Below are positions 1 through 64,000 of a stretch of DNA of 64,000 bases, piece after piece. The stretch is from NCBI RefSeq assembly GCF_017310505.1, contig NZ_CP065957.1:1860001-1924000 (forward strand), read 5' to 3'. Each line of letters begins with the position of its first letter. Position 1 is the stretch's first letter. Position numbers and translations under genes: made by a program. The notes under the pieces were generated by a model. It did not search any database. It worked only from the letters and a program-made list of their open reading frames with translations, and was not told the origin of the DNA. The DNA comes from Methylacidiphilum caldifontis. Its GTDB lineage: Bacteria; Verrucomicrobiota; Verrucomicrobiia; Methylacidiphilales; Methylacidiphilaceae.

Positions 1-259
1 ATAAATCTACTTTTTGATTATATTTTTTAAAAAAAACATTGATCTTCTATAATTAGTTAGAATACAAGCACTTCTTAAATTCAAAATTGTCACAATATCT
101 CCATAAAGTTGTCATAATAAATTCACAAAAAGTTAAATGATTTTATGGTATTTTTCTTTAAACTGCATAACACGATTATCAAAACAAAGTCTACATTCTT
201 TAGTTGAGAAGGGATGGGATTTTTCGATGATTTTAACAGAATAGGAAAGAGGTTTTTAT
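1..259. other. Gene-free leader upstream of exbB
   Basis: This AT-rich stretch has no convincing reading frame. A TATAAT hexamer lies at 48-53 but no well-placed -35 box was found. The only clear signal is the purine-rich ribosome-binding site at 246-252 (AAAGAGG), seven bases before the exbB start codon. Confidence 0.5.
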
Positions 260-901
260 ATGATTGAGTTTTTTTTCAAGGGTGGACCAGTGATGTGGCC
301 TATTTTAATCCTTGGTTTGGTCACACTGGCTGCTTTGTTAGAAAAAGCTATTTTTTTAATTTCTGAACAGAGTATACGTAACCCCAAGCTGGTTCAAAAA
401 ATTTTGGAGTTGGCTGAAAAGGGGATGTATGAGGAAGCGATAGCTGTTGGAGAAAAATCAAAGTATAATGTAGCTCAAGTGATTGTTGAAGGTCTTAGAC
501 ATCGAAATAGTATGCCTGTGGATGCCATGATAGAGGCAGCCAGTGCCCAGATAGAAAAATATTCTCGCGGCTTGGTTGTTTTAGATACGGCGGTGACCCT
601 TGGACCTCTTCTAGGCTTATTAGGAACAGTAACCGGAATGATGCATGCCTTTAGTATCGTGGGTACAGGAGAGATTGCTGGAAAACAAGCCGCAATCACG
701 GGAGGGGTAGCCGAATCATTAATCGCGGTAAGTTTTGGTTTAGCCATAGCGATCTTAGCCATAATTCCTTTGAATTTTTTCAATGCCCGAGCAGAAAAAG
801 TCAGAAGGGAGTTAGAAGGTTATTGTACGAGGCTTGAGTTGATATTGAAAAAGGCACCGAAGAAAAGCAGCAACAGGATGGATGTAGAAATGACTCATTA
901 A
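260..901 (+). CDS. exbB: ExbB/TolQ/MotA-family proton channel protein
   Basis: Inner-membrane proton-channel subunit that, with ExbD, powers TonB-dependent outer-membrane transport. The 213-residue protein has three hydrophobic segments at about 9-32, 106-131 and 150-175. The last two carry the Gly/Ala/Thr-rich sequence typical of the family (TLGPLLGLLGTVTGM). The start ATG follows a good ribosome-binding site (AAAGAGG). It is followed by exbD after 29 bases and by tonB, so it reads as exbB rather than tolQ; no tolA, tolB or pal is nearby. The neighbours support the ExbB call more than the sequence alone does. Confidence 0.9.
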   Translation: MIEFFFKGGPVMWPILILGLVTLAALLEKAIFLISEQSIRNPKLVQKILELAEKGMYEEAIAVGEKSKYNVAQVIVEGLRHRNSMPVDAMIEAASAQIEKYSRGLVVLDTAVTLGPLLGLLGTVTGMMHAFSIVGTGEIAGKQAAITGGVAESLIAVSFGLAIAILAIIPLNFFNARAEKVRRELEGYCTRLELILKKAPKKSSNRMDVEMTH

Positions 902-930
902 AGAGCAATCAATTGGGGGAGTTTTGATTT

Positions 931-1380
931 ATGAGAATGCGTATCCAGACAGAAAAACATCGACCTCGGTTAGAGATCATTCCGTTTATCGACGTCATGT
1001 TTTTTCTTTTGGCAACCTTTATGATCGTCTCTTTGACGATGTTAAAAAACGAGTCTATCCAAATAAAATTGCCTAAAAGTACCACTGCTGTAAGTCAAAC
1101 TCCTCCCGATCAGATCACCGTAAAGGTACTGGAGGATGGAAATTATCTTTTTGATAAAGAAAAAGTTCTTTCTGAAGCTCTAACTGCAAAACTAAACCAA
1201 ATAAAATCATCTAACGCCGATCCCAAGATTTTTGTAACAGGTGAACCTAACGCCTGTTTCGAATTAGTTGTAAAAATTATCGATGAGGCTCGCAAAATTG
1301 GAATAAACAAAATTGCTATTCAGACAACCAAGCCTCAACAACCACAAACTCAAAAAAGCGGGTTAGCCAATGGAACGTAA
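931..1380 (+). CDS. exbD: ExbD/TolR-family biopolymer transport protein
   Basis: Partner of ExbB in the proton-driven energiser. The 149-residue protein has a short cytoplasmic N-terminus, one membrane helix at about 18-40 and a periplasmic domain. Asp21, at the start of the helix (PFIDVMFFLL), is the conserved proton-carrying residue of the family. Its last 11 bases overlap the tonB start, which points to one transcript with translational coupling. Confidence 0.92.
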   Translation: MRMRIQTEKHRPRLEIIPFIDVMFFLLATFMIVSLTMLKNESIQIKLPKSTTAVSQTPPDQITVKVLEDGNYLFDKEKVLSEALTAKLNQIKSSNADPKIFVTGEPNACFELVVKIIDEARKIGINKIAIQTTKPQQPQTQKSGLANGT

Positions 1381-1957
1381 CGATTATATTGGATATTTCA
1401 TTTCAATTCTGATTCATGCTACTCTTCTTTTTGTTGTAGGGTACTTCTTTATTCAAAAAGTTGAATATGGGATTAGTGTGGGAGAGAGTAGTGTCGATGT
1501 TGACCTTATCAATACTCCTGAGGTTCCTGTCCCTCCTGAACCGGTTCCTCCTCCGCCTGTTCATGAGGAAATGGCTCTTCCTCAGGAAGCCCCAAAACCT
1601 ATAGTCCAGCCACCACCAAAACCCAAGGCTATAAAACCCAAAGGGTTGCCTTCTACTACACCTCGACCTGCTGCTGGAAAGATGACCATGCCAGGATATT
1701 TAAGAAACCCAGCCCCAGTTTACCCTGCGGCAGCTAAAGCAGCTGGACATCAAGGATTGGTAATTTTACGAGTTCATGTTTCTTCGAATGGATACCCCAC
1801 ATCGGTCACGATTGGGAAATCCTCAGGTTATCCTGAATTAGATCAGGCTGCTGAAACTACGGTCAGAAAATATTGGAGGTTCAAACCCCCGACCATGTTA
1901 GGTATGCCTATAGATGTGGATGTTGACGTCCCCATCCGGTTTAAGATTAATTCCTAG
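1370..1957 (+). CDS. tonB: TonB-family energy transducer
   Basis: Links the ExbBD motor to outer-membrane receptors. The 195 residues comprise an N-terminal membrane anchor at about 9-29, a proline-rich periplasm-spanning part at about 48-95 with PPEPVPPPP and PPPKPK runs, and a C-terminal TonB domain at about 105-195. The C-terminal domain has the usual YPAAAKAAGHQG start and a YWRFKP ending. It overlaps exbD by 11 bases. No TonB-dependent receptor lies in the window, so the substrate cannot be inferred. Confidence 0.92.
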   Translation: MERNDYIGYFISILIHATLLFVVGYFFIQKVEYGISVGESSVDVDLINTPEVPVPPEPVPPPPVHEEMALPQEAPKPIVQPPPKPKAIKPKGLPSTTPRPAAGKMTMPGYLRNPAPVYPAAAKAAGHQGLVILRVHVSSNGYPTSVTIGKSSGYPELDQAAETTVRKYWRFKPPTMLGMPIDVDVDVPIRFKINS

Positions 1958-2055
1958 TGTCGGCATAGTTTTTAAATCTTACGCTTTATTCAAGGCACTG
2001 AAAGTTGTATTTTTAGTGTTGTTTTCTTTTTCTTTTCTAGGAAAGTATCCTTTAT

Positions 2056-3540
2056 ATGGATTTTCCCAACCTGAAGGATTTTCTTTTCTTTTCATCCCAG
2101 GCTAACGTCATACCTGTGGTCAGGGAGATCATTGCTGATCTGGATACTCCTGTATCAGCCTATCTAAAGATTTCTCTTTCTTCACCTTATTCATTTCTTT
2201 TGGAATCAGCGGATCGAGGAAAGTTTGGAAGATATTCCTATCTAGGTGCGGATCCTTATTTCTTAATTAGCGCCTATGGTCGAAAGATCACCCTAAAATA
2301 TCGTAATGGGAAAAAAGAGGAGTATTGGACGGATTCCCATCCGCTGGATGAATTAAAGAAAAAGATGGAGAATTATCGTACGATGCCTTTAGCACAACTT
2401 CCTGATTTTTCTGGGGGATGTGTTGGATATCTGGGATACGAAATGGTCCATTTTTTTGAGCCTTCTGTCCCCAGAGCGAGTAGAGATGATCTCAACGTTC
2501 CAGATCTCTGTTTTCTTTTGGCTGATACATTAATTATTTTTGATCATCAAGAAAGAAAAATGTTCTTGGTGGCTAATGCCATTATTGAAGATAACCCTTT
2601 TGAAGCCTACAAAGAAGCTAAACGCAAATTAGATGATCTTCAACGAGCTCTTTCTCAACCTTTTTATCATCCCCTTTTTTTAAATCAGCACAAAAGCGTA
2701 GATATCAGTCCGCAAGTCAATATGACCAAGGAAGAATACATAGTGATGACTGAAAAAATGCAGGAATATATTAGGGCGGGTGATATTTTCCAGGTTGTTC
2801 CTTCTCAAAGATGGCAAGTCCGTTGTGAAAAAAATCCTATCGATGTTTATAGAGCCCTGAGATTAATCAATCCTTCTCCTTATATGTTCTGTTTGAAATT
2901 AGGAGATTTTTCTTTGGTAGGTTCTTCCCCAGAGGTGCATGTGAGGTATGATAAGGGCAGAGTTTATGTCAGGCCTATTGCAGGAACAAGGCCTAGGGAT
3001 CAATCCTCTCCGGAGGAAGAGGAAAAGATTATTGAGGAGTTAAAGAATGATCCTAAGGAAAAAGCCGAGCATATTATGCTTGTAGACCTGGCTAGAAATG
3101 ACATTGGAAGGGTATGTTCTTTTAACACAGTCACGGTAAAGGAATTGATGGTCATAGAAAAATACAGTCATGTTATCCATTTGGTTTCTTCTGTTGAAGG
3201 GATTGTACGTGAGGGGATAACTCCATTCGATGTCCTTGAGGCTACTTTTCCTGCAGGAACCGTAACGGGTGCACCTAAAGTAAGGGCGATGCAGATTATC
3301 GCTCAACTTGAGCCCACTTGTAGAGGTCCCTATGCGGGAGTTGTGGGTTGTTTGAGTTTTTCGGGCTATTTGGATAGTTGCATAGCGATTAGAACTATTC
3401 TTATCAAAGAAGGGATTGCTTATCTTCAAGCCGGAGGGGGATTGGTAGCGGATAGTACTCCTCTGGGAGAATATCTTGAATCATCGAATAAAGCAAAAGC
3501 GGGTTTGAAAGCTCTTGCTATGGTAGAATCTTTCTTATAA
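2056..3540 (+). CDS. trpE: Anthranilate synthase component I
   Basis: Converts chorismate plus ammonia to anthranilate, the first committed step to tryptophan. The 494-residue protein has the N-terminal regulatory domain with the LLES motif ([19 protein letters not shown]) that binds tryptophan in feedback inhibition. The chorismate-binding domain spans about 225-490 and includes [15 protein letters not shown] and the C-terminal GGGLVADS. The TrpG subunit follows after 28 bases. PabB is the main alternative, but the LLES motif, family fit and pairing favour TrpE. The start lies about 100 bases after tonB, in sequence with no clear terminator. Confidence 0.92.
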
Positions 3541-3568
3541 GATAATCTTTTGGAAGCCTTATTCTTTT

Positions 3569-4147
3569 ATGCTTCTTGTCATCGATAACTATGATTCTTT
3601 CACCTATAACCTTGTTCAATATTTTGGGGAGCTGGGTATAGAACCCACAGTTTTTAGGAACGATCAGATCAGCGTCGATGAGGTTGTTAAACTTTCCCCT
3701 GATTTTATTGTCATATCTCCTGGTCCCAAAGGGCCGGATGATGCGGGTATTTCTTGTGAACTGATCCATCGGTTAGGCCCTTTTGTTCCCATTCTAGGCG
3801 TTTGTCTTGGACATCAATGTATAGGTCAGATTTATGGAGCAAAAGTGGTTAGGGCAAGAAGGTTAATGCATGGGAAAACTTCTCCCATTTATCATAATGG
3901 AGAAGATCTGTTTGTTGGTTTGCCTAATCCTTTTGAGGCAACTCGGTATCATTCACTGATTGTTGAAAGGGATAGCATTCCTTCTTGTCTTAAAATTACT
4001 GCTTGGACAGAGGAAAATGAAGTAATGGGGCTTGCTCATACGCAGAATCCCGTTTTTGGGGTACAGTTTCATCCTGAATCTATATTGACCAAGGAAGGAA
4101 AAAGGCTTTTAAAAAATTTTCTGTCTCTTAAAGAACGAGTTTTTTAA
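3569..4147 (+). CDS. trpG: Anthranilate synthase component II (glutamine amidotransferase)
   Basis: Class I glutamine amidotransferase that supplies ammonia to TrpE. The 192-residue protein shows the nucleophile Cys79 in GVCLGHQ and the catalytic His-Glu pair in [10 protein letters not shown] near the C-terminus, so the triad is complete. Its place directly after trpE identifies the main partner. It may also serve PabB in folate synthesis, as TrpG/PabA proteins do in many bacteria. Confidence 0.92.
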
Positions 4148-4166
4148 TCTTTTACCCGATAAAACC

Positions 4167-5423
4167 ATGGATTTTCTTCTTTCTGATCCTACTTTTTCGA
4201 TGGCTTGTAAACAATTTGATCGAGTAGCCCAATTTTTGGATCTTCCTGAAAAAACTCAAAAGATCATTAAATGGCCTCAAAGATCGCTTTCCGTGACTTT
4301 TCCTGTGAAAATGGATGATGGAAAAATAAAGATGTTTTCAGGCTATCGGGTTCAACATCATCTCGCTTTAGGACCGACTAAAGGGGGGATCAGATTTGAT
4401 CCGGATGTAACTTTGGGAGAGATATCGGCTTTGGCTATGTGGATGAGCTGGAAATGCGCTTTAGTCGGATTGCCTTTTGGAGGAGCTAAAGGGGGTGTAT
4501 GTTGCAACCCTATGGAAATGAGTAAAAAGGAACTTGAAGGATTGACCCGAAGATATACGCAAGAGTTGATCCCTTTTATTGGGCCGCAAAAAGATATTCC
4601 TGCACCAGACATAGGGACAAACGAGCAGATCATGGCTTGGATGATGGATACCTATTCCATGCAGGTTGGCTATCCTGTGCCTGTGGTGGTTACGGGAAAA
4701 CCAGTGACTATTGGGGGATCTTTGGGAAGGAGAGAAGCAACGGGTAGGGGAGTCGCTTTTCTTGTCAAAAAAGCGATCGAGTTTTTAAAAATATCCGGTC
4801 CGCTGCGAATTATTGTGCAAGGTTTTGGCAATGTAGGAAGTGTATGTGCATATCAACTTGTCAAAGAAGGAGCTATACTTGTGGGGGTTTCAGATCTAAC
4901 AGGGGCTCTTTATAATCCTAAGGGAATTGATTACTTGCGCCTGGTTGCCTATAAAGAAAAAACAGGGAAATTAGCTGGTTTTTCTGGAGCAGATGAAATG
5001 GATGGGGTTGAGTTGCTTTGCCAACATTGCGATGTTTTGATTCCCGCAGCTAAAGAAAGAGTGATTACTGAGGGTATTGCTGAAAAATTGCGGTGTCGGA
5101 TCCTTGCTGAAGGGGCAAATGGTCCTACAACACCTGAAGCTGACAGTATTCTAGAACAGAGGGATGATATATTCATTATTCCTGATATTTTATGCAATTC
5201 AGGTGGAGTTATTGTGAGTTACTTTGAATGGGTACAAGATATGCAAAGTTATTTTTGGTCAGAAGCCGAAGTTTTCAATGCTCTATGTCGTATTTTATCT
5301 GGGGCATTAAATTCTGTAATGAAATTTTCTCATCAAAAAAAGGTATCTACAAGAATTGCAGCTCTTTCATTAGGTATTAAAAAGGTAGCTGAGGCAAAAG
5401 AGATGCGGGGGATATTCCCCTGA
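4167..5423 (+). CDS. gdhA: Glutamate dehydrogenase (Glu/Leu/Phe/Val family)
   Basis: Interconverts 2-oxoglutarate plus ammonium and glutamate. The 418 residues fit the short hexameric form. The N-terminal domain carries the substrate-binding and catalytic motif GLPFGGAKGGV at about 104-114, and the C-terminal domain is a Rossmann fold with GFGNVGSV at about 220-227. Cofactor preference cannot be judged by eye. It begins only 19 bases after trpG and may share its transcript. A small inverted repeat (GGGGA-TAT-TCCCC, 5408-5420) covers the last codons, but no T-run follows directly, so I do not call a terminator. Confidence 0.93.
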   Translation: MDFLLSDPTFSMACKQFDRVAQFLDLPEKTQKIIKWPQRSLSVTFPVKMDDGKIKMFSGYRVQHHLALGPTKGGIRFDPDVTLGEISALAMWMSWKCALVGLPFGGAKGGVCCNPMEMSKKELEGLTRRYTQELIPFIGPQKDIPAPDIGTNEQIMAWMMDTYSMQVGYPVPVVVTGKPVTIGGSLGRREATGRGVAFLVKKAIEFLKISGPLRIIVQGFGNVGSVCAYQLVKEGAILVGVSDLTGALYNPKGIDYLRLVAYKEKTGKLAGFSGADEMDGVELLCQHCDVLIPAAKERVITEGIAEKLRCRILAEGANGPTTPEADSILEQRDDIFIIPDILCNSGGVIVSYFEWVQDMQSYFWSEAEVFNALCRILSGALNSVMKFSHQKKVSTRIAALSLGIKKVAEAKEMRGIFP

Positions 5424-5532
5424 ACGGGAAGGAGTAAACATTCAAGAGTTTTTTCTTATTTTTATTTGATCTTTTAACTAACTCTTTTCGATTGTATGCC
5501 TTTTTCTCATTAAAATTGTTCATCAATCTGAA

Positions 5533-6432
5533 ATGTGCAAAAAGAGTAAAATAACATTATTCAGTTTCCTTTTGGTTGTATCATTATTGGCTCAAAGTCT
5601 ATTTGGCTTTAGCGGTTTAGTGCAATCTGAAAGCAGTTCATCAATACTTGTTAAACCTGCTGGTGTAGAAAAAGAAAATCCTTCTCCTCAGCCGGCTGAA
5701 CCCATTTTACGAGGCGCATTGGTAAAATTAACAGATTTTGGCTCAGACGATGTGGGTTATCTCTCAATTCCTGACCAGGAACCAAAGGGTGGAGTTGTTC
5801 TTGTTCCAGGAAAATGGGGAATGAGTCAAGGCATTAAATTTCTTGCCGATCGGTTTTCCAAGGAAGGTTACGTGGCTCTGGCTGTGGACCTTTTCAATGG
5901 AATAGTTCCTAAAGATAGCTCCTATGCGGCCGATCTTAGCCGATTTGTTAGGGAAGATTCAGCCCTAGGAGTGATATCGGCGGCTGTACGATTTCTTCAC
6001 GAAAGCCCAAGGTTTCATACGGATAAGGTAGGGATAGTGGGATGGGATCTAGGGGGAGAATATACCTTTGAGGCAGCCTTAACCATAAAGGGAATAGAGG
6101 CGGCAATTATTTATTATGGAGAAGTGGACACCGAAAAAAAGAAACTGGCAAAGCTGCGGGTTCCTCTTTGTTATTTTTATGCTGAAAAGGATAAAACCAT
6201 TTCTAAAGAAAAAATAATTCGTTTTGTCAATATGCTTGAAGAAGAAAAAAAGCCGCTCGCTTTTTATAGTTTTGATACCCAGGAAGGATTTGCCGATCCT
6301 TCAAGTTCAAATTACGATCCCACTAATGCTGAAGCCGCATGGCATATTTCAATCGATTTTTTGGAAAAGAAATTTAATTCTCCTAAAAAAGAGATGGGAC
6401 TTTTAGAAAAGATTATTCACAGCAAAGATTAA
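5533..6432 (+). CDS. Exported dienelactone-hydrolase-like protein with an altered triad
   Basis: An alpha/beta-hydrolase of dienelactone hydrolase (DLH) type with a probable signal peptide at about 1-26 and a Ser/Pro-rich linker to about 57. The fold is recognisable from GGVVLVPGKWGMSQG, AVDLFNG and GIVGWDLGGEYTFEAA. In ordinary DLH proteins the nucleophile elbow is G-x-C-x-G-G and the late motif is H-G-F. Here the elbow holds Asp172 (GWDLGG) and the late motif reads EGF (Glu251). Asp220 in AEKDKT keeps the acid position. The classical Cys-His-Asp triad is therefore missing, which suggests an inactive or repurposed enzyme. It is followed after 12 bases by the LipM/LplA-like gene. Confidence 0.78.
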   Translation: MCKKSKITLFSFLLVVSLLAQSLFGFSGLVQSESSSSILVKPAGVEKENPSPQPAEPILRGALVKLTDFGSDDVGYLSIPDQEPKGGVVLVPGKWGMSQGIKFLADRFSKEGYVALAVDLFNGIVPKDSSYAADLSRFVREDSALGVISAAVRFLHESPRFHTDKVGIVGWDLGGEYTFEAALTIKGIEAAIIYYGEVDTEKKKLAKLRVPLCYFYAEKDKTISKEKIIRFVNMLEEEKKPLAFYSFDTQEGFADPSSSNYDPTNAEAAWHISIDFLEKKFNSPKKEMGLLEKIIHSKD

Positions 6433-6444
6433 CTGGACTGAGAA

Positions 6445-7119
6445 ATGTTTCCGGAGCCTCACACTTGGAGTTTAGTCATTAATGATCCATTTGATGGAGA
6501 ATTCAACATGGCTCTTGACGAGGCCTATCTTGGTTTTGTTCCACGACCTTTATTGAGGATCTATAGGTTTGCAGAACCGATGCTCTCTATCGGTTATTTC
6601 CAAAAATGGAAAGAGATTATCCAGGACGAACCTTTTGTGCGTCGCTATACGGGTGGGGGTGCCGTTTATCATGGTAAAGATTGTATCTATGCTTTGGTAA
6701 TCCCCAAAGATCATCATCTGGTTCACTTATCTGCCCAAGAATCGTATTATTCCATTCATAAGGCTCTAGATAGTGGAATGCGTCGGTTAGGTTTCAAAAC
6801 AGAATTTTATGAAGATGAAAAAAAATATGATGGGAGCTTTTGTTTTTTGAAACCAGTCAAATATGATTTGATGTGGGGAAGCAAAAAAATTGCTGGAGCA
6901 GCACAAAGGAGAAATCGGCAAGGACTTCTGCATCAAGGCAGTATCGTTATTCCCGAAGAAATCTCTTTTGAAGATATAGCAGTGGCCATTGTTGAAGGTT
7001 TTGAAGAAACATTTAAAGTTGATTTTCATAAGGAAGATATTGATCCATCTGTATGGACTCGGGCGATAGAGCTAGAAGAAAGAAAATATAAAAGCATTGA
7101 GTGGAATTATATGCGCTGA
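6445..7119 (+). CDS. LipM/LplA-type lipoyl/octanoyl transferase
   Basis: Member of the biotin/lipoate protein ligase catalytic-domain family (224 residues). It carries RRYTGGGAVYH at about 65-75 and the lysine motif KKIAGAAQRRNRQG followed by LHQGS. A cysteine sits just before the lysine motif (SFCFLKPVKYDLMWG). From memory of the families, that pattern resembles LipM octanoyltransferases, which use a catalytic Cys there; E. coli LplA has no such Cys. The protein also lacks the C-terminal accessory domain of LplA. It probably transfers an octanoyl or lipoyl group to lipoate-dependent enzymes. It converges on ald with 8 bases between the stop codons. Confidence 0.8.
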   Translation: MFPEPHTWSLVINDPFDGEFNMALDEAYLGFVPRPLLRIYRFAEPMLSIGYFQKWKEIIQDEPFVRRYTGGGAVYHGKDCIYALVIPKDHHLVHLSAQESYYSIHKALDSGMRRLGFKTEFYEDEKKYDGSFCFLKPVKYDLMWGSKKIAGAAQRRNRQGLLHQGSIVIPEEISFEDIAVAIVEGFEETFKVDFHKEDIDPSVWTRAIELEERKYKSIEWNYMR

Positions 7120-7127
7120 GAAAACTC

Positions 7128-8234
7128 TCACAAGAACTTTTCAATAGGGCTCCATGGCATGTTGAAGGTTTCAGCAACAGCCCTGCAGCTAAGTTCTCCC
7201 TTTATAGTATTAATAGCGGTTTTGATTGAAGGGTTATATTGAGCAGCTGCAAGTCCATTATTTGCAAGAAGCTCGATCCAGTAGAAAGTAGCATTTGTTA
7301 AGGCAGCTGTTGCTGTTTTGGGAACAGTTGCAGGAATATTCGCTACTGCATAATGGATGACTCCGTCTTTGACAAAAGTAGGATTATCATGGGTAGTCGG
7401 TTTATCGACCGTCTCAATACAACCACCTTGATCAATGGATATATCCATGACGGCACTGCCGGGTTTCATTTTTTTGATCATCTGCCGTGTAATCACTTTG
7501 GGTGATTTAGCTCCAGGGTTAAGTACAGCTCCTATTAAGAGGTCAAAGGATTGTATCCTTTCTTCAACGGCGTAAGGAGTGGCCATAATCGTTTTAATTC
7601 TAGCACCAAAAAGATCATCCAGAAATCGTAGCCTTTTCAGATCACTATCAAATACGGTAACATCAGCTCCTAGTCCCAAAGCCATTTTCATTGCATTGCT
7701 CCCAACCGTTCCTCCTCCTACAATAGCTACTCGCGCGGGTTCTACTCCAGGTACCCCTCCTAGAAGAATTCCTGCTCCTCCGTGATTCTTTTCGAGGATC
7801 CGAGCTCCATGTTGGATTGCAACCCTGCCGGCAATTTCGCTCATCGGAATCAGAAGAGGTAAACTTCCATCGGGAAGCTGAAGAGTTTCATAGGCAAAAG
7901 AAGTGACCTCTTTTTGAAGGAGAATCTCGGTCAGTTGTCGGTTTGCTGCCAGATGCAAGAAAGCAAAAAGCATCATATTCTTCCTAAAATAATGATATTC
8001 CTCCTGTAGGGGCTCTTTAACTTTGATGACCAGTTCATTATTCCATGCCTCTTCTGTAGGTACGATCTGTGCACCAGCTCTACAATAATCTTCATTCGTA
8101 TAGCCGCTGCCTTCTCCGGCATTTTTTTCTATGTATACAGAGTGTCCCAACTCAACAAGGCGTCTTGCTCCTGAAGGGCTAAGGGACACTCTATATTCAC
8201 CTTGTTTTATTTCTTTAGGAACTCCAATGTGCAT
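7128..8234 (-). CDS. ald: Alanine dehydrogenase
   Basis: NAD-dependent enzyme interconverting alanine and pyruvate plus ammonia. The 368 residues match the family length. It starts with MHIGVPKEIKQGEYRVSLSP, has the NAD-binding loop VAIVGGGTVGSNAMKMALG at about 168-186, and ends with the conserved region around HYAVANIPATVPKTATAALTNAT. It is transcribed away from the FMN reductase gene across a 166-base spacer rich in inverted repeats, which may control one or both genes. With gdhA nearby it suggests active ammonia assimilation or release. Confidence 0.95.
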   Translation of the reverse strand: MHIGVPKEIKQGEYRVSLSPSGARRLVELGHSVYIEKNAGEGSGYTNEDYCRAGAQIVPTEEAWNNELVIKVKEPLQEEYHYFRKNMMLFAFLHLAANRQLTEILLQKEVTSFAYETLQLPDGSLPLLIPMSEIAGRVAIQHGARILEKNHGGAGILLGGVPGVEPARVAIVGGGTVGSNAMKMALGLGADVTVFDSDLKRLRFLDDLFGARIKTIMATPYAVEERIQSFDLLIGAVLNPGAKSPKVITRQMIKKMKPGSAVMDISIDQGGCIETVDKPTTHDNPTFVKDGVIHYAVANIPATVPKTATAALTNATFYWIELLANNGLAAAQYNPSIKTAINTIKGELSCRAVAETFNMPWSPIEKFL

Positions 8235-8281
8235 AATATCTATCGAGTGGACTGAATAGGGTTGATCAGATTAATTTTATT

Positions 8282-8363
8282 GTAAAAACTCATATAAAGG
8301 TAGATTTCGACAAATGATCGCCTTTAGATAAGGCTATGTCAAAAGGAGTTTTTACTGTACAGT
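8282..8363. promoter_or_regulatory. Inverted repeats between ald and the FMN reductase gene
   Basis: The divergent spacer holds three nested symmetric elements. A perfect 10-base inverted repeat has arms at 8282-8291 (GTAAAAACTC) and 8346-8355 (GAGTTTTTAC). Inside it lies a small hairpin, GCCTT-TAGAT-AAGGC, at 8320-8334. Overlapping the right arm is a perfect 10-base palindrome, ACTGTACAGT, at 8354-8363. The palindrome is a plausible operator half or dimer site. No regulator gene is adjacent, so the binding protein is unknown. Confidence 0.45.
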
Positions 8364-8400
8364 CTTGTGAATGTGTATTAAAGAGATTTTTCTTTAGTTT

Positions 8401-8940
8401 ATGATCGGCATATTAGTAGGAACAAATAGAGTCGGCAGTAAAAGTAGGCTTGTCGCAGCTCAGCTTGTACGGCTGTACGCCAAGCTTGATCAGAAAATAG
8501 AGGTGATTGATTTGGGAGCCTTGCCAAAAGAAGCATGGTCAGGAACGGTTTTTAAGAAACTTCCCCTTTCAATTCTACCTATGGTAAGACGAACAGTGGA
8601 TTGCAAAGGTCTAGTTGTCGTCTATCCTGAATACAATGGCAGTATACCCGGTTCCTTAAAGCATTATATCGATATTCTTCCTTATCCAGAAGCTCTTGCA
8701 AGAAAACCGGTTTGTCTGGTGGGTGTGGCTCATGGAGCATTTGGAGCTTTGAGGGCGTCCATGCATCTTGAATCTATTCTCTTTTATAGAAGAGCAGCGA
8801 TTTATCCTTTTCCTTTGTATTTACCCAAAGTCGATGAACTTCTTGATGGCAGATGTGGTATTAAAAGAGAAGATATCCAAAAGAAAATGCTTGAGCAATC
8901 GGTGGGTTTTTTGGAATTTGTGAGAAAAAGTGCTCTTTAA
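8401..8940 (+). CDS. NADPH-dependent FMN reductase family protein
   Basis: A flavodoxin-like oxidoreductase of 179 residues. It starts with the phosphate-binding loop of this family (GTNRVGSKSRLVA), followed by the middle motif VVVYPEYNGSIPGSLKHYIDIL at about 73-94. Family members bind FMN and reduce flavins, quinones, azo dyes or chromate; the substrate cannot be told from sequence. It is a single gene, divergent from ald and followed by a long gene-free region. Confidence 0.85.
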   Translation: MIGILVGTNRVGSKSRLVAAQLVRLYAKLDQKIEVIDLGALPKEAWSGTVFKKLPLSILPMVRRTVDCKGLVVVYPEYNGSIPGSLKHYIDILPYPEALARKPVCLVGVAHGAFGALRASMHLESILFYRRAAIYPFPLYLPKVDELLDGRCGIKREDIQKKMLEQSVGFLEFVRKSAL

Positions 8941-9629
8941 GATCTTCTTTTTGCATTCCTATCCTAAGAAAATTTTTTCTGTCCTAATCATCGGTAGTAT
9001 TAACCAGATCCCTGTTTTTCTTACTTTTATAGGATGCTGGACTCCAGCTTTAAAGTTGCGAAGGCACTAAATTTTCTTAGATTTTAATTTATAAGTGCAG
9101 ATTGGCTGTCTTCTTAACATAGTTTTGTAAGGATTGGACTAGAAGAAAACACAACGCATGCGATCTGTTTTCCTCTGCTGTGAAAGTATTTAATCATTGA
9201 AAGCTCAAGCCTTATTGAGTCGTTATGTTTTAGCATAGGATTAAATTTTTTTTCGATACGAAGACGAAACACTTTTGGGTTAAACTGAATTTTTTCAAAA
9301 TTCGATAATCTTTAGTGTTTTCGATTTCAAAACTTTTTTGACATTGACTCCACTTTTAAAAGATGGTAATGATTAAATAAAAAATAAGAAATTGTATAAT
9401 TTTGTGATTGATTTTGATTTATAATTTTCATGATTTGTAGTAGAAAGTATTTTCTTTTTAATAGCAAATTATCAAGACTGATTATTTCATCAATTTTTTT
9501 GGATTTTTCTCATCGATTAAGGTTAAGTTTCTTCTGTTTTCTATCCTATTTGTTTTTTCTAGTCTTTTCTTGTCGGCAATATAAGGATAAGCCCTTTGCC
9601 TTCAATTTCTTTTACCCTTATCTCAGCCC
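8941..9629. other. Long AT-rich intergenic region before phoH
   Basis: About 690 bases without a convincing gene. A possible reading frame at 9430-9633 is rich in Phe, Leu and Ser and overlaps the phoH start, so I do not trust it. The segment contains a TTGACA at 9338-9343 followed directly by TTGACT (9344-9349), and a TATAAT at 9395-9400. None gives a textbook spacing with the others, though 9344-9349 with TAATGA at 9367-9372 has a 17-base spacer. The phoH operon promoter probably lies in this half. Confidence 0.45.
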
Positions 9630-10601
9630 ATGATTCATTCAGAAATTATTTCTTTTGAGAATGGTCGATTTGTTCATGAACTTTTTGCCAATGAAATAAA
9701 AAATGTACGTATCTTAGAAGAACGTTTTGGAGTAAAAGTCACAACAAGGGATGGATGGGTGCGTATTGATGGTGCCCCAGAGGGCGTCCAGAAAACAAAA
9801 AAAGTTTTTGATCAGTTGCAAGATGCTTTGGATAAAGGGTTAGAAATTGGCAAGAAGGATATTCATAATGCTATGGAGTTTGTTGAAAAAGAAAATGGGG
9901 TTGTTCTCAGTGATTTTCAGAGAGCAAAACTTGAAACTTCTTCCAGGAAACCACCTGTAGTTCCTAAAACTTTGAATCAGAAAAAATATATCCAGGCTAT
10001 AAAAGAACATGAACTTGTTTTCGGGCTGGGTCCTGCAGGTACTGGAAAAACATTTCTTGCAGTTGCTGCTGCGGTAGCCGCTTTTCGAGCTGACGAAATC
10101 AAAAAGATCATCTTGACGCGTCCTGCTGTTGAGGCGGGCGAAGAACTTGGTTTCCTTCCAGGAGAGCTTGAGGATAAAATTTTCCCTTATTTGCGGCCCC
10201 TCTATGACGCTTTAGAAGAAATGCTTGATCCAGAGGAGTTAAAAAAAATGATTGATAAGGGGATAATAGAATTAGCTCCTCTTGCCTTCATGAGGGGAAG
10301 AACATTAAGTGGCAGTTTTATCATTCTTGACGAAGCTCAAAATACAACCACCGAACAGATGCTTATGTTTTTAACTCGTCTAGGCCAGAGGTCTCGCTGT
10401 GTAGTAACTGGAGATCCTACCCAGGTAGACCTTCCAAAGCATAGGAGTTCTGGTCTTTTCGAGGCGATTAACGCATTGAAGTCGGTATCGGGTATATATT
10501 TTTGCGAGTTTGGCGAAAAAGATGTCATTAGGCATAAACTTGTAAAAGATATTGTGGAAGCTTATAGAATACATAGGGCAAATTCTAAGAGTAATTTATG
10601 A
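9630..10601 (+). CDS. phoH: PhoH-family ATPase
   Basis: Predicted cytoplasmic ATPase linked to RNA metabolism. The 323-residue protein has an N-terminal KH-like part at about 1-110 and a PhoH NTPase domain with Walker A GPAGTGKTFLA at about 133-143 and Walker B FIILDEAQN at about 230-238. The gene order phoH, 7TM-HD phosphodiesterase, ybeY is a conserved bacterial arrangement. Its stop overlaps the start of the next gene by four bases (ATGA), so the two are translationally coupled. Confidence 0.93.
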   Translation: MIHSEIISFENGRFVHELFANEIKNVRILEERFGVKVTTRDGWVRIDGAPEGVQKTKKVFDQLQDALDKGLEIGKKDIHNAMEFVEKENGVVLSDFQRAKLETSSRKPPVVPKTLNQKKYIQAIKEHELVFGLGPAGTGKTFLAVAAAVAAFRADEIKKIILTRPAVEAGEELGFLPGELEDKIFPYLRPLYDALEEMLDPEELKKMIDKGIIELAPLAFMRGRTLSGSFIILDEAQNTTTEQMLMFLTRLGQRSRCVVTGDPTQVDLPKHRSSGLFEAINALKSVSGIYFCEFGEKDVIRHKLVKDIVEAYRIHRANSKSNL

Positions 10602-12217
10602 AACCTCTATTGGAGCATCTTTTAGCCAGATTTAAAAGAGTGCAACAAGATAGAAAAAGAAGAATATTTGTTATCCCGAAATGGGAAAATCAACTCGAAA
10701 CCAACGAGCCCATTCGCATTGCTATTTTTCTCTTTTTTATCTTCTTCTGTATCGTGTTAGGGCTTTTCGCCACTGGCCATGTTACTTATTCTCTGGTTTT
10801 CCTTTCCTTAATTTTGACAAGTTGTACAGCCATGGTTTTGAATTTGAGTCTACCTAAGATTTTTTATAGTAACTCAAAGCTTCTTTTGGTTTTTGCTGTG
10901 ATCGCGATCAACTTATTGATTGCCAAGTCCGTCTATGTATGGTCAATCCATCAACCTGGGCTGGAATCAAGAGCGATCTATTTTTATGTATCGACCGCTG
11001 TAGCTCCCTTATTGGTTACGGCCTTGATTAACGTGAATGCGGGAGTTATCGTTGTTGTGCTTTCAAGTGTATTTATTTCCTTACTCGTTAATCCCAGCAT
11101 ACCCCTTTTAGCGAGCAATCTTCTTTCTGGAATTGTTGGGGTTTATTTTATTCAGAGGATCTGCCAAAGAAGAGATATTTTGAAGGCGGGTATCGCTGTT
11201 GGGCTTACAAGTCTAGTTTGTGCTGTGGGATTTGGAATAATCAATGGAGGAGATACTGACGTCCTCATTCAGCAAGCTTTTTTGAGCATTGGCATAGGGC
11301 TTTTTACAGCGGTACTGATAAACACTCTTTTGCCTCTTCTTGAAGAAATCTTTCAATTGAACACCGATTTTACATGGCTTGAATTATCTGATCTCAACCA
11401 CACCTTACTCCGGAGGCTTGCTGCTGAAGCTCCGGGAACCTATCATCATAGTTTAATGGTTGCTAATATTGCCGAGGCGGCGGCAAATGCGATAGGTGAA
11501 AATGGCAGTCTATGCAGAGTAATGGCCTATTTTCACGATATTGGGAAGGTGATTAACCCTCAATATTTCGTTGAAAATCAGGGAGCCGATAATCCCCATT
11601 CCCGTCTAACTCCAGCAATGAGTGCTTTGGTGATTATTTCTCATGTAAAGGATGGAGTCGACCTCGCTTTGGAGCATCATTTGAGACGACCCGTTATTGA
11701 TGCCATTCAGCAACATCATGGAACTTCTTTAGTCTACTATTTTTACAGAAAAGCTTTGCAGAATATTGAAGATTGTCGAATGGGAGTAAAAATTCTCAAT
11801 ATGGATGAAGGAGATCTGCCTGAAATTGACGAGTCTCGTTTTAGGTATCCAGGTCCCAAGCCTCAAACAAAAGAAATCGGTATTTTAATGCTTGCCGATT
11901 CCATTGAAAGTGCTTCGCGATGCTTGGAAAAACCTAGTCTTAAAGACATTGAACAACTTGTCGAAGATATTGTTTCTCAAAAATTGCATGATCATCAGCT
12001 TGATGAATGTCCATTGAGCATGAAAGAAATTACTGAAATAAAGAAAAGTTTTGTTTTTTCGTTGAAAACGATATTGCATACGCGCATTCATTATCCCAAG
12101 AATACCCAAAACGTTGAAAAATCGAGTGGTGGTGATTCAGAATCTTCAGAAAGAGGTCCTGTTGCCCTTATCCAGTCTAAGGAAGGGATGGAAATTAGCA
12201 GTGGAGTTCATTCCTAA
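10598..12217 (+). CDS. PgpH-like membrane HD-domain phosphodiesterase, short form
   Basis: Seven-helix membrane protein with a cytoplasmic HD domain, related to PgpH, which hydrolyses c-di-AMP in Firmicutes. The HD domain at about 275-440 is intact: YHHSLMVANIAEAA, YFHDIGKV, NPHSRLTPAMS and QHHGTSLVYYFY. At 539 residues it is well below usual PgpH length (about 700). After the first helix (about 41-62) the sequence runs straight into the next helices near 66-85 and 92-113, so the large extracellular 7TMR-HDED domain is absent. The C-terminal tail (about 505-539, Ser/Glu/Gly-rich) is read in another frame as the N-terminus of YbeY. Confidence 0.88.
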   Translation: MKPLLEHLLARFKRVQQDRKRRIFVIPKWENQLETNEPIRIAIFLFFIFFCIVLGLFATGHVTYSLVFLSLILTSCTAMVLNLSLPKIFYSNSKLLLVFAVIAINLLIAKSVYVWSIHQPGLESRAIYFYVSTAVAPLLVTALINVNAGVIVVVLSSVFISLLVNPSIPLLASNLLSGIVGVYFIQRICQRRDILKAGIAVGLTSLVCAVGFGIINGGDTDVLIQQAFLSIGIGLFTAVLINTLLPLLEEIFQLNTDFTWLELSDLNHTLLRRLAAEAPGTYHHSLMVANIAEAAANAIGENGSLCRVMAYFHDIGKVINPQYFVENQGADNPHSRLTPAMSALVIISHVKDGVDLALEHHLRRPVIDAIQQHHGTSLVYYFYRKALQNIEDCRMGVKILNMDEGDLPEIDESRFRYPGPKPQTKEIGILMLADSIESASRCLEKPSLKDIEQLVEDIVSQKLHDHQLDECPLSMKEITEIKKSFVFSLKTILHTRIHYPKNTQNVEKSSGGDSESSERGPVALIQSKEGMEISSGVHS

Positions 12218-12542
12218 TCAGCTGCATTTACCTCAAAAAATTTACCTTGTTCTTTTGTCTTCTAAAACAATGGGAGAAATACATGGACTTTTTTTTAATG
12301 ATCCCAGTCCAACGGATGTTATTAGTTTTGATTATGGTGAAATTTTGATTTGTCCCTTGGTTGCTGAAAGAGAAGCCCATAGCCGGTCTATTCCTGTCCT
12401 AAAAGAAGTTCTGCTTTATGGAATTCATGGCATGCTTCATCTTTGTGGGATGGATGATCGTAGAGAAGAAGAACGGAAACAGATGGAGGTGCAGCAGGAG
12501 TTCATTCTTAAGTCAATCTGGGAAAAGTTGGGATTTGCTTGA
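12114..12542 (+). CDS. ybeY: YbeY endoribonuclease / rRNA maturation factor
   Basis: Metal-dependent RNase involved in 16S rRNA 3'-end maturation and ribosome quality control. The 142-residue protein shows DPSPTDVISFDYGEI and the metal-binding region HGMLHLCGMDDRREEE. The family consensus is H-G-x-L-H-L-x-G-Y-D-H, so the first two His are kept and the third ligand position reads Asp. The gene starts inside the preceding gene. The TTG at 12114 or the GTG at 12126 gives the family-like N-terminus (VVVIQNLQ), which means about 100 bases of out-of-frame overlap. recO follows 4 bases after its stop codon. Confidence 0.85.
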   Translation: MKNRVVVIQNLQKEVLLPLSSLRKGWKLAVEFIPNQLHLPQKIYLVLLSSKTMGEIHGLFFNDPSPTDVISFDYGEILICPLVAEREAHSRSIPVLKEVLLYGIHGMLHLCGMDDRREEERKQMEVQQEFILKSIWEKLGFA

Positions 12543-12546
12543 TTTC

Positions 12547-13104
12547 ATGGATAAAAGCCCCGGCCATATTGCATCAACCCTAGCGATCGCATATAGAAAA
12601 TATCCTTTTTCTGAAACAAGCTCGATTATTTACTGGATAAGTCCTATAGGCTGTATAAAAACCCTTGCCAAAGGATCAAGAAGAGCTGGGACAGCTTCTT
12701 TTGCTCCAATAGATCTTTTTTATGAATGTGAGATTACTTTTTACATATCAAAAAAAAGCGATCTTTATTTGTTAAAAGAATATCGAATTGTCGATCCCAT
12801 GCTTGCTTTGAGGAATAATTGGCCGACTTTTCTTTGTTCCAATTATTTCGCGGAATTAATTGCTCAAACAACTGAAGAAAGAACACCTATACCTGAAAGT
12901 TTTAACCTTCTTAAGAAAGCCCTTGGTTATATAAAAAAAACAGCTGTGAGTTTAAAGATTGTGGAGCTTTATGAAAAGCGGCTTTTATCAATCCATGGGC
13001 TAGAGGGAGGAGCAATAGATAAGCTCTATGCACAGGCCTCTTCGAGTGGAGCTAAAAAATTGTGGGAAACAAGAAAGAGATTAATGGATTGTCTCAAACC
13101 CTAA
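12547..13104 (+). CDS. recO: Short RecO-like DNA repair protein
   Basis: RecO helps load RecA on gapped DNA in the RecFOR pathway. The ATG at 12547, just after the ybeY stop, gives 185 residues. The N-terminal OB-fold part is recognisable (IAYRKYPFSETSSIIYWISPIGCIKTLAKGSRR), including the usual KGSRR ending of the first half. The rest fits the helical RecO domain loosely. It is shorter than common RecO proteins (about 240) and has no CxxC zinc-finger motif. The match is by pattern and weak beyond the OB part. Confidence 0.68.
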   Translation: MDKSPGHIASTLAIAYRKYPFSETSSIIYWISPIGCIKTLAKGSRRAGTASFAPIDLFYECEITFYISKKSDLYLLKEYRIVDPMLALRNNWPTFLCSNYFAELIAQTTEERTPIPESFNLLKKALGYIKKTAVSLKIVELYEKRLLSIHGLEGGAIDKLYAQASSSGAKKLWETRKRLMDCLKP

Positions 13105-13134
13105 AAATCAAAACCTAAAAGATTGGTTAATCCT

Positions 13135-15333
13135 TTAAATTTGATCAGAATTATCTTGCTCTTGAGCGTTATTTTCTGGAGCTGCAGAGGAAGGAGTTGA
13201 TTGGATTTCTTCTTTTGAAGCTAATAGCCTGCAGCGTTGGTAATCGATTTTACCCAAGGGTGTCTTGGGAAGAGAATTAAGAACAAGTACATGCTTGGGG
13301 ATCCAAAGTCTTGAAAAACCTTGTGATACTAAACACTTTCTTATTTGCCAATTATAAACCTTTCGATTGATTAAAACGGCAAGTGTTTCACCTTTCTTAA
13401 TGTCTGGAATACCGACGACCGCAATTTCAAAGTCTTCTCCCAATACTTCTTGTAATCCTTTTCTCAATCCTTCTTCGATAGTCCCATGAGGAACCATTTC
13501 ACCTCCGATTTTAGAAAATCGACTGACCCTATCTTCAATGTATAGAAACCCATCGTTATCCAATGATCCCACATCTCCGCTGACATACCAACCATCTCGA
13601 AAGGAAGCGGCTGTCCTGAGCGGGTCATCGAGATAACCACCGAAGATGTTTGCCCCTTTAAAACTTAATATTCCCCGGGCTGAAAGAGTAAGTTCTTTTA
13701 GTGTTTCTTGGTCAAATATCCGGATGGATATTCCCGCTGCAAGTTGTCCGACGCTTCCCGGCCTGTTTCTTTGGTTATAGGTAGTTGAGCTCAGTGTCTG
13801 GAAAGGATCTATCACATTGGAACTAATGACGGGAGAGGCTTCTGTTGTCCCATATCCTTCACAAACAGGTATTCCAAACTTCGATTCGAAATCTGCTGCA
13901 AGTTGTCTTTGTAACTTTTCTGATCCCGTAATGACAATTTTGAGGCTGCGTAGTTTTTCGGGTGGTACTTTTTTAACATACTGACGGAGAAAAGTGGGTG
14001 TTGTGATCAGCAGTTCGATCTGATACTGCTCAATGAGGGTGGCTAATTTATCGATTTCTAGAGGATTAACATAGCTGACCGTCAGCGGCCCTCCTAATAT
14101 CGGCCACCAGAGACAGGTTGTTGAACCGAAACTATGAAAAATAGGAAGGGCTCCCAACAATTTTTTAATCGGAATACTAGAGAGGATGGTTTTGATTTGT
14201 GCGATATTGGCCAAAATGTTTTTGTGAGATAACGGGACTCCTTTGGGTTCACCAAAGGAACCACTCGTAAAAAGCAAAATGGCTTCTTTGTTAGCTCCCC
14301 TTTTAGGAATGCCCCAGAGAGTGGCCACGGTCTTCGGAGGCAAAAGATCGGCAATAAAAATGTGAAAAAAGAAAGAAAGCTTAGAAAAAGATTTGAGAAA
14401 ACTTTCCGTTTCAATCGTTCTTTTAGGCCATGGGAAATCTTGAAGTTTTTCCCTCAATATCTTTGCACTAAATAGAGTTTTGACTTTCGATTTCTCAATC
14501 GCAATGAGGTTCATTGCGGAACCCGCTGTCATATTAAAATTGACAGGAATCTTTCCCGCAAGAACAACGGCTAAATTGATAATTATTGCTCCTGCACCTA
14601 TGGGCAACAGTACACCTATTCGAGGCTCGGTTATATTTTTAGAAATCCAAGAAGCAACTCTTAAGGCTATTCCCAGTAAGACTTTTCCTGTAAGGACCTT
14701 CTGGGAATGCCCATCGATGAATATGGGATTATTTTTTCTCTGCTTTAGATAATAAATAGCTTGCCAACCGATATTCTCTTCAATTTCGGGCCGTAACAAC
14801 AGAGCTTGGGAAGAAAGATCATAAAAGCTTTTTCTTAACCAATCCCTCCAATCTTCATGGAGGGTTTTGGGAGCACCTACAATGACCCTACTTGTAGAAG
14901 GATAAGAAGAGTCAAGGGGGCTGAAAAAATTATTCCAGAAAGAATCGATCCAGACGGGGATCACCAAGGATTCGATATGTTCAATCATATCGAGAACAAA
15001 TTGAGGAAAACTTGTAACGTTGCCTTCAGGAAGTTGGGTGAGCCGTAGGATGATACCGACTAAAGTATTCGATCTGAGTTTATCTTGTAGCCACCGGACA
15101 GCCTCTTCTTTGTTCGTTTTTTCTAGGAAAAGAAATCCCTTTTCGAGGACCTGTTCCTCTTTTACATCTTTCAGTTCTCCTACAGCGATGATCAGCTGTC
15201 TAGAAAGGCTTTTCTCGAATTGCTCCACATCTTGAAGTGTCGCCGTATAAATCAACAATAAAGCCCCTTGAGAGGAGGGGATCCATTCCCTACCGATCCA
15301 GTCCATTAGGTCATTCCTTGAAATTGAAGTCAA
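13135..15333 (-). CDS. Aas-like AMP-binding acyl-activating enzyme with a degenerate acyltransferase domain
   Basis: The 732-residue length matches two-domain Aas proteins (lysophospholipid acyltransferase plus acyl-ACP synthetase). The C-terminal part, about 230-700, is a full adenylate-forming enzyme: LLFTSGSFGEPKGVPLSHKN (P-loop), YGTTEASP, SGDVG and catalytic Lys in TPLGKIDYQ. The N-terminal 200 residues resemble the second half of a PlsC acyltransferase (VGIILRLTQLPEGNVTSFP, then VIPVWIDSFWNNFFSP, then VIVGAPK), but the HxxxxD catalytic motif is absent. It probably activates fatty acids, perhaps for recycling into phospholipid. It converges on recO with about 30 bases between. Confidence 0.8.
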   Translation of the reverse strand: MTSISRNDLMDWIGREWIPSSQGALLLIYTATLQDVEQFEKSLSRQLIIAVGELKDVKEEQVLEKGFLFLEKTNKEEAVRWLQDKLRSNTLVGIILRLTQLPEGNVTSFPQFVLDMIEHIESLVIPVWIDSFWNNFFSPLDSSYPSTSRVIVGAPKTLHEDWRDWLRKSFYDLSSQALLLRPEIEENIGWQAIYYLKQRKNNPIFIDGHSQKVLTGKVLLGIALRVASWISKNITEPRIGVLLPIGAGAIIINLAVVLAGKIPVNFNMTAGSAMNLIAIEKSKVKTLFSAKILREKLQDFPWPKRTIETESFLKSFSKLSFFFHIFIADLLPPKTVATLWGIPKRGANKEAILLFTSGSFGEPKGVPLSHKNILANIAQIKTILSSIPIKKLLGALPIFHSFGSTTCLWWPILGGPLTVSYVNPLEIDKLATLIEQYQIELLITTPTFLRQYVKKVPPEKLRSLKIVITGSEKLQRQLAADFESKFGIPVCEGYGTTEASPVISSNVIDPFQTLSSTTYNQRNRPGSVGQLAAGISIRIFDQETLKELTLSARGILSFKGANIFGGYLDDPLRTAASFRDGWYVSGDVGSLDNDGFLYIEDRVSRFSKIGGEMVPHGTIEEGLRKGLQEVLGEDFEIAVVGIPDIKKGETLAVLINRKVYNWQIRKCLVSQGFSRLWIPKHVLVLNSLPKTPLGKIDYQRCRLLASKEEIQSTPSSAAPENNAQEQDNSDQI

Positions 15334-15394
15334 CTCTAAGAGGTCATCAATTTATCCCTCCTCCTAGATAAATTCAATTGCATAATAATCTTTT

Positions 15395-16516
15395 TCAGAA
15401 TATTTCTACGGGTGATCGCTTCCCATCTTCAATAGACCTCTGCTTTGCTCTTTCTTTGCCGAGGACCTTTTCGCGAAGCGCATATATTTCATGGTCGATG
15501 TGTTGAAACTGCTCTTGGGAATAAGGAAGTGGAGGAGCAAGATGCATTCTAAAATTTTCAACTCTTCGAGCCGCTTGTTCCTTCACCGATTCAGGCAGCG
15601 CACTTAAAATAGCGGCAGCTTCCCTAATCAGGTGGAAACGGTGGCAGAGTAAAAGGATATCGACACCGGCTTTCAAGGACAATTCGAGAGTTTCTTTTAA
15701 AGAATAATGATTAATGATAGCCCCCATATCGATGTCATCTGAAAGGAGAAGTTTGTCAAAATGCCATTCTTTCCTTATAATATCTATGATTGGAGAGGAT
15801 AGAGATGCGGGTAGGCCACTTGGGTCTAAATGCAAGTTACGGATGTGGGCGATCATGAAACTGTCACATAAATTTTGAAGGGTTCTAAAGGGAATCCATT
15901 CAAAAGCTTCGAGTTCATTTTTCGATTTGAAAGACTGCGGTAATTCAAGATGAGGATCACATGGAGCAAAGCTATATCCAGGGAAATGTTTGCCGCAGCA
16001 AAGAATCCCTTGAGATTTTAAACCTTCTATGAATGCTCTAGCAAAGCGACATACCTCTTGAGGGTCTGATGAAAAAGATCTTCCTTTTAAAGAGTTATGT
16101 TCCCTCTCGGGAGTATCCATATCAAGAACGGGAGCGAGATTGAAATTAAGACCAAAAAGCCGTAACAATTGAGCAGTCAGTTCCCCGTGTGCTCTGATCA
16201 ATTCTAAATCCGCTTTTTCTCCAAGTTCTTTTGCACCAGGAGGTTCACTACCAAAAGCTTTTAACCTAGACACCCTTCCTCCTTCTTGATCGATTGTAAA
16301 AATAGGCTCATGCCCAACAAGATCTCTTAATTGATCGACAAGATTTCTAAAAGAGAGGGGATTTTCCAAGTTTCTAGAAAAAAAAATGAATCCTGCAGGC
16401 TGTACTTCACGAATGACATTAACTTCATCCTTGGAAAGGCCAGTTGCAGGCAGTCCTACGATGAGAAATCTTCCCCCATCGCAGAGCGCATTGTCTGAAG
16501 AAAAATATCCGCTCAT
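15395..16516 (-). CDS. nagZ: Beta-N-acetylhexosaminidase, glycoside hydrolase family 3
   Basis: Cleaves GlcNAc from anhydromuropeptides in cell-wall recycling. The 373-residue single-domain GH3 enzyme shows FTIDQEGGRVSRL at about 98-110, the NagZ-type motif KHFPGYSFAPCDPHLELP with the general-acid His in D-x-H, and the nucleophile region LLSDDIDMGAI. No signal peptide is apparent, which fits a cytoplasmic NagZ. The kinase-MurQ fusion at 61.6 kb could act on the MurNAc side of the same recycling route. The final 25 or so residues are charged and not family-conserved. Confidence 0.9.
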   Translation of the reverse strand: MSGYFSSDNALCDGGRFLIVGLPATGLSKDEVNVIREVQPAGFIFFSRNLENPLSFRNLVDQLRDLVGHEPIFTIDQEGGRVSRLKAFGSEPPGAKELGEKADLELIRAHGELTAQLLRLFGLNFNLAPVLDMDTPEREHNSLKGRSFSSDPQEVCRFARAFIEGLKSQGILCCGKHFPGYSFAPCDPHLELPQSFKSKNELEAFEWIPFRTLQNLCDSFMIAHIRNLHLDPSGLPASLSSPIIDIIRKEWHFDKLLLSDDIDMGAIINHYSLKETLELSLKAGVDILLLCHRFHLIREAAAILSALPESVKEQAARRVENFRMHLAPPLPYSQEQFQHIDHEIYALREKVLGKERAKQRSIEDGKRSPVEIF

Positions 16517-16850
16517 AACTCTCTTTGTATAGGGCTGTTCCGAAACTTTGTAGCTTATTTTCCTTTACATATCCACGCTAAGTTTAACTGAACTTCAATT
16601 TTAGCCAAAGGTTTTTTAAAGCGAAATAGCAATCCTCTGGGAAATACCTTGACCCCTCCTTCAATCATGACAATACTATTAATGCTCTGTAGAGCGAAAG
16701 GCAAAAAGGATCAAGGGATGCAGTTGCTTTGGAATGAATCCTCATCGCAGCCATGGAAAATTTGCTTCATTAAGTATTTCTTATATAAAAAGCTTATTTT
16801 TGTCGGTTGAAAAACATTAATTCAGTTTTATAAAAGCCATTCCTATTGTC
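16517..16850. other. Intergenic region between nagZ and acyP
   Basis: About 330 bases with no supported gene. A 37-codon reading frame on the minus strand (16668-16555) has an ATG but no family resemblance I recognise. The region should contain promoters for both divergent genes; I could not assign them. Confidence 0.4.
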
Positions 16851-17126
16851 GTGAAGAAACAACTGAAAGCTTATTTTTATGGACATGTTCAGGGTGTAGG
16901 CTTTCGAGCAACAACTTGGAGAGTTGCCCAGTTTTATAATATTGATGGCATTGTGCGCAACTTAAGGGATGGAAGAGTAGAGTTGATTGTGGAGGGAGAA
17001 GAACAGACTATAAAGGATTTTATTAGAGAACTGACCCATAGCCACATGAAGTCTTATATCTCTCATGTGGATTTTATTTGGGGAGAAGCTGAAGGCAAAT
17101 ATATTCATTTTCATATCGTTCGTTGA
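16851..17126 (+). CDS. acyP: Acylphosphatase
   Basis: Small enzyme (91 residues) that hydrolyses acyl phosphates such as carbamoyl phosphate and 1,3-bisphosphoglycerate. The active-site loop GHVQGVGFRATTW with its phosphate-binding Arg, and the catalytic Asn in GIVRNLRDGRVE, are both present. The start appears to be GTG; no in-frame ATG lies close enough to keep the first strand. Confidence 0.93.
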   Translation: MKKQLKAYFYGHVQGVGFRATTWRVAQFYNIDGIVRNLRDGRVELIVEGEEQTIKDFIRELTHSHMKSYISHVDFIWGEAEGKYIHFHIVR

Positions 17127-17251
17127 TGTGCTATGTGTTTATAGAAATGGCGGAAAGAAAAGAATTTTTTTAGTCCATCCCCAGAAGGGGAAAGGCATCA
17201 CTAAGGATACTTTTTCTACAATGCAAACGACTGAAGCTCTTGATTCATTCT

Positions 17252-17725
17252 ATGAGACATACATTATCCATCTTAGTTGCTAACCGGTTTGGGGTTCTGA
17301 CAAGGATCGCCGAGCTTTTTAGCGGGCGAGGTTTTAATATTGATACTCTTAATGTGGGGCCAACGCATGACGAATCCATTTCACGAATGACAATAGTCGT
17401 CAAAGGTGACGATCAGGTTCTGGACCAAGTAACCAAGCAGTTAAACAAGCTTATTGATGTCTTGGCGGTTCAGGATTTCAGGGATGGAGAATATATAGAT
17501 AGAGAACTTGTGTTGGTTAAAGTGGCAACGGGAAACAAAAGCCGAGCTGAACTTATGCAAATATGTGATATTTTCCGTGCGAAAATTGTGGATGTAGAGC
17601 CCAAAAATATGACTATCGAAGTAACAGGCGATGAAAGCAAGATTTCAAAATTTATTTTTCTTATGCAGGATTTTGGAATAATTGATTTGAGTAGAACAGG
17701 TAAAATCGCCTTGCCAAGAATTTAG
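17252..17725 (+). CDS. ilvH: Acetolactate synthase small (regulatory) subunit
   Basis: Regulatory subunit that makes acetohydroxyacid synthase sensitive to valine. From the ATG at 17252 the 157-residue protein begins directly with the ACT domain (MRHTLSILVANRFGVLTRIAELFSGRGFNIDTLNVG), followed by the C-terminal small-subunit domain (ELVLVKV to the end). An upstream TTG at 17240 would add only four residues. ilvC follows 120 bases later. The catalytic subunit ilvB is not in front of it as is common, and is absent from the window. Confidence 0.93.
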   Translation: MRHTLSILVANRFGVLTRIAELFSGRGFNIDTLNVGPTHDESISRMTIVVKGDDQVLDQVTKQLNKLIDVLAVQDFRDGEYIDRELVLVKVATGNKSRAELMQICDIFRAKIVDVEPKNMTIEVTGDESKISKFIFLMQDFGIIDLSRTGKIALPRI

Positions 17726-17845
17726 AAAACAGGGATAGCGGGTAGAACAAAACAAGTTTTTCATGCTGACTCAAAGAAAGGGGTTGACAAAGTAAGATAA
17801 ACACCGAGGCTTTTTATTATTTATCATCACTTTGGAGAGAACAAA

Positions 17846-18880
17846 ATGACTAAAACCGTATTCCTTGATCAAGATGCTGATTTGTCCTTTCTTAAGGATA
17901 AGACGATTGGAGTGATTGGGTTTGGTTCGCAAGGACATGCCCATGCTTTGAATTTAAAAGAGAGTGGGCTGAATGTCGTCATTGGTCTTTACCCACAGAG
18001 TAAATCTATAGAAGTGGCTAGAAAATATGGTTTTGAGATTTTAACTAATGATGAGCTGGCAAAGAAAGCTGATATTCTTTTTTTTGCTGCACCGGATCTG
18101 GCCATTCCTGAAATTTACCTGACCCATATTGTCCCCAATCTTTCTGCAGGAAAGATTCTTGTTTTTGCCCATGGTTTCGTTATTCATTACAAGCTTGTTG
18201 TTCCTCCGCCTGATGTAGACGTTATTCTTGTGGCTCCAAAAGGTCCTGGTCATATTGTCAGGAGGGAATATGTCCAGGGAAGAGGGGTTCCTTCATTGAT
18301 CGCAGTTTTTCAGGATAAGAGCGGGAAGGCAAAAGATATCGCTTTGGCGTGGGCAAAGGGTATAGGTTCAACTCGAGTGGGTGTCATTGAGACGACTTTC
18401 AGGGAAGAAACGGAGACGGATCTTTTCGGTGAACAGGCTGTTTTGTGCGGTGGACTCACATCTTTGATTACTGCTGGCTTTGAAACATTAGTAAGCAGTG
18501 GATACTCTCCTGAAATGGCTTATTTCGAATGTCTTCATGAAATGAAACTGATTGTTGATTTAATCTATGAGTCGGGAATATCTGGAATGAGGTTTTCCAT
18601 ATCGGAAACCGCCAAATGGGGAGATCTGACTGTGGGTCCTAAAATCATTGATGGTCATGTTAGAGAGAGTATGAAAAAGGTTCTAGAAGATATTCAAAAC
18701 GGACAATTTGCTCAGCAATGGATTGAAGAAGTCAAAGCGGGTAAACCGAATTACAAGAAATTACTTGAGGAAGGGGCTGCGCATCAAATTGAAAAAGTGG
18801 GTGCAGAAATCCGCGCCCTTTTCCCTTGGCTTAAGAAAAGGAATCTTCAAGGTGTACAAGCTGCTTATGAAAGCTGCTAA
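17846..18880 (+). CDS. ilvC: Ketol-acid reductoisomerase (class I)
   Basis: Second enzyme of valine and isoleucine synthesis: it isomerises and reduces acetolactate or acetohydroxybutyrate with NADPH. At 344 residues it is the short class I form. The N-terminal Rossmann fold has [21 protein letters not shown] at about 20-40, and the C-terminal knotted domain has the acidic metal ligands in [10 protein letters not shown] and [14 protein letters not shown] strong ribosome-binding site (GGAGAG, 17834-17839) precedes the ATG. A TTGACA at 17784-17789 may mark its own promoter, but no -10 at normal spacing was found. Confidence 0.96.
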
Positions 18881-18895
18881 AGGACCAGTAAACAA

Positions 18896-20419
18896 TTGGA
18901 AATGACGCAAAATCGGCTTATTATCTTTGATACCACCTTAAGGGATGGTGAACAATGCCCAGGAGCCAGTATGACTTCCAGGCAGAAACTGGAAGTAGCC
19001 AAGCAATTAGCGCGGCTGGGTGTCGATGTGATTGAGGCAGGGTTCCCGGTTATAAGCCAGGGCGACTTCGAATCGGTGCGTGAAATTGCAACCCAGGTCA
19101 AAGGACCCAAGATTTGTGGCCTTGCTAGGTGTTTGCCTAAGGATATAGAAGCTGCAGCTTCAGCATTGGAAGCTGCAGGAGAAGCAGCCAGGATCCATGT
19201 TTTTCTTGCTACCTCTCAAATCCACCGAAAATACAAACTCGCCAAGGATGAAGAGGAGATCATGCGCATCGCTGTGGAGGGTGTCCGTCTGGCGAAGCGC
19301 TATATTAATGATGTAGAATTTTCTGCCGAAGATGCTTCTAGAACTGAGCCTGAGTTTTTGGCTAGGATTATTCAGAAAGTTATAGAAGCGGGAGCGACAA
19401 CCGTTAATATTCCAGATACCGTAGGCTATGCCGTTCCTGAAGAGTTCGCCTCCCTTATTCGATACCTGTTTGACCATGTTCAAAATATTGATAAAGCCGT
19501 TGTTAGTGTTCATTGTCATAATGACTTAGGGCTTGCTGTTTCCAACTCCTTGGCAGCGATAAAAGCCGGAGCTAGGCAAGTTGAAGGGACTATCAATGGT
19601 ATTGGGGAAAGGGCAGGTAATGCTGCCCTCGAGGAAATCATTATGGCTTTACACACTCGTGCCGACGCTTTTGGCAAGATCGAGACAGGGATCCAACTGA
19701 AAGAAATTCTTAGAACTTCTAGGCTTGTATCCAGAATGTCTGGGCTTGCGGTTCAACGCAATAAAGCAGTGGTTGGAGAAAATGCTTTTGCTCACGCAGC
19801 GGGAATCCATCAAGATGGGATTTTGAAAAAAAGGGAGACTTATGAGATCATCGATCCAAAGATCATTGGTTGGGAGCAAAGCGAACTGCCTTTAACCAAG
19901 CATAGTGGCCGGGCTGCTTTGGAAAACCGGCTTAAGCTGCTTGGTTTTGAATTAGAAAAAGAGGAGATCGACAACATTTTCTCTCAATTTAAAGAAATTG
20001 GGGACAAGAAAAAGTTTGTCTACGACGATGACCTGATTTCTCTTGTTGAAGGTCAAATGACTAGGGTAAAGGAGACTTATGAGCTTGAATATGCAGCTGT
20101 AACAGTATGTAGCGGTGGTATTCCCATGGCAACGATAAAGCTTAGGCATGGAGAAGAAGTTTTTGTCGATGCAAGCACAGGGGATGGGGCTGTAGATGCA
20201 GCCATGAAAGCTGTGGATAGGATTACAGGTCAACATGGGCATCTGGTTGAGTATGAGGTAAAATCTGTGACGGAAGGAAAAGATGCCATTGGAGAAGTCA
20301 CCGTTAAGGTCAATTTTGGCTCAAAACACTTGATTACGGCTAAAGCCGCTTCGACTGATGTCCTGGAAGCCAGTATAAAAGCTTATCTCAATGCCGTCAA
20401 TAAGGCATTGCTCTTATAG
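18896..20419 (+). CDS. leuA: 2-isopropylmalate synthase
   Basis: First committed enzyme of leucine synthesis: acetyl-CoA plus 2-ketoisovalerate gives 2-isopropylmalate. The 507-residue protein carries FDTTLRDGEQCPGASM near the N-terminus and the metal-binding HCHNDLGLAVSNSLAA at about 203-218. The C-terminal LeuA allosteric domain at about 370-505 mediates leucine feedback. The start is TTG at 18896 or ATG at 18902; the AAAGGA at 18879-18884 suits the TTG slightly better. It follows ilvC after 15 bases. Confidence 0.95.
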   Translation: MEMTQNRLIIFDTTLRDGEQCPGASMTSRQKLEVAKQLARLGVDVIEAGFPVISQGDFESVREIATQVKGPKICGLARCLPKDIEAAASALEAAGEAARIHVFLATSQIHRKYKLAKDEEEIMRIAVEGVRLAKRYINDVEFSAEDASRTEPEFLARIIQKVIEAGATTVNIPDTVGYAVPEEFASLIRYLFDHVQNIDKAVVSVHCHNDLGLAVSNSLAAIKAGARQVEGTINGIGERAGNAALEEIIMALHTRADAFGKIETGIQLKEILRTSRLVSRMSGLAVQRNKAVVGENAFAHAAGIHQDGILKKRETYEIIDPKIIGWEQSELPLTKHSGRAALENRLKLLGFELEKEEIDNIFSQFKEIGDKKKFVYDDDLISLVEGQMTRVKETYELEYAAVTVCSGGIPMATIKLRHGEEVFVDASTGDGAVDAAMKAVDRITGQHGHLVEYEVKSVTEGKDAIGEVTVKVNFGSKHLITAKAASTDVLEASIKAYLNAVNKALLL

Positions 20420-20432
20420 ATTGTCTCTTTTC

Positions 20433-20447
20433 ACAGAAACATTCTGT
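20433..20447. repeat. Short perfect hairpin after leuA
   Basis: ACAGAA-ACA-TTCTGT can form a six-base-pair stem with a three-base loop, 13 bases after the leuA stop. No T-run follows, so it is not a classical rho-independent terminator. Confidence 0.3.
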
Positions 20448-20480
20448 TGGCTCTTCCTATTGGAAATGGAAAAAAGAGGG

Positions 20481-20693
20481 CTAAAAGGGAGTGGGTGGAA
20501 TATCAAAGATTTCGGATTCTGGCCTTAAATAAGGGATGAAATGATCAAAATTCAAAAACAAAATGAACAAAATATAACCGATCACCAGAGCTAAAATTAT
20601 GGACAAAGAAGTCGTATCGAGCTCTTTTTTAAATCGGGAAGTAACCCGATCGTAAGAATGATGATGCTCAAAGTTTTTATAATTATTGTCCAT
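20481..20693 (-). CDS. Small single-pass membrane protein of unknown function
   Basis: I do not recognise this protein. Starting at the ATG at 20693, behind AAAGGT, it is 70 residues: a polar His-rich N-terminus (NFEHHHSYDRVTSRFKKELD), one hydrophobic helix at about 30-50 (LSIILALVIGYILFILFL) and a short acidic, Pro-rich tail (FDIPPTPF). The coding case rests on a sensible start signal and the clean helix layout. It sits alone between leuA and ppc. Confidence 0.5.
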   Translation of the reverse strand: MDNNYKNFEHHHSYDRVTSRFKKELDTTSLSIILALVIGYILFILFLNFDHFIPYLRPESEIFDIPPTPF

Positions 20694-20804
20694 TAAAATA
20701 ACCTTTAACATAAATAATAGAATAGCAAAAAATATTTTTATATTTTTATTGATTTTTTGATAATAAATTTATGAACAAAGAGTTATATTCTTTACATGGC
20801 TGTT

Positions 20805-20831
20805 GTCGATAAGTAGCTTAAGCTTATCGAC
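20805..20831. repeat. Nine-base-pair hairpin downstream of ppc
   Basis: GTCGATAAG at 20805-20813 and CTTATCGAC at 20823-20831 are perfect reverse complements around a nine-base loop. It lies about 170 bases beyond the ppc stop. Neither strand has a T-run after it, so it may be a transcript-processing or protein-binding site rather than a terminator. Confidence 0.4.
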
Positions 20832-21000
20832 TTGGCTCATGTTCTACTCAATCTACTCAGAGCTAAAGCTGGGGATTCTAAGAGCAAAATTATTCTTGTT
20901 TTTATGGGCTCTTGCTTGTGCTACAACGAAAACGGAAAGGTTTTTTATCTTTTCAAGGATTGGAAGGTCAAAATCAGGGATACTTATCGGAACTGATCAT

Positions 21001-23835
21001 CTATCCGGTATTTCTGAGACCTGCACTAATCCCGTTTATGGTCAACTCGATCACCGATCTTATTTTTTCTATTTCAGATGGAGTGGTTGCTTGGCTGGCT
21101 CGATTGCGTCTAATCATCTCCACCTGTATGTAGTTAAGAGGATCAACATAAGGATTTCTTAGTTGAATCGATCTTTGAAGAATGGGCTCATTATCAAGGA
21201 TCTTGTCCTGTTGGGTAATTTTAAGGATCGTATCGACTGTCTTTTTATATTCGGCTTCTATTATAGAGAATATTCTTTCGGTTAATGCCTTGTCTGAAGC
21301 CAATGTGCAATATAATCTGGCGATATCGAGATCTGTTTTTGCCAAGGAAAGTTGGGCATTGTCAATAACCGTTTGAAAGAATGGCCATTTTTCATACATC
21401 CTTTGAAGAACAGACAAGGCTTTTGGATTCCTTTCAATAGTTTTTTGCAAACTAGAACCAATACCATACCAGCCGGGAATGACAAAACGGGTTTGCATCC
21501 AAGAAAACACCCAGGGAATAGCTCTCAGATCTTCAAAGTTGTTTGATTGGAATCTGAATATAGGACGGGATGCAATTTTTAAAGAGCCGATTTCATTGAT
21601 TGGGGTGACTTCTTGCCAGAACCGCAAGAAATTAGCTTCATTTTGGAGTAAATGGATATAGGTGGCATAACTCTCTTCGGCAATATATTCTATTACTTTT
21701 TGCCATGATTTGGGCAGGATACTTTTTTTTCTACTTTTATGGACAGCTAAAAGAACGCCATAAGTGGTTTGTTCAAGGATACGGAAAGCGATATCGAAAT
21801 CATGGTAACGTGTAGAAAGGACCTCTCCTTGTTCGGTAATCATGATTTTGCCGTCTAAGAGTCCCTTAGGTTGAGCTAAAATAGCTTTTGCTGCAGGCCC
21901 TCCACCGCGAGCAATTGTTCCTCCTCTGCCATGGAATAAAATGAGGTTGATGCCATGGGATTGACAGACCTCATGAAGTTTTTCCTGGATATGATAAAGC
22001 CACCAATTTGAGGTCATATATCCACAATCTTTGTTGCTATCTGAATATCCCAGCATGATGATCTGTCTATTGGCCCGATCTTGGAGGTACTTTCTGTAAA
22101 AAGGATGAGAAAGAAGGTTGTTAACTGTTTGAGGAGAAGATTTCAAATCTGAAAGCGTTTCAAAAAGGGGAGCAATATCAATAGTGCAATGACATATTTT
22201 ACACAAATAGAGGACTTCAAGAATATCGGATAGTCCAGAAGTCATGCTTATAAGATAACAACCACAAGCTTCATTTCCGAGGATAGCCATGGATCTAGAA
22301 AAGACAAGAATGGGTCCAAGAACTTCTTTAAGTTTATCCGATGCTCGGGGATAAAGAGAAGAAAGGGAAGGAAATGGTCCTTTTAATAGGTTGTTAAGGA
22401 GTTCAACTTTTTCTTTTTCTTTAAGTAAAGCATAAGAAGGCTCAGTGTAACCGATAAGTTGCAAAATTTCTTCAAGAGCTTCTTGATGAATGGAGGAATG
22501 TTGGCGGATATCCAGAGAAAAAATATGGAGACCGAACACTTCAAGTCTCTGCGTAAGGTTTTGAAATTCTCCTTCCAGAAGGATCCCTGTGTTTGCAGCA
22601 TTAAAATTCTCTTTTAATGCATCGAGGACTTCGGTAATTGCCTTAAGGGTATTGTCGGGTTTAGGTTCATTGAAAAAGTCGAGTAAATCATTCTCAGAGA
22701 TTGTGCTTATGGCCTTTTCCACTTCTTTTTTTAAAGCCAAGAGAACCAACCGATAAGGTTCGTTGGGGTATCTCTCGTATTCTTCACGGAGCGAAGGGAA
22801 AGATTTAAGCTTTTCAGCCAAAATCCGAATAATTCTTTTTGTAGGGGCAATACGTAGGCTGGATACCGAGAAGATTTCAGAAAGTCGTTCAAGACTTTGG
22901 GAAATTTTGCTCAGTGCAAGGTTGCGATGAAGAATAAAAGTAGCCGCTGTCGTCGAAGTCGTAACCTGGCAATTGCCATCCCGATCTCCGCCAATCCATG
23001 AACCAAAGGATATCCATTTGGATTTCAAGGTTACTCCAGGGTAATAAATGCCCAAGACTCTTTTAAGTTCGTTGTGGAGTTCGGGAATGACATCCCAGAG
23101 GGTATGCTCAAAGTACCAAAGTCCGGTTCGTACTTCGTCAAGGACTTGAGGATTCTTTGATCTTGATCTTTCGGTAAGCCATAAGGAAGCGATCAATCTT
23201 TCTATAGTAGAATGAACGGCTTGAGAAGGCTTGGAATTGAGGGATTCTCTTTTTAGGTAAGAAGAAATTTCACAAAGTTTGTTTAATATGGTTTTTCTTT
23301 TTATTTCTGTGGGGTGAGCTGTAAAGACAAGGACTATTTCCATTTTATCAAGGATTTGCTGAATCTCCTCCTTGCTAACTTTAGCTTTTTTCAACTCGAA
23401 AAAGGCCGATTCAATGGACTCCTTGGGAATAGCTTTTTTGGGATGATTGAGTTGATCTAACCGCCGTTTTGTTAAAATGCGAACCCTGTAGTTTTCTTCA
23501 GCCATGTTGACAAGTTCGAAGTAGCATGTAAAAGCCATAGCCATCCGGTAAGCCATCTCTGTATCCAATCCTTGCACGATTTCAGACAATCTTTGTGTTG
23601 CTTCTGCTTTTCCTTTCCGACTTTCCTTGGCCAGTTTTCTTATGTTCTCCTCAATGGATAAGGTTGTTTCACCTTCCAAGTTCGTGATCACTTTTCCTAA
23701 AGTATCACCCAGAAAATGGATAGTCTTAGAGAGTAGAGAAAAATCATGTTCTGGAGAGATATGAAAAACTACTTTCACTTGTTTTTTAATATTAACGCCA
23801 TCTAAATGAAAAATCTTTGGCAAAAATTTCAACAA
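21001..23835 (-). CDS. ppc: Phosphoenolpyruvate carboxylase
   Basis: Anaplerotic enzyme forming oxaloacetate from PEP and bicarbonate. At 944 residues it is a full-length bacterial type. Catalytic motifs are all present: the His in LVFTAHPTEIKRKTIL at about 170-185, GSWIGGDRDGN, LGYSDSNKDCGY, FHGRGGTIARGGGP, and the C-terminal SAGLRNTG signature. Regulation by acetyl-CoA or aspartate cannot be judged by eye. It is monocistronic, between the small membrane-protein gene and the divergent xer gene. Confidence 0.97.
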   Translation of the reverse strand: MLKFLPKIFHLDGVNIKKQVKVVFHISPEHDFSLLSKTIHFLGDTLGKVITNLEGETTLSIEENIRKLAKESRKGKAEATQRLSEIVQGLDTEMAYRMAMAFTCYFELVNMAEENYRVRILTKRRLDQLNHPKKAIPKESIESAFFELKKAKVSKEEIQQILDKMEIVLVFTAHPTEIKRKTILNKLCEISSYLKRESLNSKPSQAVHSTIERLIASLWLTERSRSKNPQVLDEVRTGLWYFEHTLWDVIPELHNELKRVLGIYYPGVTLKSKWISFGSWIGGDRDGNCQVTTSTTAATFILHRNLALSKISQSLERLSEIFSVSSLRIAPTKRIIRILAEKLKSFPSLREEYERYPNEPYRLVLLALKKEVEKAISTISENDLLDFFNEPKPDNTLKAITEVLDALKENFNAANTGILLEGEFQNLTQRLEVFGLHIFSLDIRQHSSIHQEALEEILQLIGYTEPSYALLKEKEKVELLNNLLKGPFPSLSSLYPRASDKLKEVLGPILVFSRSMAILGNEACGCYLISMTSGLSDILEVLYLCKICHCTIDIAPLFETLSDLKSSPQTVNNLLSHPFYRKYLQDRANRQIIMLGYSDSNKDCGYMTSNWWLYHIQEKLHEVCQSHGINLILFHGRGGTIARGGGPAAKAILAQPKGLLDGKIMITEQGEVLSTRYHDFDIAFRILEQTTYGVLLAVHKSRKKSILPKSWQKVIEYIAEESYATYIHLLQNEANFLRFWQEVTPINEIGSLKIASRPIFRFQSNNFEDLRAIPWVFSWMQTRFVIPGWYGIGSSLQKTIERNPKALSVLQRMYEKWPFFQTVIDNAQLSLAKTDLDIARLYCTLASDKALTERIFSIIEAEYKKTVDTILKITQQDKILDNEPILQRSIQLRNPYVDPLNYIQVEMIRRNRASQATTPSEIEKIRSVIELTINGISAGLRNTG

Positions 23836-23956
23836 CTTTTAAAATAGAATACGAATAGTTGCTTAAACTTCTTTCTTTAGCCTTGAGCTGGAAATTCGTT
23901 GCTTTTAATCTTTTCTTTTTTCTAGAAAGAAAGATTATAAAAGAAAAAGTTTTTCG

Positions 23957-24898
23957 ATGGATTTAAAAAAGAAGGCTCTTTTATCAGCTGAGATAACGGA
24001 CTGGATAGAAAGATATATCCGTTATCTTTCTGAAAAGAAATTTTCTTTATATACATTAAGAAATTATGAACAGGCCTTGAAAGAATTTTTTTCTTTTGGA
24101 AATTGGCAATCTTGTAACGAAGTGGGAACTGAAGAATGTCGCAATTATCTTTACTTTCTTTGTAAAAGACCGGATTTAGGACAAAGTACCATTCGGGTAC
24201 GATTTGCTGCACTCCGTTCCTTTTTTAAATTTTATTATAAGGAACAAAATATAGTCAAAGATAATCCCATTTCCTCTATTTTATTGCCCAAGTTGAAACG
24301 TAATTTACCCCGATATCTAAGTTTGGAACAGGTTCATGCGTTGCTTGAAGCTCCTCGACAAAAGTGGGAAAAGGAAAAGGAAAAAGGAAAGAAATCCAGA
24401 TGGAATGAGTGGCAGTGGAAAAGAGACCAAGCATGGTTGGAAACGCTTTATGGGGGAGGTATTCGAGTTGGAGAGCTCAGCACACTTAAAAGGAAAAATT
24501 TTTTCCCTTCAGATCTTGCCATTCTTGTGGAAGGGAAACGGAAAAAAGAAAGATATTGTATTCTTGGGGAAGTTGCCACCGCTTCAATTTGTGCATATTT
24601 GGAAAGCTGTCCTTTTGATTCTGAGTTTCTTTTTGTTTCTTCCCGGGGTAAAGCTCTTACACCTCGATTTTTCCAACTCGCTTTAAAAGAATATTTGATT
24701 ATTTCAGGCTTGGACCAATCAATAAGTCCCCATAAATTAAGGCATACATTTGCCACCCACCTGTTGGAAGGAGGAGCGGATTTGAGAAGTATCCAGGAAC
24801 TGTTAGGTCATGCTCATCTTTCTACCACTCAAATATATACAGCGGTCAGTGCAGAGCATTTGAAAGAGTCTTATTTTCGAGCTCATCCAAGAGCTTGA
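23957..24898 (+). CDS. XerC/XerD-type tyrosine recombinase
   Basis: Site-specific recombinase, probably resolving chromosome dimers at dif. The N-terminal SAM-like domain spans about 10-100 (YIRYLSEKKFSLYTLRNYEQAL). The catalytic domain has Arg in GGGIRVGELS, H-x-x-R in SPHKLRHTFATHLLEGGAD, LLGHAHLSTTQIY with the nucleophile Tyr, and a Lys in the beta-hairpin region. A lysine/glutamate/tryptophan-rich insertion of about 20 residues (around 135-155) precedes the first catalytic Arg. Nothing nearby suggests an integron or element, so a housekeeping Xer is likeliest. XerC cannot be told from XerD. Confidence 0.88.
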   Translation: MDLKKKALLSAEITDWIERYIRYLSEKKFSLYTLRNYEQALKEFFSFGNWQSCNEVGTEECRNYLYFLCKRPDLGQSTIRVRFAALRSFFKFYYKEQNIVKDNPISSILLPKLKRNLPRYLSLEQVHALLEAPRQKWEKEKEKGKKSRWNEWQWKRDQAWLETLYGGGIRVGELSTLKRKNFFPSDLAILVEGKRKKERYCILGEVATASICAYLESCPFDSEFLFVSSRGKALTPRFFQLALKEYLIISGLDQSISPHKLRHTFATHLLEGGADLRSIQELLGHAHLSTTQIYTAVSAEHLKESYFRAHPRA

Positions 24899-24910
24899 AA
24901 AAGGAAACTT

Positions 24911-26290
24911 ATGCGTTCTTTTTTTATCCGACTCCTCTATTCTTTGCTTTTCTGCCTTTTTACCTTGTTCTGTTTACCTTATTATTACCTCAAATTACGA
25001 AGGAGAGGTAATCCTTTTGAAGGGATTGGTCAGCGCTTTGGTTTATATCCAAAGCATAAAATCCATGACAGTGTCGGAGTGGATATATGGATACATGGGG
25101 TGAGTGTTGGAGAAGTGATGATTGGCAAAGTGATTTTAAAAGAACTTTGGAAGCTTAATCCGGAAATTAAAGTGGCTTTTAGCACAACTACCTCAACAGG
25201 TTATAGAATGGCTTTATCTGAACCAAGAGAGAAATGTTCGGTATTCTATTTTCCGCTCGATTTCCCATGGGCAGTAAAAAGGACATTTTCTTTTTTGAAT
25301 CCTAAGTTAGTTGTGCTGATCGAAACTGAAATTTGGCCAAATTTTATCGAAGAATCGAAGAAAAGAAAGGTTCCCATAATCCTTTGTAATGCGAGACTTT
25401 CGGAAAGGACTGAAAAATGGTATACATTTTTTTCTTGGTTCATGAAACCTTTTCTTAACGAGTTGAGCTTGATTCTGGTTACTCATGAGCTAGAAATTGA
25501 GAGATTTGTCAAAGTAGGATTTCCTCCTGAAAGGATATTTTGCTTGGGAAGCATGAAATTTGATGTGGCTAACTATAGAAGTGGTCAGGAAAAAACTTTG
25601 GAGTGGTGGCAAAAAATGGGTTGGGATCAAAGCCATTTAATTATTCTTGGGGGCAGTACGCATCGTGGAGAGGAAGAAATCCTGCTGAAAGAGTTTATCA
25701 GGCTTAAACAGCATTGGCCTAATCTGCGCTTAATCCTGGCTCCTCGCCACGCAGAAAGAGCCAAAGAAATTAAAAATCTTTGCCAGAAATATGGTTTTAT
25801 GCCTGTGATGCGGTCTGATCTTGACAGAATAAACTCCCTCCAGCAATCGTCTGAAATTTTAATCATTAATACAACTGGGGAATTAAGGGCCCTCTATGAA
25901 AAGGCGGATCTTGTTTTCGTAGGCAAGAGTTTAACAGCCAAAGGTGGGCAAAATTTTATAGAAGCTGCTAAAGCGGGGAAAGCCATTATTGTTGGTCCGA
26001 ACATGCAGAATTTTAAATTATTATTTAAACTTTTTGTAGACTGCGAAGCCCTTACGGTTGTCAAGGACGAAGCGGATTTATCTTCTAAGATAGAAGTTCT
26101 TCTTAAAGATGAAAAATTGAGGAAAATGATGGGAGAAAAAGCAAGGTCAGTGTTTATAAAGAACGTGGGGGTAGGAAGAAAAACAGCAGAAATTTTGTAT
26201 AATTATTTGGAATATCAAAAGAAGGGTTCATTAAAATCCCTGTTGCAAAATGGTCTTCAAGAAACAGCAAAGGAAACAAAATATAATTAA
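24911..26290 (+). CDS. waaA: 3-deoxy-D-manno-octulosonic acid (Kdo) transferase
   Basis: Inner-membrane GT30 glycosyltransferase adding Kdo to lipid A precursor, so the cell makes LPS. The 459-residue protein has an N-terminal membrane anchor (about 5-28), then WIHGVSVGEV with the catalytic Glu at about 57-66, FSTTTSTGYRMA, IETEIWPNF, GSTHRGEEEILL, LAPRHAERA and GKSLTAKGGQNFIEAA. All are standard for the family. It starts 12 bases after the xer stop, suggesting co-transcription. Confidence 0.95.
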   Translation: MRSFFIRLLYSLLFCLFTLFCLPYYYLKLRRRGNPFEGIGQRFGLYPKHKIHDSVGVDIWIHGVSVGEVMIGKVILKELWKLNPEIKVAFSTTTSTGYRMALSEPREKCSVFYFPLDFPWAVKRTFSFLNPKLVVLIETEIWPNFIEESKKRKVPIILCNARLSERTEKWYTFFSWFMKPFLNELSLILVTHELEIERFVKVGFPPERIFCLGSMKFDVANYRSGQEKTLEWWQKMGWDQSHLIILGGSTHRGEEEILLKEFIRLKQHWPNLRLILAPRHAERAKEIKNLCQKYGFMPVMRSDLDRINSLQQSSEILIINTTGELRALYEKADLVFVGKSLTAKGGQNFIEAAKAGKAIIVGPNMQNFKLLFKLFVDCEALTVVKDEADLSSKIEVLLKDEKLRKMMGEKARSVFIKNVGVGRKTAEILYNYLEYQKKGSLKSLLQNGLQETAKETKYN

Positions 26291-26332
26291 AACGCTATGG
26301 AATTCTTTTTTTAACACGATATTTTTTTTAAA

Positions 26333-27349
26333 ATGAGTTTAAGTTCATTCGTTCAGTTTAAGACCACTGGGGAAACAAAATCGATGCTACCGATTAAGGT
26401 AGAAGTCAAGAATTTGTCTTTTTCTTACGGAGATCGTCAGGCTTTAGACGGTGTTAGTTTTGAAGTAGAAGAAGGAACAATAGCGGGTATTCTGGGTCCT
26501 AATGGGAGTGGTAAAACCACTCTTTTTAGGATTCTGTCCACACTTCTGCCCTTGACTTCGGGTTCTGTGAAACTATCGGGGTTTTCTTATCCCCAAGAAG
26601 GCTCATCGGCTCGTTCTGTATTGGGTATTGTGTTTCAGTCTCCAAGCTTGGATAAAAAATTGACTGTTGAAGAAAATTTGTTGCACCAAGGTCATTTGTA
26701 TAATCTGCGGGGAAAAGAGCTCCGGCAACGAATAGACGAATTGTTGGAGCTATTTCATCTGTCTGAAAGAAAAAAAGATCTTGTAGAAACCTTGTCGGGA
26801 GGGCTTCAAAGAAGGGTAGAAGTGGCAAAAGGGATATTACATCGACCAGAGATTTTGATTCTGGACGAACCGAGCACAGGCATAGATCCTGCCGCCCGCA
26901 GAGAGATTTGGAATTATCTTTTTACTTTACGTAATGAATTGCGCCTGACGATATTGGTTACCACTCATCTCATGGAAGAAGCTGAAAGATGCGACAAGGT
27001 TTTGATCCTCGATAAAGGAAAAGTGGTCTGTTGGGACAGTCCTGATCGGTTAAGATCATTAATTCCTGGTCTTATTCTTACTGTGCATTCTTCCTATATT
27101 GAGCTTTTAGAAAAGGAAATCTTGAGCTTGGGCAGAACTCCCATTAAAGTTAATGGAGCGCTTCATGTCGAATTGAGAAAGGGAGAGAATAATCAATCCC
27201 TTTTTGAATTTGCGGCCGATTTGTTGGAAAGATATCATCATCATATCTCGGCATTGACCATTTCCAAGCCATCCCTCGAAGATGTTTTCCTCCATTTGAC
27301 TGGTCATCAATTTTTAATAGGAGAAAAAGACAATGCAACAGCCAGTTAG
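26333..27349 (+). CDS. ABC transporter ATP-binding protein (DrrA/NatA type)
   Basis: ATPase of a two-gene ABC-2 exporter. The 338 residues carry Walker A GPNGSGKTT, Q-loop VFQSPSLDKKLT, signature LSGGLQRRVEVAKG, Walker B ILILDEPSTGID and the switch His in TTHLMEE. The C-terminal 90 residues form the usual DrrA-like extension. A better start might be the in-frame ATG about 17 residues in (MLPIKVEVKNLSF). Its 3' end overlaps the permease gene by 17 bases. The following SCO1 and DUF420 genes hint at a role in respiratory oxidase assembly; the substrate is unknown. Confidence 0.92.
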   Translation: MSLSSFVQFKTTGETKSMLPIKVEVKNLSFSYGDRQALDGVSFEVEEGTIAGILGPNGSGKTTLFRILSTLLPLTSGSVKLSGFSYPQEGSSARSVLGIVFQSPSLDKKLTVEENLLHQGHLYNLRGKELRQRIDELLELFHLSERKKDLVETLSGGLQRRVEVAKGILHRPEILILDEPSTGIDPAARREIWNYLFTLRNELRLTILVTTHLMEEAERCDKVLILDKGKVVCWDSPDRLRSLIPGLILTVHSSYIELLEKEILSLGRTPIKVNGALHVELRKGENNQSLFEFAADLLERYHHHISALTISKPSLEDVFLHLTGHQFLIGEKDNATAS

Positions 27350-28127
27350 AAGAGTCGGAAACAATACATTGGCCATATATACCTTATGGAAAAGGGAGGT
27401 AGTCAGGTTTTTGCGTCAAAAAAACCGGATTGTTGGGGCCCTGGGTACTCCTCTGGTGTTCTGGCTTTTAATCGGATCAGGTGTCGGGAGGTCTTTCCAG
27501 TCACCTCACGGTCAAAACTATTTGATTTACTTTTTCCCGGGCATGATGCTCTTAATTCTTCTTTTTACCGCTATATTTTCTACCATATCTATTATCGAAG
27601 ATAGAAGAGAAGGTTTTCTTCAAGCTGTTCTGTGTGCCCCCATTTCCCGTGGCTCGATCGTTGTCTCCAAGCTCCTAGGGGGAACGACGTTAGGATTGTT
27701 GCAATCGCTTTTGGTTTACTTTTTATCTTTACCTATGGGAATTCCTTTTAGTTTTGAAAGATTTTTAGGCATAGTTTTGAGCTTGGGTTTACTGGGAATG
27801 GCGATGACTGCTGTCGGTTATATCTTGGCATGGCCATTGGATTCTGTTCAAGGTTACCACGCTTTAATGAATCTTTTTCTCATGCCTTTATGGCTTTTGT
27901 CTGGGGCTTTGTTCCCTGCTGAAGGAGCCTACGGATGGATTAAAACGATGATTTATCTTAATCCTCTCTATTATGGCTTGGAGATACTGCGGTTTTGGTT
28001 GAGCCCTTATTCCACCCTTGAACAAGGAAAATTGATATTGTATTGTTTCATAACACTGCTTTTCTTTATTGCGGTAACCGCTGTAAGTATTTGGGTAACT
28101 GAAAAAGTTAAAGTTAGACATCCATGA
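27333..28127 (+). CDS. ABC-2 type transporter permease
   Basis: Integral membrane partner of the preceding ATPase (264 residues, about six helices). Residues around 35-60 show the ABC-2 start (FLRQKNRIVGALGTPLVFWLLIGSGVG), and FPGMMLLILLF, LLSGALFPAEG and NPLYYGLEILR are typical later segments. It overlaps the ATPase gene by 17 bases and the SCO1 gene by four, so all three are likely translated together. Confidence 0.92.
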   Translation: MQQPVRRVGNNTLAIYTLWKREVVRFLRQKNRIVGALGTPLVFWLLIGSGVGRSFQSPHGQNYLIYFFPGMMLLILLFTAIFSTISIIEDRREGFLQAVLCAPISRGSIVVSKLLGGTTLGLLQSLLVYFLSLPMGIPFSFERFLGIVLSLGLLGMAMTAVGYILAWPLDSVQGYHALMNLFLMPLWLLSGALFPAEGAYGWIKTMIYLNPLYYGLEILRFWLSPYSTLEQGKLILYCFITLLFFIAVTAVSIWVTEKVKVRHP

Positions 28128-28801
28128 GTTTACAACATCAAGAAAATCCTAAAAATCTCGTCAAGACACTTGTAGTGCTTTTTATATCCTTGGTGGCTGT
28201 TTCCTTTTTTCTCAATCTGACCTCAAGCTATTTCCAGGTTAAATATTGGAAAGAAAGGTCGAACATGCCTAAAATAAGGCAAATTCCTCCCTTTTCTTTG
28301 GTCAGATCGGATGGCGTGACGGTTACCGATCATGATTTGAAAGGGAAGGTGTGGGTGGCGGACTTGATTTATACCCATTGTCCTGGTCCCTGTTCTACGG
28401 AGTCCTTAAGGATGTCGCAGCTTCAGAGTATATTAGGAAAGATAGAAGGAGTTCGGTTGGTTTCCATTTCTATTGACCCCGAAATGGACAATGGCCAGAT
28501 ATTGAGAAAATACGCTGAAGGGTTCCATGCTGATCCAACATTCTGGTATTTTTTGACGGGCAGCTCTCAGAATATCAAGGATTTTGTAGTTAAAGGCCTA
28601 GCCCTGGGAATGGGAGAAAATCCTCAAGATAAAAGACAAACTGAAGGGAAGTTTTACCATTCCACCCAATTTGTTTTAATTGATCAAGAAGGTTTTATCC
28701 GAAAATATTATGATGGCTTGAGTCAAAAAACACCCAAAGAGCTTTCCATAGATATTCTCCTTTTATTGCAAAAAGATTCGAAAAATAATAAAGGAACATA
28801 A
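28124..28801 (+). CDS. SCO1/SenC family copper-binding protein
   Basis: Membrane-anchored thioredoxin-fold protein that delivers copper to the CuA site of cytochrome c oxidase or acts as a thiol reductase. The 225 residues have an N-terminal anchor at about 14-33, then the domain with THCPGPCSTES (the CxxxC copper site), SISIDPEMDNGQILRKYA, and the distal ligand His in KFYHSTQFVLID. All three copper ligands are present, so it should be functional. It follows the ABC genes with a four-base overlap. Confidence 0.93.
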   Translation: MSLQHQENPKNLVKTLVVLFISLVAVSFFLNLTSSYFQVKYWKERSNMPKIRQIPPFSLVRSDGVTVTDHDLKGKVWVADLIYTHCPGPCSTESLRMSQLQSILGKIEGVRLVSISIDPEMDNGQILRKYAEGFHADPTFWYFLTGSSQNIKDFVVKGLALGMGENPQDKRQTEGKFYHSTQFVLIDQEGFIRKYYDGLSQKTPKELSIDILLLLQKDSKNNKGT

Positions 28802-28884
28802 AAAAGATATACCGCAAAGAAAGAATAATGAGGAGATAGAATAACAGAACGGAGTTGTTTATCTTTGCCTATAGAAAGATTACA

Positions 28885-29310
28885 ATGTCTATCAAAGATT
28901 TTCCAGCGATAAACGCCTCCTTGAATGCTCTTACTTTCTTATTCCTCCTGCTAGGTTATATAGCCATTAAACAAGGAAAGAAAGATGCACATAAACTTTG
29001 TATGATTACCGCTTTTACATTATCGATGGCTTTCCTAGCCTGTTATCTGACTTATCATTACTTTCACGGAGCAACCCCCTTCCCAAGACATGATTGGTCA
29101 AGGCCTCTTTATTTCACCATTTTAACTTCGCATACTATTCTGGCTATCATTAATCTTCCCGCTATTTTTTTGGCACTCTATTTTGCTTTTAGAAACCAAT
29201 TTGATCGACACACTCGTATAACTAGGCTTTTATGGCCAAGTTGGGCATATGTGTCGATTACAGGGGTGTTGGTTTATTTCATGCTTTACCATTGGTTTGT
29301 CAAAGCTTAG
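28885..29310 (+). CDS. DUF420-family membrane protein
   Basis: Four-helix membrane protein of 141 residues from the ATG at 28885; an upstream TTG at 28855 would add ten residues. The family pattern is clear: FPAINASLNALTFLFLLLGY, then a HKLCMITAFTLSMAFLACYL helix, YHYFHGATPF, and HTILAIINLPAIFLALYFA. DUF420 proteins include CtaM, needed for haem-copper oxidase assembly in some Firmicutes. Being next to SCO1 supports a similar role here, though this is inference from context. His residues in helices 2-4 may bind haem or metal. Confidence 0.88.
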   Translation: MSIKDFPAINASLNALTFLFLLLGYIAIKQGKKDAHKLCMITAFTLSMAFLACYLTYHYFHGATPFPRHDWSRPLYFTILTSHTILAIINLPAIFLALYFAFRNQFDRHTRITRLLWPSWAYVSITGVLVYFMLYHWFVKA

Positions 29311-29401
29311 AATGTCATTTCCTGTAAAATCAATCCTTGACAACTATTCAATATAATCGATCCATTATTCTAAAGTGGTTAATCACAAAAAGGTCAATGC
29401 C

Positions 29402-30220
29402 GTGAAAAATTGCTTTTGGAAATGTTTTTACGTAATTGTATTTTTTTCCTTCGTAACACCTTCCTTTGTGGGTTATTGTCAAGAAACTGAATTTACAAAA
29501 AGCGAGATTCAGCAAGCGGTCCAGAAGTATGTTTCTGAAAAATCCCATGATGGACTGTTCACCTTTCATGATTCGATTTCTGGCCAGGATCTTTCATTGG
29601 TCTTTGAAAAAGTCCGTATAGTGAGGTCCTTAGCAGGGTATGGCTATTTTGCTACAGCCCAGTTCCATGACCAGCTGGATTCGACTAAGCCTTATGAACT
29701 GGATTTTTGGTGGAAACCTAAAGGCAATGAACTTCTCCTCATGGATATAAGGGTATATAAATTTCCCAAAAAAGAAGGAGATAAATGGGTACTACAGACT
29801 CACTATCCAATAGCTTGGTGGTGGCTTCCCTCGACAGAGCATCCAGGAGAATATGAACAAAAAAGGGCTTGGGAAGTTAAGGCAGCGATTCATGAGTATG
29901 TTGCACAAAAAATGAAAGAAGGGGGTGGAGTTTTCCATCTGAAAGATCCCAAAACGGGAAAAGATCTTTCCTTGGAATTTGTTGAAATTCATAATCCTGT
30001 GAGAAGGATTCCAGGAAAACAGTATTTTGCTTGCACTGATTTTCGTGAAAAAGATGAACCTCAAAAATATTATGACATTGATTTTTGGTTTGATGAAAAA
30101 CAGGGAAAACTCATAGTCAGTGACATCAAAATTCACAAAGAACCCGTTAAGGAAGGGGATCAGTGGATTCAAGTAGAGAGGTATTCTTTTGAAAAAGACC
30201 ATCCTCAGACTGTTCCCTAG
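29402..30220 (+). CDS. Exported protein with two copies of one unrecognised domain
   Basis: I do not recognise the family. From the GTG at 29402, behind AAAAAGGT, the 272-residue protein has a signal peptide at about 1-26 (cut probably after VGYC-Q) and two similar domains at about 36-136 and 160-261. Both copies share a helix ending in YV, then F-x-F/L-x-D, DLSL-x-FE-like and YFA segments, DFW, DI-x-V/I-x-K and GD-x-W, in the same order and spacing. They are separated by a Trp/Pro-rich link (WWWLPSTEHPGEYE). An earlier GTG at 29375 would add nine residues. Its place after the SCO1/DUF420 group suggests a periplasmic partner. Confidence 0.72.
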   Translation: MKNCFWKCFYVIVFFSFVTPSFVGYCQETEFTKSEIQQAVQKYVSEKSHDGLFTFHDSISGQDLSLVFEKVRIVRSLAGYGYFATAQFHDQLDSTKPYELDFWWKPKGNELLLMDIRVYKFPKKEGDKWVLQTHYPIAWWWLPSTEHPGEYEQKRAWEVKAAIHEYVAQKMKEGGGVFHLKDPKTGKDLSLEFVEIHNPVRRIPGKQYFACTDFREKDEPQKYYDIDFWFDEKQGKLIVSDIKIHKEPVKEGDQWIQVERYSFEKDHPQTVP

Positions 30221-30269
30221 ATCAACTTTTAGTTAACTCTTTGGATTTGTGGCAGAAAGAGGTAAAGCT

Positions 30270-31712
30270 ATGTATCGAGAAACATTGCACCAAAAATGGA
30301 TTACACAGGGCAAAATTGGAAGCGATTGGGTAGAAACTTTGGATAGCTTTGAGCTCATTAGTCCCATTGATGGAAGGGTGATTGGACTTGTTTCTGATTG
30401 TGGCCCAGAAGAAGCTCGTTGGGCTATAGACGAGTCTCAGAAGGCTTTTGAGTTGTGGAAAAATACAACAGCTGAATATCGTTCTGAACTCCTCCGTTCG
30501 TGGGCACAACTAATCGTAAAAGAAAAAACGACATTGGCTGAGATTATGGCCCTTGAAATGGGAAAACCCGTTAAAGAGGGTAGAAAGGAAATCGATTATG
30601 CTGCCAGTTTTGTGAACTGGTACGCAGAGGAAGCCAAAAGGATTTATGGAATGACGATTCCTCCTTCAGGATCTTCTAAAAAAATCATTGTTTCTCATGA
30701 ACCCGTTGGACCGGTTCTTTGCATCACTCCTTGGAATTTTCCCTCCGCCATGGTTACAAGAAAAGCTGCCTCGGCTATGGCGGCCGGATGCACAGTTATT
30801 GTGAAGCCTTCCGAACATAGTCCTTTATCGGCTTTATACCTTGTTTCTCTTTGGGATAAAGTTGGAGGTCCCCCAGGGGTATTCCAGGTTCTTCCAACCT
30901 CAAGACCTGAAAAGCTATGTAAACCCTTTTTCGATGATTTTAGAATAAGAAAGGTATCTTTTACCGGAAGTGTTCCTGTAGGTAAAGCTCTTTATCAGGA
31001 AAGTGCTAAAACCTTGAAAGGAGTTCTTCTTGAATTAGGGGGTAATGCCCCGATGATTGTATTTGCTGATGCCAATCTGGATATAGCAGTAAGAGAAGCA
31101 ATTCAAGCTAAGTTTAGAAATGCAGGTCAAGCCTGTATCGCTGTGAATAGGCTTTATGTTGAGAATAAAATTATCGGTAGTTTTTGCAACAAGCTTGTGG
31201 AAGAGACCAAAAAACTGAGAGTAGGTAATCCTTTGGACGAAGGAGTTGACATTGGGCCTTTGGTGAATGAGAAAGCACTTAAAAAGATAGACTCCTTGCT
31301 TTCAGATGCGCTATCCAAGGGAGCAGAAATAATCTACCGTGGAGAAGCCACCGGATTATATTTTGGTCCTACAATTGTTCGACTCAATGATACTCTTTTA
31401 CAGATTGTTACCCATGAGATCTTCGGTCCTGTTTTGCCAGTTATACCCTTCGAATCTGAAAGTGAAGTAGTGAGCTGGGCTAATGGTACCCGTTATGGAC
31501 TGGCAGCTTATATCATGACATCTGATCTTAGAAGAGCTTTTCGTCTTTCTCATGCATTGGAGTTTGGGATTGTGGGTATCAATGATGGTAGGCCTTCTTG
31601 CTGTCAAGCACCGTTTGGAGGGATTAAAGAATCGGGTATTGGACGGGAAGGGGGACAATGGGGAATAAAGGAATTTTTAGAAACGAAGTATTTATCTTTT
31701 AATCTCGAATAG
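30270..31712 (+). CDS. gabD: NAD(P)-dependent aldehyde dehydrogenase, succinate-semialdehyde type
   Basis: Oxidises an aldehyde, most likely succinate semialdehyde, to the acid. The ATG at 30270 follows AAAGAGG at 30256-30262, giving 480 residues; the upstream GTG at 30249 lacks that support. Family motifs: CITPWNFPSAMVTRKAASAMAAGCTVIVKPSE, FTGSVPVGK, catalytic Glu in LLELGGNAP and catalytic Cys in FRNAGQACIAVNR. The closeness to GabD is by overall look; substrate is not proven. No transaminase gene is adjacent. Confidence 0.88.
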   Translation: MYRETLHQKWITQGKIGSDWVETLDSFELISPIDGRVIGLVSDCGPEEARWAIDESQKAFELWKNTTAEYRSELLRSWAQLIVKEKTTLAEIMALEMGKPVKEGRKEIDYAASFVNWYAEEAKRIYGMTIPPSGSSKKIIVSHEPVGPVLCITPWNFPSAMVTRKAASAMAAGCTVIVKPSEHSPLSALYLVSLWDKVGGPPGVFQVLPTSRPEKLCKPFFDDFRIRKVSFTGSVPVGKALYQESAKTLKGVLLELGGNAPMIVFADANLDIAVREAIQAKFRNAGQACIAVNRLYVENKIIGSFCNKLVEETKKLRVGNPLDEGVDIGPLVNEKALKKIDSLLSDALSKGAEIIYRGEATGLYFGPTIVRLNDTLLQIVTHEIFGPVLPVIPFESESEVVSWANGTRYGLAAYIMTSDLRRAFRLSHALEFGIVGINDGRPSCCQAPFGGIKESGIGREGGQWGIKEFLETKYLSFNLE

Positions 31713-31839
31713 GTTGCGTTTGTAAATCATTTAGATCAGGTTAGAGAAATAGAACAAGGCTTTTTTTTCTTTGAAATTTCGATTTGAACGACCGGCCGAA
31801 TAAATTAAATCTTTATTACCTTCTAAAAAGCCATTCTTG

Positions 31840-32742
31840 TTAATCAGGAATTCTTTCTAAAGCCTCTATTCTCTCATCGAGTGGTGGATGAGTAGCCAGA
31901 AGGGCTAGAATACCTCCTGGTCTACCATTGATTTTAAAAGCGTTCAGTGCAGGAGAACGTTCATCAATAAAAGCCGACTCCCCTTCCATAATCTGCTTGA
32001 GTTTTTTGAGAGCAGAGATCATGGCTTCTTTGCCTGCAAGATGAGCTCCTCCAGCATCCGCGCGAAACTCTCTCATTCGAGAATACCAAGCGACGATGAT
32101 CGAAGCTAAAAGACCAAGTACGATTTCAGAAATAAACATGCCTAAATAAAAGCCTATGCCTATAGACTCTCTCTCATCATTGCGGCTAAACAACCGATCA
32201 ACAAAGAATCCTATAATGCGGGATAGAAAGACCACAAAAGTATTTACAACACCTTGTAACAAAGACATTGTGACCATATCCCCGTTGTTTATATGGGTGA
32301 TTTCATGAGCAAGCACACCGGCAATCTGTTTTTTATTCATCTGCGACAGAATTCCTGTACTTACCGCCACAAGGGCGTTAGACCGGGAAGGGCCTGTGGC
32401 AAAGGCGTTTACTTCGGGGCTTTCGTAAATGCCTACTTCAGGCATTTTGATATTTGCTCGTTGGGCTAACTCGGAAACCGTTTCGATCAACCATCTTTCA
32501 GCTTCGTTTGAGGGCTCTTGTATAACGTGGATATTATAAGCCATTTTGGCCATCCACTTGGATAGGGCAAGAGAGATAAAACTACCCGTAAAACCGACGA
32601 CCATGGAAAATAAAAAGAGGGTTTGATAATCTATTCCATATACATTTAGCCATCGGTCCAGGTGCAGTATGGAAATGACCAAAGTCAACAAAACGATTAC
32701 AGCGATGTTTGTAAGCGTTAACAAGAAGATGCGTTTGAACAT
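31840..32742 (-). CDS. htpX: HtpX-family membrane zinc protease (M48)
   Basis: Inner-membrane metalloprotease that degrades misfolded membrane proteins. The 300-residue protein has two N-terminal helices (about 5-27 and 38-60), the zinc site HEITHINNGD at about 145-154, two more helices (about 160-182 and 195-220), and the third ligand in EFRADAGGAHLAGK. The C-terminal LLATHPPLDERIEALER is the usual ending. It ends 130 bases from the convergent aldehyde dehydrogenase gene. Confidence 0.95.
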   Translation of the reverse strand: MFKRIFLLTLTNIAVIVLLTLVISILHLDRWLNVYGIDYQTLFLFSMVVGFTGSFISLALSKWMAKMAYNIHVIQEPSNEAERWLIETVSELAQRANIKMPEVGIYESPEVNAFATGPSRSNALVAVSTGILSQMNKKQIAGVLAHEITHINNGDMVTMSLLQGVVNTFVVFLSRIIGFFVDRLFSRNDERESIGIGFYLGMFISEIVLGLLASIIVAWYSRMREFRADAGGAHLAGKEAMISALKKLKQIMEGESAFIDERSPALNAFKINGRPGGILALLATHPPLDERIEALERIPD

Positions 32743-33064
32743 GCTATATATATAACGAGGGCTTTCAGAATTTGCAAGTGGGTCTGTAACCTAGAACTAA
32801 AGAGAACATGGGAAGTACCCGTTTCTTTTATCGGTTGTAACTTAAAAAAGGGTTGATAACTTCTTTGGTTTTTAAAGTCAGTTTTAAAAACGCCCTTTAA
32901 TATCTTTTATGAAACTCAAGCTTATGGGAGAGGTTTAGAGCCGATGAGCCCTAAAACTGTCTAACAGCAGGAAAAAGAGCAACAAGCTGCTTCTTACCAC
33001 TGGGATCAGTTAAACTCTCCAATCGGTTGTCAATGATGATCTGGCTGGATAAGTATAGGATTGC
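32743..33064. other. Intergenic region between purD and htpX
   Basis: About 320 bases without a supported gene. It lies downstream of purD and upstream of htpX, both on the minus strand. At 32972-32991 there is a small stem (AGCA/TGCT) followed by five T on the minus strand, a weak terminator candidate for purD. The htpX promoter should lie in the left part. Confidence 0.4.
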
Positions 33065-34357
33065 CTAGGACTTGAGATATGCTGAGTTTAACTGGCCAAT
33101 ATCATTTCTGTGGATCATCCCCTCGAACCGGGCTGTGCTTAACCTTCGATAAGCAAAAGCTATCCCTTTTTCAAGGGATTGTCCCCAACCCACTGCACAG
33201 AATACCCTGCCACCAGATGTAACCAGCTTGCCGTTTATTCTTTTTGTCCCTGAATGAAAAAGATGGCTATTAGATCTTTCTTCTTCTGTCAATTTTTTAT
33301 CGTCTATAGTTATCTCTTTGCCCACTTCAAAGGTTTCAGGATATCCTTTAGAAGCTAACACGACTCCAACACAGTGAATGTCATTTTTAAATTGGATTTG
33401 TAATTCATCAAGTTTTCTATCTGCGATCGCATTTGCGATTTCCACCAAAGAAGTATCCAATGCGGGAATTATAACCTGGGCTTCTGGATCTCCTAATCTT
33501 ACATTGAATTCCAAGACCATGGGGCCATCTCGGGTTATTATTAAACCTGCATAGAGAACTCCCTGGTAGTCGATAGCTTCTTGCTTAAGCGCTTCCATTA
33601 ATGGGAAAATAATATTTTTCTCAATAGAGTTTTTGAGTCGCTCATCAAAAAGTGGACTTGGGAAAAATGCTCCCATTCCTCCAGTATTCAGACCTTTGTT
33701 TGAGTCTTCAATCCTTTTATAATCATGGACAGCGGCTAGTATTTTGTAGTTTTTGCCATCAAGGAGAAAGAAAAGGGAAAGTTCTATTCCTTCAAGAAAT
33801 TCTTCAACAAGAATTTTTTTGCCTGCAGCACCAAAAAGCCTTTGGTTCATCAATTTTCGAATCGAATATTCAGCTTGTTCACGATCATGGGCAATGAGCA
33901 CTCCTTTTCCAGAAGCAAGTCCATCTGCTTTGATGACTTGAGGGAATTTAAAACTTGCACTAAAAGAAATGGCATCCAATGGATTTTCAAAAATGTGTGC
34001 TTCTGCTGTTGGAATTTTATAATGAAGGAGAAATTCTTTTGTCCAAGCTTTGCTCCCTTCAAGCCTAGCTGCTCTTTTTTTAGGCCCCATAATTTTTAAT
34101 CCAATTGATTTAAATTTATCGGCGATACCATCGCACAAAGGGGCTTCAGGGCCTACTACAGTGAGATCAGGCCGCTTTTCCCTTGCCCATTGAAAGAGGT
34201 TGTCTATATCGCAGACACTTATGGGAAGATTGTTGCAAAACTCCTCAGTTCCTCCATTTCCAGGAGCAACGAAAATTTCTTTTACCGCAGGATCTTTTTT
34301 TAAAGCCCAGCACAATGCATGTTCTCTACCCCCACCTCCGATTACAAGAATTTTCAA
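33065..34357 (-). CDS. purD: Phosphoribosylamine-glycine ligase (GAR synthetase)
   Basis: Second step of purine synthesis, joining glycine to phosphoribosylamine with ATP. The 430-residue protein has the N-terminal domain starting MKILVIGGGGREHALCWAL, the ATP-grasp region with KADGLASGKGVLIA and LVEEFLEGIELSLFF, and GGMGAFFPSP and LEFNVRLGDPEAQ, all family hallmarks. It stands alone. Confidence 0.96.
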   Translation of the reverse strand: MKILVIGGGGREHALCWALKKDPAVKEIFVAPGNGGTEEFCNNLPISVCDIDNLFQWAREKRPDLTVVGPEAPLCDGIADKFKSIGLKIMGPKKRAARLEGSKAWTKEFLLHYKIPTAEAHIFENPLDAISFSASFKFPQVIKADGLASGKGVLIAHDREQAEYSIRKLMNQRLFGAAGKKILVEEFLEGIELSLFFLLDGKNYKILAAVHDYKRIEDSNKGLNTGGMGAFFPSPLFDERLKNSIEKNIIFPLMEALKQEAIDYQGVLYAGLIITRDGPMVLEFNVRLGDPEAQVIIPALDTSLVEIANAIADRKLDELQIQFKNDIHCVGVVLASKGYPETFEVGKEITIDDKKLTEEERSNSHLFHSGTKRINGKLVTSGGRVFCAVGWGQSLEKGIAFAYRRLSTARFEGMIHRNDIGQLNSAYLKS

Positions 34358-34553
34358 AGCCTTTCCTTTCTTTTATAGAGTTGATCATTGACAGGAATTG
34401 GTTTATACCTATAACAAAACCGAACCAAGCTCATTTTGTTATTTAATTATTCTGTGCTGCATTCCTCATTCGAAATAAACTCAACATTCTTTTTTTATTA
34501 ATATCTTTTATAAAGCTGACTTTACTAAAAATCTAAATGGTTTGAAGTAAAAA

Positions 34554-35330
34554 TCACGGGGCTTTTAAAACATAAATCCAGGGCTCTGAAGGTAAATCTG
34601 CTTGACCAATCAATAGTTCAGAACCATCAAGCATTCTTACGTTTTTCTTTCCCTCAAGATACTTCTCTAGAGGACGGATATCCATATCCCCGCTTAAATT
34701 GGTCTTAAAAGCAATGGGTATGATTATTCGAGCGCCAAGATCAGCTGTGATTTTATCGAGATCATCGTTGGAAAGGATTTCGTTGCCAATAGGAAGAAAT
34801 AACACATCGACCTTCCCAAATTCGGCTAATTGATCCTTGTTAAGGGTATGGGCCAAGTCTCCAAGGTGAGCAAAAGTTACATGGTCAAGTTTAAAGACAA
34901 AAGCGGTGTTTTTCCCATGCAAAGAACCTTGGGATTTATCACGGAAAGTTTGAATCCCTTTGAAGATATGACCCCGGGCATTGTTTGGACCAATAGCTGT
35001 AATGCTTCGGAAAATCTGCGGGGTGCCATAAAGTTTTTCACCGGCTGATCTGTCCTCAGCCTCAGAACTGATGAGAACAACGTCTGCTTGGAGGTGATCC
35101 GGGAATCGGTATTTAACTGTCTCATCTCCATAAGGATCTATGGCTACCCGGACTCCCGTGGATGAAATTAAATAGACGAAGGCATGTCCATACCATCTGA
35201 CAAGCACTTGTCTTTCATTTTGTCCCCAGCTATGAGAAAAGAAGCTGAAAAAGAAAAACAAAAATATAAAATCAAGCAGCAGTGATCTAAAAAAAGAGAT
35301 GAAGTTAAGCTCTCGGATAAGCCCTTTCAC
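34554..35330 (-). CDS. Exported metallo-beta-lactamase-like protein lacking the metal motif
   Basis: The 258-residue protein has a hydrophobic N-terminal segment (about 14-36, probable signal peptide) and then an MBL-like fold of the UPF0173/UlaG sort: VRWYGHAFVYLISSTGVRVAIDPYGDE, a strand leading to VLISSEAEDRSAGEK, FAHLGDLAHTLNKDQL and VDVLFLPIGN. At the place of the normal THxHxDH zinc site it reads SSEAEDRS, so four of the usual ligands are missing, while the later GDLAH segment persists. It is likely a non-enzymatic relative or uses other residues. It sits next to tRNA-Asp, and a canonical MBL protein lies on the other side. Confidence 0.72.
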   Translation of the reverse strand: MKGLIRELNFISFFRSLLLDFIFLFFFFSFFSHSWGQNERQVLVRWYGHAFVYLISSTGVRVAIDPYGDETVKYRFPDHLQADVVLISSEAEDRSAGEKLYGTPQIFRSITAIGPNNARGHIFKGIQTFRDKSQGSLHGKNTAFVFKLDHVTFAHLGDLAHTLNKDQLAEFGKVDVLFLPIGNEILSNDDLDKITADLGARIIIPIAFKTNLSGDMDIRPLEKYLEGKKNVRMLDGSELLIGQADLPSEPWIYVLKAP

Positions 35331-35351
35331 TGTTTATTCCCAATTCATTCC

Positions 35352-35425
35352 CGGAGCCAACGGGGCTCGAACCCGCAACCCCTGCCGTGACAGGGCAGTG
35401 CTCTAACCAATTGAGCTATGGCTCC
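35352..35425 (-). tRNA. tRNA-Asp (GTC)
   Basis: Reading the minus strand from 35425, a full cloverleaf can be drawn. The acceptor stem is GGAGCCA with TGGCTCC, the D-arm starts AGCTCAATTGGTTAGAGC, the anticodon stem is CTGCC/GGCAG around loop CTGTCAC with anticodon GTC, and the T-arm is GCGGG/CCCGT-like around TTCGAGC. The discriminator is G, as in bacterial tRNA-Asp. The 3' CCA is not encoded. Confidence 0.95.
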
Positions 35426-35507
35426 AAATCGAATAAAAAAAATGATCAAAATGAGGAAACGTAGAGTTAATAATGTCCATTTAATGGTTCTTTCTCAACT
35501 GAAAAAT

Positions 35508-36374
35508 TTAGAACAGAGTAGGAATTCCTTCATTAAGAAAGCGAACAGAAGACAAAATCCCCTTCTTTTTCGCAGCCATGATCAGTCTGTAAGCAGGTTC
35601 ATGAAGAGGTTCATAGCTCATTCGGTATGTGCCAAAGTGCATAGGGATCATGATTTTCCCTCCTAATTCTTGAAATGCTTGAACAGCTTTTTCGGGATTA
35701 ATATGAACATCACGTCCAGAAGGAGGGTCATAGGAACCTATAGGCATCAATATTACTTCGGGGTTTAGCCTCTGACCGATTTCTGGGAATTTCTCGAAAT
35801 AAGCGGTATCTCCGCAGTGATAGACCGATCTTCCATCAAACTTGATACAATATCCTCCATAACCACGATGAAAATCAGCTAATATTCGAGCACCCCAGTG
35901 TTTGGCAGGAGTAAATGTAATTTCTGTCCCTTCTATTTCTATTTTTTCCCACCAATTCATTTCTAAAATTTTTTCAAAACCTAATCCTTTAACCAGGCTT
36001 TTCACCCCCTTGGGAACTATAATAGGTTGTTTTTGAGCAATCATCTTGAGAGTCTTTTTGTTTAAATGATCGAAATGGGCATGGGTTACAAGCACAAGGT
36101 CAATCGAAGGCAAAGCATCCAAGGCAATTCCAGCCTTTTTTAGCCGCCTAATAATGAGCATCCAATTTGCCCAGTTGGGGTCGATCAAGATATTATGCTT
36201 GGGAGTTTGTAAAAGAAAAGAAGCGTGTCCTACCCACGTTAAGCAGATCTGCCCGGCACTGAGCTTTGGAAACCGTGGCCTATGTTCAATGCCTTCTCTT
36301 TTGCGGAAAAAGGAAGACATCAAAACTCTTAAAAAAGATCCTCTTTTGATTCTCCTGGGAATAATAGGTTCCAT
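35508..36374 (-). CDS. Metallo-beta-lactamase-fold hydrolase (UlaG/NAPE-PLD-like)
   Basis: Cytoplasmic metal-dependent hydrolase of 288 residues. It has the WVGHASFLLQT start typical of this group, IDPNW, the complete zinc motif THAHFDHLNKKTL at about 107-119, the KHWGARILADFHRGYGGYCI segment with a His ligand, HCGDTAYFEKFPEIG, and PMHFGTYRMS with the last His. The pattern resembles N-acylphosphatidylethanolamine phospholipase D relatives. The true substrate is unknown. It lies just past tRNA-Asp and downstream of infA on the same strand. Confidence 0.85.
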   Translation of the reverse strand: MEPIIPRRIKRGSFLRVLMSSFFRKREGIEHRPRFPKLSAGQICLTWVGHASFLLQTPKHNILIDPNWANWMLIIRRLKKAGIALDALPSIDLVLVTHAHFDHLNKKTLKMIAQKQPIIVPKGVKSLVKGLGFEKILEMNWWEKIEIEGTEITFTPAKHWGARILADFHRGYGGYCIKFDGRSVYHCGDTAYFEKFPEIGQRLNPEVILMPIGSYDPPSGRDVHINPEKAVQAFQELGGKIMIPMHFGTYRMSYEPLHEPAYRLIMAAKKKGILSSVRFLNEGIPTLF

Positions 36375-36461
36375 ATATTTCGGGAGGTCATCGGTTTTTA
36401 TTCTCCCTTTTTTATATAAAAAAATTTTCTACACGATCGGTTTTCTAAAAAAATTTAAAAG

Positions 36462-36755
36462 TTATGACTGTTTTGGGGAAGACTTTTTAGTCGGGACCTT
36501 TGGCTTCGGTGGAGGTGAGGATGAGGAAGAATGCACTCGATCAACCCGATAGAGTATTCTGGCTTTTGTCAAATCGTGAGGAGACATTTCGAGTTTTACC
36601 CTATCGCCATAAGTCAACCGCACAAAATTCTTTCTCATTTTTCCGGAAATATGAGCTAGAACCTGATGCTTGTTATCGAGCTCAACTCGAAACATCGTTC
36701 CAGGTAAAATAGCTACAATTGTTCCTTCCAACTCAATTGTATTGGCTGACGACAT
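36462..36755 (-). CDS. infA: Translation initiation factor IF-1 with a C-terminal extension
   Basis: S1-like OB-fold protein that helps set up the 30S initiation complex. Residues 5-73 match IF-1 closely ([64 protein letters not shown]). The protein is 97 residues, against about 72 for typical IF-1. The extra 24 are a low-complexity Ser/Pro/Lys tail ([11 protein letters not shown] then KK and KQS). The tail could touch rRNA through its positive charge. Whether another, standard infA exists elsewhere is unknown. Confidence 0.9.
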
Positions 36756-37068
36756 AGAAATATAAAGAAAGTTACAACCCTATCTTAGCTTTATGAAGAA
36801 AAAACAGATATGATTTCTTCATACCTAAAGCGTTTTCTGATATTTGGGAATGAGTATTATCACTGTCCCCAATTTTTTGTAAAAGATTAGACCGGTAACC
36901 GTTAGTCATCTGAATAATTACCGTAAATCTTACACCTATCATTTATAAATTATGGTATGGCATGGATAGAGATTGTCAAGGAAATTACAGATTAAAGATC
37001 TTTCTGTTTTAAGAAGAATAGGCAGAGCTCAAAATCTTACTTATCTTTGAGATGATTTAAAGAACGAG
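36756..37068. other. Intergenic region between infA and prc
   Basis: About 310 AT-rich bases, upstream of infA and downstream of prc. No reading frame, RNA gene or clear terminator was found. The infA promoter is expected here. Confidence 0.4.
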
Positions 37069-39246
37069 TTAAGAATTTTCGTTCTTTAATACGAGGATAT
37101 TTTTGGGTTCTTGAAGAGCGAAAATATAGTCCTTAAGAACATTAAGAGTTTCGTTCATCACAAAATCATTTTTGGATGAACTATTCATACTATCGTCAAA
37201 TTTTTCATCTAGAATTTTGGATTCATCCGGTGAAAAATCCGTTGAAGGGGTAGATTTTTCTAAGGTCGACGTGATGATTTTGGGTTCTTTGTGATTTTTA
37301 ACCGTTTCGATATCATATTCATAAATCTTGTCATAGGGAGATTTTTGTTCTGCTCTTGCTGCTTCATAATTTTTCTTAAGCAAATTAAAGTCTTCCTTTT
37401 CTTTTTTTCTCTGCGCTTCGTTCAAGGAAACAAGCTTTTCGGACATCTTCTTTTTTAAGATCTCGATTTCCGAATTCAAATGAATAAAATCAGGGCTTGA
37501 TGAAATGCGCTGTGCTGATCTTCGTTGTAACACAGGGAGAATGGATGACAGATCGTTATTTAATTTTTGAAAATTCATTGGGCTGATCTGATCGGCAGGA
37601 AGATAGTTAGGCAAAGAAGATTCACCGATTTCCAAGTAATCATCAAGGGAAGGAAACACGATATCAGAAGAAACCCCATGTTGTTGGGTCGTTAATCCCG
37701 TAATACGATAAAACTTTTGCACAGTGACCTTGAGTCTTCCTGGATCACCATGAAAATCCCAGGGCATAAAATCTGACAAAGAAATCAATGTTTGAACTGT
37801 TCCCTTTCCATGAGAGACTTGGTCCCCTACAATAATGGCTCTTCCATAATCTTGCAATGCGGCAGCTACAATTTCAGAAGCTGAGGCACTAAACCGACTG
37901 ATAAGAACAACAAGAGGACCTCCATAACAATACCGATTGGTAGAAATGAGGAAAGGTTGGATTCTGCCACGAAAATCCTTAACTTGAACCACTGGACCGT
38001 CTTTAATAAATAGAGCCGTCATATTAACGGCTTCTTCTAACATTCCTCCTCCATTTTTCCTCAAATCAAGAACGAGGCCTGAAATTCTCTCCTTTTCTAA
38101 TCTTTTAATTAAAAGGGCGACATCGTCACTGGATCGTTCATAAAAACCAGGTAATTGGATGACCCCATATCGTTCTGTTTTGCCCTCTTTGTTTGTTCTC
38201 TCATAAACAAAAGCCTTTGCCCGTTGTTCGTTAAGCTTTACCTCATCGCGGACAAGCGTTACGGATTTCCGGACGGAATCGTCTGGACTATCTGCGGGGA
38301 TAACGATTAGAGTGACTTTTGTCCCTTTTTCTCCCCTAATCATCTCGACTACTTTATTGAGCTTCATGTCCACAACATCTACGGGTTCCCCATTCTCTTG
38401 TTGCACAGCAACAATTCTGTCGTTAGGTTTTAACCTTTTGTCAAGATCTGCAGGTCCCCCGGGGACAAGGCTGACGATTTTAGGGTAGCCCTCTTCAGAT
38501 TTTAGGACAGCCCCAATTCCCGTTAATGAGAGTTTTATACTGTTGATTTCAAAATTCTTCGCTTCACTCGGTGATTGATAATCGGAATGGGGATCATAGG
38601 CATGGGTTAGAGCATTGAGAAAATAATCGAGAATTTCTTCTGAATCCGCCTCCCGCATTTCTTTCAACAGCCGAGCATATCTTTTGGCTATGGTCTTTTT
38701 GGTTTGTTCAGGCTTTTCATTAGCCAGCTTGCCTTGAAGAAGTTCAAATTTTATTCTTTTCCTCCAGAGGTCCTTGGCTTCCTCTTCGGTTTTGGGCCAA
38801 GGCATTTTTGATCTGTCAGTCTGGTAAAACTCATCTTTTGTGAAATCGTGAGGAATAGACAAAAGGCCTTCGATCAACACTTCTCTCTCGGTTAGTCTAT
38901 TGATATATCGAGAGTAAATATCGAAAGCGGGGCTGAGATCCTCTTGGTAAATATAATCAAAAAGTTTTTTACCATACTTTTCGTTGAACTCGTCAACATC
39001 GGATTGAAGGAAAACCATATGACTAAAATCAAGAGCATCGAGGTAATCTTTGAGAAAAACTAAAGACAACTTTTCATCGGCGGGTTTTTGGGAAAAATGA
39101 GCTTGTTGGAGCAGCGATGCTACAGTCTTTGCTACTTTAGCACATTGGGACTCGGTTAAGTCGGCGTACAGTAAAGAGCTACTCAAAAAACCCGCTGAAA
39201 GGAAAAACCATGATAAAATGAACAAAAATTTGACTTTTAACTTCAT
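37069..39246 (-). CDS. prc: Carboxy-terminal processing protease (Prc/Tsp, S41)
   Basis: Periplasmic serine protease that trims or degrades proteins from the C-terminus. The 725-residue protein has a signal peptide at about 1-29, the N-terminal Tsp domain, a PDZ domain at about 240-330 (GIGAVLKSEEGYPKIVSLVPGGPADLDKRLKPNDRI), and the S41 core with the catalytic Ser in FSASASEIVAAALQDYG and Lys in SHGKGTVQT. The C-terminal 200 residues are a charged extension, as in long Prc forms. It overlaps serS by four bases. Confidence 0.94.
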   Translation of the reverse strand: MKLKVKFLFILSWFFLSAGFLSSSLLYADLTESQCAKVAKTVASLLQQAHFSQKPADEKLSLVFLKDYLDALDFSHMVFLQSDVDEFNEKYGKKLFDYIYQEDLSPAFDIYSRYINRLTEREVLIEGLLSIPHDFTKDEFYQTDRSKMPWPKTEEEAKDLWRKRIKFELLQGKLANEKPEQTKKTIAKRYARLLKEMREADSEEILDYFLNALTHAYDPHSDYQSPSEAKNFEINSIKLSLTGIGAVLKSEEGYPKIVSLVPGGPADLDKRLKPNDRIVAVQQENGEPVDVVDMKLNKVVEMIRGEKGTKVTLIVIPADSPDDSVRKSVTLVRDEVKLNEQRAKAFVYERTNKEGKTERYGVIQLPGFYERSSDDVALLIKRLEKERISGLVLDLRKNGGGMLEEAVNMTALFIKDGPVVQVKDFRGRIQPFLISTNRYCYGGPLVVLISRFSASASEIVAAALQDYGRAIIVGDQVSHGKGTVQTLISLSDFMPWDFHGDPGRLKVTVQKFYRITGLTTQQHGVSSDIVFPSLDDYLEIGESSLPNYLPADQISPMNFQKLNNDLSSILPVLQRRSAQRISSSPDFIHLNSEIEILKKKMSEKLVSLNEAQRKKEKEDFNLLKKNYEAARAEQKSPYDKIYEYDIETVKNHKEPKIITSTLEKSTPSTDFSPDESKILDEKFDDSMNSSSKNDFVMNETLNVLKDYIFALQEPKNILVLKNENS

Positions 39247-40508
39247 AAATATTCTTCTCCAAAATAAGTCCTAATTTTTTCGGGAATCAATACTCGACCA
39301 TCTTCTTTTTGATAATTTTCTAGAATTGCGGCTACAAGTCTAGGAAGGGCAGTCCCAGATCCATTTAGGGTATGACACAATATGTTTTTACCTGTGGAGG
39401 ATTTATACCTGAGGTTCATTCTCCTTGATTGGAAACTCTCCAAATTACTCACCGAAGATATTTCTAGCCAACTTTGTATCGCTGGAGACCAGACTTCCAA
39501 ATCATAACACTTGGCTGCACCAAATCCCATATCTTGAGAAGCGAGTAGAACGACCCTGTAACAAAGCTTTAAGGAACGTAATACATTTTCAGCATGGTTC
39601 ACCATTTCTTCCAGGGCTTGGTAAGAGTTTTCCGGTTTTGTAATCTGGACAAGTTCAACCTTGTCGAATTGATGAAGCCGAAGGATCCCTCGCGTATCCT
39701 TTCCAGCGCTCCCTGCTTCCCTTCTAAAACAGGGTGTATAAGCCACATAACGCAAGGGCAAAGCACTTTCTGAAAGAATTTCTTCTCTATGTAGATTGGT
39801 TAAAGGGACTTCTCCAGTGGGGATAAGGTAGAAATTGTCCCGGTCTATCGAATACATTTCCTGGGCAAATTTAGGCAGATGACCTGTTCCCCTCATGCAA
39901 TCCTCGTTTACCAAATAAGGAGGCCATACCTCTTTGTATCCATGCTGTTCTGTATGCAAGCTAAGCATAAATTGAATCAGCGCACGCTGCAGTTTCGCTC
40001 CGTTTCCCATAAAAAGAGAGAAACCACTGCCAGAAAGTTTTGCCCCCCTTTCGAGATCTAGTATTCCAAGTTCTTTGCCTATTTCCCAATGAGGTTTCAA
40101 GGGGAAGGTAGGCTGCAGGGGTTCTCCCCATGTTTTTACAACCTTGTTGGCTTCGGCTCCACCAATGGGAACAGAATCATGAGCTAGGTTAGGAAGAGAA
40201 AGCAGTATTCTATTGATATCGCCTTCGAGCTGGATCAATTCCTTTTCCATTTCCTCTATTCGATATCCTATTTTTTTTAACTCCAGGAATTGTCCTTCAT
40301 CGACTTCCCCCTTGAGTTTTTTTAGACCAATTTCTTTGCTTTGCTTGTTTCTTAAGGCCCGGTATTTTTCTATTTCAGTCTGCAAGCCTCTTTTCTTGAT
40401 ATCTAGCTCAAAGACTTGATCAATGAGGGGTTCTAGCTCCTTAGCCCGGTGCGCTATCTTCTGCTTGGTCTGTTGTAAGTTATGCCTGATGAGATTAATA
40501 TCTAGCAT
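39243..40508 (-). CDS. serS: Seryl-tRNA synthetase
   Basis: Charges tRNA-Ser. The 421-residue class II synthetase has the N-terminal two-helix coiled-coil arm (about 25-100) that contacts the tRNA long variable arm. Catalytic motifs follow: LPTGEVPLTNLHREEIL, motif 2 TPCFRREAGSAGKDTRGILRLHQFDKVEL, and motif 3 NGSGTALPRLVAAILENYQ. It overlaps prc by four bases, so the two are coupled. Confidence 0.97.
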   Translation of the reverse strand: MLDINLIRHNLQQTKQKIAHRAKELEPLIDQVFELDIKKRGLQTEIEKYRALRNKQSKEIGLKKLKGEVDEGQFLELKKIGYRIEEMEKELIQLEGDINRILLSLPNLAHDSVPIGGAEANKVVKTWGEPLQPTFPLKPHWEIGKELGILDLERGAKLSGSGFSLFMGNGAKLQRALIQFMLSLHTEQHGYKEVWPPYLVNEDCMRGTGHLPKFAQEMYSIDRDNFYLIPTGEVPLTNLHREEILSESALPLRYVAYTPCFRREAGSAGKDTRGILRLHQFDKVELVQITKPENSYQALEEMVNHAENVLRSLKLCYRVVLLASQDMGFGAAKCYDLEVWSPAIQSWLEISSVSNLESFQSRRMNLRYKSSTGKNILCHTLNGSGTALPRLVAAILENYQKEDGRVLIPEKIRTYFGEEYL

Positions 40509-40805
40509 ATGAGGTTGATTGGCTTAGGACTTTTTCAATCTCGACATTATAAAAGTAAAACTTTTATATTATAATAGTTTCAAAAGAAGCAATCGATAGA
40601 GAAAATATATTTAGGGTCTGGTTTTTGCCTAAGTAGGGGAGAAGGGAAAGAAGGTTCTGGTATGAGATTCTCATAATTTTCAATATAGACGATCTTTTTT
40701 TTTAATTAAAGAATGAGCCAAAAAAGTAGATGAGTTTAAATCAAATAGAGCTGATTTTTTTTCTTTAGTCAAAAAATGGTTTTTCTGTGGAATGTAGTAT
40801 CAAAA

Positions 40806-42377
40806 TCATAAAATATCTTCTCCTGTCTGAGCATTAACGATTTTAAATTCCTCGTAATTGATCCGAGGATCTGTTCTGAAATAAAGCTTGCCCTGCATTC
40901 TGCGCTCTAGATCAACAAGCAACTCTTCATCCTCGGATTTTAATCTGTCTAAAACAAAACTGTTTAAAAAAACTCTTAGTTCTTTTATTTCCGGATGGAG
41001 TCGGATGACCCTATTGATCGCTCTTTGGATTTCTATGCTCATTGTCTCAGGGGATTTCACCATTCCCCGGCCATGACAGTGGGGGCAGGGGATGTAGAGA
41101 GAGTGCCAGATACTCTCTTGGACTCTTTGCCGGGTCATTTCCACAAGCCCGAATGAAGATATGGGAAGAAGATTTATTTTTGCCCTGTCTTTTCTAACGC
41201 ATTCTTTGAGTTTTTCGAAAACCATATGCTGTTCTCTACGAGATTTCATGTCAATAAAATCGATTACAACAAGTCCCCCTATGTTTCTGAGCCTAAGTTG
41301 ACGGGATATTTCAATGGCTGCTTCGATATTGGTTTTAAGGATTGTATTATCTTGATCTTTCCCAACCTTGGCTTTCCCCGTGTTCACATCAATAGCAACC
41401 AGGGCCTCGGTTTCATCAATGATAATATAACCCCCACTGGGCAGCTCAACTTTACGCATGAAAGCCGTGTCTATCTGTTTTTCGATATTGAGCTTTTCAA
41501 AAAGAGGTATAGGTTCATTGTAATAAATGATTTTTTTTTGTGATCTTTTGGAGATCAATGAAACAAGATCCTTGATTCTCTTGACTTCGTTTTCATCGTC
41601 AATGTAGATCTTTTCCACGTCATCGGTCAGAAAATCCCGCACGGTTCTTTCTATTAGATCGGGCTCCATGTAGAGTAAAACAGGTGCAGGATATTCTTTC
41701 ATTTTTTTCTCTATTGCATCCCATTTCTGCAAAAGCATCGCTAGATCCCTTACGAAATACCTTAGTTTTTGGCCTTCTCCCACAGTTCTTATGATAAGCC
41801 CCATCCCTTCAGGAATATTGAGTTCATTTAAAATTTTCCTCAGTCTTGCTCTTTCTTTAGGATCTTCAATTTTCCGGGAAATACCGAACTGCTCGTTATA
41901 AGGCATCAAGACGAGGTACCTTCCTGCAAGAGTGACGTTTGTTGTTACTCGTGGACCTTTTGTCCCAATAGGCCCCTTTGTGACTTGGACTATTACTTCG
42001 GAACCGGGAGGATAAATATTTGGAATATCTTCAGCTCGAATAGGACGCAGTTTTGATTTTGTTCCTTTTCTTTCAAAAAGCTCAACCCCGATGTCAAGGG
42101 CTGCAGGAATGGCATCCCAGAAATGCAGGAATGCATTTTTCCCGATGCCGATATCCACAAAAAGGGCTTTTAATCCTTGGTCAACATTGTTGACCCTTCC
42201 CTTATAGATGTTTGATGCGATCTCTTTTTGACTCCCTCTCTCGATCGCAAATTCTTCGAGAAGTCCTTCGTCAAGTAAGGCAACACGCCTTTCTAAAGGT
42301 TCACAGCTTATCGCTATTTCTTTGTTTGATTTCTTTTTGGGATGACGAACCAGTTGTTTGATACGATCGAAAATCAT
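40806..42377 (-). CDS. rng: Ribonuclease G/E family protein
   Basis: Single-strand endoribonuclease for rRNA maturation and mRNA decay. Starting at the ATG at 42377, with GGAG nine bases upstream, it is 523 residues; a TTG at 42422 would add 15. It has an S1 domain at about 35-115 (IYKGRVNNVDQGLKALFVDIGIGKNAFLH), the 5'-sensor/catalytic part with the Asp residues in GYIIIDETEALVAIDVNTGK and GGLVVIDFIDM, and the zinc-link CPHCHGRG. It lacks the long C-terminal scaffold of RNase E. It is last of a cluster that begins with mreB. Confidence 0.93.
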   Translation of the reverse strand: MIFDRIKQLVRHPKKKSNKEIAISCEPLERRVALLDEGLLEEFAIERGSQKEIASNIYKGRVNNVDQGLKALFVDIGIGKNAFLHFWDAIPAALDIGVELFERKGTKSKLRPIRAEDIPNIYPPGSEVIVQVTKGPIGTKGPRVTTNVTLAGRYLVLMPYNEQFGISRKIEDPKERARLRKILNELNIPEGMGLIIRTVGEGQKLRYFVRDLAMLLQKWDAIEKKMKEYPAPVLLYMEPDLIERTVRDFLTDDVEKIYIDDENEVKRIKDLVSLISKRSQKKIIYYNEPIPLFEKLNIEKQIDTAFMRKVELPSGGYIIIDETEALVAIDVNTGKAKVGKDQDNTILKTNIEAAIEISRQLRLRNIGGLVVIDFIDMKSRREQHMVFEKLKECVRKDRAKINLLPISSFGLVEMTRQRVQESIWHSLYIPCPHCHGRGMVKSPETMSIEIQRAINRVIRLHPEIKELRVFLNSFVLDRLKSEDEELLVDLERRMQGKLYFRTDPRINYEEFKIVNAQTGEDIL

Positions 42378-42497
42378 AACGAAAATCTCCATCTGCCTGA
42401 CCTGCTGTATAAGAGAAGTCAAGGCCGGTTGTAGGTTTGTAAAGTTCCATGACTACCGGTGAACAAGAAAAGATAAGGTAGATTGAATAAAAGATGA

Positions 42498-43679
42498 TTA
42501 TTTTGGTTGCCGTCGAATCCATATGCTTTCTACAAGACCTAATCCAATTAAACAAATAATTAAAAAAGTTCCCCCATAACTGATAAAAGGCAAGGGGATT
42601 CCGGTAATGGGTACGACTTTTATGGTCATGCCTATGTTAACAAATATATGGGTAAAAAGCATTGCCGCTACCCCACCAGCAACAAGTGAACCCATTAAAT
42701 CTCTTGCAAAAAAAGCAGCTCGCAAGCACAATAAGAGCACTATCCCTTCGCCCAAAATCACACAGCTGCCTCCAATAAATCCCCATTCTTCTCCAATGAC
42801 CGAAAATATAAAATCGTTGTAAGCGATATTCTTCGGCAGAAACCCAAGCATATTTTGAGTCCCTTTAAGAAAACCTTTCCCCGAAAAACTTCCTGACCCA
42901 ATGGCGATCAAAGATTGGTTGATTGTCCAGCCTGAACCCAACGGATCGAGGTTAGGATCAAAGAAAGTTCGAATACGGTTCATCTGGTATGGCTTTAAAC
43001 CCGGAATATCCCAGCCCAAATGAGCAACTCCAATATAGGCATAGAGTAAAGCAGCCAATATAAAGAGGATGGGAATGAGTAAATAGCGTTTTTTAAGGCC
43101 CCCAATAAAAAGCAAGGCAAAGAGAATAGGGATAAATACTCCTGCTGAACCCAGGGCGGGTTGCTTAAGAATAAGGATCACCGGAATGATTGCAGCAATA
43201 GACAGTGTGGAAAAGGCTATAAGCTGTCTATTTTTGAATCGATCTATCCAAAAACTTCCAAAAAGAATAAATGCTAGTTTACTTAACTCAGCAGGTTCAA
43301 TACCAAACCCTCCAAAACGAAGCCAGCTTTTGGCTCCATTAACCGTTTGACCTATCAGGAGTACAAGGATAAGGGGTGGAATGGTTAGCAGAAAAAAAAT
43401 CCAACTCCATTTAACGATGAAATGATAATCCAAAAAAGAAACAATAAAAAAAATAACGAGTCCTATCAGTAGCCATAAAAACTGGGAAAAGGGTGCGTTC
43501 CGAAACTCTGCACTTGAACTTGAATAAGTAGCGCTGTAAACCACGGTGATACCGAATAGGGATAAAGCGAGCACGATAAGAAAAAGAAACCAGTTAAATT
43601 TAAAAAATTGATCAAAAAAACTGAATTGTTTCTGTTTCCTACTTGTTGGATTTTGTTCAGTAAAAGAATGGTTTTCCAT
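42498..43679 (-). CDS. rodA: Rod-shape SEDS peptidoglycan polymerase RodA
   Basis: Multipass membrane glycosyltransferase that makes glycan strands with PBP2 in lateral wall growth. The 393-residue protein has about ten helices and SEDS motifs: GAKSWLRFGGFGIEPAELSKLAFILF with the key Glu region, IAIGSGSFSGKGFLKGTQNMLGFLP, FSVIGEEWGFIGG and PITGIPLPFISYGGTF. Its place directly after PBP2 in an mre cluster separates it from FtsW. Confidence 0.96.
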   Translation of the reverse strand: MENHSFTEQNPTSRKQKQFSFFDQFFKFNWFLFLIVLALSLFGITVVYSATYSSSSAEFRNAPFSQFLWLLIGLVIFFIVSFLDYHFIVKWSWIFFLLTIPPLILVLLIGQTVNGAKSWLRFGGFGIEPAELSKLAFILFGSFWIDRFKNRQLIAFSTLSIAAIIPVILILKQPALGSAGVFIPILFALLFIGGLKKRYLLIPILFILAALLYAYIGVAHLGWDIPGLKPYQMNRIRTFFDPNLDPLGSGWTINQSLIAIGSGSFSGKGFLKGTQNMLGFLPKNIAYNDFIFSVIGEEWGFIGGSCVILGEGIVLLLCLRAAFFARDLMGSLVAGGVAAMLFTHIFVNIGMTIKVVPITGIPLPFISYGGTFLIICLIGLGLVESIWIRRQPK

Positions 43680-43681
43680 AA

Positions 43682-45709
43682 TCAGTTATCCGTATCCTCT
43701 TCTTCATGCTGGTTAGAGGAAGAAGGGGCAGGTTGGGAAGGTTCAGATTCATGTTTTGTAAATTCGGTCAGTCCGTTGAAGTTTCCAATGGCCGGTTTTA
43801 GATAAGTGAGTTCAGGGTTATGACCCTTTTCGATGTCAAAAATGCCTTGAAGAATCTTTTTTGCTATAGGAGCGGCGGTAGCGCCTCCACTCACACCTCC
43901 TTCTACCATGATACAGAAAGCATACCGAGGAGATTCGTAGGGAGCGAAACCTACAAACCAGGCGCGTGTGTCTTTATAGAGTTTGCCATTAAGTTTTTTA
44001 GTGGCTTGAGCTGAACCGGTTTTTCCCGCAATCTTTACCCCATCAATTTTAGCGTTCGCTCCCGTACCATCTTCAACCACTCCAAGCATAGCCGCTTTTA
44101 CCGCTTCAAGGTCCTGAGGATTAACATCAAGTTGAGAGTGCACTCGAGGAGGGACAGAAATTTTGATTTCCCCATTATTATTAGCAACTCCTTGAACTAT
44201 GCGAGGGTAATACAGGGTGCCTCCGTTAGCGATTGCAGCTACAAAAAGAGCCATTTGAATAGGAGTCACCTGTAGGAAACCTTGCCCAATGGAAATATTG
44301 GCCGTATGAGCGGTCGACCATCTTTCAAGAGGATATTTTTGTTTCATCCATTCGGGCCCTGGAAGAATTCCAGCCGATTCACCGGGCAAAGGAATGCCTG
44401 TAGGTTGACCAAATCCAGCTAAAGATGCCATCTGATCAATATTTTGGATTCCTGTTTTTATGCCTACTTGGTAGAAAAAGGTATTGCATGAATAGCGGAT
44501 ACCGTCATACAGAGTAATGTCGCCACGACCCGATTTCGTCCAGTCATGAAACAGATGATCCCCGATATAAATAGCCGCAGGGGAATTAATCACCGTTTTA
44601 GGGGTAATGGCCCCGGATTTCAAAGCGGCTAAAGCGATTAAGAGTTTAAAAGTCGATCCAGGAGGGTAGGAAGAAATCGCTCTGTTGACCAAGGGATTTG
44701 TAGGATCGGAGATAAGTTTTTGCCAGTTCTCTTGAGATATCTTTGGAATAAAATCGTTAGGGTCGAAGTTTGGGACCGAACTCATTGCCAGAATATCACC
44801 CGTATTAGGATCAACAATCACAGCTGCTGCTCTTCCTACCGTGCGAAGGGCAGTTTCTACAATGTATTGGATCCTTGTATCGAGACTTAAATAGACGTAA
44901 TCACCCAATTGTGGGGCAATATAGCTTTCTTCATTGACCACATATCCCCGGTAATTGACACGGAGGATCCTGCCTCCAGGTTTGCCTTGAAGCTGTCCAT
45001 CCATGTATTTTTCAATACCCCATTTGCCCACCATATCCAGCGAGATACCATCTGCTGCAACTCTTTCCTTATCATCGGGTGGGGCAACGTAGCCAAGGAC
45101 ATGTGATGCTAGAGCCCCGTAATTGTAATATCGAATGGGTTTAACTGAGATGGATATACCTGGGACCCCCAGGTTTTGTTCTTCGAATCGGGCTACCGTA
45201 GCATAATCGAGATCCGTTTTAACCGAATAAGGAACAGAGGGGCTTACAAAATAGTGCCTTTGGAGTTCCTTGGGGTCAAGTTTTACGGCTAATCGCAGAG
45301 CTTTGAGAATGGGAGCCAGATCAATCATCACAATTTTGTAAATATCCGGTTCTTTTCTCAGAACGACATTACCTCCCATTATTCTTTGTACCTCAATTCG
45401 AGGAATTTTTCCTTTATGCCTTCGAGGGAAATCCCTGACTAACTCGTCAAGATAAAGATCGATTTCAAACATCGCTCTGTTTTCGGCCAGTCCGATACCA
45501 TTTTTATCTAAAATCGGTCCTCGGGCACCCGCTAAACGGAGGGAAATAGTTGTTTGATTTTTTAATTTGGAAGCATAAGACTTGCCTTCGTAGACCTGGA
45601 TTACCCATAGCCTAGATAATAGTATCATCATGGAGCAAACAACCCCCACGACAAGGATGATAATTCTAAATCTCACAGAATGGCGTAAACTGGAGGGATG
45701 AGTCGTCAT
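43682..45709 (-). CDS. mrdA: Penicillin-binding protein 2 (rod-shape transpeptidase)
   Basis: Class B PBP that crosslinks the wall with RodA. From the ATG at 45709 it is 675 residues; a TTG at 45730 would add seven. It has one N-terminal helix at about 15-37 and the pedestal domain. The transpeptidase carries SxxK in PPGSTFKLLIAL, SxN in YSCNTFFYQVG and KTG in IAGKTGSAQAT. A Pro/Ser/Glu-rich tail of about 30 residues ends the protein. It sits between mreD and rodA with spacings of a few bases. Confidence 0.96.
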   Translation of the reverse strand: MTTHPSSLRHSVRFRIIILVVGVVCSMMILLSRLWVIQVYEGKSYASKLKNQTTISLRLAGARGPILDKNGIGLAENRAMFEIDLYLDELVRDFPRRHKGKIPRIEVQRIMGGNVVLRKEPDIYKIVMIDLAPILKALRLAVKLDPKELQRHYFVSPSVPYSVKTDLDYATVARFEEQNLGVPGISISVKPIRYYNYGALASHVLGYVAPPDDKERVAADGISLDMVGKWGIEKYMDGQLQGKPGGRILRVNYRGYVVNEESYIAPQLGDYVYLSLDTRIQYIVETALRTVGRAAAVIVDPNTGDILAMSSVPNFDPNDFIPKISQENWQKLISDPTNPLVNRAISSYPPGSTFKLLIALAALKSGAITPKTVINSPAAIYIGDHLFHDWTKSGRGDITLYDGIRYSCNTFFYQVGIKTGIQNIDQMASLAGFGQPTGIPLPGESAGILPGPEWMKQKYPLERWSTAHTANISIGQGFLQVTPIQMALFVAAIANGGTLYYPRIVQGVANNNGEIKISVPPRVHSQLDVNPQDLEAVKAAMLGVVEDGTGANAKIDGVKIAGKTGSAQATKKLNGKLYKDTRAWFVGFAPYESPRYAFCIMVEGGVSGGATAAPIAKKILQGIFDIEKGHNPELTYLKPAIGNFNGLTEFTKHESEPSQPAPSSSNQHEEEDTDN

Positions 45710-45735
45710 GTTAAGAATTTCTACATCCAATATTT

Positions 45736-46284
45736 CTAAGATAAATTATTATCCTTTTGTGAAAAAGAGGGAAAAAGTTCTTCTTTGGTTGTTGGAATAT
45801 GGAGAAGAAAAAAGAAAAGATCCAGAATGAAATATAAAGGGACCGCTAATAAAGTAGACAAAAAAGGAATGGCAACGAGCTTTGTCCAAAATTCCATGGA
45901 CCAATGCCACTGGTGGCTTTCAAGTTCATATAGAAGATAGTCAATGAGGGAATAGAAAAAAATTCCCACGGCTGCACAAAGAAAAATCATCCAGCGATTC
46001 CCTATTTTATCTAGATAGGGTTTAAGGAAACTAACAAAAAGAAAAAGAGAGGTCAGGCCAAGGGAAGTTGTTCCAAAAATGCCAGGCATAATGACATCCG
46101 AAAGAATCCCTACATAAAGAGCAAAACTGAATGCGTAAAAAAAAGGGACTTTGAGTGTAAAATAAATAACAAGAAGAGCGCTTAACTCAGGTTTTGAATT
46201 AAAAAATGATAAATCAGGAATGATCATTTGGCCGAAAACTGAAAGAAATCCAGTAATCAAAAATAAAACCAAAAGAGAAACCAT
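45736..46284 (-). CDS. mreD: Rod-shape-determining protein MreD
   Basis: Integral membrane member of the elongasome. The 182 residues are almost wholly hydrophobic with five or six helices, including a FGTTSLGLTSLFLFVSFLKPYL segment typical of MreD. Sequence conservation in this family is low, so the call leans on its position between mreC and the PBP2 gene. Confidence 0.88.
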   Translation of the reverse strand: MVSLLVLFLITGFLSVFGQMIIPDLSFFNSKPELSALLVIYFTLKVPFFYAFSFALYVGILSDVIMPGIFGTTSLGLTSLFLFVSFLKPYLDKIGNRWMIFLCAAVGIFFYSLIDYLLYELESHQWHWSMEFWTKLVAIPFLSTLLAVPLYFILDLFFFLLHIPTTKEELFPSFSQKDNNLS

Positions 46285-46296
46285 GGTCTAAAGAAC

Positions 46297-47229
46297 TTAT
46301 TCGCGTTTTCCAATCAAAATAACAAACATTTCATTGAGTTGCATTAAATCAACTCCGGTATCAAGGATTGCTTCCCTGTAAAGTCCAAAGTTATGAGAAG
46401 CATCCAAAGGTTCAACCTGGACGACGCTTCCAATGTATAAACCTGGGGGAAAAACACCTCCAAGCCCACTGGTTAAAACCCTTTCTCCTACTCCTACCTG
46501 ACTGTTCCTTGGCAGGTAAACCATACGCGAATAAGGTTTGTTTTCTTTGTTTGTTCCTGCACCAATAACAAGCCCTTGGTCCTTTGAGACTTCAGTCATC
46601 GCCGAAATTTTACAGTTTTCATTCGTCAAAAGAATAACTTCGGTTGTATGCCTTGCCACTATCCCTGTTTTTCCGACAACCCCTCTTGGAGTGACGACAG
46701 GTAAATCCGAGTAAAGCTCACTTTCATCTGCCCAACCCACATCAATCAGTATGTCGTTCCACCAATTTGTGGGATCCCTGCTTATTACCCTGCAGGCTAG
46801 TAGTCGGTACCTGGAAGAATGACGAAAAGAAAGCATCTCCTTTAACCGTTCGTTTTCTTGGCGCAGATGAGACAAATAGCTATTTTCCATCGCCAATTGT
46901 GCATTTTTTTGTTTGAGTTCTTTGAGTTCAATTTGCACTTGGTCCAATGTCTTAAGGCTCAAAGTATAGTCATCGATGGTTTTAACGATCTTGTCCCAAA
47001 TCCAAATCACAGGGGAAAAGACTTCCAATCCGAACCGATGAATTGAATTTTGCCATGGCTTGGGTAGAACAAGTCCAATGAAAATCAAGAATAGAGCGCC
47101 TAAAAAAATGAAAATAGCCGCTCTATAATAAGCAATTTTTGAAAAGGCATTTTCGTCTTTTTCTTCAAATAAGGTAGAACTCTCTTTTTCTACCGAAGAT
47201 TTGCGCATGTGAAAAAAAGGAAGTTTCAA
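46297..47229 (-). CDS. mreC: Rod-shape-determining protein MreC
   Basis: Bitopic membrane protein that activates PBP2-RodA. The 310-residue protein has a membrane helix at about 35-57, a coiled coil at about 85-118 (ELKELKQKNAQLAMENSYLSHLRQENERLKEML), and the periplasmic beta-barrel domains with RVISRDPTNWWNDILID, TPRGVVGKTG and VLTSGLGGVFPPGLYIGSV. It lies directly downstream of mreB. Confidence 0.95.
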   Translation of the reverse strand: MKLPFFHMRKSSVEKESSTLFEEKDENAFSKIAYYRAAIFIFLGALFLIFIGLVLPKPWQNSIHRFGLEVFSPVIWIWDKIVKTIDDYTLSLKTLDQVQIELKELKQKNAQLAMENSYLSHLRQENERLKEMLSFRHSSRYRLLACRVISRDPTNWWNDILIDVGWADESELYSDLPVVTPRGVVGKTGIVARHTTEVILLTNENCKISAMTEVSKDQGLVIGAGTNKENKPYSRMVYLPRNSQVGVGERVLTSGLGGVFPPGLYIGSVVQVEPLDASHNFGLYREAILDTGVDLMQLNEMFVILIGKRE

Positions 47230-47242
47230 GGAAAACTATCTC

Positions 47243-48379
47243 TTAATGCATTGCTGATTTTGCAATTTTATTGAGGTACTGATATTCTTCAAGTATTTTT
47301 CCTGTCCCTTCAGCCACAGCGCTCAAGGGATCTTCTGCAATGTATACAGGCAGAGCGGTTTCTTCCGCTAATAGCCTATCAATACCTCGCAAGAGGGCAC
47401 CCCCACCAGCAAGTACTATTCCTCGCTCGACTAGGTCAGCTGAAAGTTCTGGAGGACATCTTTCCAGAGTAACCCGTACAGATTCGACGATAACCGAAAT
47501 GGGATCCATCATCGCTTCTCTTACCTCCTGGGAAGTTATTGTCAAGGTTTTAGGTAACCCCGCAACCAAATCCCGACCTCTCACTTCCATGACTGTCTCT
47601 TTTTCCAAAGGATAAGCTGAACCGATTTTGATTTTAATTTCTTCTGCAGTCCTCTCCCCGATCATCAAATTATAAGCCCTTCTTAAATAGTTGACTATAG
47701 CTTCATCCATCTCGTCACCCGCTACCCGTACACTGCGGCTATAAACTATCCCAGAAAGGGATATAATGGCTACTTCCGTAGTCCCTCCTCCGATATCAAT
47801 AATCATGTTGCCAGAAGCTTCATGTACCGGTAATCCTACTCCAATCGCGGCAGCCATAGGCTCCTCAACCAGAAACACCTCTCTGGCTCCAGCATGTTTT
47901 GCTGATTCCTGAACAGCCCTTCTTTCTACTTCGGTAATACCACTCGGAACGGCCACAACAACTCTTGGTCTACGAAGACGAAAATGGGTTTGTACCTTCT
48001 GAATAAAAGCCTTCAGCATGGACTCGGTCAAATGGAAGTCAGTAATGACTCCATCCTTTAAGGGCCTTACGGCCACGATGTTCCCGGGTGTCCTGCCAAG
48101 CATTCTTTTGGCTTCTTCACCCACTGCAAGAACATTCTTTGTCCCTTGATATACAGCCACAACCGTGGGTTCTCTCATAACGATCCCTTTTCCCCGAATA
48201 TAAACAAGGGTATTGGCGGTCCCTAAATCAATCCCAATATCATTGCCGAAAAAGGAACTTAAGGAGCGAATGATAGAAAAGGTCTTCTGTCTGAACTGCT
48301 TACCTCCCTCTAGCAATCGGGGGTAATTTTTAGAGATCGCCTCTGAGGGTTGGGCAGCCGTATTCTGTTTTAAATTCAT
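47243..48379 (-). CDS. mreB: Rod-shape-determining protein MreB (bacterial actin)
   Basis: Actin-like ATPase filament that positions the lateral wall synthesis complex. The body matches MreB throughout: [51 protein letters not shown] and [16 protein letters not shown]. At 378 residues it is longer than the usual 340-350, because of about 40 extra residues before the first phosphate loop; a later start is possible. It heads the mreBCD-mrdA-rodA cluster. Confidence 0.97.
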
Positions 48380-48552
48380 CTGTGAATAAAGTTAATGTTT
48401 TCTGGTTAAACCATAAAGAAAAAATATGCTTTTAGCTTGTAAAGGAGAGAAAAAAAAGGGAAGTATTAGAAAATAAGATCTTCATCACAAGCATATATTT
48501 GTTTAAGTGTGTTTAAAAAGAAAAGTAAATTCATTCTTTTTTAAATGTATAG

Positions 48553-49260
48553 ATGAATTTTCCAATAGAAAAATCCTTGATCATCGTCGGTTCCATTTCA
48601 ACTCGATATGGAATTAAATCTGCTTTTGAGAACCATCTTCCTATCGATCTTCTGGAATATCGCCTGGACTCAATCCTTTTAGAGCTGAGCTTAAAAGAGG
48701 CTATTGCTGAACTGCAGGGAGCCCTTTGTTGTCGCTCTCTTCCAGCTTTGCTTACGATCAGATCAAAAAAAGAAGGAGGCTTGATCGAATTGTCTGATTC
48801 TGAACGGTCAGATCTTTTTGAGAGATTTTATCCTTTTGTGGATAGCGTGGATTTGGAGTGGCAGCAATTATCCAAGATTTTTAAAGTTTATTCTCTTTAT
48901 AAAAAAGGGGGGAAAAAAATTATTCTTTCTATCCACACTTTAGATCGTTTTTTAGATCTTGACGGCTTTGTTTCTTCCCTTCCTCAGATACAACAACTTG
49001 AACCCGACTTTGTAAAGCTGGCTGTTAGAATTGAAAACCTTTCTCAGCTTAAGGCCTTGACGAATCTGTTCTTTTCGTTTCCAGATATTCCATGGGCTTT
49101 AATGGGTATAGGTGACTATTCGACACTTTCTCGGGTGGTTTTATCGGCTTTGGGATCACGTCTTGTTTATGGCTATGTAGACAAGCCTGCGGCTCTTGGG
49201 CAACCTTCGGTGCTCGACTTAAAAGAAAGCTTTCAGAGACTAGGTATTATAAAAAAATAG
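48553..49260 (+). CDS. aroD: 3-dehydroquinate dehydratase, type I
   Basis: Third step of the shikimate pathway. The 235-residue TIM-barrel shows type I features: LLEYRLD, TIRSKKEGG, the catalytic His in IILSIHTLDRF and the Schiff-base Lys in DFVKLAVRIEN, then GSRLVYGYVDKPAALGQPS. It is a single gene divergent from mreB and convergent with the coiled-coil protein gene. The chorismate-using genes trpEG and the AroQ fusion are in the same window. Confidence 0.9.
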   Translation: MNFPIEKSLIIVGSISTRYGIKSAFENHLPIDLLEYRLDSILLELSLKEAIAELQGALCCRSLPALLTIRSKKEGGLIELSDSERSDLFERFYPFVDSVDLEWQQLSKIFKVYSLYKKGGKKIILSIHTLDRFLDLDGFVSSLPQIQQLEPDFVKLAVRIENLSQLKALTNLFFSFPDIPWALMGIGDYSTLSRVVLSALGSRLVYGYVDKPAALGQPSVLDLKESFQRLGIIKK

Positions 49261-49283
49261 AAGCAGTGAAAAAAGAAATGCTT

Positions 49284-50834
49284 TTAATTTAAAAAAAGAT
49301 CTATAGGGACAAAGCTTTCGGGCAGAACAACAATTTCAGTTAAAGCATAGGCATTGATCGGAAAGGGAAAAAGGGACCACCATTCTTTACCTTCTTTTTT
49401 TATAACAACCCATAAGAAATATTGACCAGGACTAAACTTGGGATTTTGATCAAGCCTTCGCCATTCAAAATATCCTTCAGGACTTAAGGGTATTTTTTCC
49501 CTGACGCTATTTTGAGGTATCTTTTCAAGATCGTTTAAAAAACGTTCTTTTATTTTTCTCTCTGTTTCTTCTGCTTGTGCTAGTTCTCTTTCGTTGTTAG
49601 CATATTCTTGTTCCAGGGGTGTGATTTCGAGCTGGCTGTCCTGAATACGAGACTGAATGCGTAGTATTTGTTCTCGTAAGGCTTGGACTTTGGGTCCAAC
49701 TTCAGCCTGAATTTCTTTGGTCTTGATTTTGAGTTCTTCTCTTTTCTTTTCATTTTCTTTTTCAAAGTTGTGCCAATTTTTTAATTCCTCTTCGGCCCAT
49801 TGCCTTTCTTTGACAGGGTCTATTTCAGGGGGAGGATTGTACAAGGCAAGATTATAGGCATTGACCCAAGCTTCAGGAGAATTTGCTTCAGCCGATGAAA
49901 TGTTGAAATCGATGCCTAATTGCAGGGCTTTTTGTTTAAAACGCTCTCTGAGTTCTTCAAGTTTTTTATCAAATTCTTGATCAAGGAGTGCACCCTCGGT
50001 TTTCCAGATTTGATCAACTTTTTCCTGATATTCTTTAGCGACAATTTGAATTTCTGTTTCAGCAACATGTTCCTGCTGTTTGAGTAACCTGATTCTTTCA
50101 TTAAGAGCTGTAAGATCAGTTCTCGCTTTTTTGAGATTCTCCTTTTTGTTCTGGACTTCTTCCAAGCAGGGTCCAATCTCATTAAAATAATTGTCTTTTA
50201 ATGCCTTAATGTCAGCTGAAAAATCGTGAACAATATAAATCTCTTTGGGCATGGATATCCCTTTGACCGCTATCCATCCATTAACCCGAGTTTCCCTGAA
50301 AGAGTAATAGGTACCCAATCCGGCAGTTATAGTCCCAATATAGAGAAAAGCTCGTAAAAGAAACCCCACCCATTTTCTCCGGGCAGAGAAAGTAGAAGTT
50401 TTTTTAGTCGGCGCAGCCGAAGTTGGGGAAGTTGAAGGGAGATTCTTAGGTGGGGGATGATTTTTTTTTATTGCTCGTTCAGCAATCGGATCTGGAAGGC
50501 TGTGGTGAGGATTAGCATTTTGTTTATTGCTGTTATTTTCTGCTTTGGGAAAAGAAATTCGGCCATTAGATGGGAAGGAAATTCCAGTAGATGAAGAAGG
50601 AAAGGTAGAATGTTGCAGAACACCTTGGGCTAGACCATCTTTTTTATGGTAACCTAGTTTGCGGGGAGGCGGATGTTTTTTGTTTTGACCAGAAAGATAG
50701 GGAGGAAGAGCATTTCTAGGACCTATTTTTTTGGATGATGTTTTCTTTTGACTATGACCGTCCAGCTGCTTTCCTTGGGGGGGAAAACTGAAAGGATATC
50801 CTGCTGGCTTTTGGGATAGTCCTTCAAAATCCAT
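49284..50834 (-). CDS. Proline-rich, single-pass, coiled-coil protein of unknown function
   Basis: I do not recognise a family. The 516-residue protein has four parts. Residues 1-150 are a basic Pro/Ser/Lys-rich cytoplasmic region. One membrane helix spans about 155-175 (WVGFLLRAFLYIGTITAGLGTYYSF). A long coiled coil covers about 215-420 with heptad-rich Glu/Lys/Leu sequence, interrupted near 310-335 by a Pro-rich loop. A C-terminal globular part of about 85 residues contains EGYFEWRRLDQNP and YFLWVVIKKEGKEWWSLFPFP. It is upstream of nothing on its strand until aroD, which converges. It could be an envelope-spanning structural protein. Confidence 0.7.
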   Translation of the reverse strand: MDFEGLSQKPAGYPFSFPPQGKQLDGHSQKKTSSKKIGPRNALPPYLSGQNKKHPPPRKLGYHKKDGLAQGVLQHSTFPSSSTGISFPSNGRISFPKAENNSNKQNANPHHSLPDPIAERAIKKNHPPPKNLPSTSPTSAAPTKKTSTFSARRKWVGFLLRAFLYIGTITAGLGTYYSFRETRVNGWIAVKGISMPKEIYIVHDFSADIKALKDNYFNEIGPCLEEVQNKKENLKKARTDLTALNERIRLLKQQEHVAETEIQIVAKEYQEKVDQIWKTEGALLDQEFDKKLEELRERFKQKALQLGIDFNISSAEANSPEAWVNAYNLALYNPPPEIDPVKERQWAEEELKNWHNFEKENEKKREELKIKTKEIQAEVGPKVQALREQILRIQSRIQDSQLEITPLEQEYANNERELAQAEETERKIKERFLNDLEKIPQNSVREKIPLSPEGYFEWRRLDQNPKFSPGQYFLWVVIKKEGKEWWSLFPFPINAYALTEIVVLPESFVPIDLFLN

Positions 50835-50859
50835 AGTTTTAACTTTTACGATTTAAAAA

Positions 50860-51681
50860 TCACAATGGATAGCTGCCTATCAAAATTATCCAACCTTGGC
50901 CACCTGTAAACTTTTTCCATGAATATTCGATTTCCTCGTTGTTGTGTTCTTTTGTCGTTTTTTCTAACAGATAGAGCCTATTTTGTGGATTTTGGAGATC
51001 GTTCTCTAAGAAAATGATTTTTGCTTTTTGATTTTCTATCCATTTCTCGAACAGGCAATGGGAAATTGTGCTGCCTCCGATAAGAAGCACCGTTTTGTAA
51101 GCGACATTTTCCTTGGGAATCGATCTGTTTTGAAAAAAGAAAAAATGTTTTTCTATTTGAAGATGAGGAAAAAGAGAAGAAAGATCAATTTCACCGGCAA
51201 GCGAAAAAGAAAAAAAATGAAAGGGCAGAGCAGCCCTTTTTTCTTTAAGCCTATCTACAAGGTAAGGGGTTGAAAGAACAATAGTGTCTACTTCATGTTC
51301 CTTGTCTTTTTGAGTTTGATTTTCTTCATCCAGAGAAATGGGAATAAATGTACTGCTTGACCCAAATCTAAATAGGGAGGCAAGAAGACAGGGAAGAAAA
51401 TGTTTTTGGGGGCATCCAATTCTTAACCCCCCTTGCTGGCAGCGGGAGGAAGAAAATATTTCCCGGTATATCCCTTCAAGGTTTTTGTCTTGCAATGGCC
51501 CAGGATTAATCTCTTTAAGATTTTTTAGATGTCGATCTTCTCTATAGGTATCGAGAATAGGATAACCATAAAACTTTTTTTTTTCGCCTATTTCCTGGGC
51601 GAGTTTCATTCTGAGATTGAGAAATTTTAAAATCTCTAGATCAATCTTTTCTAATTGGTTGCGGAAAGCCTCTATGCCCAT
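50860..51681 (-). CDS. Chorismate mutase (AroQ) fused to a degenerate prephenate-dehydratase-like region
   Basis: Residues 1-90 are a standard AroQ-class chorismate mutase: LEKIDLEILKFLNLRMKLAQEIGEKK then ILDTYREDRHLKNL. In P-proteins (PheA) this is followed by a prephenate dehydratase and an ACT domain, about 360 residues in total. Here only about 180 more follow. A segment near 92-115 (LRIGCPQKHFLPCLLASLFRFGSSSTFIPIS) looks like a worn LGPEGTFSEQA...FG start, but the T-R-F catalytic triplet and ESRP motif are absent. I infer loss of dehydratase activity; the mutase may still work. It lies 12 bases from the trpS stop. Confidence 0.68.
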   Translation of the reverse strand: MGIEAFRNQLEKIDLEILKFLNLRMKLAQEIGEKKKFYGYPILDTYREDRHLKNLKEINPGPLQDKNLEGIYREIFSSSRCQQGGLRIGCPQKHFLPCLLASLFRFGSSSTFIPISLDEENQTQKDKEHEVDTIVLSTPYLVDRLKEKRAALPFHFFSFSLAGEIDLSSLFPHLQIEKHFFFFQNRSIPKENVAYKTVLLIGGSTISHCLFEKWIENQKAKIIFLENDLQNPQNRLYLLEKTTKEHNNEEIEYSWKKFTGGQGWIILIGSYPL

Positions 51682-51694
51682 AATAGGTAATGAT

Positions 51695-52672
51695 TTAATC
51701 GAGAAGACCTACAGCTTGCCTAACTTTTCGTATGGTTTCCTGAGATATCAACCTTGCCCGGTAAGCCCCATCAGCAAGGACTTCATCCACATAGCCAGGA
51801 TTACACTCCAATTCTTTATATCTTTCTCGAATAGGTTTAAAATAGGCATTTAGTTTTTCAAGCAGAAGTTTTTTATAATAAGCGTAGCCTTGACCTCCCT
51901 TTTTCATGCTTTCGATAAATTCTTCGTATTCCGAGGGCTGAGCAACTAATTTATATAAACTGGCAAGTATGGATCCCTGGATGGGTTTAGGAGCAGCAAT
52001 GGGGGTAGAGTCTGTTTTTATGCTCATGACTTTTCGTTTGAATTCTTGCGGATCGCCAAAAATCTCCAAGGTATTGTTATAAGATTTGGACATTTTCTGG
52101 CCATCTATTCCAGGTATCACCGCCACTTCTTCCTGGATATCAGGTTCTGGTATACGAAAAACTTCTCCATAGGTGTTGTTAAATTTTTGAGCTATATCCC
52201 TTGCAATTTCAAGGTGCTGTTTTTGATCTTGGCCCACAGGGATGATTTCGGACTGATAAAGGAGGATATCGGCTGACATGAGTACAGGATAAGAAAAAAG
52301 AGCCAAAGTAGGGGAGAGGCCCTTCGCAATTTTATCCTTAAAGCTGTGGGATCTTTCAAGTAAACCAAATGGAGTTATGGAAGCTAGAATCCAGGCAAGC
52401 TCATGGACTTCTGGAATGGAACTTTGCCTAAAAAATATGGATTTGATAGGATCCAGTCCGCAAGCCAAAAAAGCCATCGCGATTTTTCTCACATATTGTC
52501 TTAAATTCTGCGGATCTTTTATGGATGTTAAAGCATGATAATCGGCTATGAAATAAAGCGTTTGGGCTTTATCCTGCCATTCAATCGCCCTCTTGATCAT
52601 TCCAAAATAATTTCCAATGTGGAGATGGCCTGAGGGCTGAATTCCAGAAAGAACACGTTTCAACATAAACAA
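51695..52672 (-). CDS. trpS: Tryptophanyl-tRNA synthetase
   Basis: Class I synthetase that charges tRNA-Trp. The 325-residue protein shows the HIGH-type motif in SGHLHIGNYFGMI, the dimer and Trp-binding region YPVLMSADILLYQSEIIPVGQDQKQHLEIARDIA, and KMSKSYNN. Length and motifs are standard. It begins just upstream of the chorismate mutase fusion gene on the same strand. Confidence 0.96.
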   Translation of the reverse strand: MFMLKRVLSGIQPSGHLHIGNYFGMIKRAIEWQDKAQTLYFIADYHALTSIKDPQNLRQYVRKIAMAFLACGLDPIKSIFFRQSSIPEVHELAWILASITPFGLLERSHSFKDKIAKGLSPTLALFSYPVLMSADILLYQSEIIPVGQDQKQHLEIARDIAQKFNNTYGEVFRIPEPDIQEEVAVIPGIDGQKMSKSYNNTLEIFGDPQEFKRKVMSIKTDSTPIAAPKPIQGSILASLYKLVAQPSEYEEFIESMKKGGQGYAYYKKLLLEKLNAYFKPIRERYKELECNPGYVDEVLADGAYRARLISQETIRKVRQAVGLLD

Positions 52673-52718
52673 TTTATTTTTGTAGTAGCTAGAAAAAAAG
52701 ATCAGTTCAAATAAAGGG

Positions 52719-53183
52719 CTAAAATCGGCTTTGGAGATGTACTTTTTCTATAACATCCTTGAAATCGGCTTTTCTATATTCGATTTCTTGCATTAACCAT
52801 TCAGGACTCATACAGAAGGCTCCCAAGGATTCTACCTGCCGTTTTTCTTCGAGATCAGCCGTGATGACTGTTACCGTCCTTTGGGCAACCGAATCGCTCA
52901 CAAATTTTTCTATGACCCCATCAGCTGTTGATCCTTTGGGTGAAAAAACGATAGTAAAATCCTCTGGAACTTTAGGAATGGAAACTGGCTCTGGATTGTT
53001 GCCGTCAAAGACAACAACAACCTGATAAATATCGAGATCATGCAATAGAATAAGTTTTTCAATCAATAATTCTCTGGCCTTTCTCAAGCTTTGTCTTTTA
53101 GCTAGCCTAAGATCATTCCAGCAATAGATGACACTATAGCCGTCTATGACTAAAAGAGGAAGAAGTGATAATTTTTTAGCCAT
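52719..53183 (-). CDS. NYN-domain (YacP/Rae1-like) putative ribonuclease
   Basis: PIN-like nuclease-fold protein of 154 residues. It starts with LLVIDGYSVIYCW, has LIEKLILLHDLDIYQVVVVFDGNN and ends in a region with TADGVIEKFVSD and VTVITADLEEKRQVESLGA; the acidic residues at these places form the metal site in the family. B. subtilis Rae1 (YacP) cleaves mRNA in the ribosome A site; whether this relative does so is unknown. Confidence 0.85.
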   Translation of the reverse strand: MAKKLSLLPLLVIDGYSVIYCWNDLRLAKRQSLRKARELLIEKLILLHDLDIYQVVVVFDGNNPEPVSIPKVPEDFTIVFSPKGSTADGVIEKFVSDSVAQRTVTVITADLEEKRQVESLGAFCMSPEWLMQEIEYRKADFKDVIEKVHLQSRF

Positions 53184-53538
53184 TCGTTGAGCCCATAGCT
53201 GAGTGGGGGGATCCCAAAAGTCTCATTTTCTCTTTTTTTCTCTTGTAATAACGTTTCCTTCTTTTCCTTTTTTCAATTTTATTCCATTGTTTGCTCATCT
53301 TTAAGAAGCCAAAAGTTTTTTCTTTTCCTTATGTTATATTTTAAATTACTCTATTCTTTCAAGTTCCGTTTTACGAGGAAACCTTGATTTTTGATTTATG
53401 AATAAATTGCATGATTATATAATATAATATTAAAAAAAAAGATAGATAGAATCTTATCGAAAAGTACAAAATAATGCCCCTCTATTTTGTATCTTTTTTA
53501 TTGAGGTCTATCTGAAGATTTGAAAATAGCAATTTTTA
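53184..53538. other. Divergent AT-rich spacer before htrA
   Basis: About 355 bases between the NYN gene and htrA. It contains overlapping TATAAT hexamers at 53418-53428 about 110 bases before htrA, a plausible promoter region, but no -35 was assigned. No gene seen. Confidence 0.4.
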
Positions 53539-55122
53539 ATGTTTTTTCGACAAGTTTTTTGTATGCATAATGTTATGAATAATTCCCAAAGACTTTTCTT
53601 TTCTTTTATTTTAGCTACTTTTTGTTTTTTCTGCTTTCCCTTCGGGGAGTCGGTCAAAGCTTTGAATTGGTTTTCTCAAAGCAAAGAATTTAAATCTGGA
53701 GCTTTTCAGTTTCAGATTGATAATGCGCCTATTCAGAGACAGAACGTGGGTGTGGTGACCAGTTTTGCCCCTATTGTTAAAAAAGTGGCTCCGAGTGTAG
53801 TAGAGATCTTCACAACCCAAAAAGTTAAAGCTCCGGAGGGATGGATATTCCCTTTTTTCAATGATCCATTTTTTAGAAAGTTTTTTGGACCCCCAGATGG
53901 AGGCGAGGATCAGAATAACCCTAGAATGTTTCCTATGCCTAAGCCCAGGAAGCAAACAGGTTTAGGATCAGGGGTGATCATCTCTTCGGATGGATATATT
54001 GTGACCAATAATCATGTGGTGGATGTAGCCGAAGAGATTAAAGTTCTAGTGGGAGAACAAAAAAAGGAGTTTTCTGGAAAGGTTATTGGCAAAGATCCAT
54101 TGACTGATATAGCCCTGGTAAAAATTGAAACTTCAGGTCTTCCTTCCATCGTTTTTACTGACAGTGATCTGGTGGAAGTGGGGGATGTTGTTCTGGCCAT
54201 TGGTAATCCTTTTGCTCTTACACAGACGGTTACAATGGGCATTGTGAGTGGTAAAGGAAGAAAAGATATCGGTATAGAAGAATATGAAGATTTTATCCAA
54301 ACCGATGCGGCGATAAATCCTGGGAATTCGGGAGGCGCCTTGGTTGACATCCAGGGGAGGTTAGTAGGGATAAACACCGCTATCGTTAGCCCAGGTAGAG
54401 TAGGGAACTTGGGTATCGGTTTTGCCGTACCTTCGAACATGGCTCGTTATGTGGTCGAGCAAATTTTAAAAAATGGTCGGGTTATTCGTGGTTTTCTTGG
54501 TGTGACCATATCGGAAGTAACCCCTGATCTGGCTCAAGCCTTTAAGCTTTCCGAAGCAACCGGAGCGTTAGTGGAGCAGGTCAGTCCGGGGACTCCTGCG
54601 GATCAAGCGGGAATGAAAGCTGGGGATGTTATACTTGAATATAATGGACAAAAAGTGACTGATCCTCGATCTTTAAGATTGGCTGTATCCCAGACTCCGC
54701 CAGGCTCGAGGGTAAACTTAAAAATTTGGCGTGATGGCAAGGAAAAGATTATCCAAGCTGTACTCAAGGAAAGAACGCCTGAGGAAGTTTCTACGAATGC
54801 TCCTAGACAACAGGAAGAAAATTCTACCTTTTTGTCGGGGGTGGAAATCTCCGATCTGAATAGGATGATGAGACAACAGTTTGAAATACCCCCCGATATC
54901 CAAGGAGTGGTCATTGTATCCGTTGACCCTGAGTCTCCTGCAGCAAGGCCGGGAAGAAACTCTTTGCAACCTGGTGATGTTATTCTAGAGGTCCAGCACC
55001 GACCCGTACGGACGGTTCAAGAGGCCTTGCAGGCCGTAAAAGGAACAACGGGCAATGTTCTCCTTAGGGTGTGGTCCAAAGGAGTGACTCATTTTGTTGT
55101 TGTTCCTCGAACCAACAAGTAA
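53539..55122 (+). CDS. htrA: Do-like serine protease with two PDZ domains
   Basis: Periplasmic protease/chaperone of the DegP/HtrA family. The 527-residue protein has a signal peptide (start at 53539, 53563 or 53575; the last gives MNNSQRLFFSFILATFCFF). The trypsin-like domain has the triad His in VTNNHVVD, Asp in DPLTDIALVKI and Ser in NPGNSGGALVD. PDZ1 spans about 320-405 and PDZ2 about 425-520 (IQGVVIVSVDPESPAARPG). It is a full DegP-type architecture with all active residues. A hairpin terminator candidate follows. Confidence 0.95.
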   Translation: MFFRQVFCMHNVMNNSQRLFFSFILATFCFFCFPFGESVKALNWFSQSKEFKSGAFQFQIDNAPIQRQNVGVVTSFAPIVKKVAPSVVEIFTTQKVKAPEGWIFPFFNDPFFRKFFGPPDGGEDQNNPRMFPMPKPRKQTGLGSGVIISSDGYIVTNNHVVDVAEEIKVLVGEQKKEFSGKVIGKDPLTDIALVKIETSGLPSIVFTDSDLVEVGDVVLAIGNPFALTQTVTMGIVSGKGRKDIGIEEYEDFIQTDAAINPGNSGGALVDIQGRLVGINTAIVSPGRVGNLGIGFAVPSNMARYVVEQILKNGRVIRGFLGVTISEVTPDLAQAFKLSEATGALVEQVSPGTPADQAGMKAGDVILEYNGQKVTDPRSLRLAVSQTPPGSRVNLKIWRDGKEKIIQAVLKERTPEEVSTNAPRQQEENSTFLSGVEISDLNRMMRQQFEIPPDIQGVVIVSVDPESPAARPGRNSLQPGDVILEVQHRPVRTVQEALQAVKGTTGNVLLRVWSKGVTHFVVVPRTNK

Positions 55123-55140
55123 TGGGTGGCTTTAGAAGAC

Positions 55141-55169
55141 AAGGTGGGAAAAGAAACACCTTTATTTAT
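55141..55169 (+). terminator. Possible terminator after htrA
   Basis: AAGGTG at 55141-55146 pairs with CACCTT at 55157-55162 around a ten-base loop, followed by a T/A-rich tail (TATTTAT). It lies 18 bases after the htrA stop. The stem is short, so the call is tentative. Confidence 0.35.
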
Positions 55170-55225
55170 AATAGAGTCATGTCAGTATGCATACCTCTTT
55201 AAATAAGAAGTATCATTAAAAGGGT

Positions 55226-55981
55226 ATGATTCTTGTCGATGTAAGTAATACAGTAACAAAAATTGGACTTTTTGAGGACGGGAAAATAAGCCTATTAGAT
55301 AAAATTCCGACCTCTCAAATCGGATTTGATTTTACCGAAAGGGTGGCGCAAAAGTTTCCCCTTGAAGATTTAATCCTCTGTAGTGTGGTGCCAAAGAACG
55401 ATCTTTATTTCGAATGGCCTTTTCGAGGTAGGATATATAAAATAGATCCCTCAGTTCCCTTAGGGATCCCGATCGACTATCCTAATCCAGCAGAGATCGG
55501 AGCTGATAGACTTTCTAATGCTGTGGCTTTAGCTTTTTTGTATGGCTATCCTGCGGTAGCCATTGATTTTGGAACAGCAACAACTTTTGATATTGTAGAT
55601 CAAAAAGGAGCTTTTTGTGGGGGGATAATTGCTCCAGGGTTAAATATGATGACTACTTATCTGCATGAAAAGACCGCTCTATTACCCTTAGTGGATTTGA
55701 AAGAACCTCTAAGAATTATTGCCCATTCTACGGAAGAAGCTGTGCGGGTTGGAGCTGTTCATGGCTACAGAGGAATGGTTAAGTATCTTTTAGAGAAAAT
55801 TAAAGAAGAGCTTGGCTTTCCTCAGAAATTCATTGTTGTGGCTACCGGAGGTCAATGTCGACTGGTCTGTTCACAGCTTGGTAGCGTTGAATATATCGAT
55901 GAGTTGCTGACTTTAAAAGGAATTCGGCTTATTGGAGAAAATTTGATAAAAATCCAAAAAAAAACACCACTTTTGATTTAA
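55226..55981 (+). CDS. coaX: Type III pantothenate kinase
   Basis: First enzyme of coenzyme A synthesis. The 251-residue ASKHA-fold protein starts MILVDVSNTVTKIGLFEDGK, has PAEIGADRLSNAVA and IDFGTATTFDIVD with catalytic Asp residues, GGIIAPGLNMM and VATGGQCRLV. The family is usually feedback-resistant and needs a monovalent cation. It is preceded by htrA and followed by a gene-free stretch. Confidence 0.94.
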   Translation: MILVDVSNTVTKIGLFEDGKISLLDKIPTSQIGFDFTERVAQKFPLEDLILCSVVPKNDLYFEWPFRGRIYKIDPSVPLGIPIDYPNPAEIGADRLSNAVALAFLYGYPAVAIDFGTATTFDIVDQKGAFCGGIIAPGLNMMTTYLHEKTALLPLVDLKEPLRIIAHSTEEAVRVGAVHGYRGMVKYLLEKIKEELGFPQKFIVVATGGQCRLVCSQLGSVEYIDELLTLKGIRLIGENLIKIQKKTPLLI

Positions 55982-56372
55982 GGGTTATTCTTTTGTTGAC
56001 CAGAAAACCCAGTGCTTGTGCTTGAGCTTGCCTGCCCTTGGCTTTGGCTTTAGACTAAGTGGCAGTATATTGTTCGGTACTGCTGCAATAGCAACGTTTG
56101 ACCAAAATCGACTTTTTCGTCCTTCCGCGCAGAAATTGATTCTACGGTCACCGGTTCTCAAAAGACTAGGTTAAGCTGTTTAACTCTACAGCTGGGGCAA
56201 GCAAAAAGAAACGCTATCTTAAACGGATTGAGCACTTAGCCGATTGATGTTGGCTGGGTTGGATCAGCTAGGTCTATTCAGTGCGTTTTTAGCTTTATGC
56301 TGCAATGAGGATTTGCTTGACATAGCAAAGTTAGGAAGGATTAGGTAGTAGCTGAACCCTTCCAGGGATGTT
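55982..56372. other. Gene-free region between coaX and glpK
   Basis: About 390 bases with stops in all frames I read. The start contains repeated CTTG/GGCTTTG-like words (about 56020-56055). It looks less AT-rich than the surrounding spacers. It could be a decayed gene, but I recognise no product. The glpK promoter must lie here; I could not assign it. Confidence 0.4.
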
Positions 56373-57872
56373 ATGGGTGAATGGATTGGAATAATCGATC
56401 TAGGAACGACAAATACCAAGTTTCTAGTTTTTGATCGGAAAGGTCATGTTGTTTATTCATCCTTTAAGGAACACGGTTGGTATTGTCCAGAGAAAGGTTG
56501 GATTGAACAGGATGCTCTTGAGATTTATCACAATACCCTTAAGCTTGTTGAAGAGGCCTTTAAAGAAAAACCGACCCTAAAAAGGCAGTTAGCTGCTTTA
56601 GGCATAACCAACCAGAGGGAAACAACCATACTTTGGGATAAAAATACCGGAGTTCCCGTTTTCCGGGCCATCGTTTGGCTGGATAGCCGCACAACTGATC
56701 TGGTCCGTGAATTTTCTCAATCGAAAGATGGGATTTACCGTTACCATAAAAAAACAGGATTGCCCTTATCGAATTATTTTAGCGGGCTCAAACTTTTATG
56801 GCTCCTTCAGAATATAGCTGAAGCAAGGAAAAAAGCAGCATCTGGAGAACTCCTTTTTGGAACTTTTGACTCTTTTTTGCTTTGGAAATTGTCTGGTGGA
56901 CCACAAGGAGGACAACATCTCACCGATGTGACCAATGCTTCACGTACGCAGCTTTTCAATATCAATAGCTTGCAATGGGACAAAGAAATCTTGGAAGAAA
57001 TGGATATTCCCTCTTCTTTATTACCTCAGGTCGTTCCTTGTGATACAATTCTTTCGGAGGCTAAGATAGGCATTTTAAAAGGTTTACCCCTAGCCGGTAT
57101 TATTGGCGATCAACAGGCTTCTCTTATAGGACAAGGTTGTATAAACTTTGGAGAAGCAAAATGCACCTATGGTACAGGAGCTTTTCTTTTAGTCAATACG
57201 GCTAATCGTACTGTTTTTTCTCGGCTGGGACTGCTTACGACCATTGGCTATCGATTGAAGGGAAAAAAAGTATGTTATGCCTTAGAAGGGAGTACAGTTG
57301 CCGCTGGTTCAGCAGTGCGTTGGCTAAGGGAGTTGTTTAAACTAAAGGATGACAAAGATGTCGAACTGTTGGCCTCTAAAGTTAAAGACAATGGAGGAGT
57401 ATATTTTGTTCCCGCTTTTAGTGGGCTGTTTTCTCCATACTGGGATCCTTCAGCTCGAGCTGCAATATTGGGTTTGACATGGGATTGTCAAGATAGTCAT
57501 TTGGCCCGTGCGGTGTTGGAGGCTACGGCTTTTCAAGTTAAAGAGCTTTTTGATGCGATACAAAGGGAATGTGGAATGGAGATTGCCGAACTCAAAGTTG
57601 ATGGAGGAATGGTTAAAAATGAGCTGCTTATGCAGTTTCAAGCGGATGTTATAAACAGGAAATTACAGGTAGCCCAAAACCAGGAGACCACAGCTTTAGG
57701 CGCAGCATTTGTTGCAGGTTTAGCCGTTGGATTATTCCATGACATCGAAGAAATACATTCATGGAGGCGGACAAGTAAAGAATGGTTGCCAAAAATGGAG
57801 CAACTAGATCGAGAAAGACTTCTTGGTTACTGGAAAAAAGCGGTTCATAAAGCTTCAAAATGGATTGAGTAA
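56373..57872 (+). CDS. glpK: Glycerol kinase
   Basis: FGGY-family kinase making glycerol-3-phosphate, which feeds phospholipid synthesis or catabolism. The 499 residues match the family length. Motifs: IDLGTTNTKFLVFD (phosphate 1), GITNQRETTILWDKNTG, WLDSRT, GDQQASLIGQG, YGTGAFLLVNT, and VDGGMVKNELLMQFQADV. No glycerol facilitator or dehydrogenase gene is adjacent. It is an isolated gene between two gene-poor stretches. Confidence 0.95.
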   Translation: MGEWIGIIDLGTTNTKFLVFDRKGHVVYSSFKEHGWYCPEKGWIEQDALEIYHNTLKLVEEAFKEKPTLKRQLAALGITNQRETTILWDKNTGVPVFRAIVWLDSRTTDLVREFSQSKDGIYRYHKKTGLPLSNYFSGLKLLWLLQNIAEARKKAASGELLFGTFDSFLLWKLSGGPQGGQHLTDVTNASRTQLFNINSLQWDKEILEEMDIPSSLLPQVVPCDTILSEAKIGILKGLPLAGIIGDQQASLIGQGCINFGEAKCTYGTGAFLLVNTANRTVFSRLGLLTTIGYRLKGKKVCYALEGSTVAAGSAVRWLRELFKLKDDKDVELLASKVKDNGGVYFVPAFSGLFSPYWDPSARAAILGLTWDCQDSHLARAVLEATAFQVKELFDAIQRECGMEIAELKVDGGMVKNELLMQFQADVINRKLQVAQNQETTALGAAFVAGLAVGLFHDIEEIHSWRRTSKEWLPKMEQLDRERLLGYWKKAVHKASKWIE

Positions 57873-58502
57873 AAAATTCTCTAAATTCTTTGATTGTTTA
57901 TGTTGGCACGTTTTCTAACTTTAATAAGAAGTATCTTGGCAAAGTGGCTCTGCGCTTTTTCGATCCGTCTACCAAGAATGCAGTACAAGGCACTGCAAGG
58001 TCTTACTCAAGGTTTTCCTGTTCAAGTGTATAAAGTTCCATAAGATTCGAGCAGTTCAAAAAATTGCCACCCTAATATATCGAACAACCTGGAATGAACA
58101 CCTCTTCATGCCTGTTCATTAAGAAAATTGTTCGGATGATCGAGTAAAAAGCGGCTCTATAGGGGAGGGAAGGGGTTAAGGTTAACGATTCGCATTTTTT
58201 CCAGAGATGACAGCTTTTAGCTAGACCTGGAGCCACAACCGGGTCTTCTGGAGTTTGTGGAGAGCTGGCTATCGATAGCTGACCTAAGCCCATGTGAGTT
58301 GAAAGCTAAAGTGGTTTTAGGATATGTACAACGCATCTGCAGTCGCCATACAATACAATCGAGCAATGGAGTAGTAAGGATAAGAGGGTTCGCTCTCTCG
58401 TGGTTGGTCAATCCAGATGGATTGGTTTACAGTCCAGGAAGCTGAATTTCGAGGCAGTTGACTCTTTGGAATTACCCCAAATCACCCAAGAAAGGAAGTC
58501 GT
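57873..58502. other. Gene-free region after glpK
   Basis: About 630 bases with only short open frames on both strands. A plus-strand frame without stops at about 58257-58442 and overlapping minus-strand frames show no family pattern I know. I see no tRNA, transposase or clear terminator. It could be remains of a lost gene. Confidence 0.4.
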
Positions 58503-59117
58503 CTATTTGGATTCTTTTTTAGGAATAAATAATTTTTTGCCTACTGTTAAGGGAGAGTGAGCGGAGAGATTGTTGGCTTTGCATATATCTTCGACGGTCA
58601 CATTAACCCCACTTTTTCTGTAGGCATCGGCGATGCTCTCTAGGTTATCATTTTTTTGAATCACATAATAGTAACCTTTCTCGATTTTTTGTTCATTCCC
58701 ATTTTGAACTATTCTTTTAACCGATGCTCCTTTTTCTTTTTTTGACCCGGTTAAAGCTGATTTTTCCATCGAAGTAGCTATCTTTATTTTTTCTATTTCT
58801 TTTTGAAGCGTAGAAACTTGGTCTTTGAGGCTTTTAATTTCTTCTTTAATGTTCTGAATATTCAAGGAATCCGTTTCTACGTTTTGTTGAAGCTGATCTA
58901 GGATATCGACGGCTTTTAAAAGTTTTTTCTTTTCTTCCTCTCTATCCAGTTTTTTTGCAATTTCAGGAGTTTCTGGATCCTGGCTCTCTTGACAAAAAAG
59001 AGGTTGAGTTAAGAAAAACAAAAAAAAGCTAAGAAAAGGCAGAGAAAACTGGAATACAAAAGATAGGGATGATTGCTTGAAAAGCAATCCTTTCAATCGC
59101 CAACAAAGAAAATGCAT
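58503..59117 (-). CDS. Exported LysM-domain protein with a coiled coil
   Basis: The 204-residue protein has a hydrophobic export signal at about 17-43, an extended coiled coil at about 50-115 (QNVETDSLNIQNIKEEIKSLKDQVSTLQKEIEKIK), and a C-terminal LysM domain at about 150-200 (YYVIQKNDNLESIADAYRKSGVNVTVEDICKANNL then LTVGKKLFIP). LysM binds peptidoglycan, so it is probably a periplasmic wall-associated protein. The gene begins four bases after ligA ends, so they may share a transcript although their functions differ. Confidence 0.85.
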   Translation of the reverse strand: MHFLCWRLKGLLFKQSSLSFVFQFSLPFLSFFLFFLTQPLFCQESQDPETPEIAKKLDREEEKKKLLKAVDILDQLQQNVETDSLNIQNIKEEIKSLKDQVSTLQKEIEKIKIATSMEKSALTGSKKEKGASVKRIVQNGNEQKIEKGYYYVIQKNDNLESIADAYRKSGVNVTVEDICKANNLSAHSPLTVGKKLFIPKKESK

Positions 59118-59121
59118 ACTG

Positions 59122-61643
<2,522 letters not shown>

Positions 61644-63416
61644 ATGGGAAGATTATTAGGCATTGAAGGTGGAGGAACCTATACTCGGTGGATGGTTGTC
61701 AACGACCCGGAAGCAGAAGTCATTTGTGAAGGTAAGGAGGGGATAGGAAATTTTCATCTTTTGTCTTATGATCAACTCGTAGCTCTTTTCAGATCGATCA
61801 GGGAAAAAGCGGGAGAAAACATTGAACAAATAGGGGTCGGATTTGCGGGATGCCATTCCGAAAAAGAAAAAACTGTTCTTGAAGAAATTATACGAGATAC
61901 TTGGCCAGGGTCTAAAAAAATTGTCGTTGCTGAAGATAGTCGTTCTGCTTATGCCCGAGCCTTTGAACCCGGTCAGCAAGGCATCTTAGTTATAGGAGGA
62001 ACGGGTTCTAACGTAATCGGTTACAAAGAAGGGGTCTGGGAAAAAGCGGGAGGATGGGGTCAACTGGGTGATCCTGGAAGTGGTTATAGGATAGGTAGAG
62101 GAGGATTAGAAAGAATTTTTTTAGATTTTGATCTGACGAAGAAAAATTCAGCTCTTGCTCAGGCTTTTCTTAGTTATTGTTGTCTTAACGATCTTTCCGA
62201 GTTTCTTCGCTATGTACTGGCTCAATTTGGAAGAAAAGATTTTATTGCTTCTTTTGCTCCCATCGTTCTGGAAATGGCAGAAAAGGGGGATGAAAGCTCA
62301 CTTGAAATAGTAAAAAAAGAAGCTTCATCTCTGGCGTGGCGAGTACAGATAGTAGCCGAAAGGTTGCAATTTATCCAACCCCAGGTAGCCTTGGTTGGAG
62401 GACTCTTTGAGAATTCCTCGTTTTATGTGCGGATTTTTGGGGAGGAGTTGAAGCGGTTTCTGCCTTTTTCTAGGTATTTTGTATGTAACAGCCCTGGGCC
62501 TTGGGGAGCTCTCCGATTACTCAAACTTTCTTCCAGTCCCTTATCCATAAAAAGTGAGAGTTTACTTCCCGATGAACAGCAAAGAAAAGCCCTTGACCAA
62601 GCTTTAACTGAAGAAAGAAACCCTCGTTCTTCATCCCTCGAAAAGAAAACAGTAGATGAACTAGTCGATCTGTTTATTTCTGAAGAGACTTTTGTCCAAT
62701 CTGCATTGGAAAAATGCAGAAAAGAAATTACATCGGCCGTTTTGGCTGTCTGCTCAACATTGTCTCAAGGAGGAAGGCTTTTTTACGTTGGAGCAGGGAC
62801 AAGCGGAAGGCTAGGGGTACTAGATGCCAGCGAAATGCCACCCACTTTTAATGTTTCTCCTGAAATTGTCCAAGCCATCATGGCGGGTGGATCTGAAGCG
62901 GTTCTACGAAGCATGGAAGGCATAGAAGACGATAGGGAAGAAGGTTATAAGAGTATATTGAACCGGGGTATAACCCAAAAGGACATTGTTTGTGGAATTA
63001 GTGCAAGTGGAAGAACCCCGTTTGTCATTGCAGCCCTCGAAGCGGCCCAAGAAAGAGGAGCTCAAACAATCTTAGTGAGTTGTAACCCTCGTAGACCTCC
63101 TTGCCCTTATGCGGACTTAACGATCGATTTGCCGACTGGGCCAGAAATCGTTGCGGGATCAACGAGATTAAAAGCGGGTACAGCAACAAAGATTGTCTTG
63201 AACATGCTCAGTACGATAGCAATGATTCGAACAGGAAAGGTCAAAGATAACCTGATGATCAATCTTCAACCCAAGAGCATGAAGCTGCGTTATCGTTCCT
63301 TGCGTATCCTTATGACCCTTTATGGTCTGGATGAAAAAACCGCTGTTAAATTATTGGGAAAAAAAGGATGGTTACTCTCTGCGGTCATTGCTGAAATGGA
63401 ATCAGAAAAGGGATAA
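61644..63416 (+). CDS. Fused amino-sugar kinase and MurNAc-6-phosphate etherase
   Basis: Two-domain cytoplasmic protein of 590 residues. Residues 1-300 are a BadF/BadG/NagK-type ASKHA kinase: LLGIEGGGTYTRWMVV, VGFAGCHSE, VVAEDSRSAYARAF, VIGGTGSNVIG and WGQLGDPGSGYRIGR. Residues 319-590 are MurQ: LTEERNPRSSSLEKKTVDELVDLF, GGRLFYVGAGTSGRLGVLDASEMPPTFNV, EGIEDDREEG, GISASGRTPFVIAALEAA and GSTRLKAGTATKIVLNMLSTIAM. MurQ cleaves MurNAc-6-phosphate to GlcNAc-6-phosphate and lactate. The kinase half plausibly makes that substrate from MurNAc, so one chain could do both steps. NagZ at 15.4 kb belongs to the same recycling scheme. Confidence 0.92.
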   Translation: MGRLLGIEGGGTYTRWMVVNDPEAEVICEGKEGIGNFHLLSYDQLVALFRSIREKAGENIEQIGVGFAGCHSEKEKTVLEEIIRDTWPGSKKIVVAEDSRSAYARAFEPGQQGILVIGGTGSNVIGYKEGVWEKAGGWGQLGDPGSGYRIGRGGLERIFLDFDLTKKNSALAQAFLSYCCLNDLSEFLRYVLAQFGRKDFIASFAPIVLEMAEKGDESSLEIVKKEASSLAWRVQIVAERLQFIQPQVALVGGLFENSSFYVRIFGEELKRFLPFSRYFVCNSPGPWGALRLLKLSSSPLSIKSESLLPDEQQRKALDQALTEERNPRSSSLEKKTVDELVDLFISEETFVQSALEKCRKEITSAVLAVCSTLSQGGRLFYVGAGTSGRLGVLDASEMPPTFNVSPEIVQAIMAGGSEAVLRSMEGIEDDREEGYKSILNRGITQKDIVCGISASGRTPFVIAALEAAQERGAQTILVSCNPRRPPCPYADLTIDLPTGPEIVAGSTRLKAGTATKIVLNMLSTIAMIRTGKVKDNLMINLQPKSMKLRYRSLRILMTLYGLDEKTAVKLLGKKGWLLSAVIAEMESEKG

Positions 63417-63457
63417 CATAAGATCCGTTTTTAACTCTGCGTTTGCAAGGAAACGTT

Positions 63458-63485
63458 GGGTTTTAAGAGATTGTTAAACCCTTTT
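63458..63485 (+). terminator. Possible terminator after the kinase-MurQ gene
   Basis: GGGTTT at 63458-63463 pairs with AAACCC at 63476-63481, followed by TTTT, 40 bases after the stop. The tail overlaps the end of the convergent gatB. The stem is short; tentative. Confidence 0.35.
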
Positions 63486-64000
63486 ATGTTATTTCTCTTA
63501 ATTTTTTTTCCAACAGATCATGAATAATCTGTGGATTAGCTTTTCCCTTTGTCTTTTTCATCACGTAGCCTTTCAAGGCGTTAAGGGCCGCTACTTTTCC
63601 TGCTCGGTAATCTGAGACGCTCTTGGGGTTAGCATCAATTGCTTCTTTACAGAGTGCTTCAAGCATGTCCACGCTGGTTATCTGGCCCAGTCCTTGTTCT
63701 TGGACGATCACTGAAGGTCTTTTCTTTTCGCTTACCATCACTTTGACCATCTCTTTTGCCTGTTTCATATGAACCTGACCTTGGTCAACAAGGTTGGACA
63801 ATTCGCTAAAATATTCTGCAGGAAGCGGAATAGCTGTTTCGAAATCAGATACCAGGGCAAGATAATCGTTGATGAGAAAATTGGCTACAGCTACTTTATT
63901 GGAAGCGCTCTTTGCCGCTTTTTCAAAATAATCGGCAAGCTGCGGATCCGCAGCAAGAACGCTGGATTGATATTCGGAAAGCCCATAGGTTTCACAGAGT
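63484..64000 (-). CDS. gatB: Aspartyl/glutamyl-tRNA amidotransferase subunit B, C-terminal part
   Basis: Partial: the gene continues past the right edge. The 172 visible codons read through without a stop from 63999 and end at a TAA at 63484. They cover the helical linker and the GatB/YqeY tRNA-binding domain, with AVANFLINDYLAL, FSELSNLVDQGQVHMKQAKEMVKVM, and the hallmark ending ALNALKGYVMKKTKGKANPQIIHDLLEKKL. GatCAB converts mischarged Glu-tRNA-Gln or Asp-tRNA-Asn to the right form, so this organism probably uses the indirect route for Gln and/or Asn. Confidence 0.93.
   Translation of the reverse strand, partial: LCETYGLSEYQSSVLAADPQLADYFEKAAKSASNKVAVANFLINDYLALVSDFETAIPLPAEYFSELSNLVDQGQVHMKQAKEMVKVMVSEKKRPSVIVQEQGLGQITSVDMLEALCKEAIDANPKSVSDYRAGKVAALNALKGYVMKKTKGKANPQIIHDLLEKKLREIT

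Follow-up and report, generated by a model that had tools for sequence, protein, structure and literature searches.

Gene content of the locus

The window analyzed here, a stretch of 64,000 nucleotides from the genome of Methylacidiphilum caldifontis, contains a compact unit of four genes on its forward strand (26333-29310). The unit opens with a gene for an ABC transporter ATP-binding protein of the ABC-2 exporter type (26333-27349), which overlaps by 17 nt with a gene for an ABC-2 type permease (27333-28127); the latter in turn overlaps by 4 nt with the gene for a copper chaperone of the SCO1/SenC family (28124-28801). The fourth gene encodes a DUF420 membrane protein of the CtaM family (28885-29310) and follows SCO1 after 83 or 53 nt, depending on whether translation starts at ATG 28885, which is the likelier start, or at TTG 28855. 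All four assignments exceed the Pfam cut-offs: ABC_tran (E 2.8e-32; 112.6 bits, cut-off 25) and ABC2_membrane (E 1.7e-28; 100.1 bits, cut-off 26.9), which together qualify the pair as ABC-2 type, SCO1-SenC (PF02630, E 1.2e-24; 87.2 bits, gathering score 22.8) and DUF420 (PF04238, E 1.6e-41; 142.1 bits, gathering score 30.5). An earlier interpretation made without database searches (hereafter the sequence-only reading) had described three overlapping genes with DUF420 close behind and had named the exporter, SCO1 and DUF420; the open reading frames and the Pfam matches agree with it on each of these points.

The SCO1 protein possesses the copper ligands expected for its family, a CPGPC (CxxxC) motif and a distal histidine, and C86, C90 and H179 are invariant in 29/29 aligned proteins of such modules. 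The permease alignment shows one conserved histidine and neither cysteine nor methionine conserved at the 90% level; thus, nothing in the permease points to copper. PF02630 and DUF420 have one match each in the whole genome.

Downstream of the unit and outside of it, also on the forward strand, lie a conserved non-coding block (29313-29375) containing the hexamer TTGACA (29337-29342) and a fifth gene (29402-30220), which encodes a predicted exported tandem-domain protein of an unnamed family present in 13/13 genomes of the taxonomic family. Translation of this gene probably starts at GTG 29402 and not at 29375, because the sequence AAAAAGG ends eight bases upstream of the GTG, and at locus L022 AAAGG is found equally far from the ATG; position 29375 marks the end of the non-coding block in an alignment of five genomes.

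Conservation of the four-gene order

The order ABC-permease-SCO1-DUF420 on one strand is intact in 12 of the 13 genomes of the family, comprising all five genomes of the genus (the window included) and seven of eight fetched SCO1 loci from the other genera. Outside the family, 15 of 20 loci fetched for the same taxonomic order show it, as do two further genomes (G007 and G374); within the order, seven families, the own family included, maintain it. The reading of ABC exporter, SCO1 and DUF420 as one module thus holds well beyond the genome for which it was made. Deviations take several forms: one assembly of about 270 contigs (G017) yielded no permease and no DUF420 match, the ABC and permease genes of G024 are split by an insertion, SCO1 and DUF420 are absent from the stretch read at L177, L181 and L193, and SCO1 is missing at L179. 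A repeat search of the two insertions at L024 found nothing.

At the level of the phylum the permease is rare. It was detected (E<=1e-30) in 13 of 387 genomes, all of them among the 124 that contain DUF420, and 32 of 34 sampled DUF420 loci are devoid of the ABC pair. In five of the 13 permease-bearing genomes (G385, G421, G332, G404, G183) the pair is not accompanied by SCO1 and DUF420 at its locus, which indicates that it has an existence apart from the module.

The fifth gene and its upstream region

The sequence-only reading had counted the fifth gene as a member of the same module and had suggested that its product may be a new periplasmic factor, which would mean a fifth component of oxidase assembly. 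Seen from one genome this is tempting: all five genes sit side by side on the same strand, as they do in 5/5 genomes of the genus, the protein looks exported, and an invariant His-Cys-Asp-His set in its second domain could bind metal. However, the whole ten-gene stretch is collinear within the genus, where XerC, KdtA, ALDH, HtpX and PurD keep their places as faithfully as the fifth gene does. Beyond the genus the association disappears: the fifth gene is linked to SCO1/DUF420 in 0/8 genomes of the other two genera, seven of which have the four-gene unit, and 0/20 order-level module loci contain a match to it. The same reading had proposed conservation of the neighbourhood with SCO1 as a check, and the confinement of the link to the genus largely amounts to the refutation it had itself described. 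Comparison with other genera thus corrects an error that a single genome invites. We reject the five-gene module on linkage and consider it very improbable; the fifth gene appears to encode an unrelated exported protein that is a neighbour of the operon by chance in this genus.

The upstream region also argues against common membership. Among four spacers tested, only the one preceding the fifth gene (84-101 nt in four of the five genomes of the genus) is conserved between the sub-lineages of the genus, which suggests that the gene has its own promoter, probably located in the conserved block. A promoter and terminator scan of positions 26200-30400 was uninformative, with 10 and 3 sites compared with 9.6 and 4.3 in shuffled sequences, and listed no site within the block; Rfam gave no match at the gathering score over positions 24000-32000.

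Domains and relatives of the fifth protein

No match to the fifth protein was obtained in Pfam or NCBIfam at E<=0.1, Transglut_core (PF01841) included, in agreement with its earlier description as a member of an unknown family. Its tandem structure, also noted before, was recovered by profile searches: a profile built on the first halves detects 13/13 second halves and vice versa, with E-values from 1e-18 to 4e-30 (search space 1000). Judged by these matches, the protein contains an unnamed, predicted exported domain duplicated in tandem, with domain 1 and a linker encoded at 29489-29848 and domain 2 at 29849-30217.

Besides its occurrence throughout the family, the protein has no clear match in the other 49 genomes of the order. 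In G028 its gene is divergent from a gene for a PQQ-dependent dehydrogenase of the methanol/ethanol type that is accompanied by MoxJ-type and cytochrome genes, with a weakly matching CopC-like gene close by. Such a distribution would be in line with a methanol-dehydrogenase or methane-oxidation factor of this family. We regard this as unlikely, since in the other 12 genomes of the family the dehydrogenase is distant or on a different contig, and since distant relatives of the domain, defined by a wider profile (A3) at E<=0.001, occur in ten genomes outside the family.

These ten copies may point to another origin. Eight of them are fused to Transglut_core, one is followed by Transglut_core in a downstream open reading frame, and one is cut off by a contig edge. 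Residues His1, Cys, Asp and His2 are retained in 23/23 sequences (13 second halves and ten distant copies), and His1 and Cys are lost in 13/13 first halves. The fifth protein may therefore derive from a domain that was the N-terminal partner in a transglutaminase-like envelope protein, with the original site kept in domain 2 and domain 1 being a degenerate copy. We hold this to be somewhat the better bet, given that the direction of descent is itself deduced. Predicted models, one helix followed by strands with mean pLDDT of 68.3 and 73.5, are consistent with it, and their best fold alignments are to cystatin/NTF2-like chains (both to 4r80_A, with Z 7.9, 76 aligned residues, 2.7 A and Z 7.4, 74 aligned residues, 2.4 A); these scores are middling, however, and Foldseek returned no match at E<=0.001. 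Sequence searches of solved structures gave a best E-value no better than 0.26, PHROGs gave no match below E 0.23, and plasmid searches, run both with the domain and with its distant G224 copy, gave none.

Some candidate relatives were discarded. A weak second match of the fifth protein in its own genome (E 0.0064) lies in a large frame with a sulfotransferase-like start and was judged to be due to chance. Three very weak matches of profile A1 (G367, G210, G077) were absent with A3 at E<=0.001 and were dropped; the one that was inspected sits in an apparent solute-binding protein.

Link to haem-copper oxidases and proposed function

A connection of the four genes to oxidases comes from G374, a genome of the same class, where they form the end of an operon COX1-CtaA-CtaB-COX3-ABC-permease-SCO1-DUF420. 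In addition, of 34 DUF420 loci picked by hand from the phylum, 25 have COX or Cta genes nearby. In M. caldifontis itself the five COX1 matches are located at 145, 287, 959, 1419 and 1622 kb and the module at 1886-1890 kb; COX1, COX2, COX3, CtaA and CtaB queries gave no match in the window at E<=1e-5, and no oxidase genes were found near the four-gene unit in the family genomes, the order-level loci or G007. The description of the first four genes as a detached oxidase-assembly module with no oxidase subunit gene nearby, offered by the sequence-only reading, is therefore well supported. Our main conclusion, to which we assign a probability of about 0.82, is that genes one to four constitute one operon for haem-copper-oxidase maturation without an adjacent oxidase gene and that the fifth stands apart from them and probably has its own promoter.

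The most likely role of the unit is the loading of copper into respiratory oxidases. Available passages of one paper state that CtaM is necessary for oxidase activity (PMC9145763); in a 2026 paper, as far as its accessible text goes, CtaM is proposed to be a copper exporter with Sco then binding the copper, a model labelled speculative by that paper itself (PMC13344008). Several oxidase types are reported for these methanotrophs in the accessible part of another study (PMC8498564). The host is an acidophilic methanotroph, and a copper requirement of these organisms is reported in an excerpt of the respective publication (PMC6688271). Gene content, overlaps, conserved order, distance from oxidase genes and SCO1 copper ligands are observed directly; co-transcription of the four genes is inferred, and the following steps are a working model. 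ATPase and permease would form an exporter within the inner membrane, and DUF420, either jointly with this exporter or next to it, would act at the membrane side of copper delivery. SCO1, presumably a membrane-anchored protein whose CxxxC/His copper site faces outward, would take over the copper and load oxidase subunits (Cu-A, perhaps Cu-B). Being the sole PF02630 and DUF420 matches in the genome, SCO1 and DUF420 would serve all of its oxidases.

Copper is a putative cargo of the exporter. In a rival reading the exporter handles lipids, drug-like compounds or haem rather than copper, only SCO1 and DUF420 serve oxidases, and the order is inherited without common function. The occurrence of the pair on its own and the composition of the permease would fit this, as would the drug exporters DrrA/DrrB among the top-scoring named families; both scores are nevertheless under the curated cut-offs, and the maintenance of the order in seven families and the pair inside the oxidase operon of G374 speak against it. 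We see it as a serious minority possibility. Plasmid relatives of the permease were uninformative as a guide to function; the three haloarchaeal records viewed (of four found) contain drug-exporter-like pairs among unrelated genes, a placement that would suit a non-copper cargo. In the strongest form of our copper-based model, CtaM would not act by itself in this order of Verrucomicrobiota: a dedicated ABC-2 exporter co-encoded with CtaM and Sco would transport copper, or a ligand of copper, through the membrane and pass it to Sco. This form is tentative and on balance rather doubtful. If true, oxidases would receive copper through a Sco-CtaM relay that is powered by ATP and differs from supply by P-type ATPases, and the role of CtaM would become a testable question.

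Comparison with known systems

The two halves of the fifth protein are homologous to the unnamed N-terminal domain of transglutaminase-like proteins; in contrast to these, the fifth protein consists of two copies of the domain and has no transglutaminase part. DrrAB-type exporters are the top NCBIfam subfamily for both ABC proteins, yet the scores stay under the curated cut-offs for DrrA (TIGR01188, 262.2 versus 312.45) and DrrB (TIGR01247, 146.5 versus 223.05). The same applies to the ABC transporter associated with PQQ alcohol dehydrogenases (TIGR03864, 223.3 versus 302.25; TIGR03861, 91.7 versus 241.35). An ABC ATPase and permease also serve copper-enzyme maturation in NosDFY, which acts with NosL; the pair is shared with the module described here, but the latter contains neither NosD nor NosL. 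Elsewhere in the genome, a NosL-NosD-ABC set adjoins an oxidase cluster.

SCO1 resembles known SCO1/SenC chaperones in its family match and its copper site, and differs in that its gene overlaps an ABC-2 permease gene. A search by title, abstract opening and passages, with subscription literature mostly outside its reach, found no published description of an ABC-SCO1-DUF420 operon. An operon found order-wide that combines CtaM with an ABC exporter and Sco supplies a natural candidate partner for testing the copper-export step proposed for CtaM. The DUF420 protein belongs to the same Pfam family as CtaM of S. aureus and YozB of B. subtilis, and in relatives its gene is associated with oxidase and haem A genes. 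According to the accessible text on published ctaM genes (PMC9145763), these adjoin ctaB or end a ctaCDEFM cluster, and the gene is isolated in B. subtilis; in M. caldifontis, by contrast, the DUF420 gene follows those for an ABC exporter and SCO1 and lies far from oxidase genes.

Conservation of the four-gene unit

The Methylacidiphilum caldifontis genome is a single contig of 2,254,698 bases (window, 1860001-1924000), and five plus-strand genes lie within window positions 26333-30220. The sequence-only reading had described them as an ABC exporter, SCO1, DUF420 and a tandem-domain exported protein, and this core observation was borne out, the first four gene products scoring above their Pfam cut-offs. 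The ABC ATPase gene (from 26333) overlaps the ABC-2 permease gene by 17 nt, the permease gene overlaps SCO1 by 4 nt, and the gap between SCO1 and DUF420 measures 53 nt if DUF420 begins at a TTG, or 83 nt if it begins at the ATG at 28885. The fifth ORF, after DUF420 and ending at 30220, had no Pfam or NCBIfam match at E<=0.1. The genome contains one SCO1, one DUF420 and five COX1 matches, the closest COX1 lying more than 260 kb from the module, and CtaA is found at 2221 kb. At 952-968 kb of the same genome (stretch L126, 4245-15937), a COX2/COX3/COX1 cluster is followed by a FixO-like cytochrome, a divergent COX1-like protein (no Pfam match at E<=0.01), cytochrome c and NosL-NosD-ABC genes, after which the permease position is taken by one more protein.

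The gene order XerC-KdtA-ABC-permease-SCO1-DUF420-fifth-ALDH-HtpX-PurD is identical in the window and all four relatives of its genus. In one relative (G024, stretch L024) insertions are present at 8826-9143 and 11118-11584, in the DUF420/fifth-gene and ABC/permease gaps, the latter breaking the overlap seen in the window; both look like mobile-element remnants, and a repeat search of both found nothing. In the other two genera of the Methylacidiphilaceae, ABC-permease-SCO1-DUF420 is whole at seven of eight SCO1 loci. KdtA lies upstream in six of these seven (about 2 kb away in L039), and at the seventh, L034, the contig stops just beyond the ABC gene. In the eighth genome (G017) the sole SCO1 match is a more distant one, and neither DUF420 nor the permease was matched across its whole assembly. 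Two genomes of the second genus carry a second, more distant SCO1-family match (G018:C2:201967-202353, G019:C1:1043426-1043812). In none of the 12 family genomes with the unit does the DUF420 contig carry a COX1 match within 50 kb of that gene.

When the 62 genomes of the order were searched with the permease, 45 gave a match at E<=1e-20. Twelve of these belong to the family; of the 33 that do not, 20 were fetched and 4-13 kb read in each. The full four-gene order was found at 15 of these 20 loci; L179 is without SCO1, L177, L181 and L193 are without SCO1 and DUF420 within the stretch read, and L184 is broken off by a contig end. None of the 20 gave a COX1, COX2, COX3, CtaA or CtaB match at E<=1e-6 within the 4-13 kb read, nor did 15.5 kb of genome G007, where all four genes are present. 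Detachment from oxidase genes is thus not peculiar to the window's genus or family. ABC-permease-SCO1-DUF420 is a real unit, maintained across seven families (one order).

Link to haem-copper oxidases

PF04238 (DUF420) was matched in 124 of 387 phylum genomes. Among 34 of these loci, picked by hand for family coverage with no random-locus control and read over 8.9-15.5 kb each, COX or Cta genes occur in 25 and SCO1 in 19. The ABC pair lies upstream of SCO1-DUF420 in two (G007 and G374), and one further locus has a single ABC match on the opposite strand. In G374, from the same class, the order is COX1-CtaA-CtaB-COX3-ABC-permease-SCO1-DUF420, with CtaA, CtaB (UbiA) and COX3 confirmed by Pfam, which also identified a cbb3-like set further along on the opposite strand. 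At E<=1e-30 the permease was matched in 13 phylum genomes, all within the 124 with DUF420 (kinship ignored). Five of the 13 (L139-L143) have the ABC pair without SCO1 and DUF420, which counts against a tight bond between them. The earlier proposal of a detached assembly module holds for the four genes, given the conserved unit, the oxidase operon in G374 and the distance to COX1: judged by its gene content, this is a predicted oxidase-assembly unit.

The fifth gene is a neighbour of the unit

The fifth gene had been counted as part of the module. It is present in all 13 family genomes (E<=1e-70); among the order's 49 remaining genomes, four gave matches, and these only at E 0.17-0.52. Its linkage to SCO1 and DUF420 is confined to the window's genus, where it falls within the longer collinear stretch; in all eight genomes of the other genera, module, flank and oxidase queries gave no match in the 6-17 kb around it. 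In G022 and G019, both of them single-contig genomes, about 1 Mb separates it from the module, and in G022 it adjoins ORFs taken to be QueA and a regulator of GntR type. In G028 (L033, 4028-12954) it runs divergently from the gene of a PQQ dehydrogenase of methanol/ethanol type (670 bits, cut-off 480), behind which come genes for a MoxJ-type protein and a cytochrome. Beside the fifth gene in G028 stands a protein of 1049 aa whose CopC match is weak and below the cut-off. The fifth gene is therefore a neighbour, outside the four-gene unit.

Spacers of the window were compared with those of L022, L023 and L025 (z against shuffles; L024 left out). For L023 and L025, the spacer before the fifth gene reached z 15.2 and 10.9, against -0.2 to 1.0 for the KdtA-ABC, SCO1-DUF420 and fifth-ALDH spacers. 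With the closer L022, this spacer scored 21.9 and the KdtA-ABC spacer 13.2; the SCO1-DUF420 and fifth-ALDH spacers gave -0.9 and 0.6. One of the two G024 insertions lies directly before the conserved block, which stays with the fifth gene. Together these observations point to a putative promoter of its own; a simple promoter scan listed no sites in the block. All seven genomes of the second genus (L026-L032) share TTGACA and AATATTTTTC ahead of the fifth-gene start, and the palindrome TGTAATTACA (five of seven) or TGTGATTACA (two of seven) lies upstream.

Comparison of the halves of the fifth protein identified them as tandem copies. A profile (A3) built from both halves together with three distant copies gave matches in 16 of 387 phylum genomes, of which six belong to the family and ten lie outside it. 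In eight of the ten outside copies the domain is fused N-terminally to Transglut_core; in G178 Transglut_core is in an ORF downstream, and in G274 the locus is ended by the contig. The single-domain G178 protein has the C-terminal end EHPEHPEHPEHPE. Three outside copies (G224, G158, G274) are directly preceded by a small gene whose protein ends in PKDHPAH (L048, 806-1252; L049, 960-1223; L156, 872-1114). The set His1, Cys, Asp and His2 is kept without exception across the 13 second halves and the ten distant copies. The first halves have lost His1 and Cys in 13 of 13 and keep Asp in seven and His2 in seven. A metal or thiol role of this conserved set is plausible. Predicted models (mean pLDDT 68.3 and 73.5) show a helix, then strands; they align best to a chain with a designed cystatin fold, at Z 7.9 and 7.4, a range the tool calls common.

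Proposed function and comparison with known systems

All 29 SCO1 proteins in the module alignment keep the CxxxC motif and the distal His, and three His of DUF420 are conserved at 97%. In the permease alignment a single His is invariant, and no Cys or Met is conserved at the 90% level. The exporter would move copper, and a lipid, haem or something else is conceivable as its cargo. According to a 2022 review (PMC9145763), CtaM, of the DUF420 family, is required for oxidase activity, haem a and a3 still form without it, and it may contribute to assembling Cu-B or to some other late step. A 2026 paper (PMC13344008) proposes that CtaM exports copper or assists in this and that Sco then binds copper, citing Sco-DUF420 fusions in a model its authors call speculative. 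The four-gene operon agrees with that proposal, the ABC exporter being extra; among known oxidase-assembly gene sets it represents a variant with the exporter as an addition.
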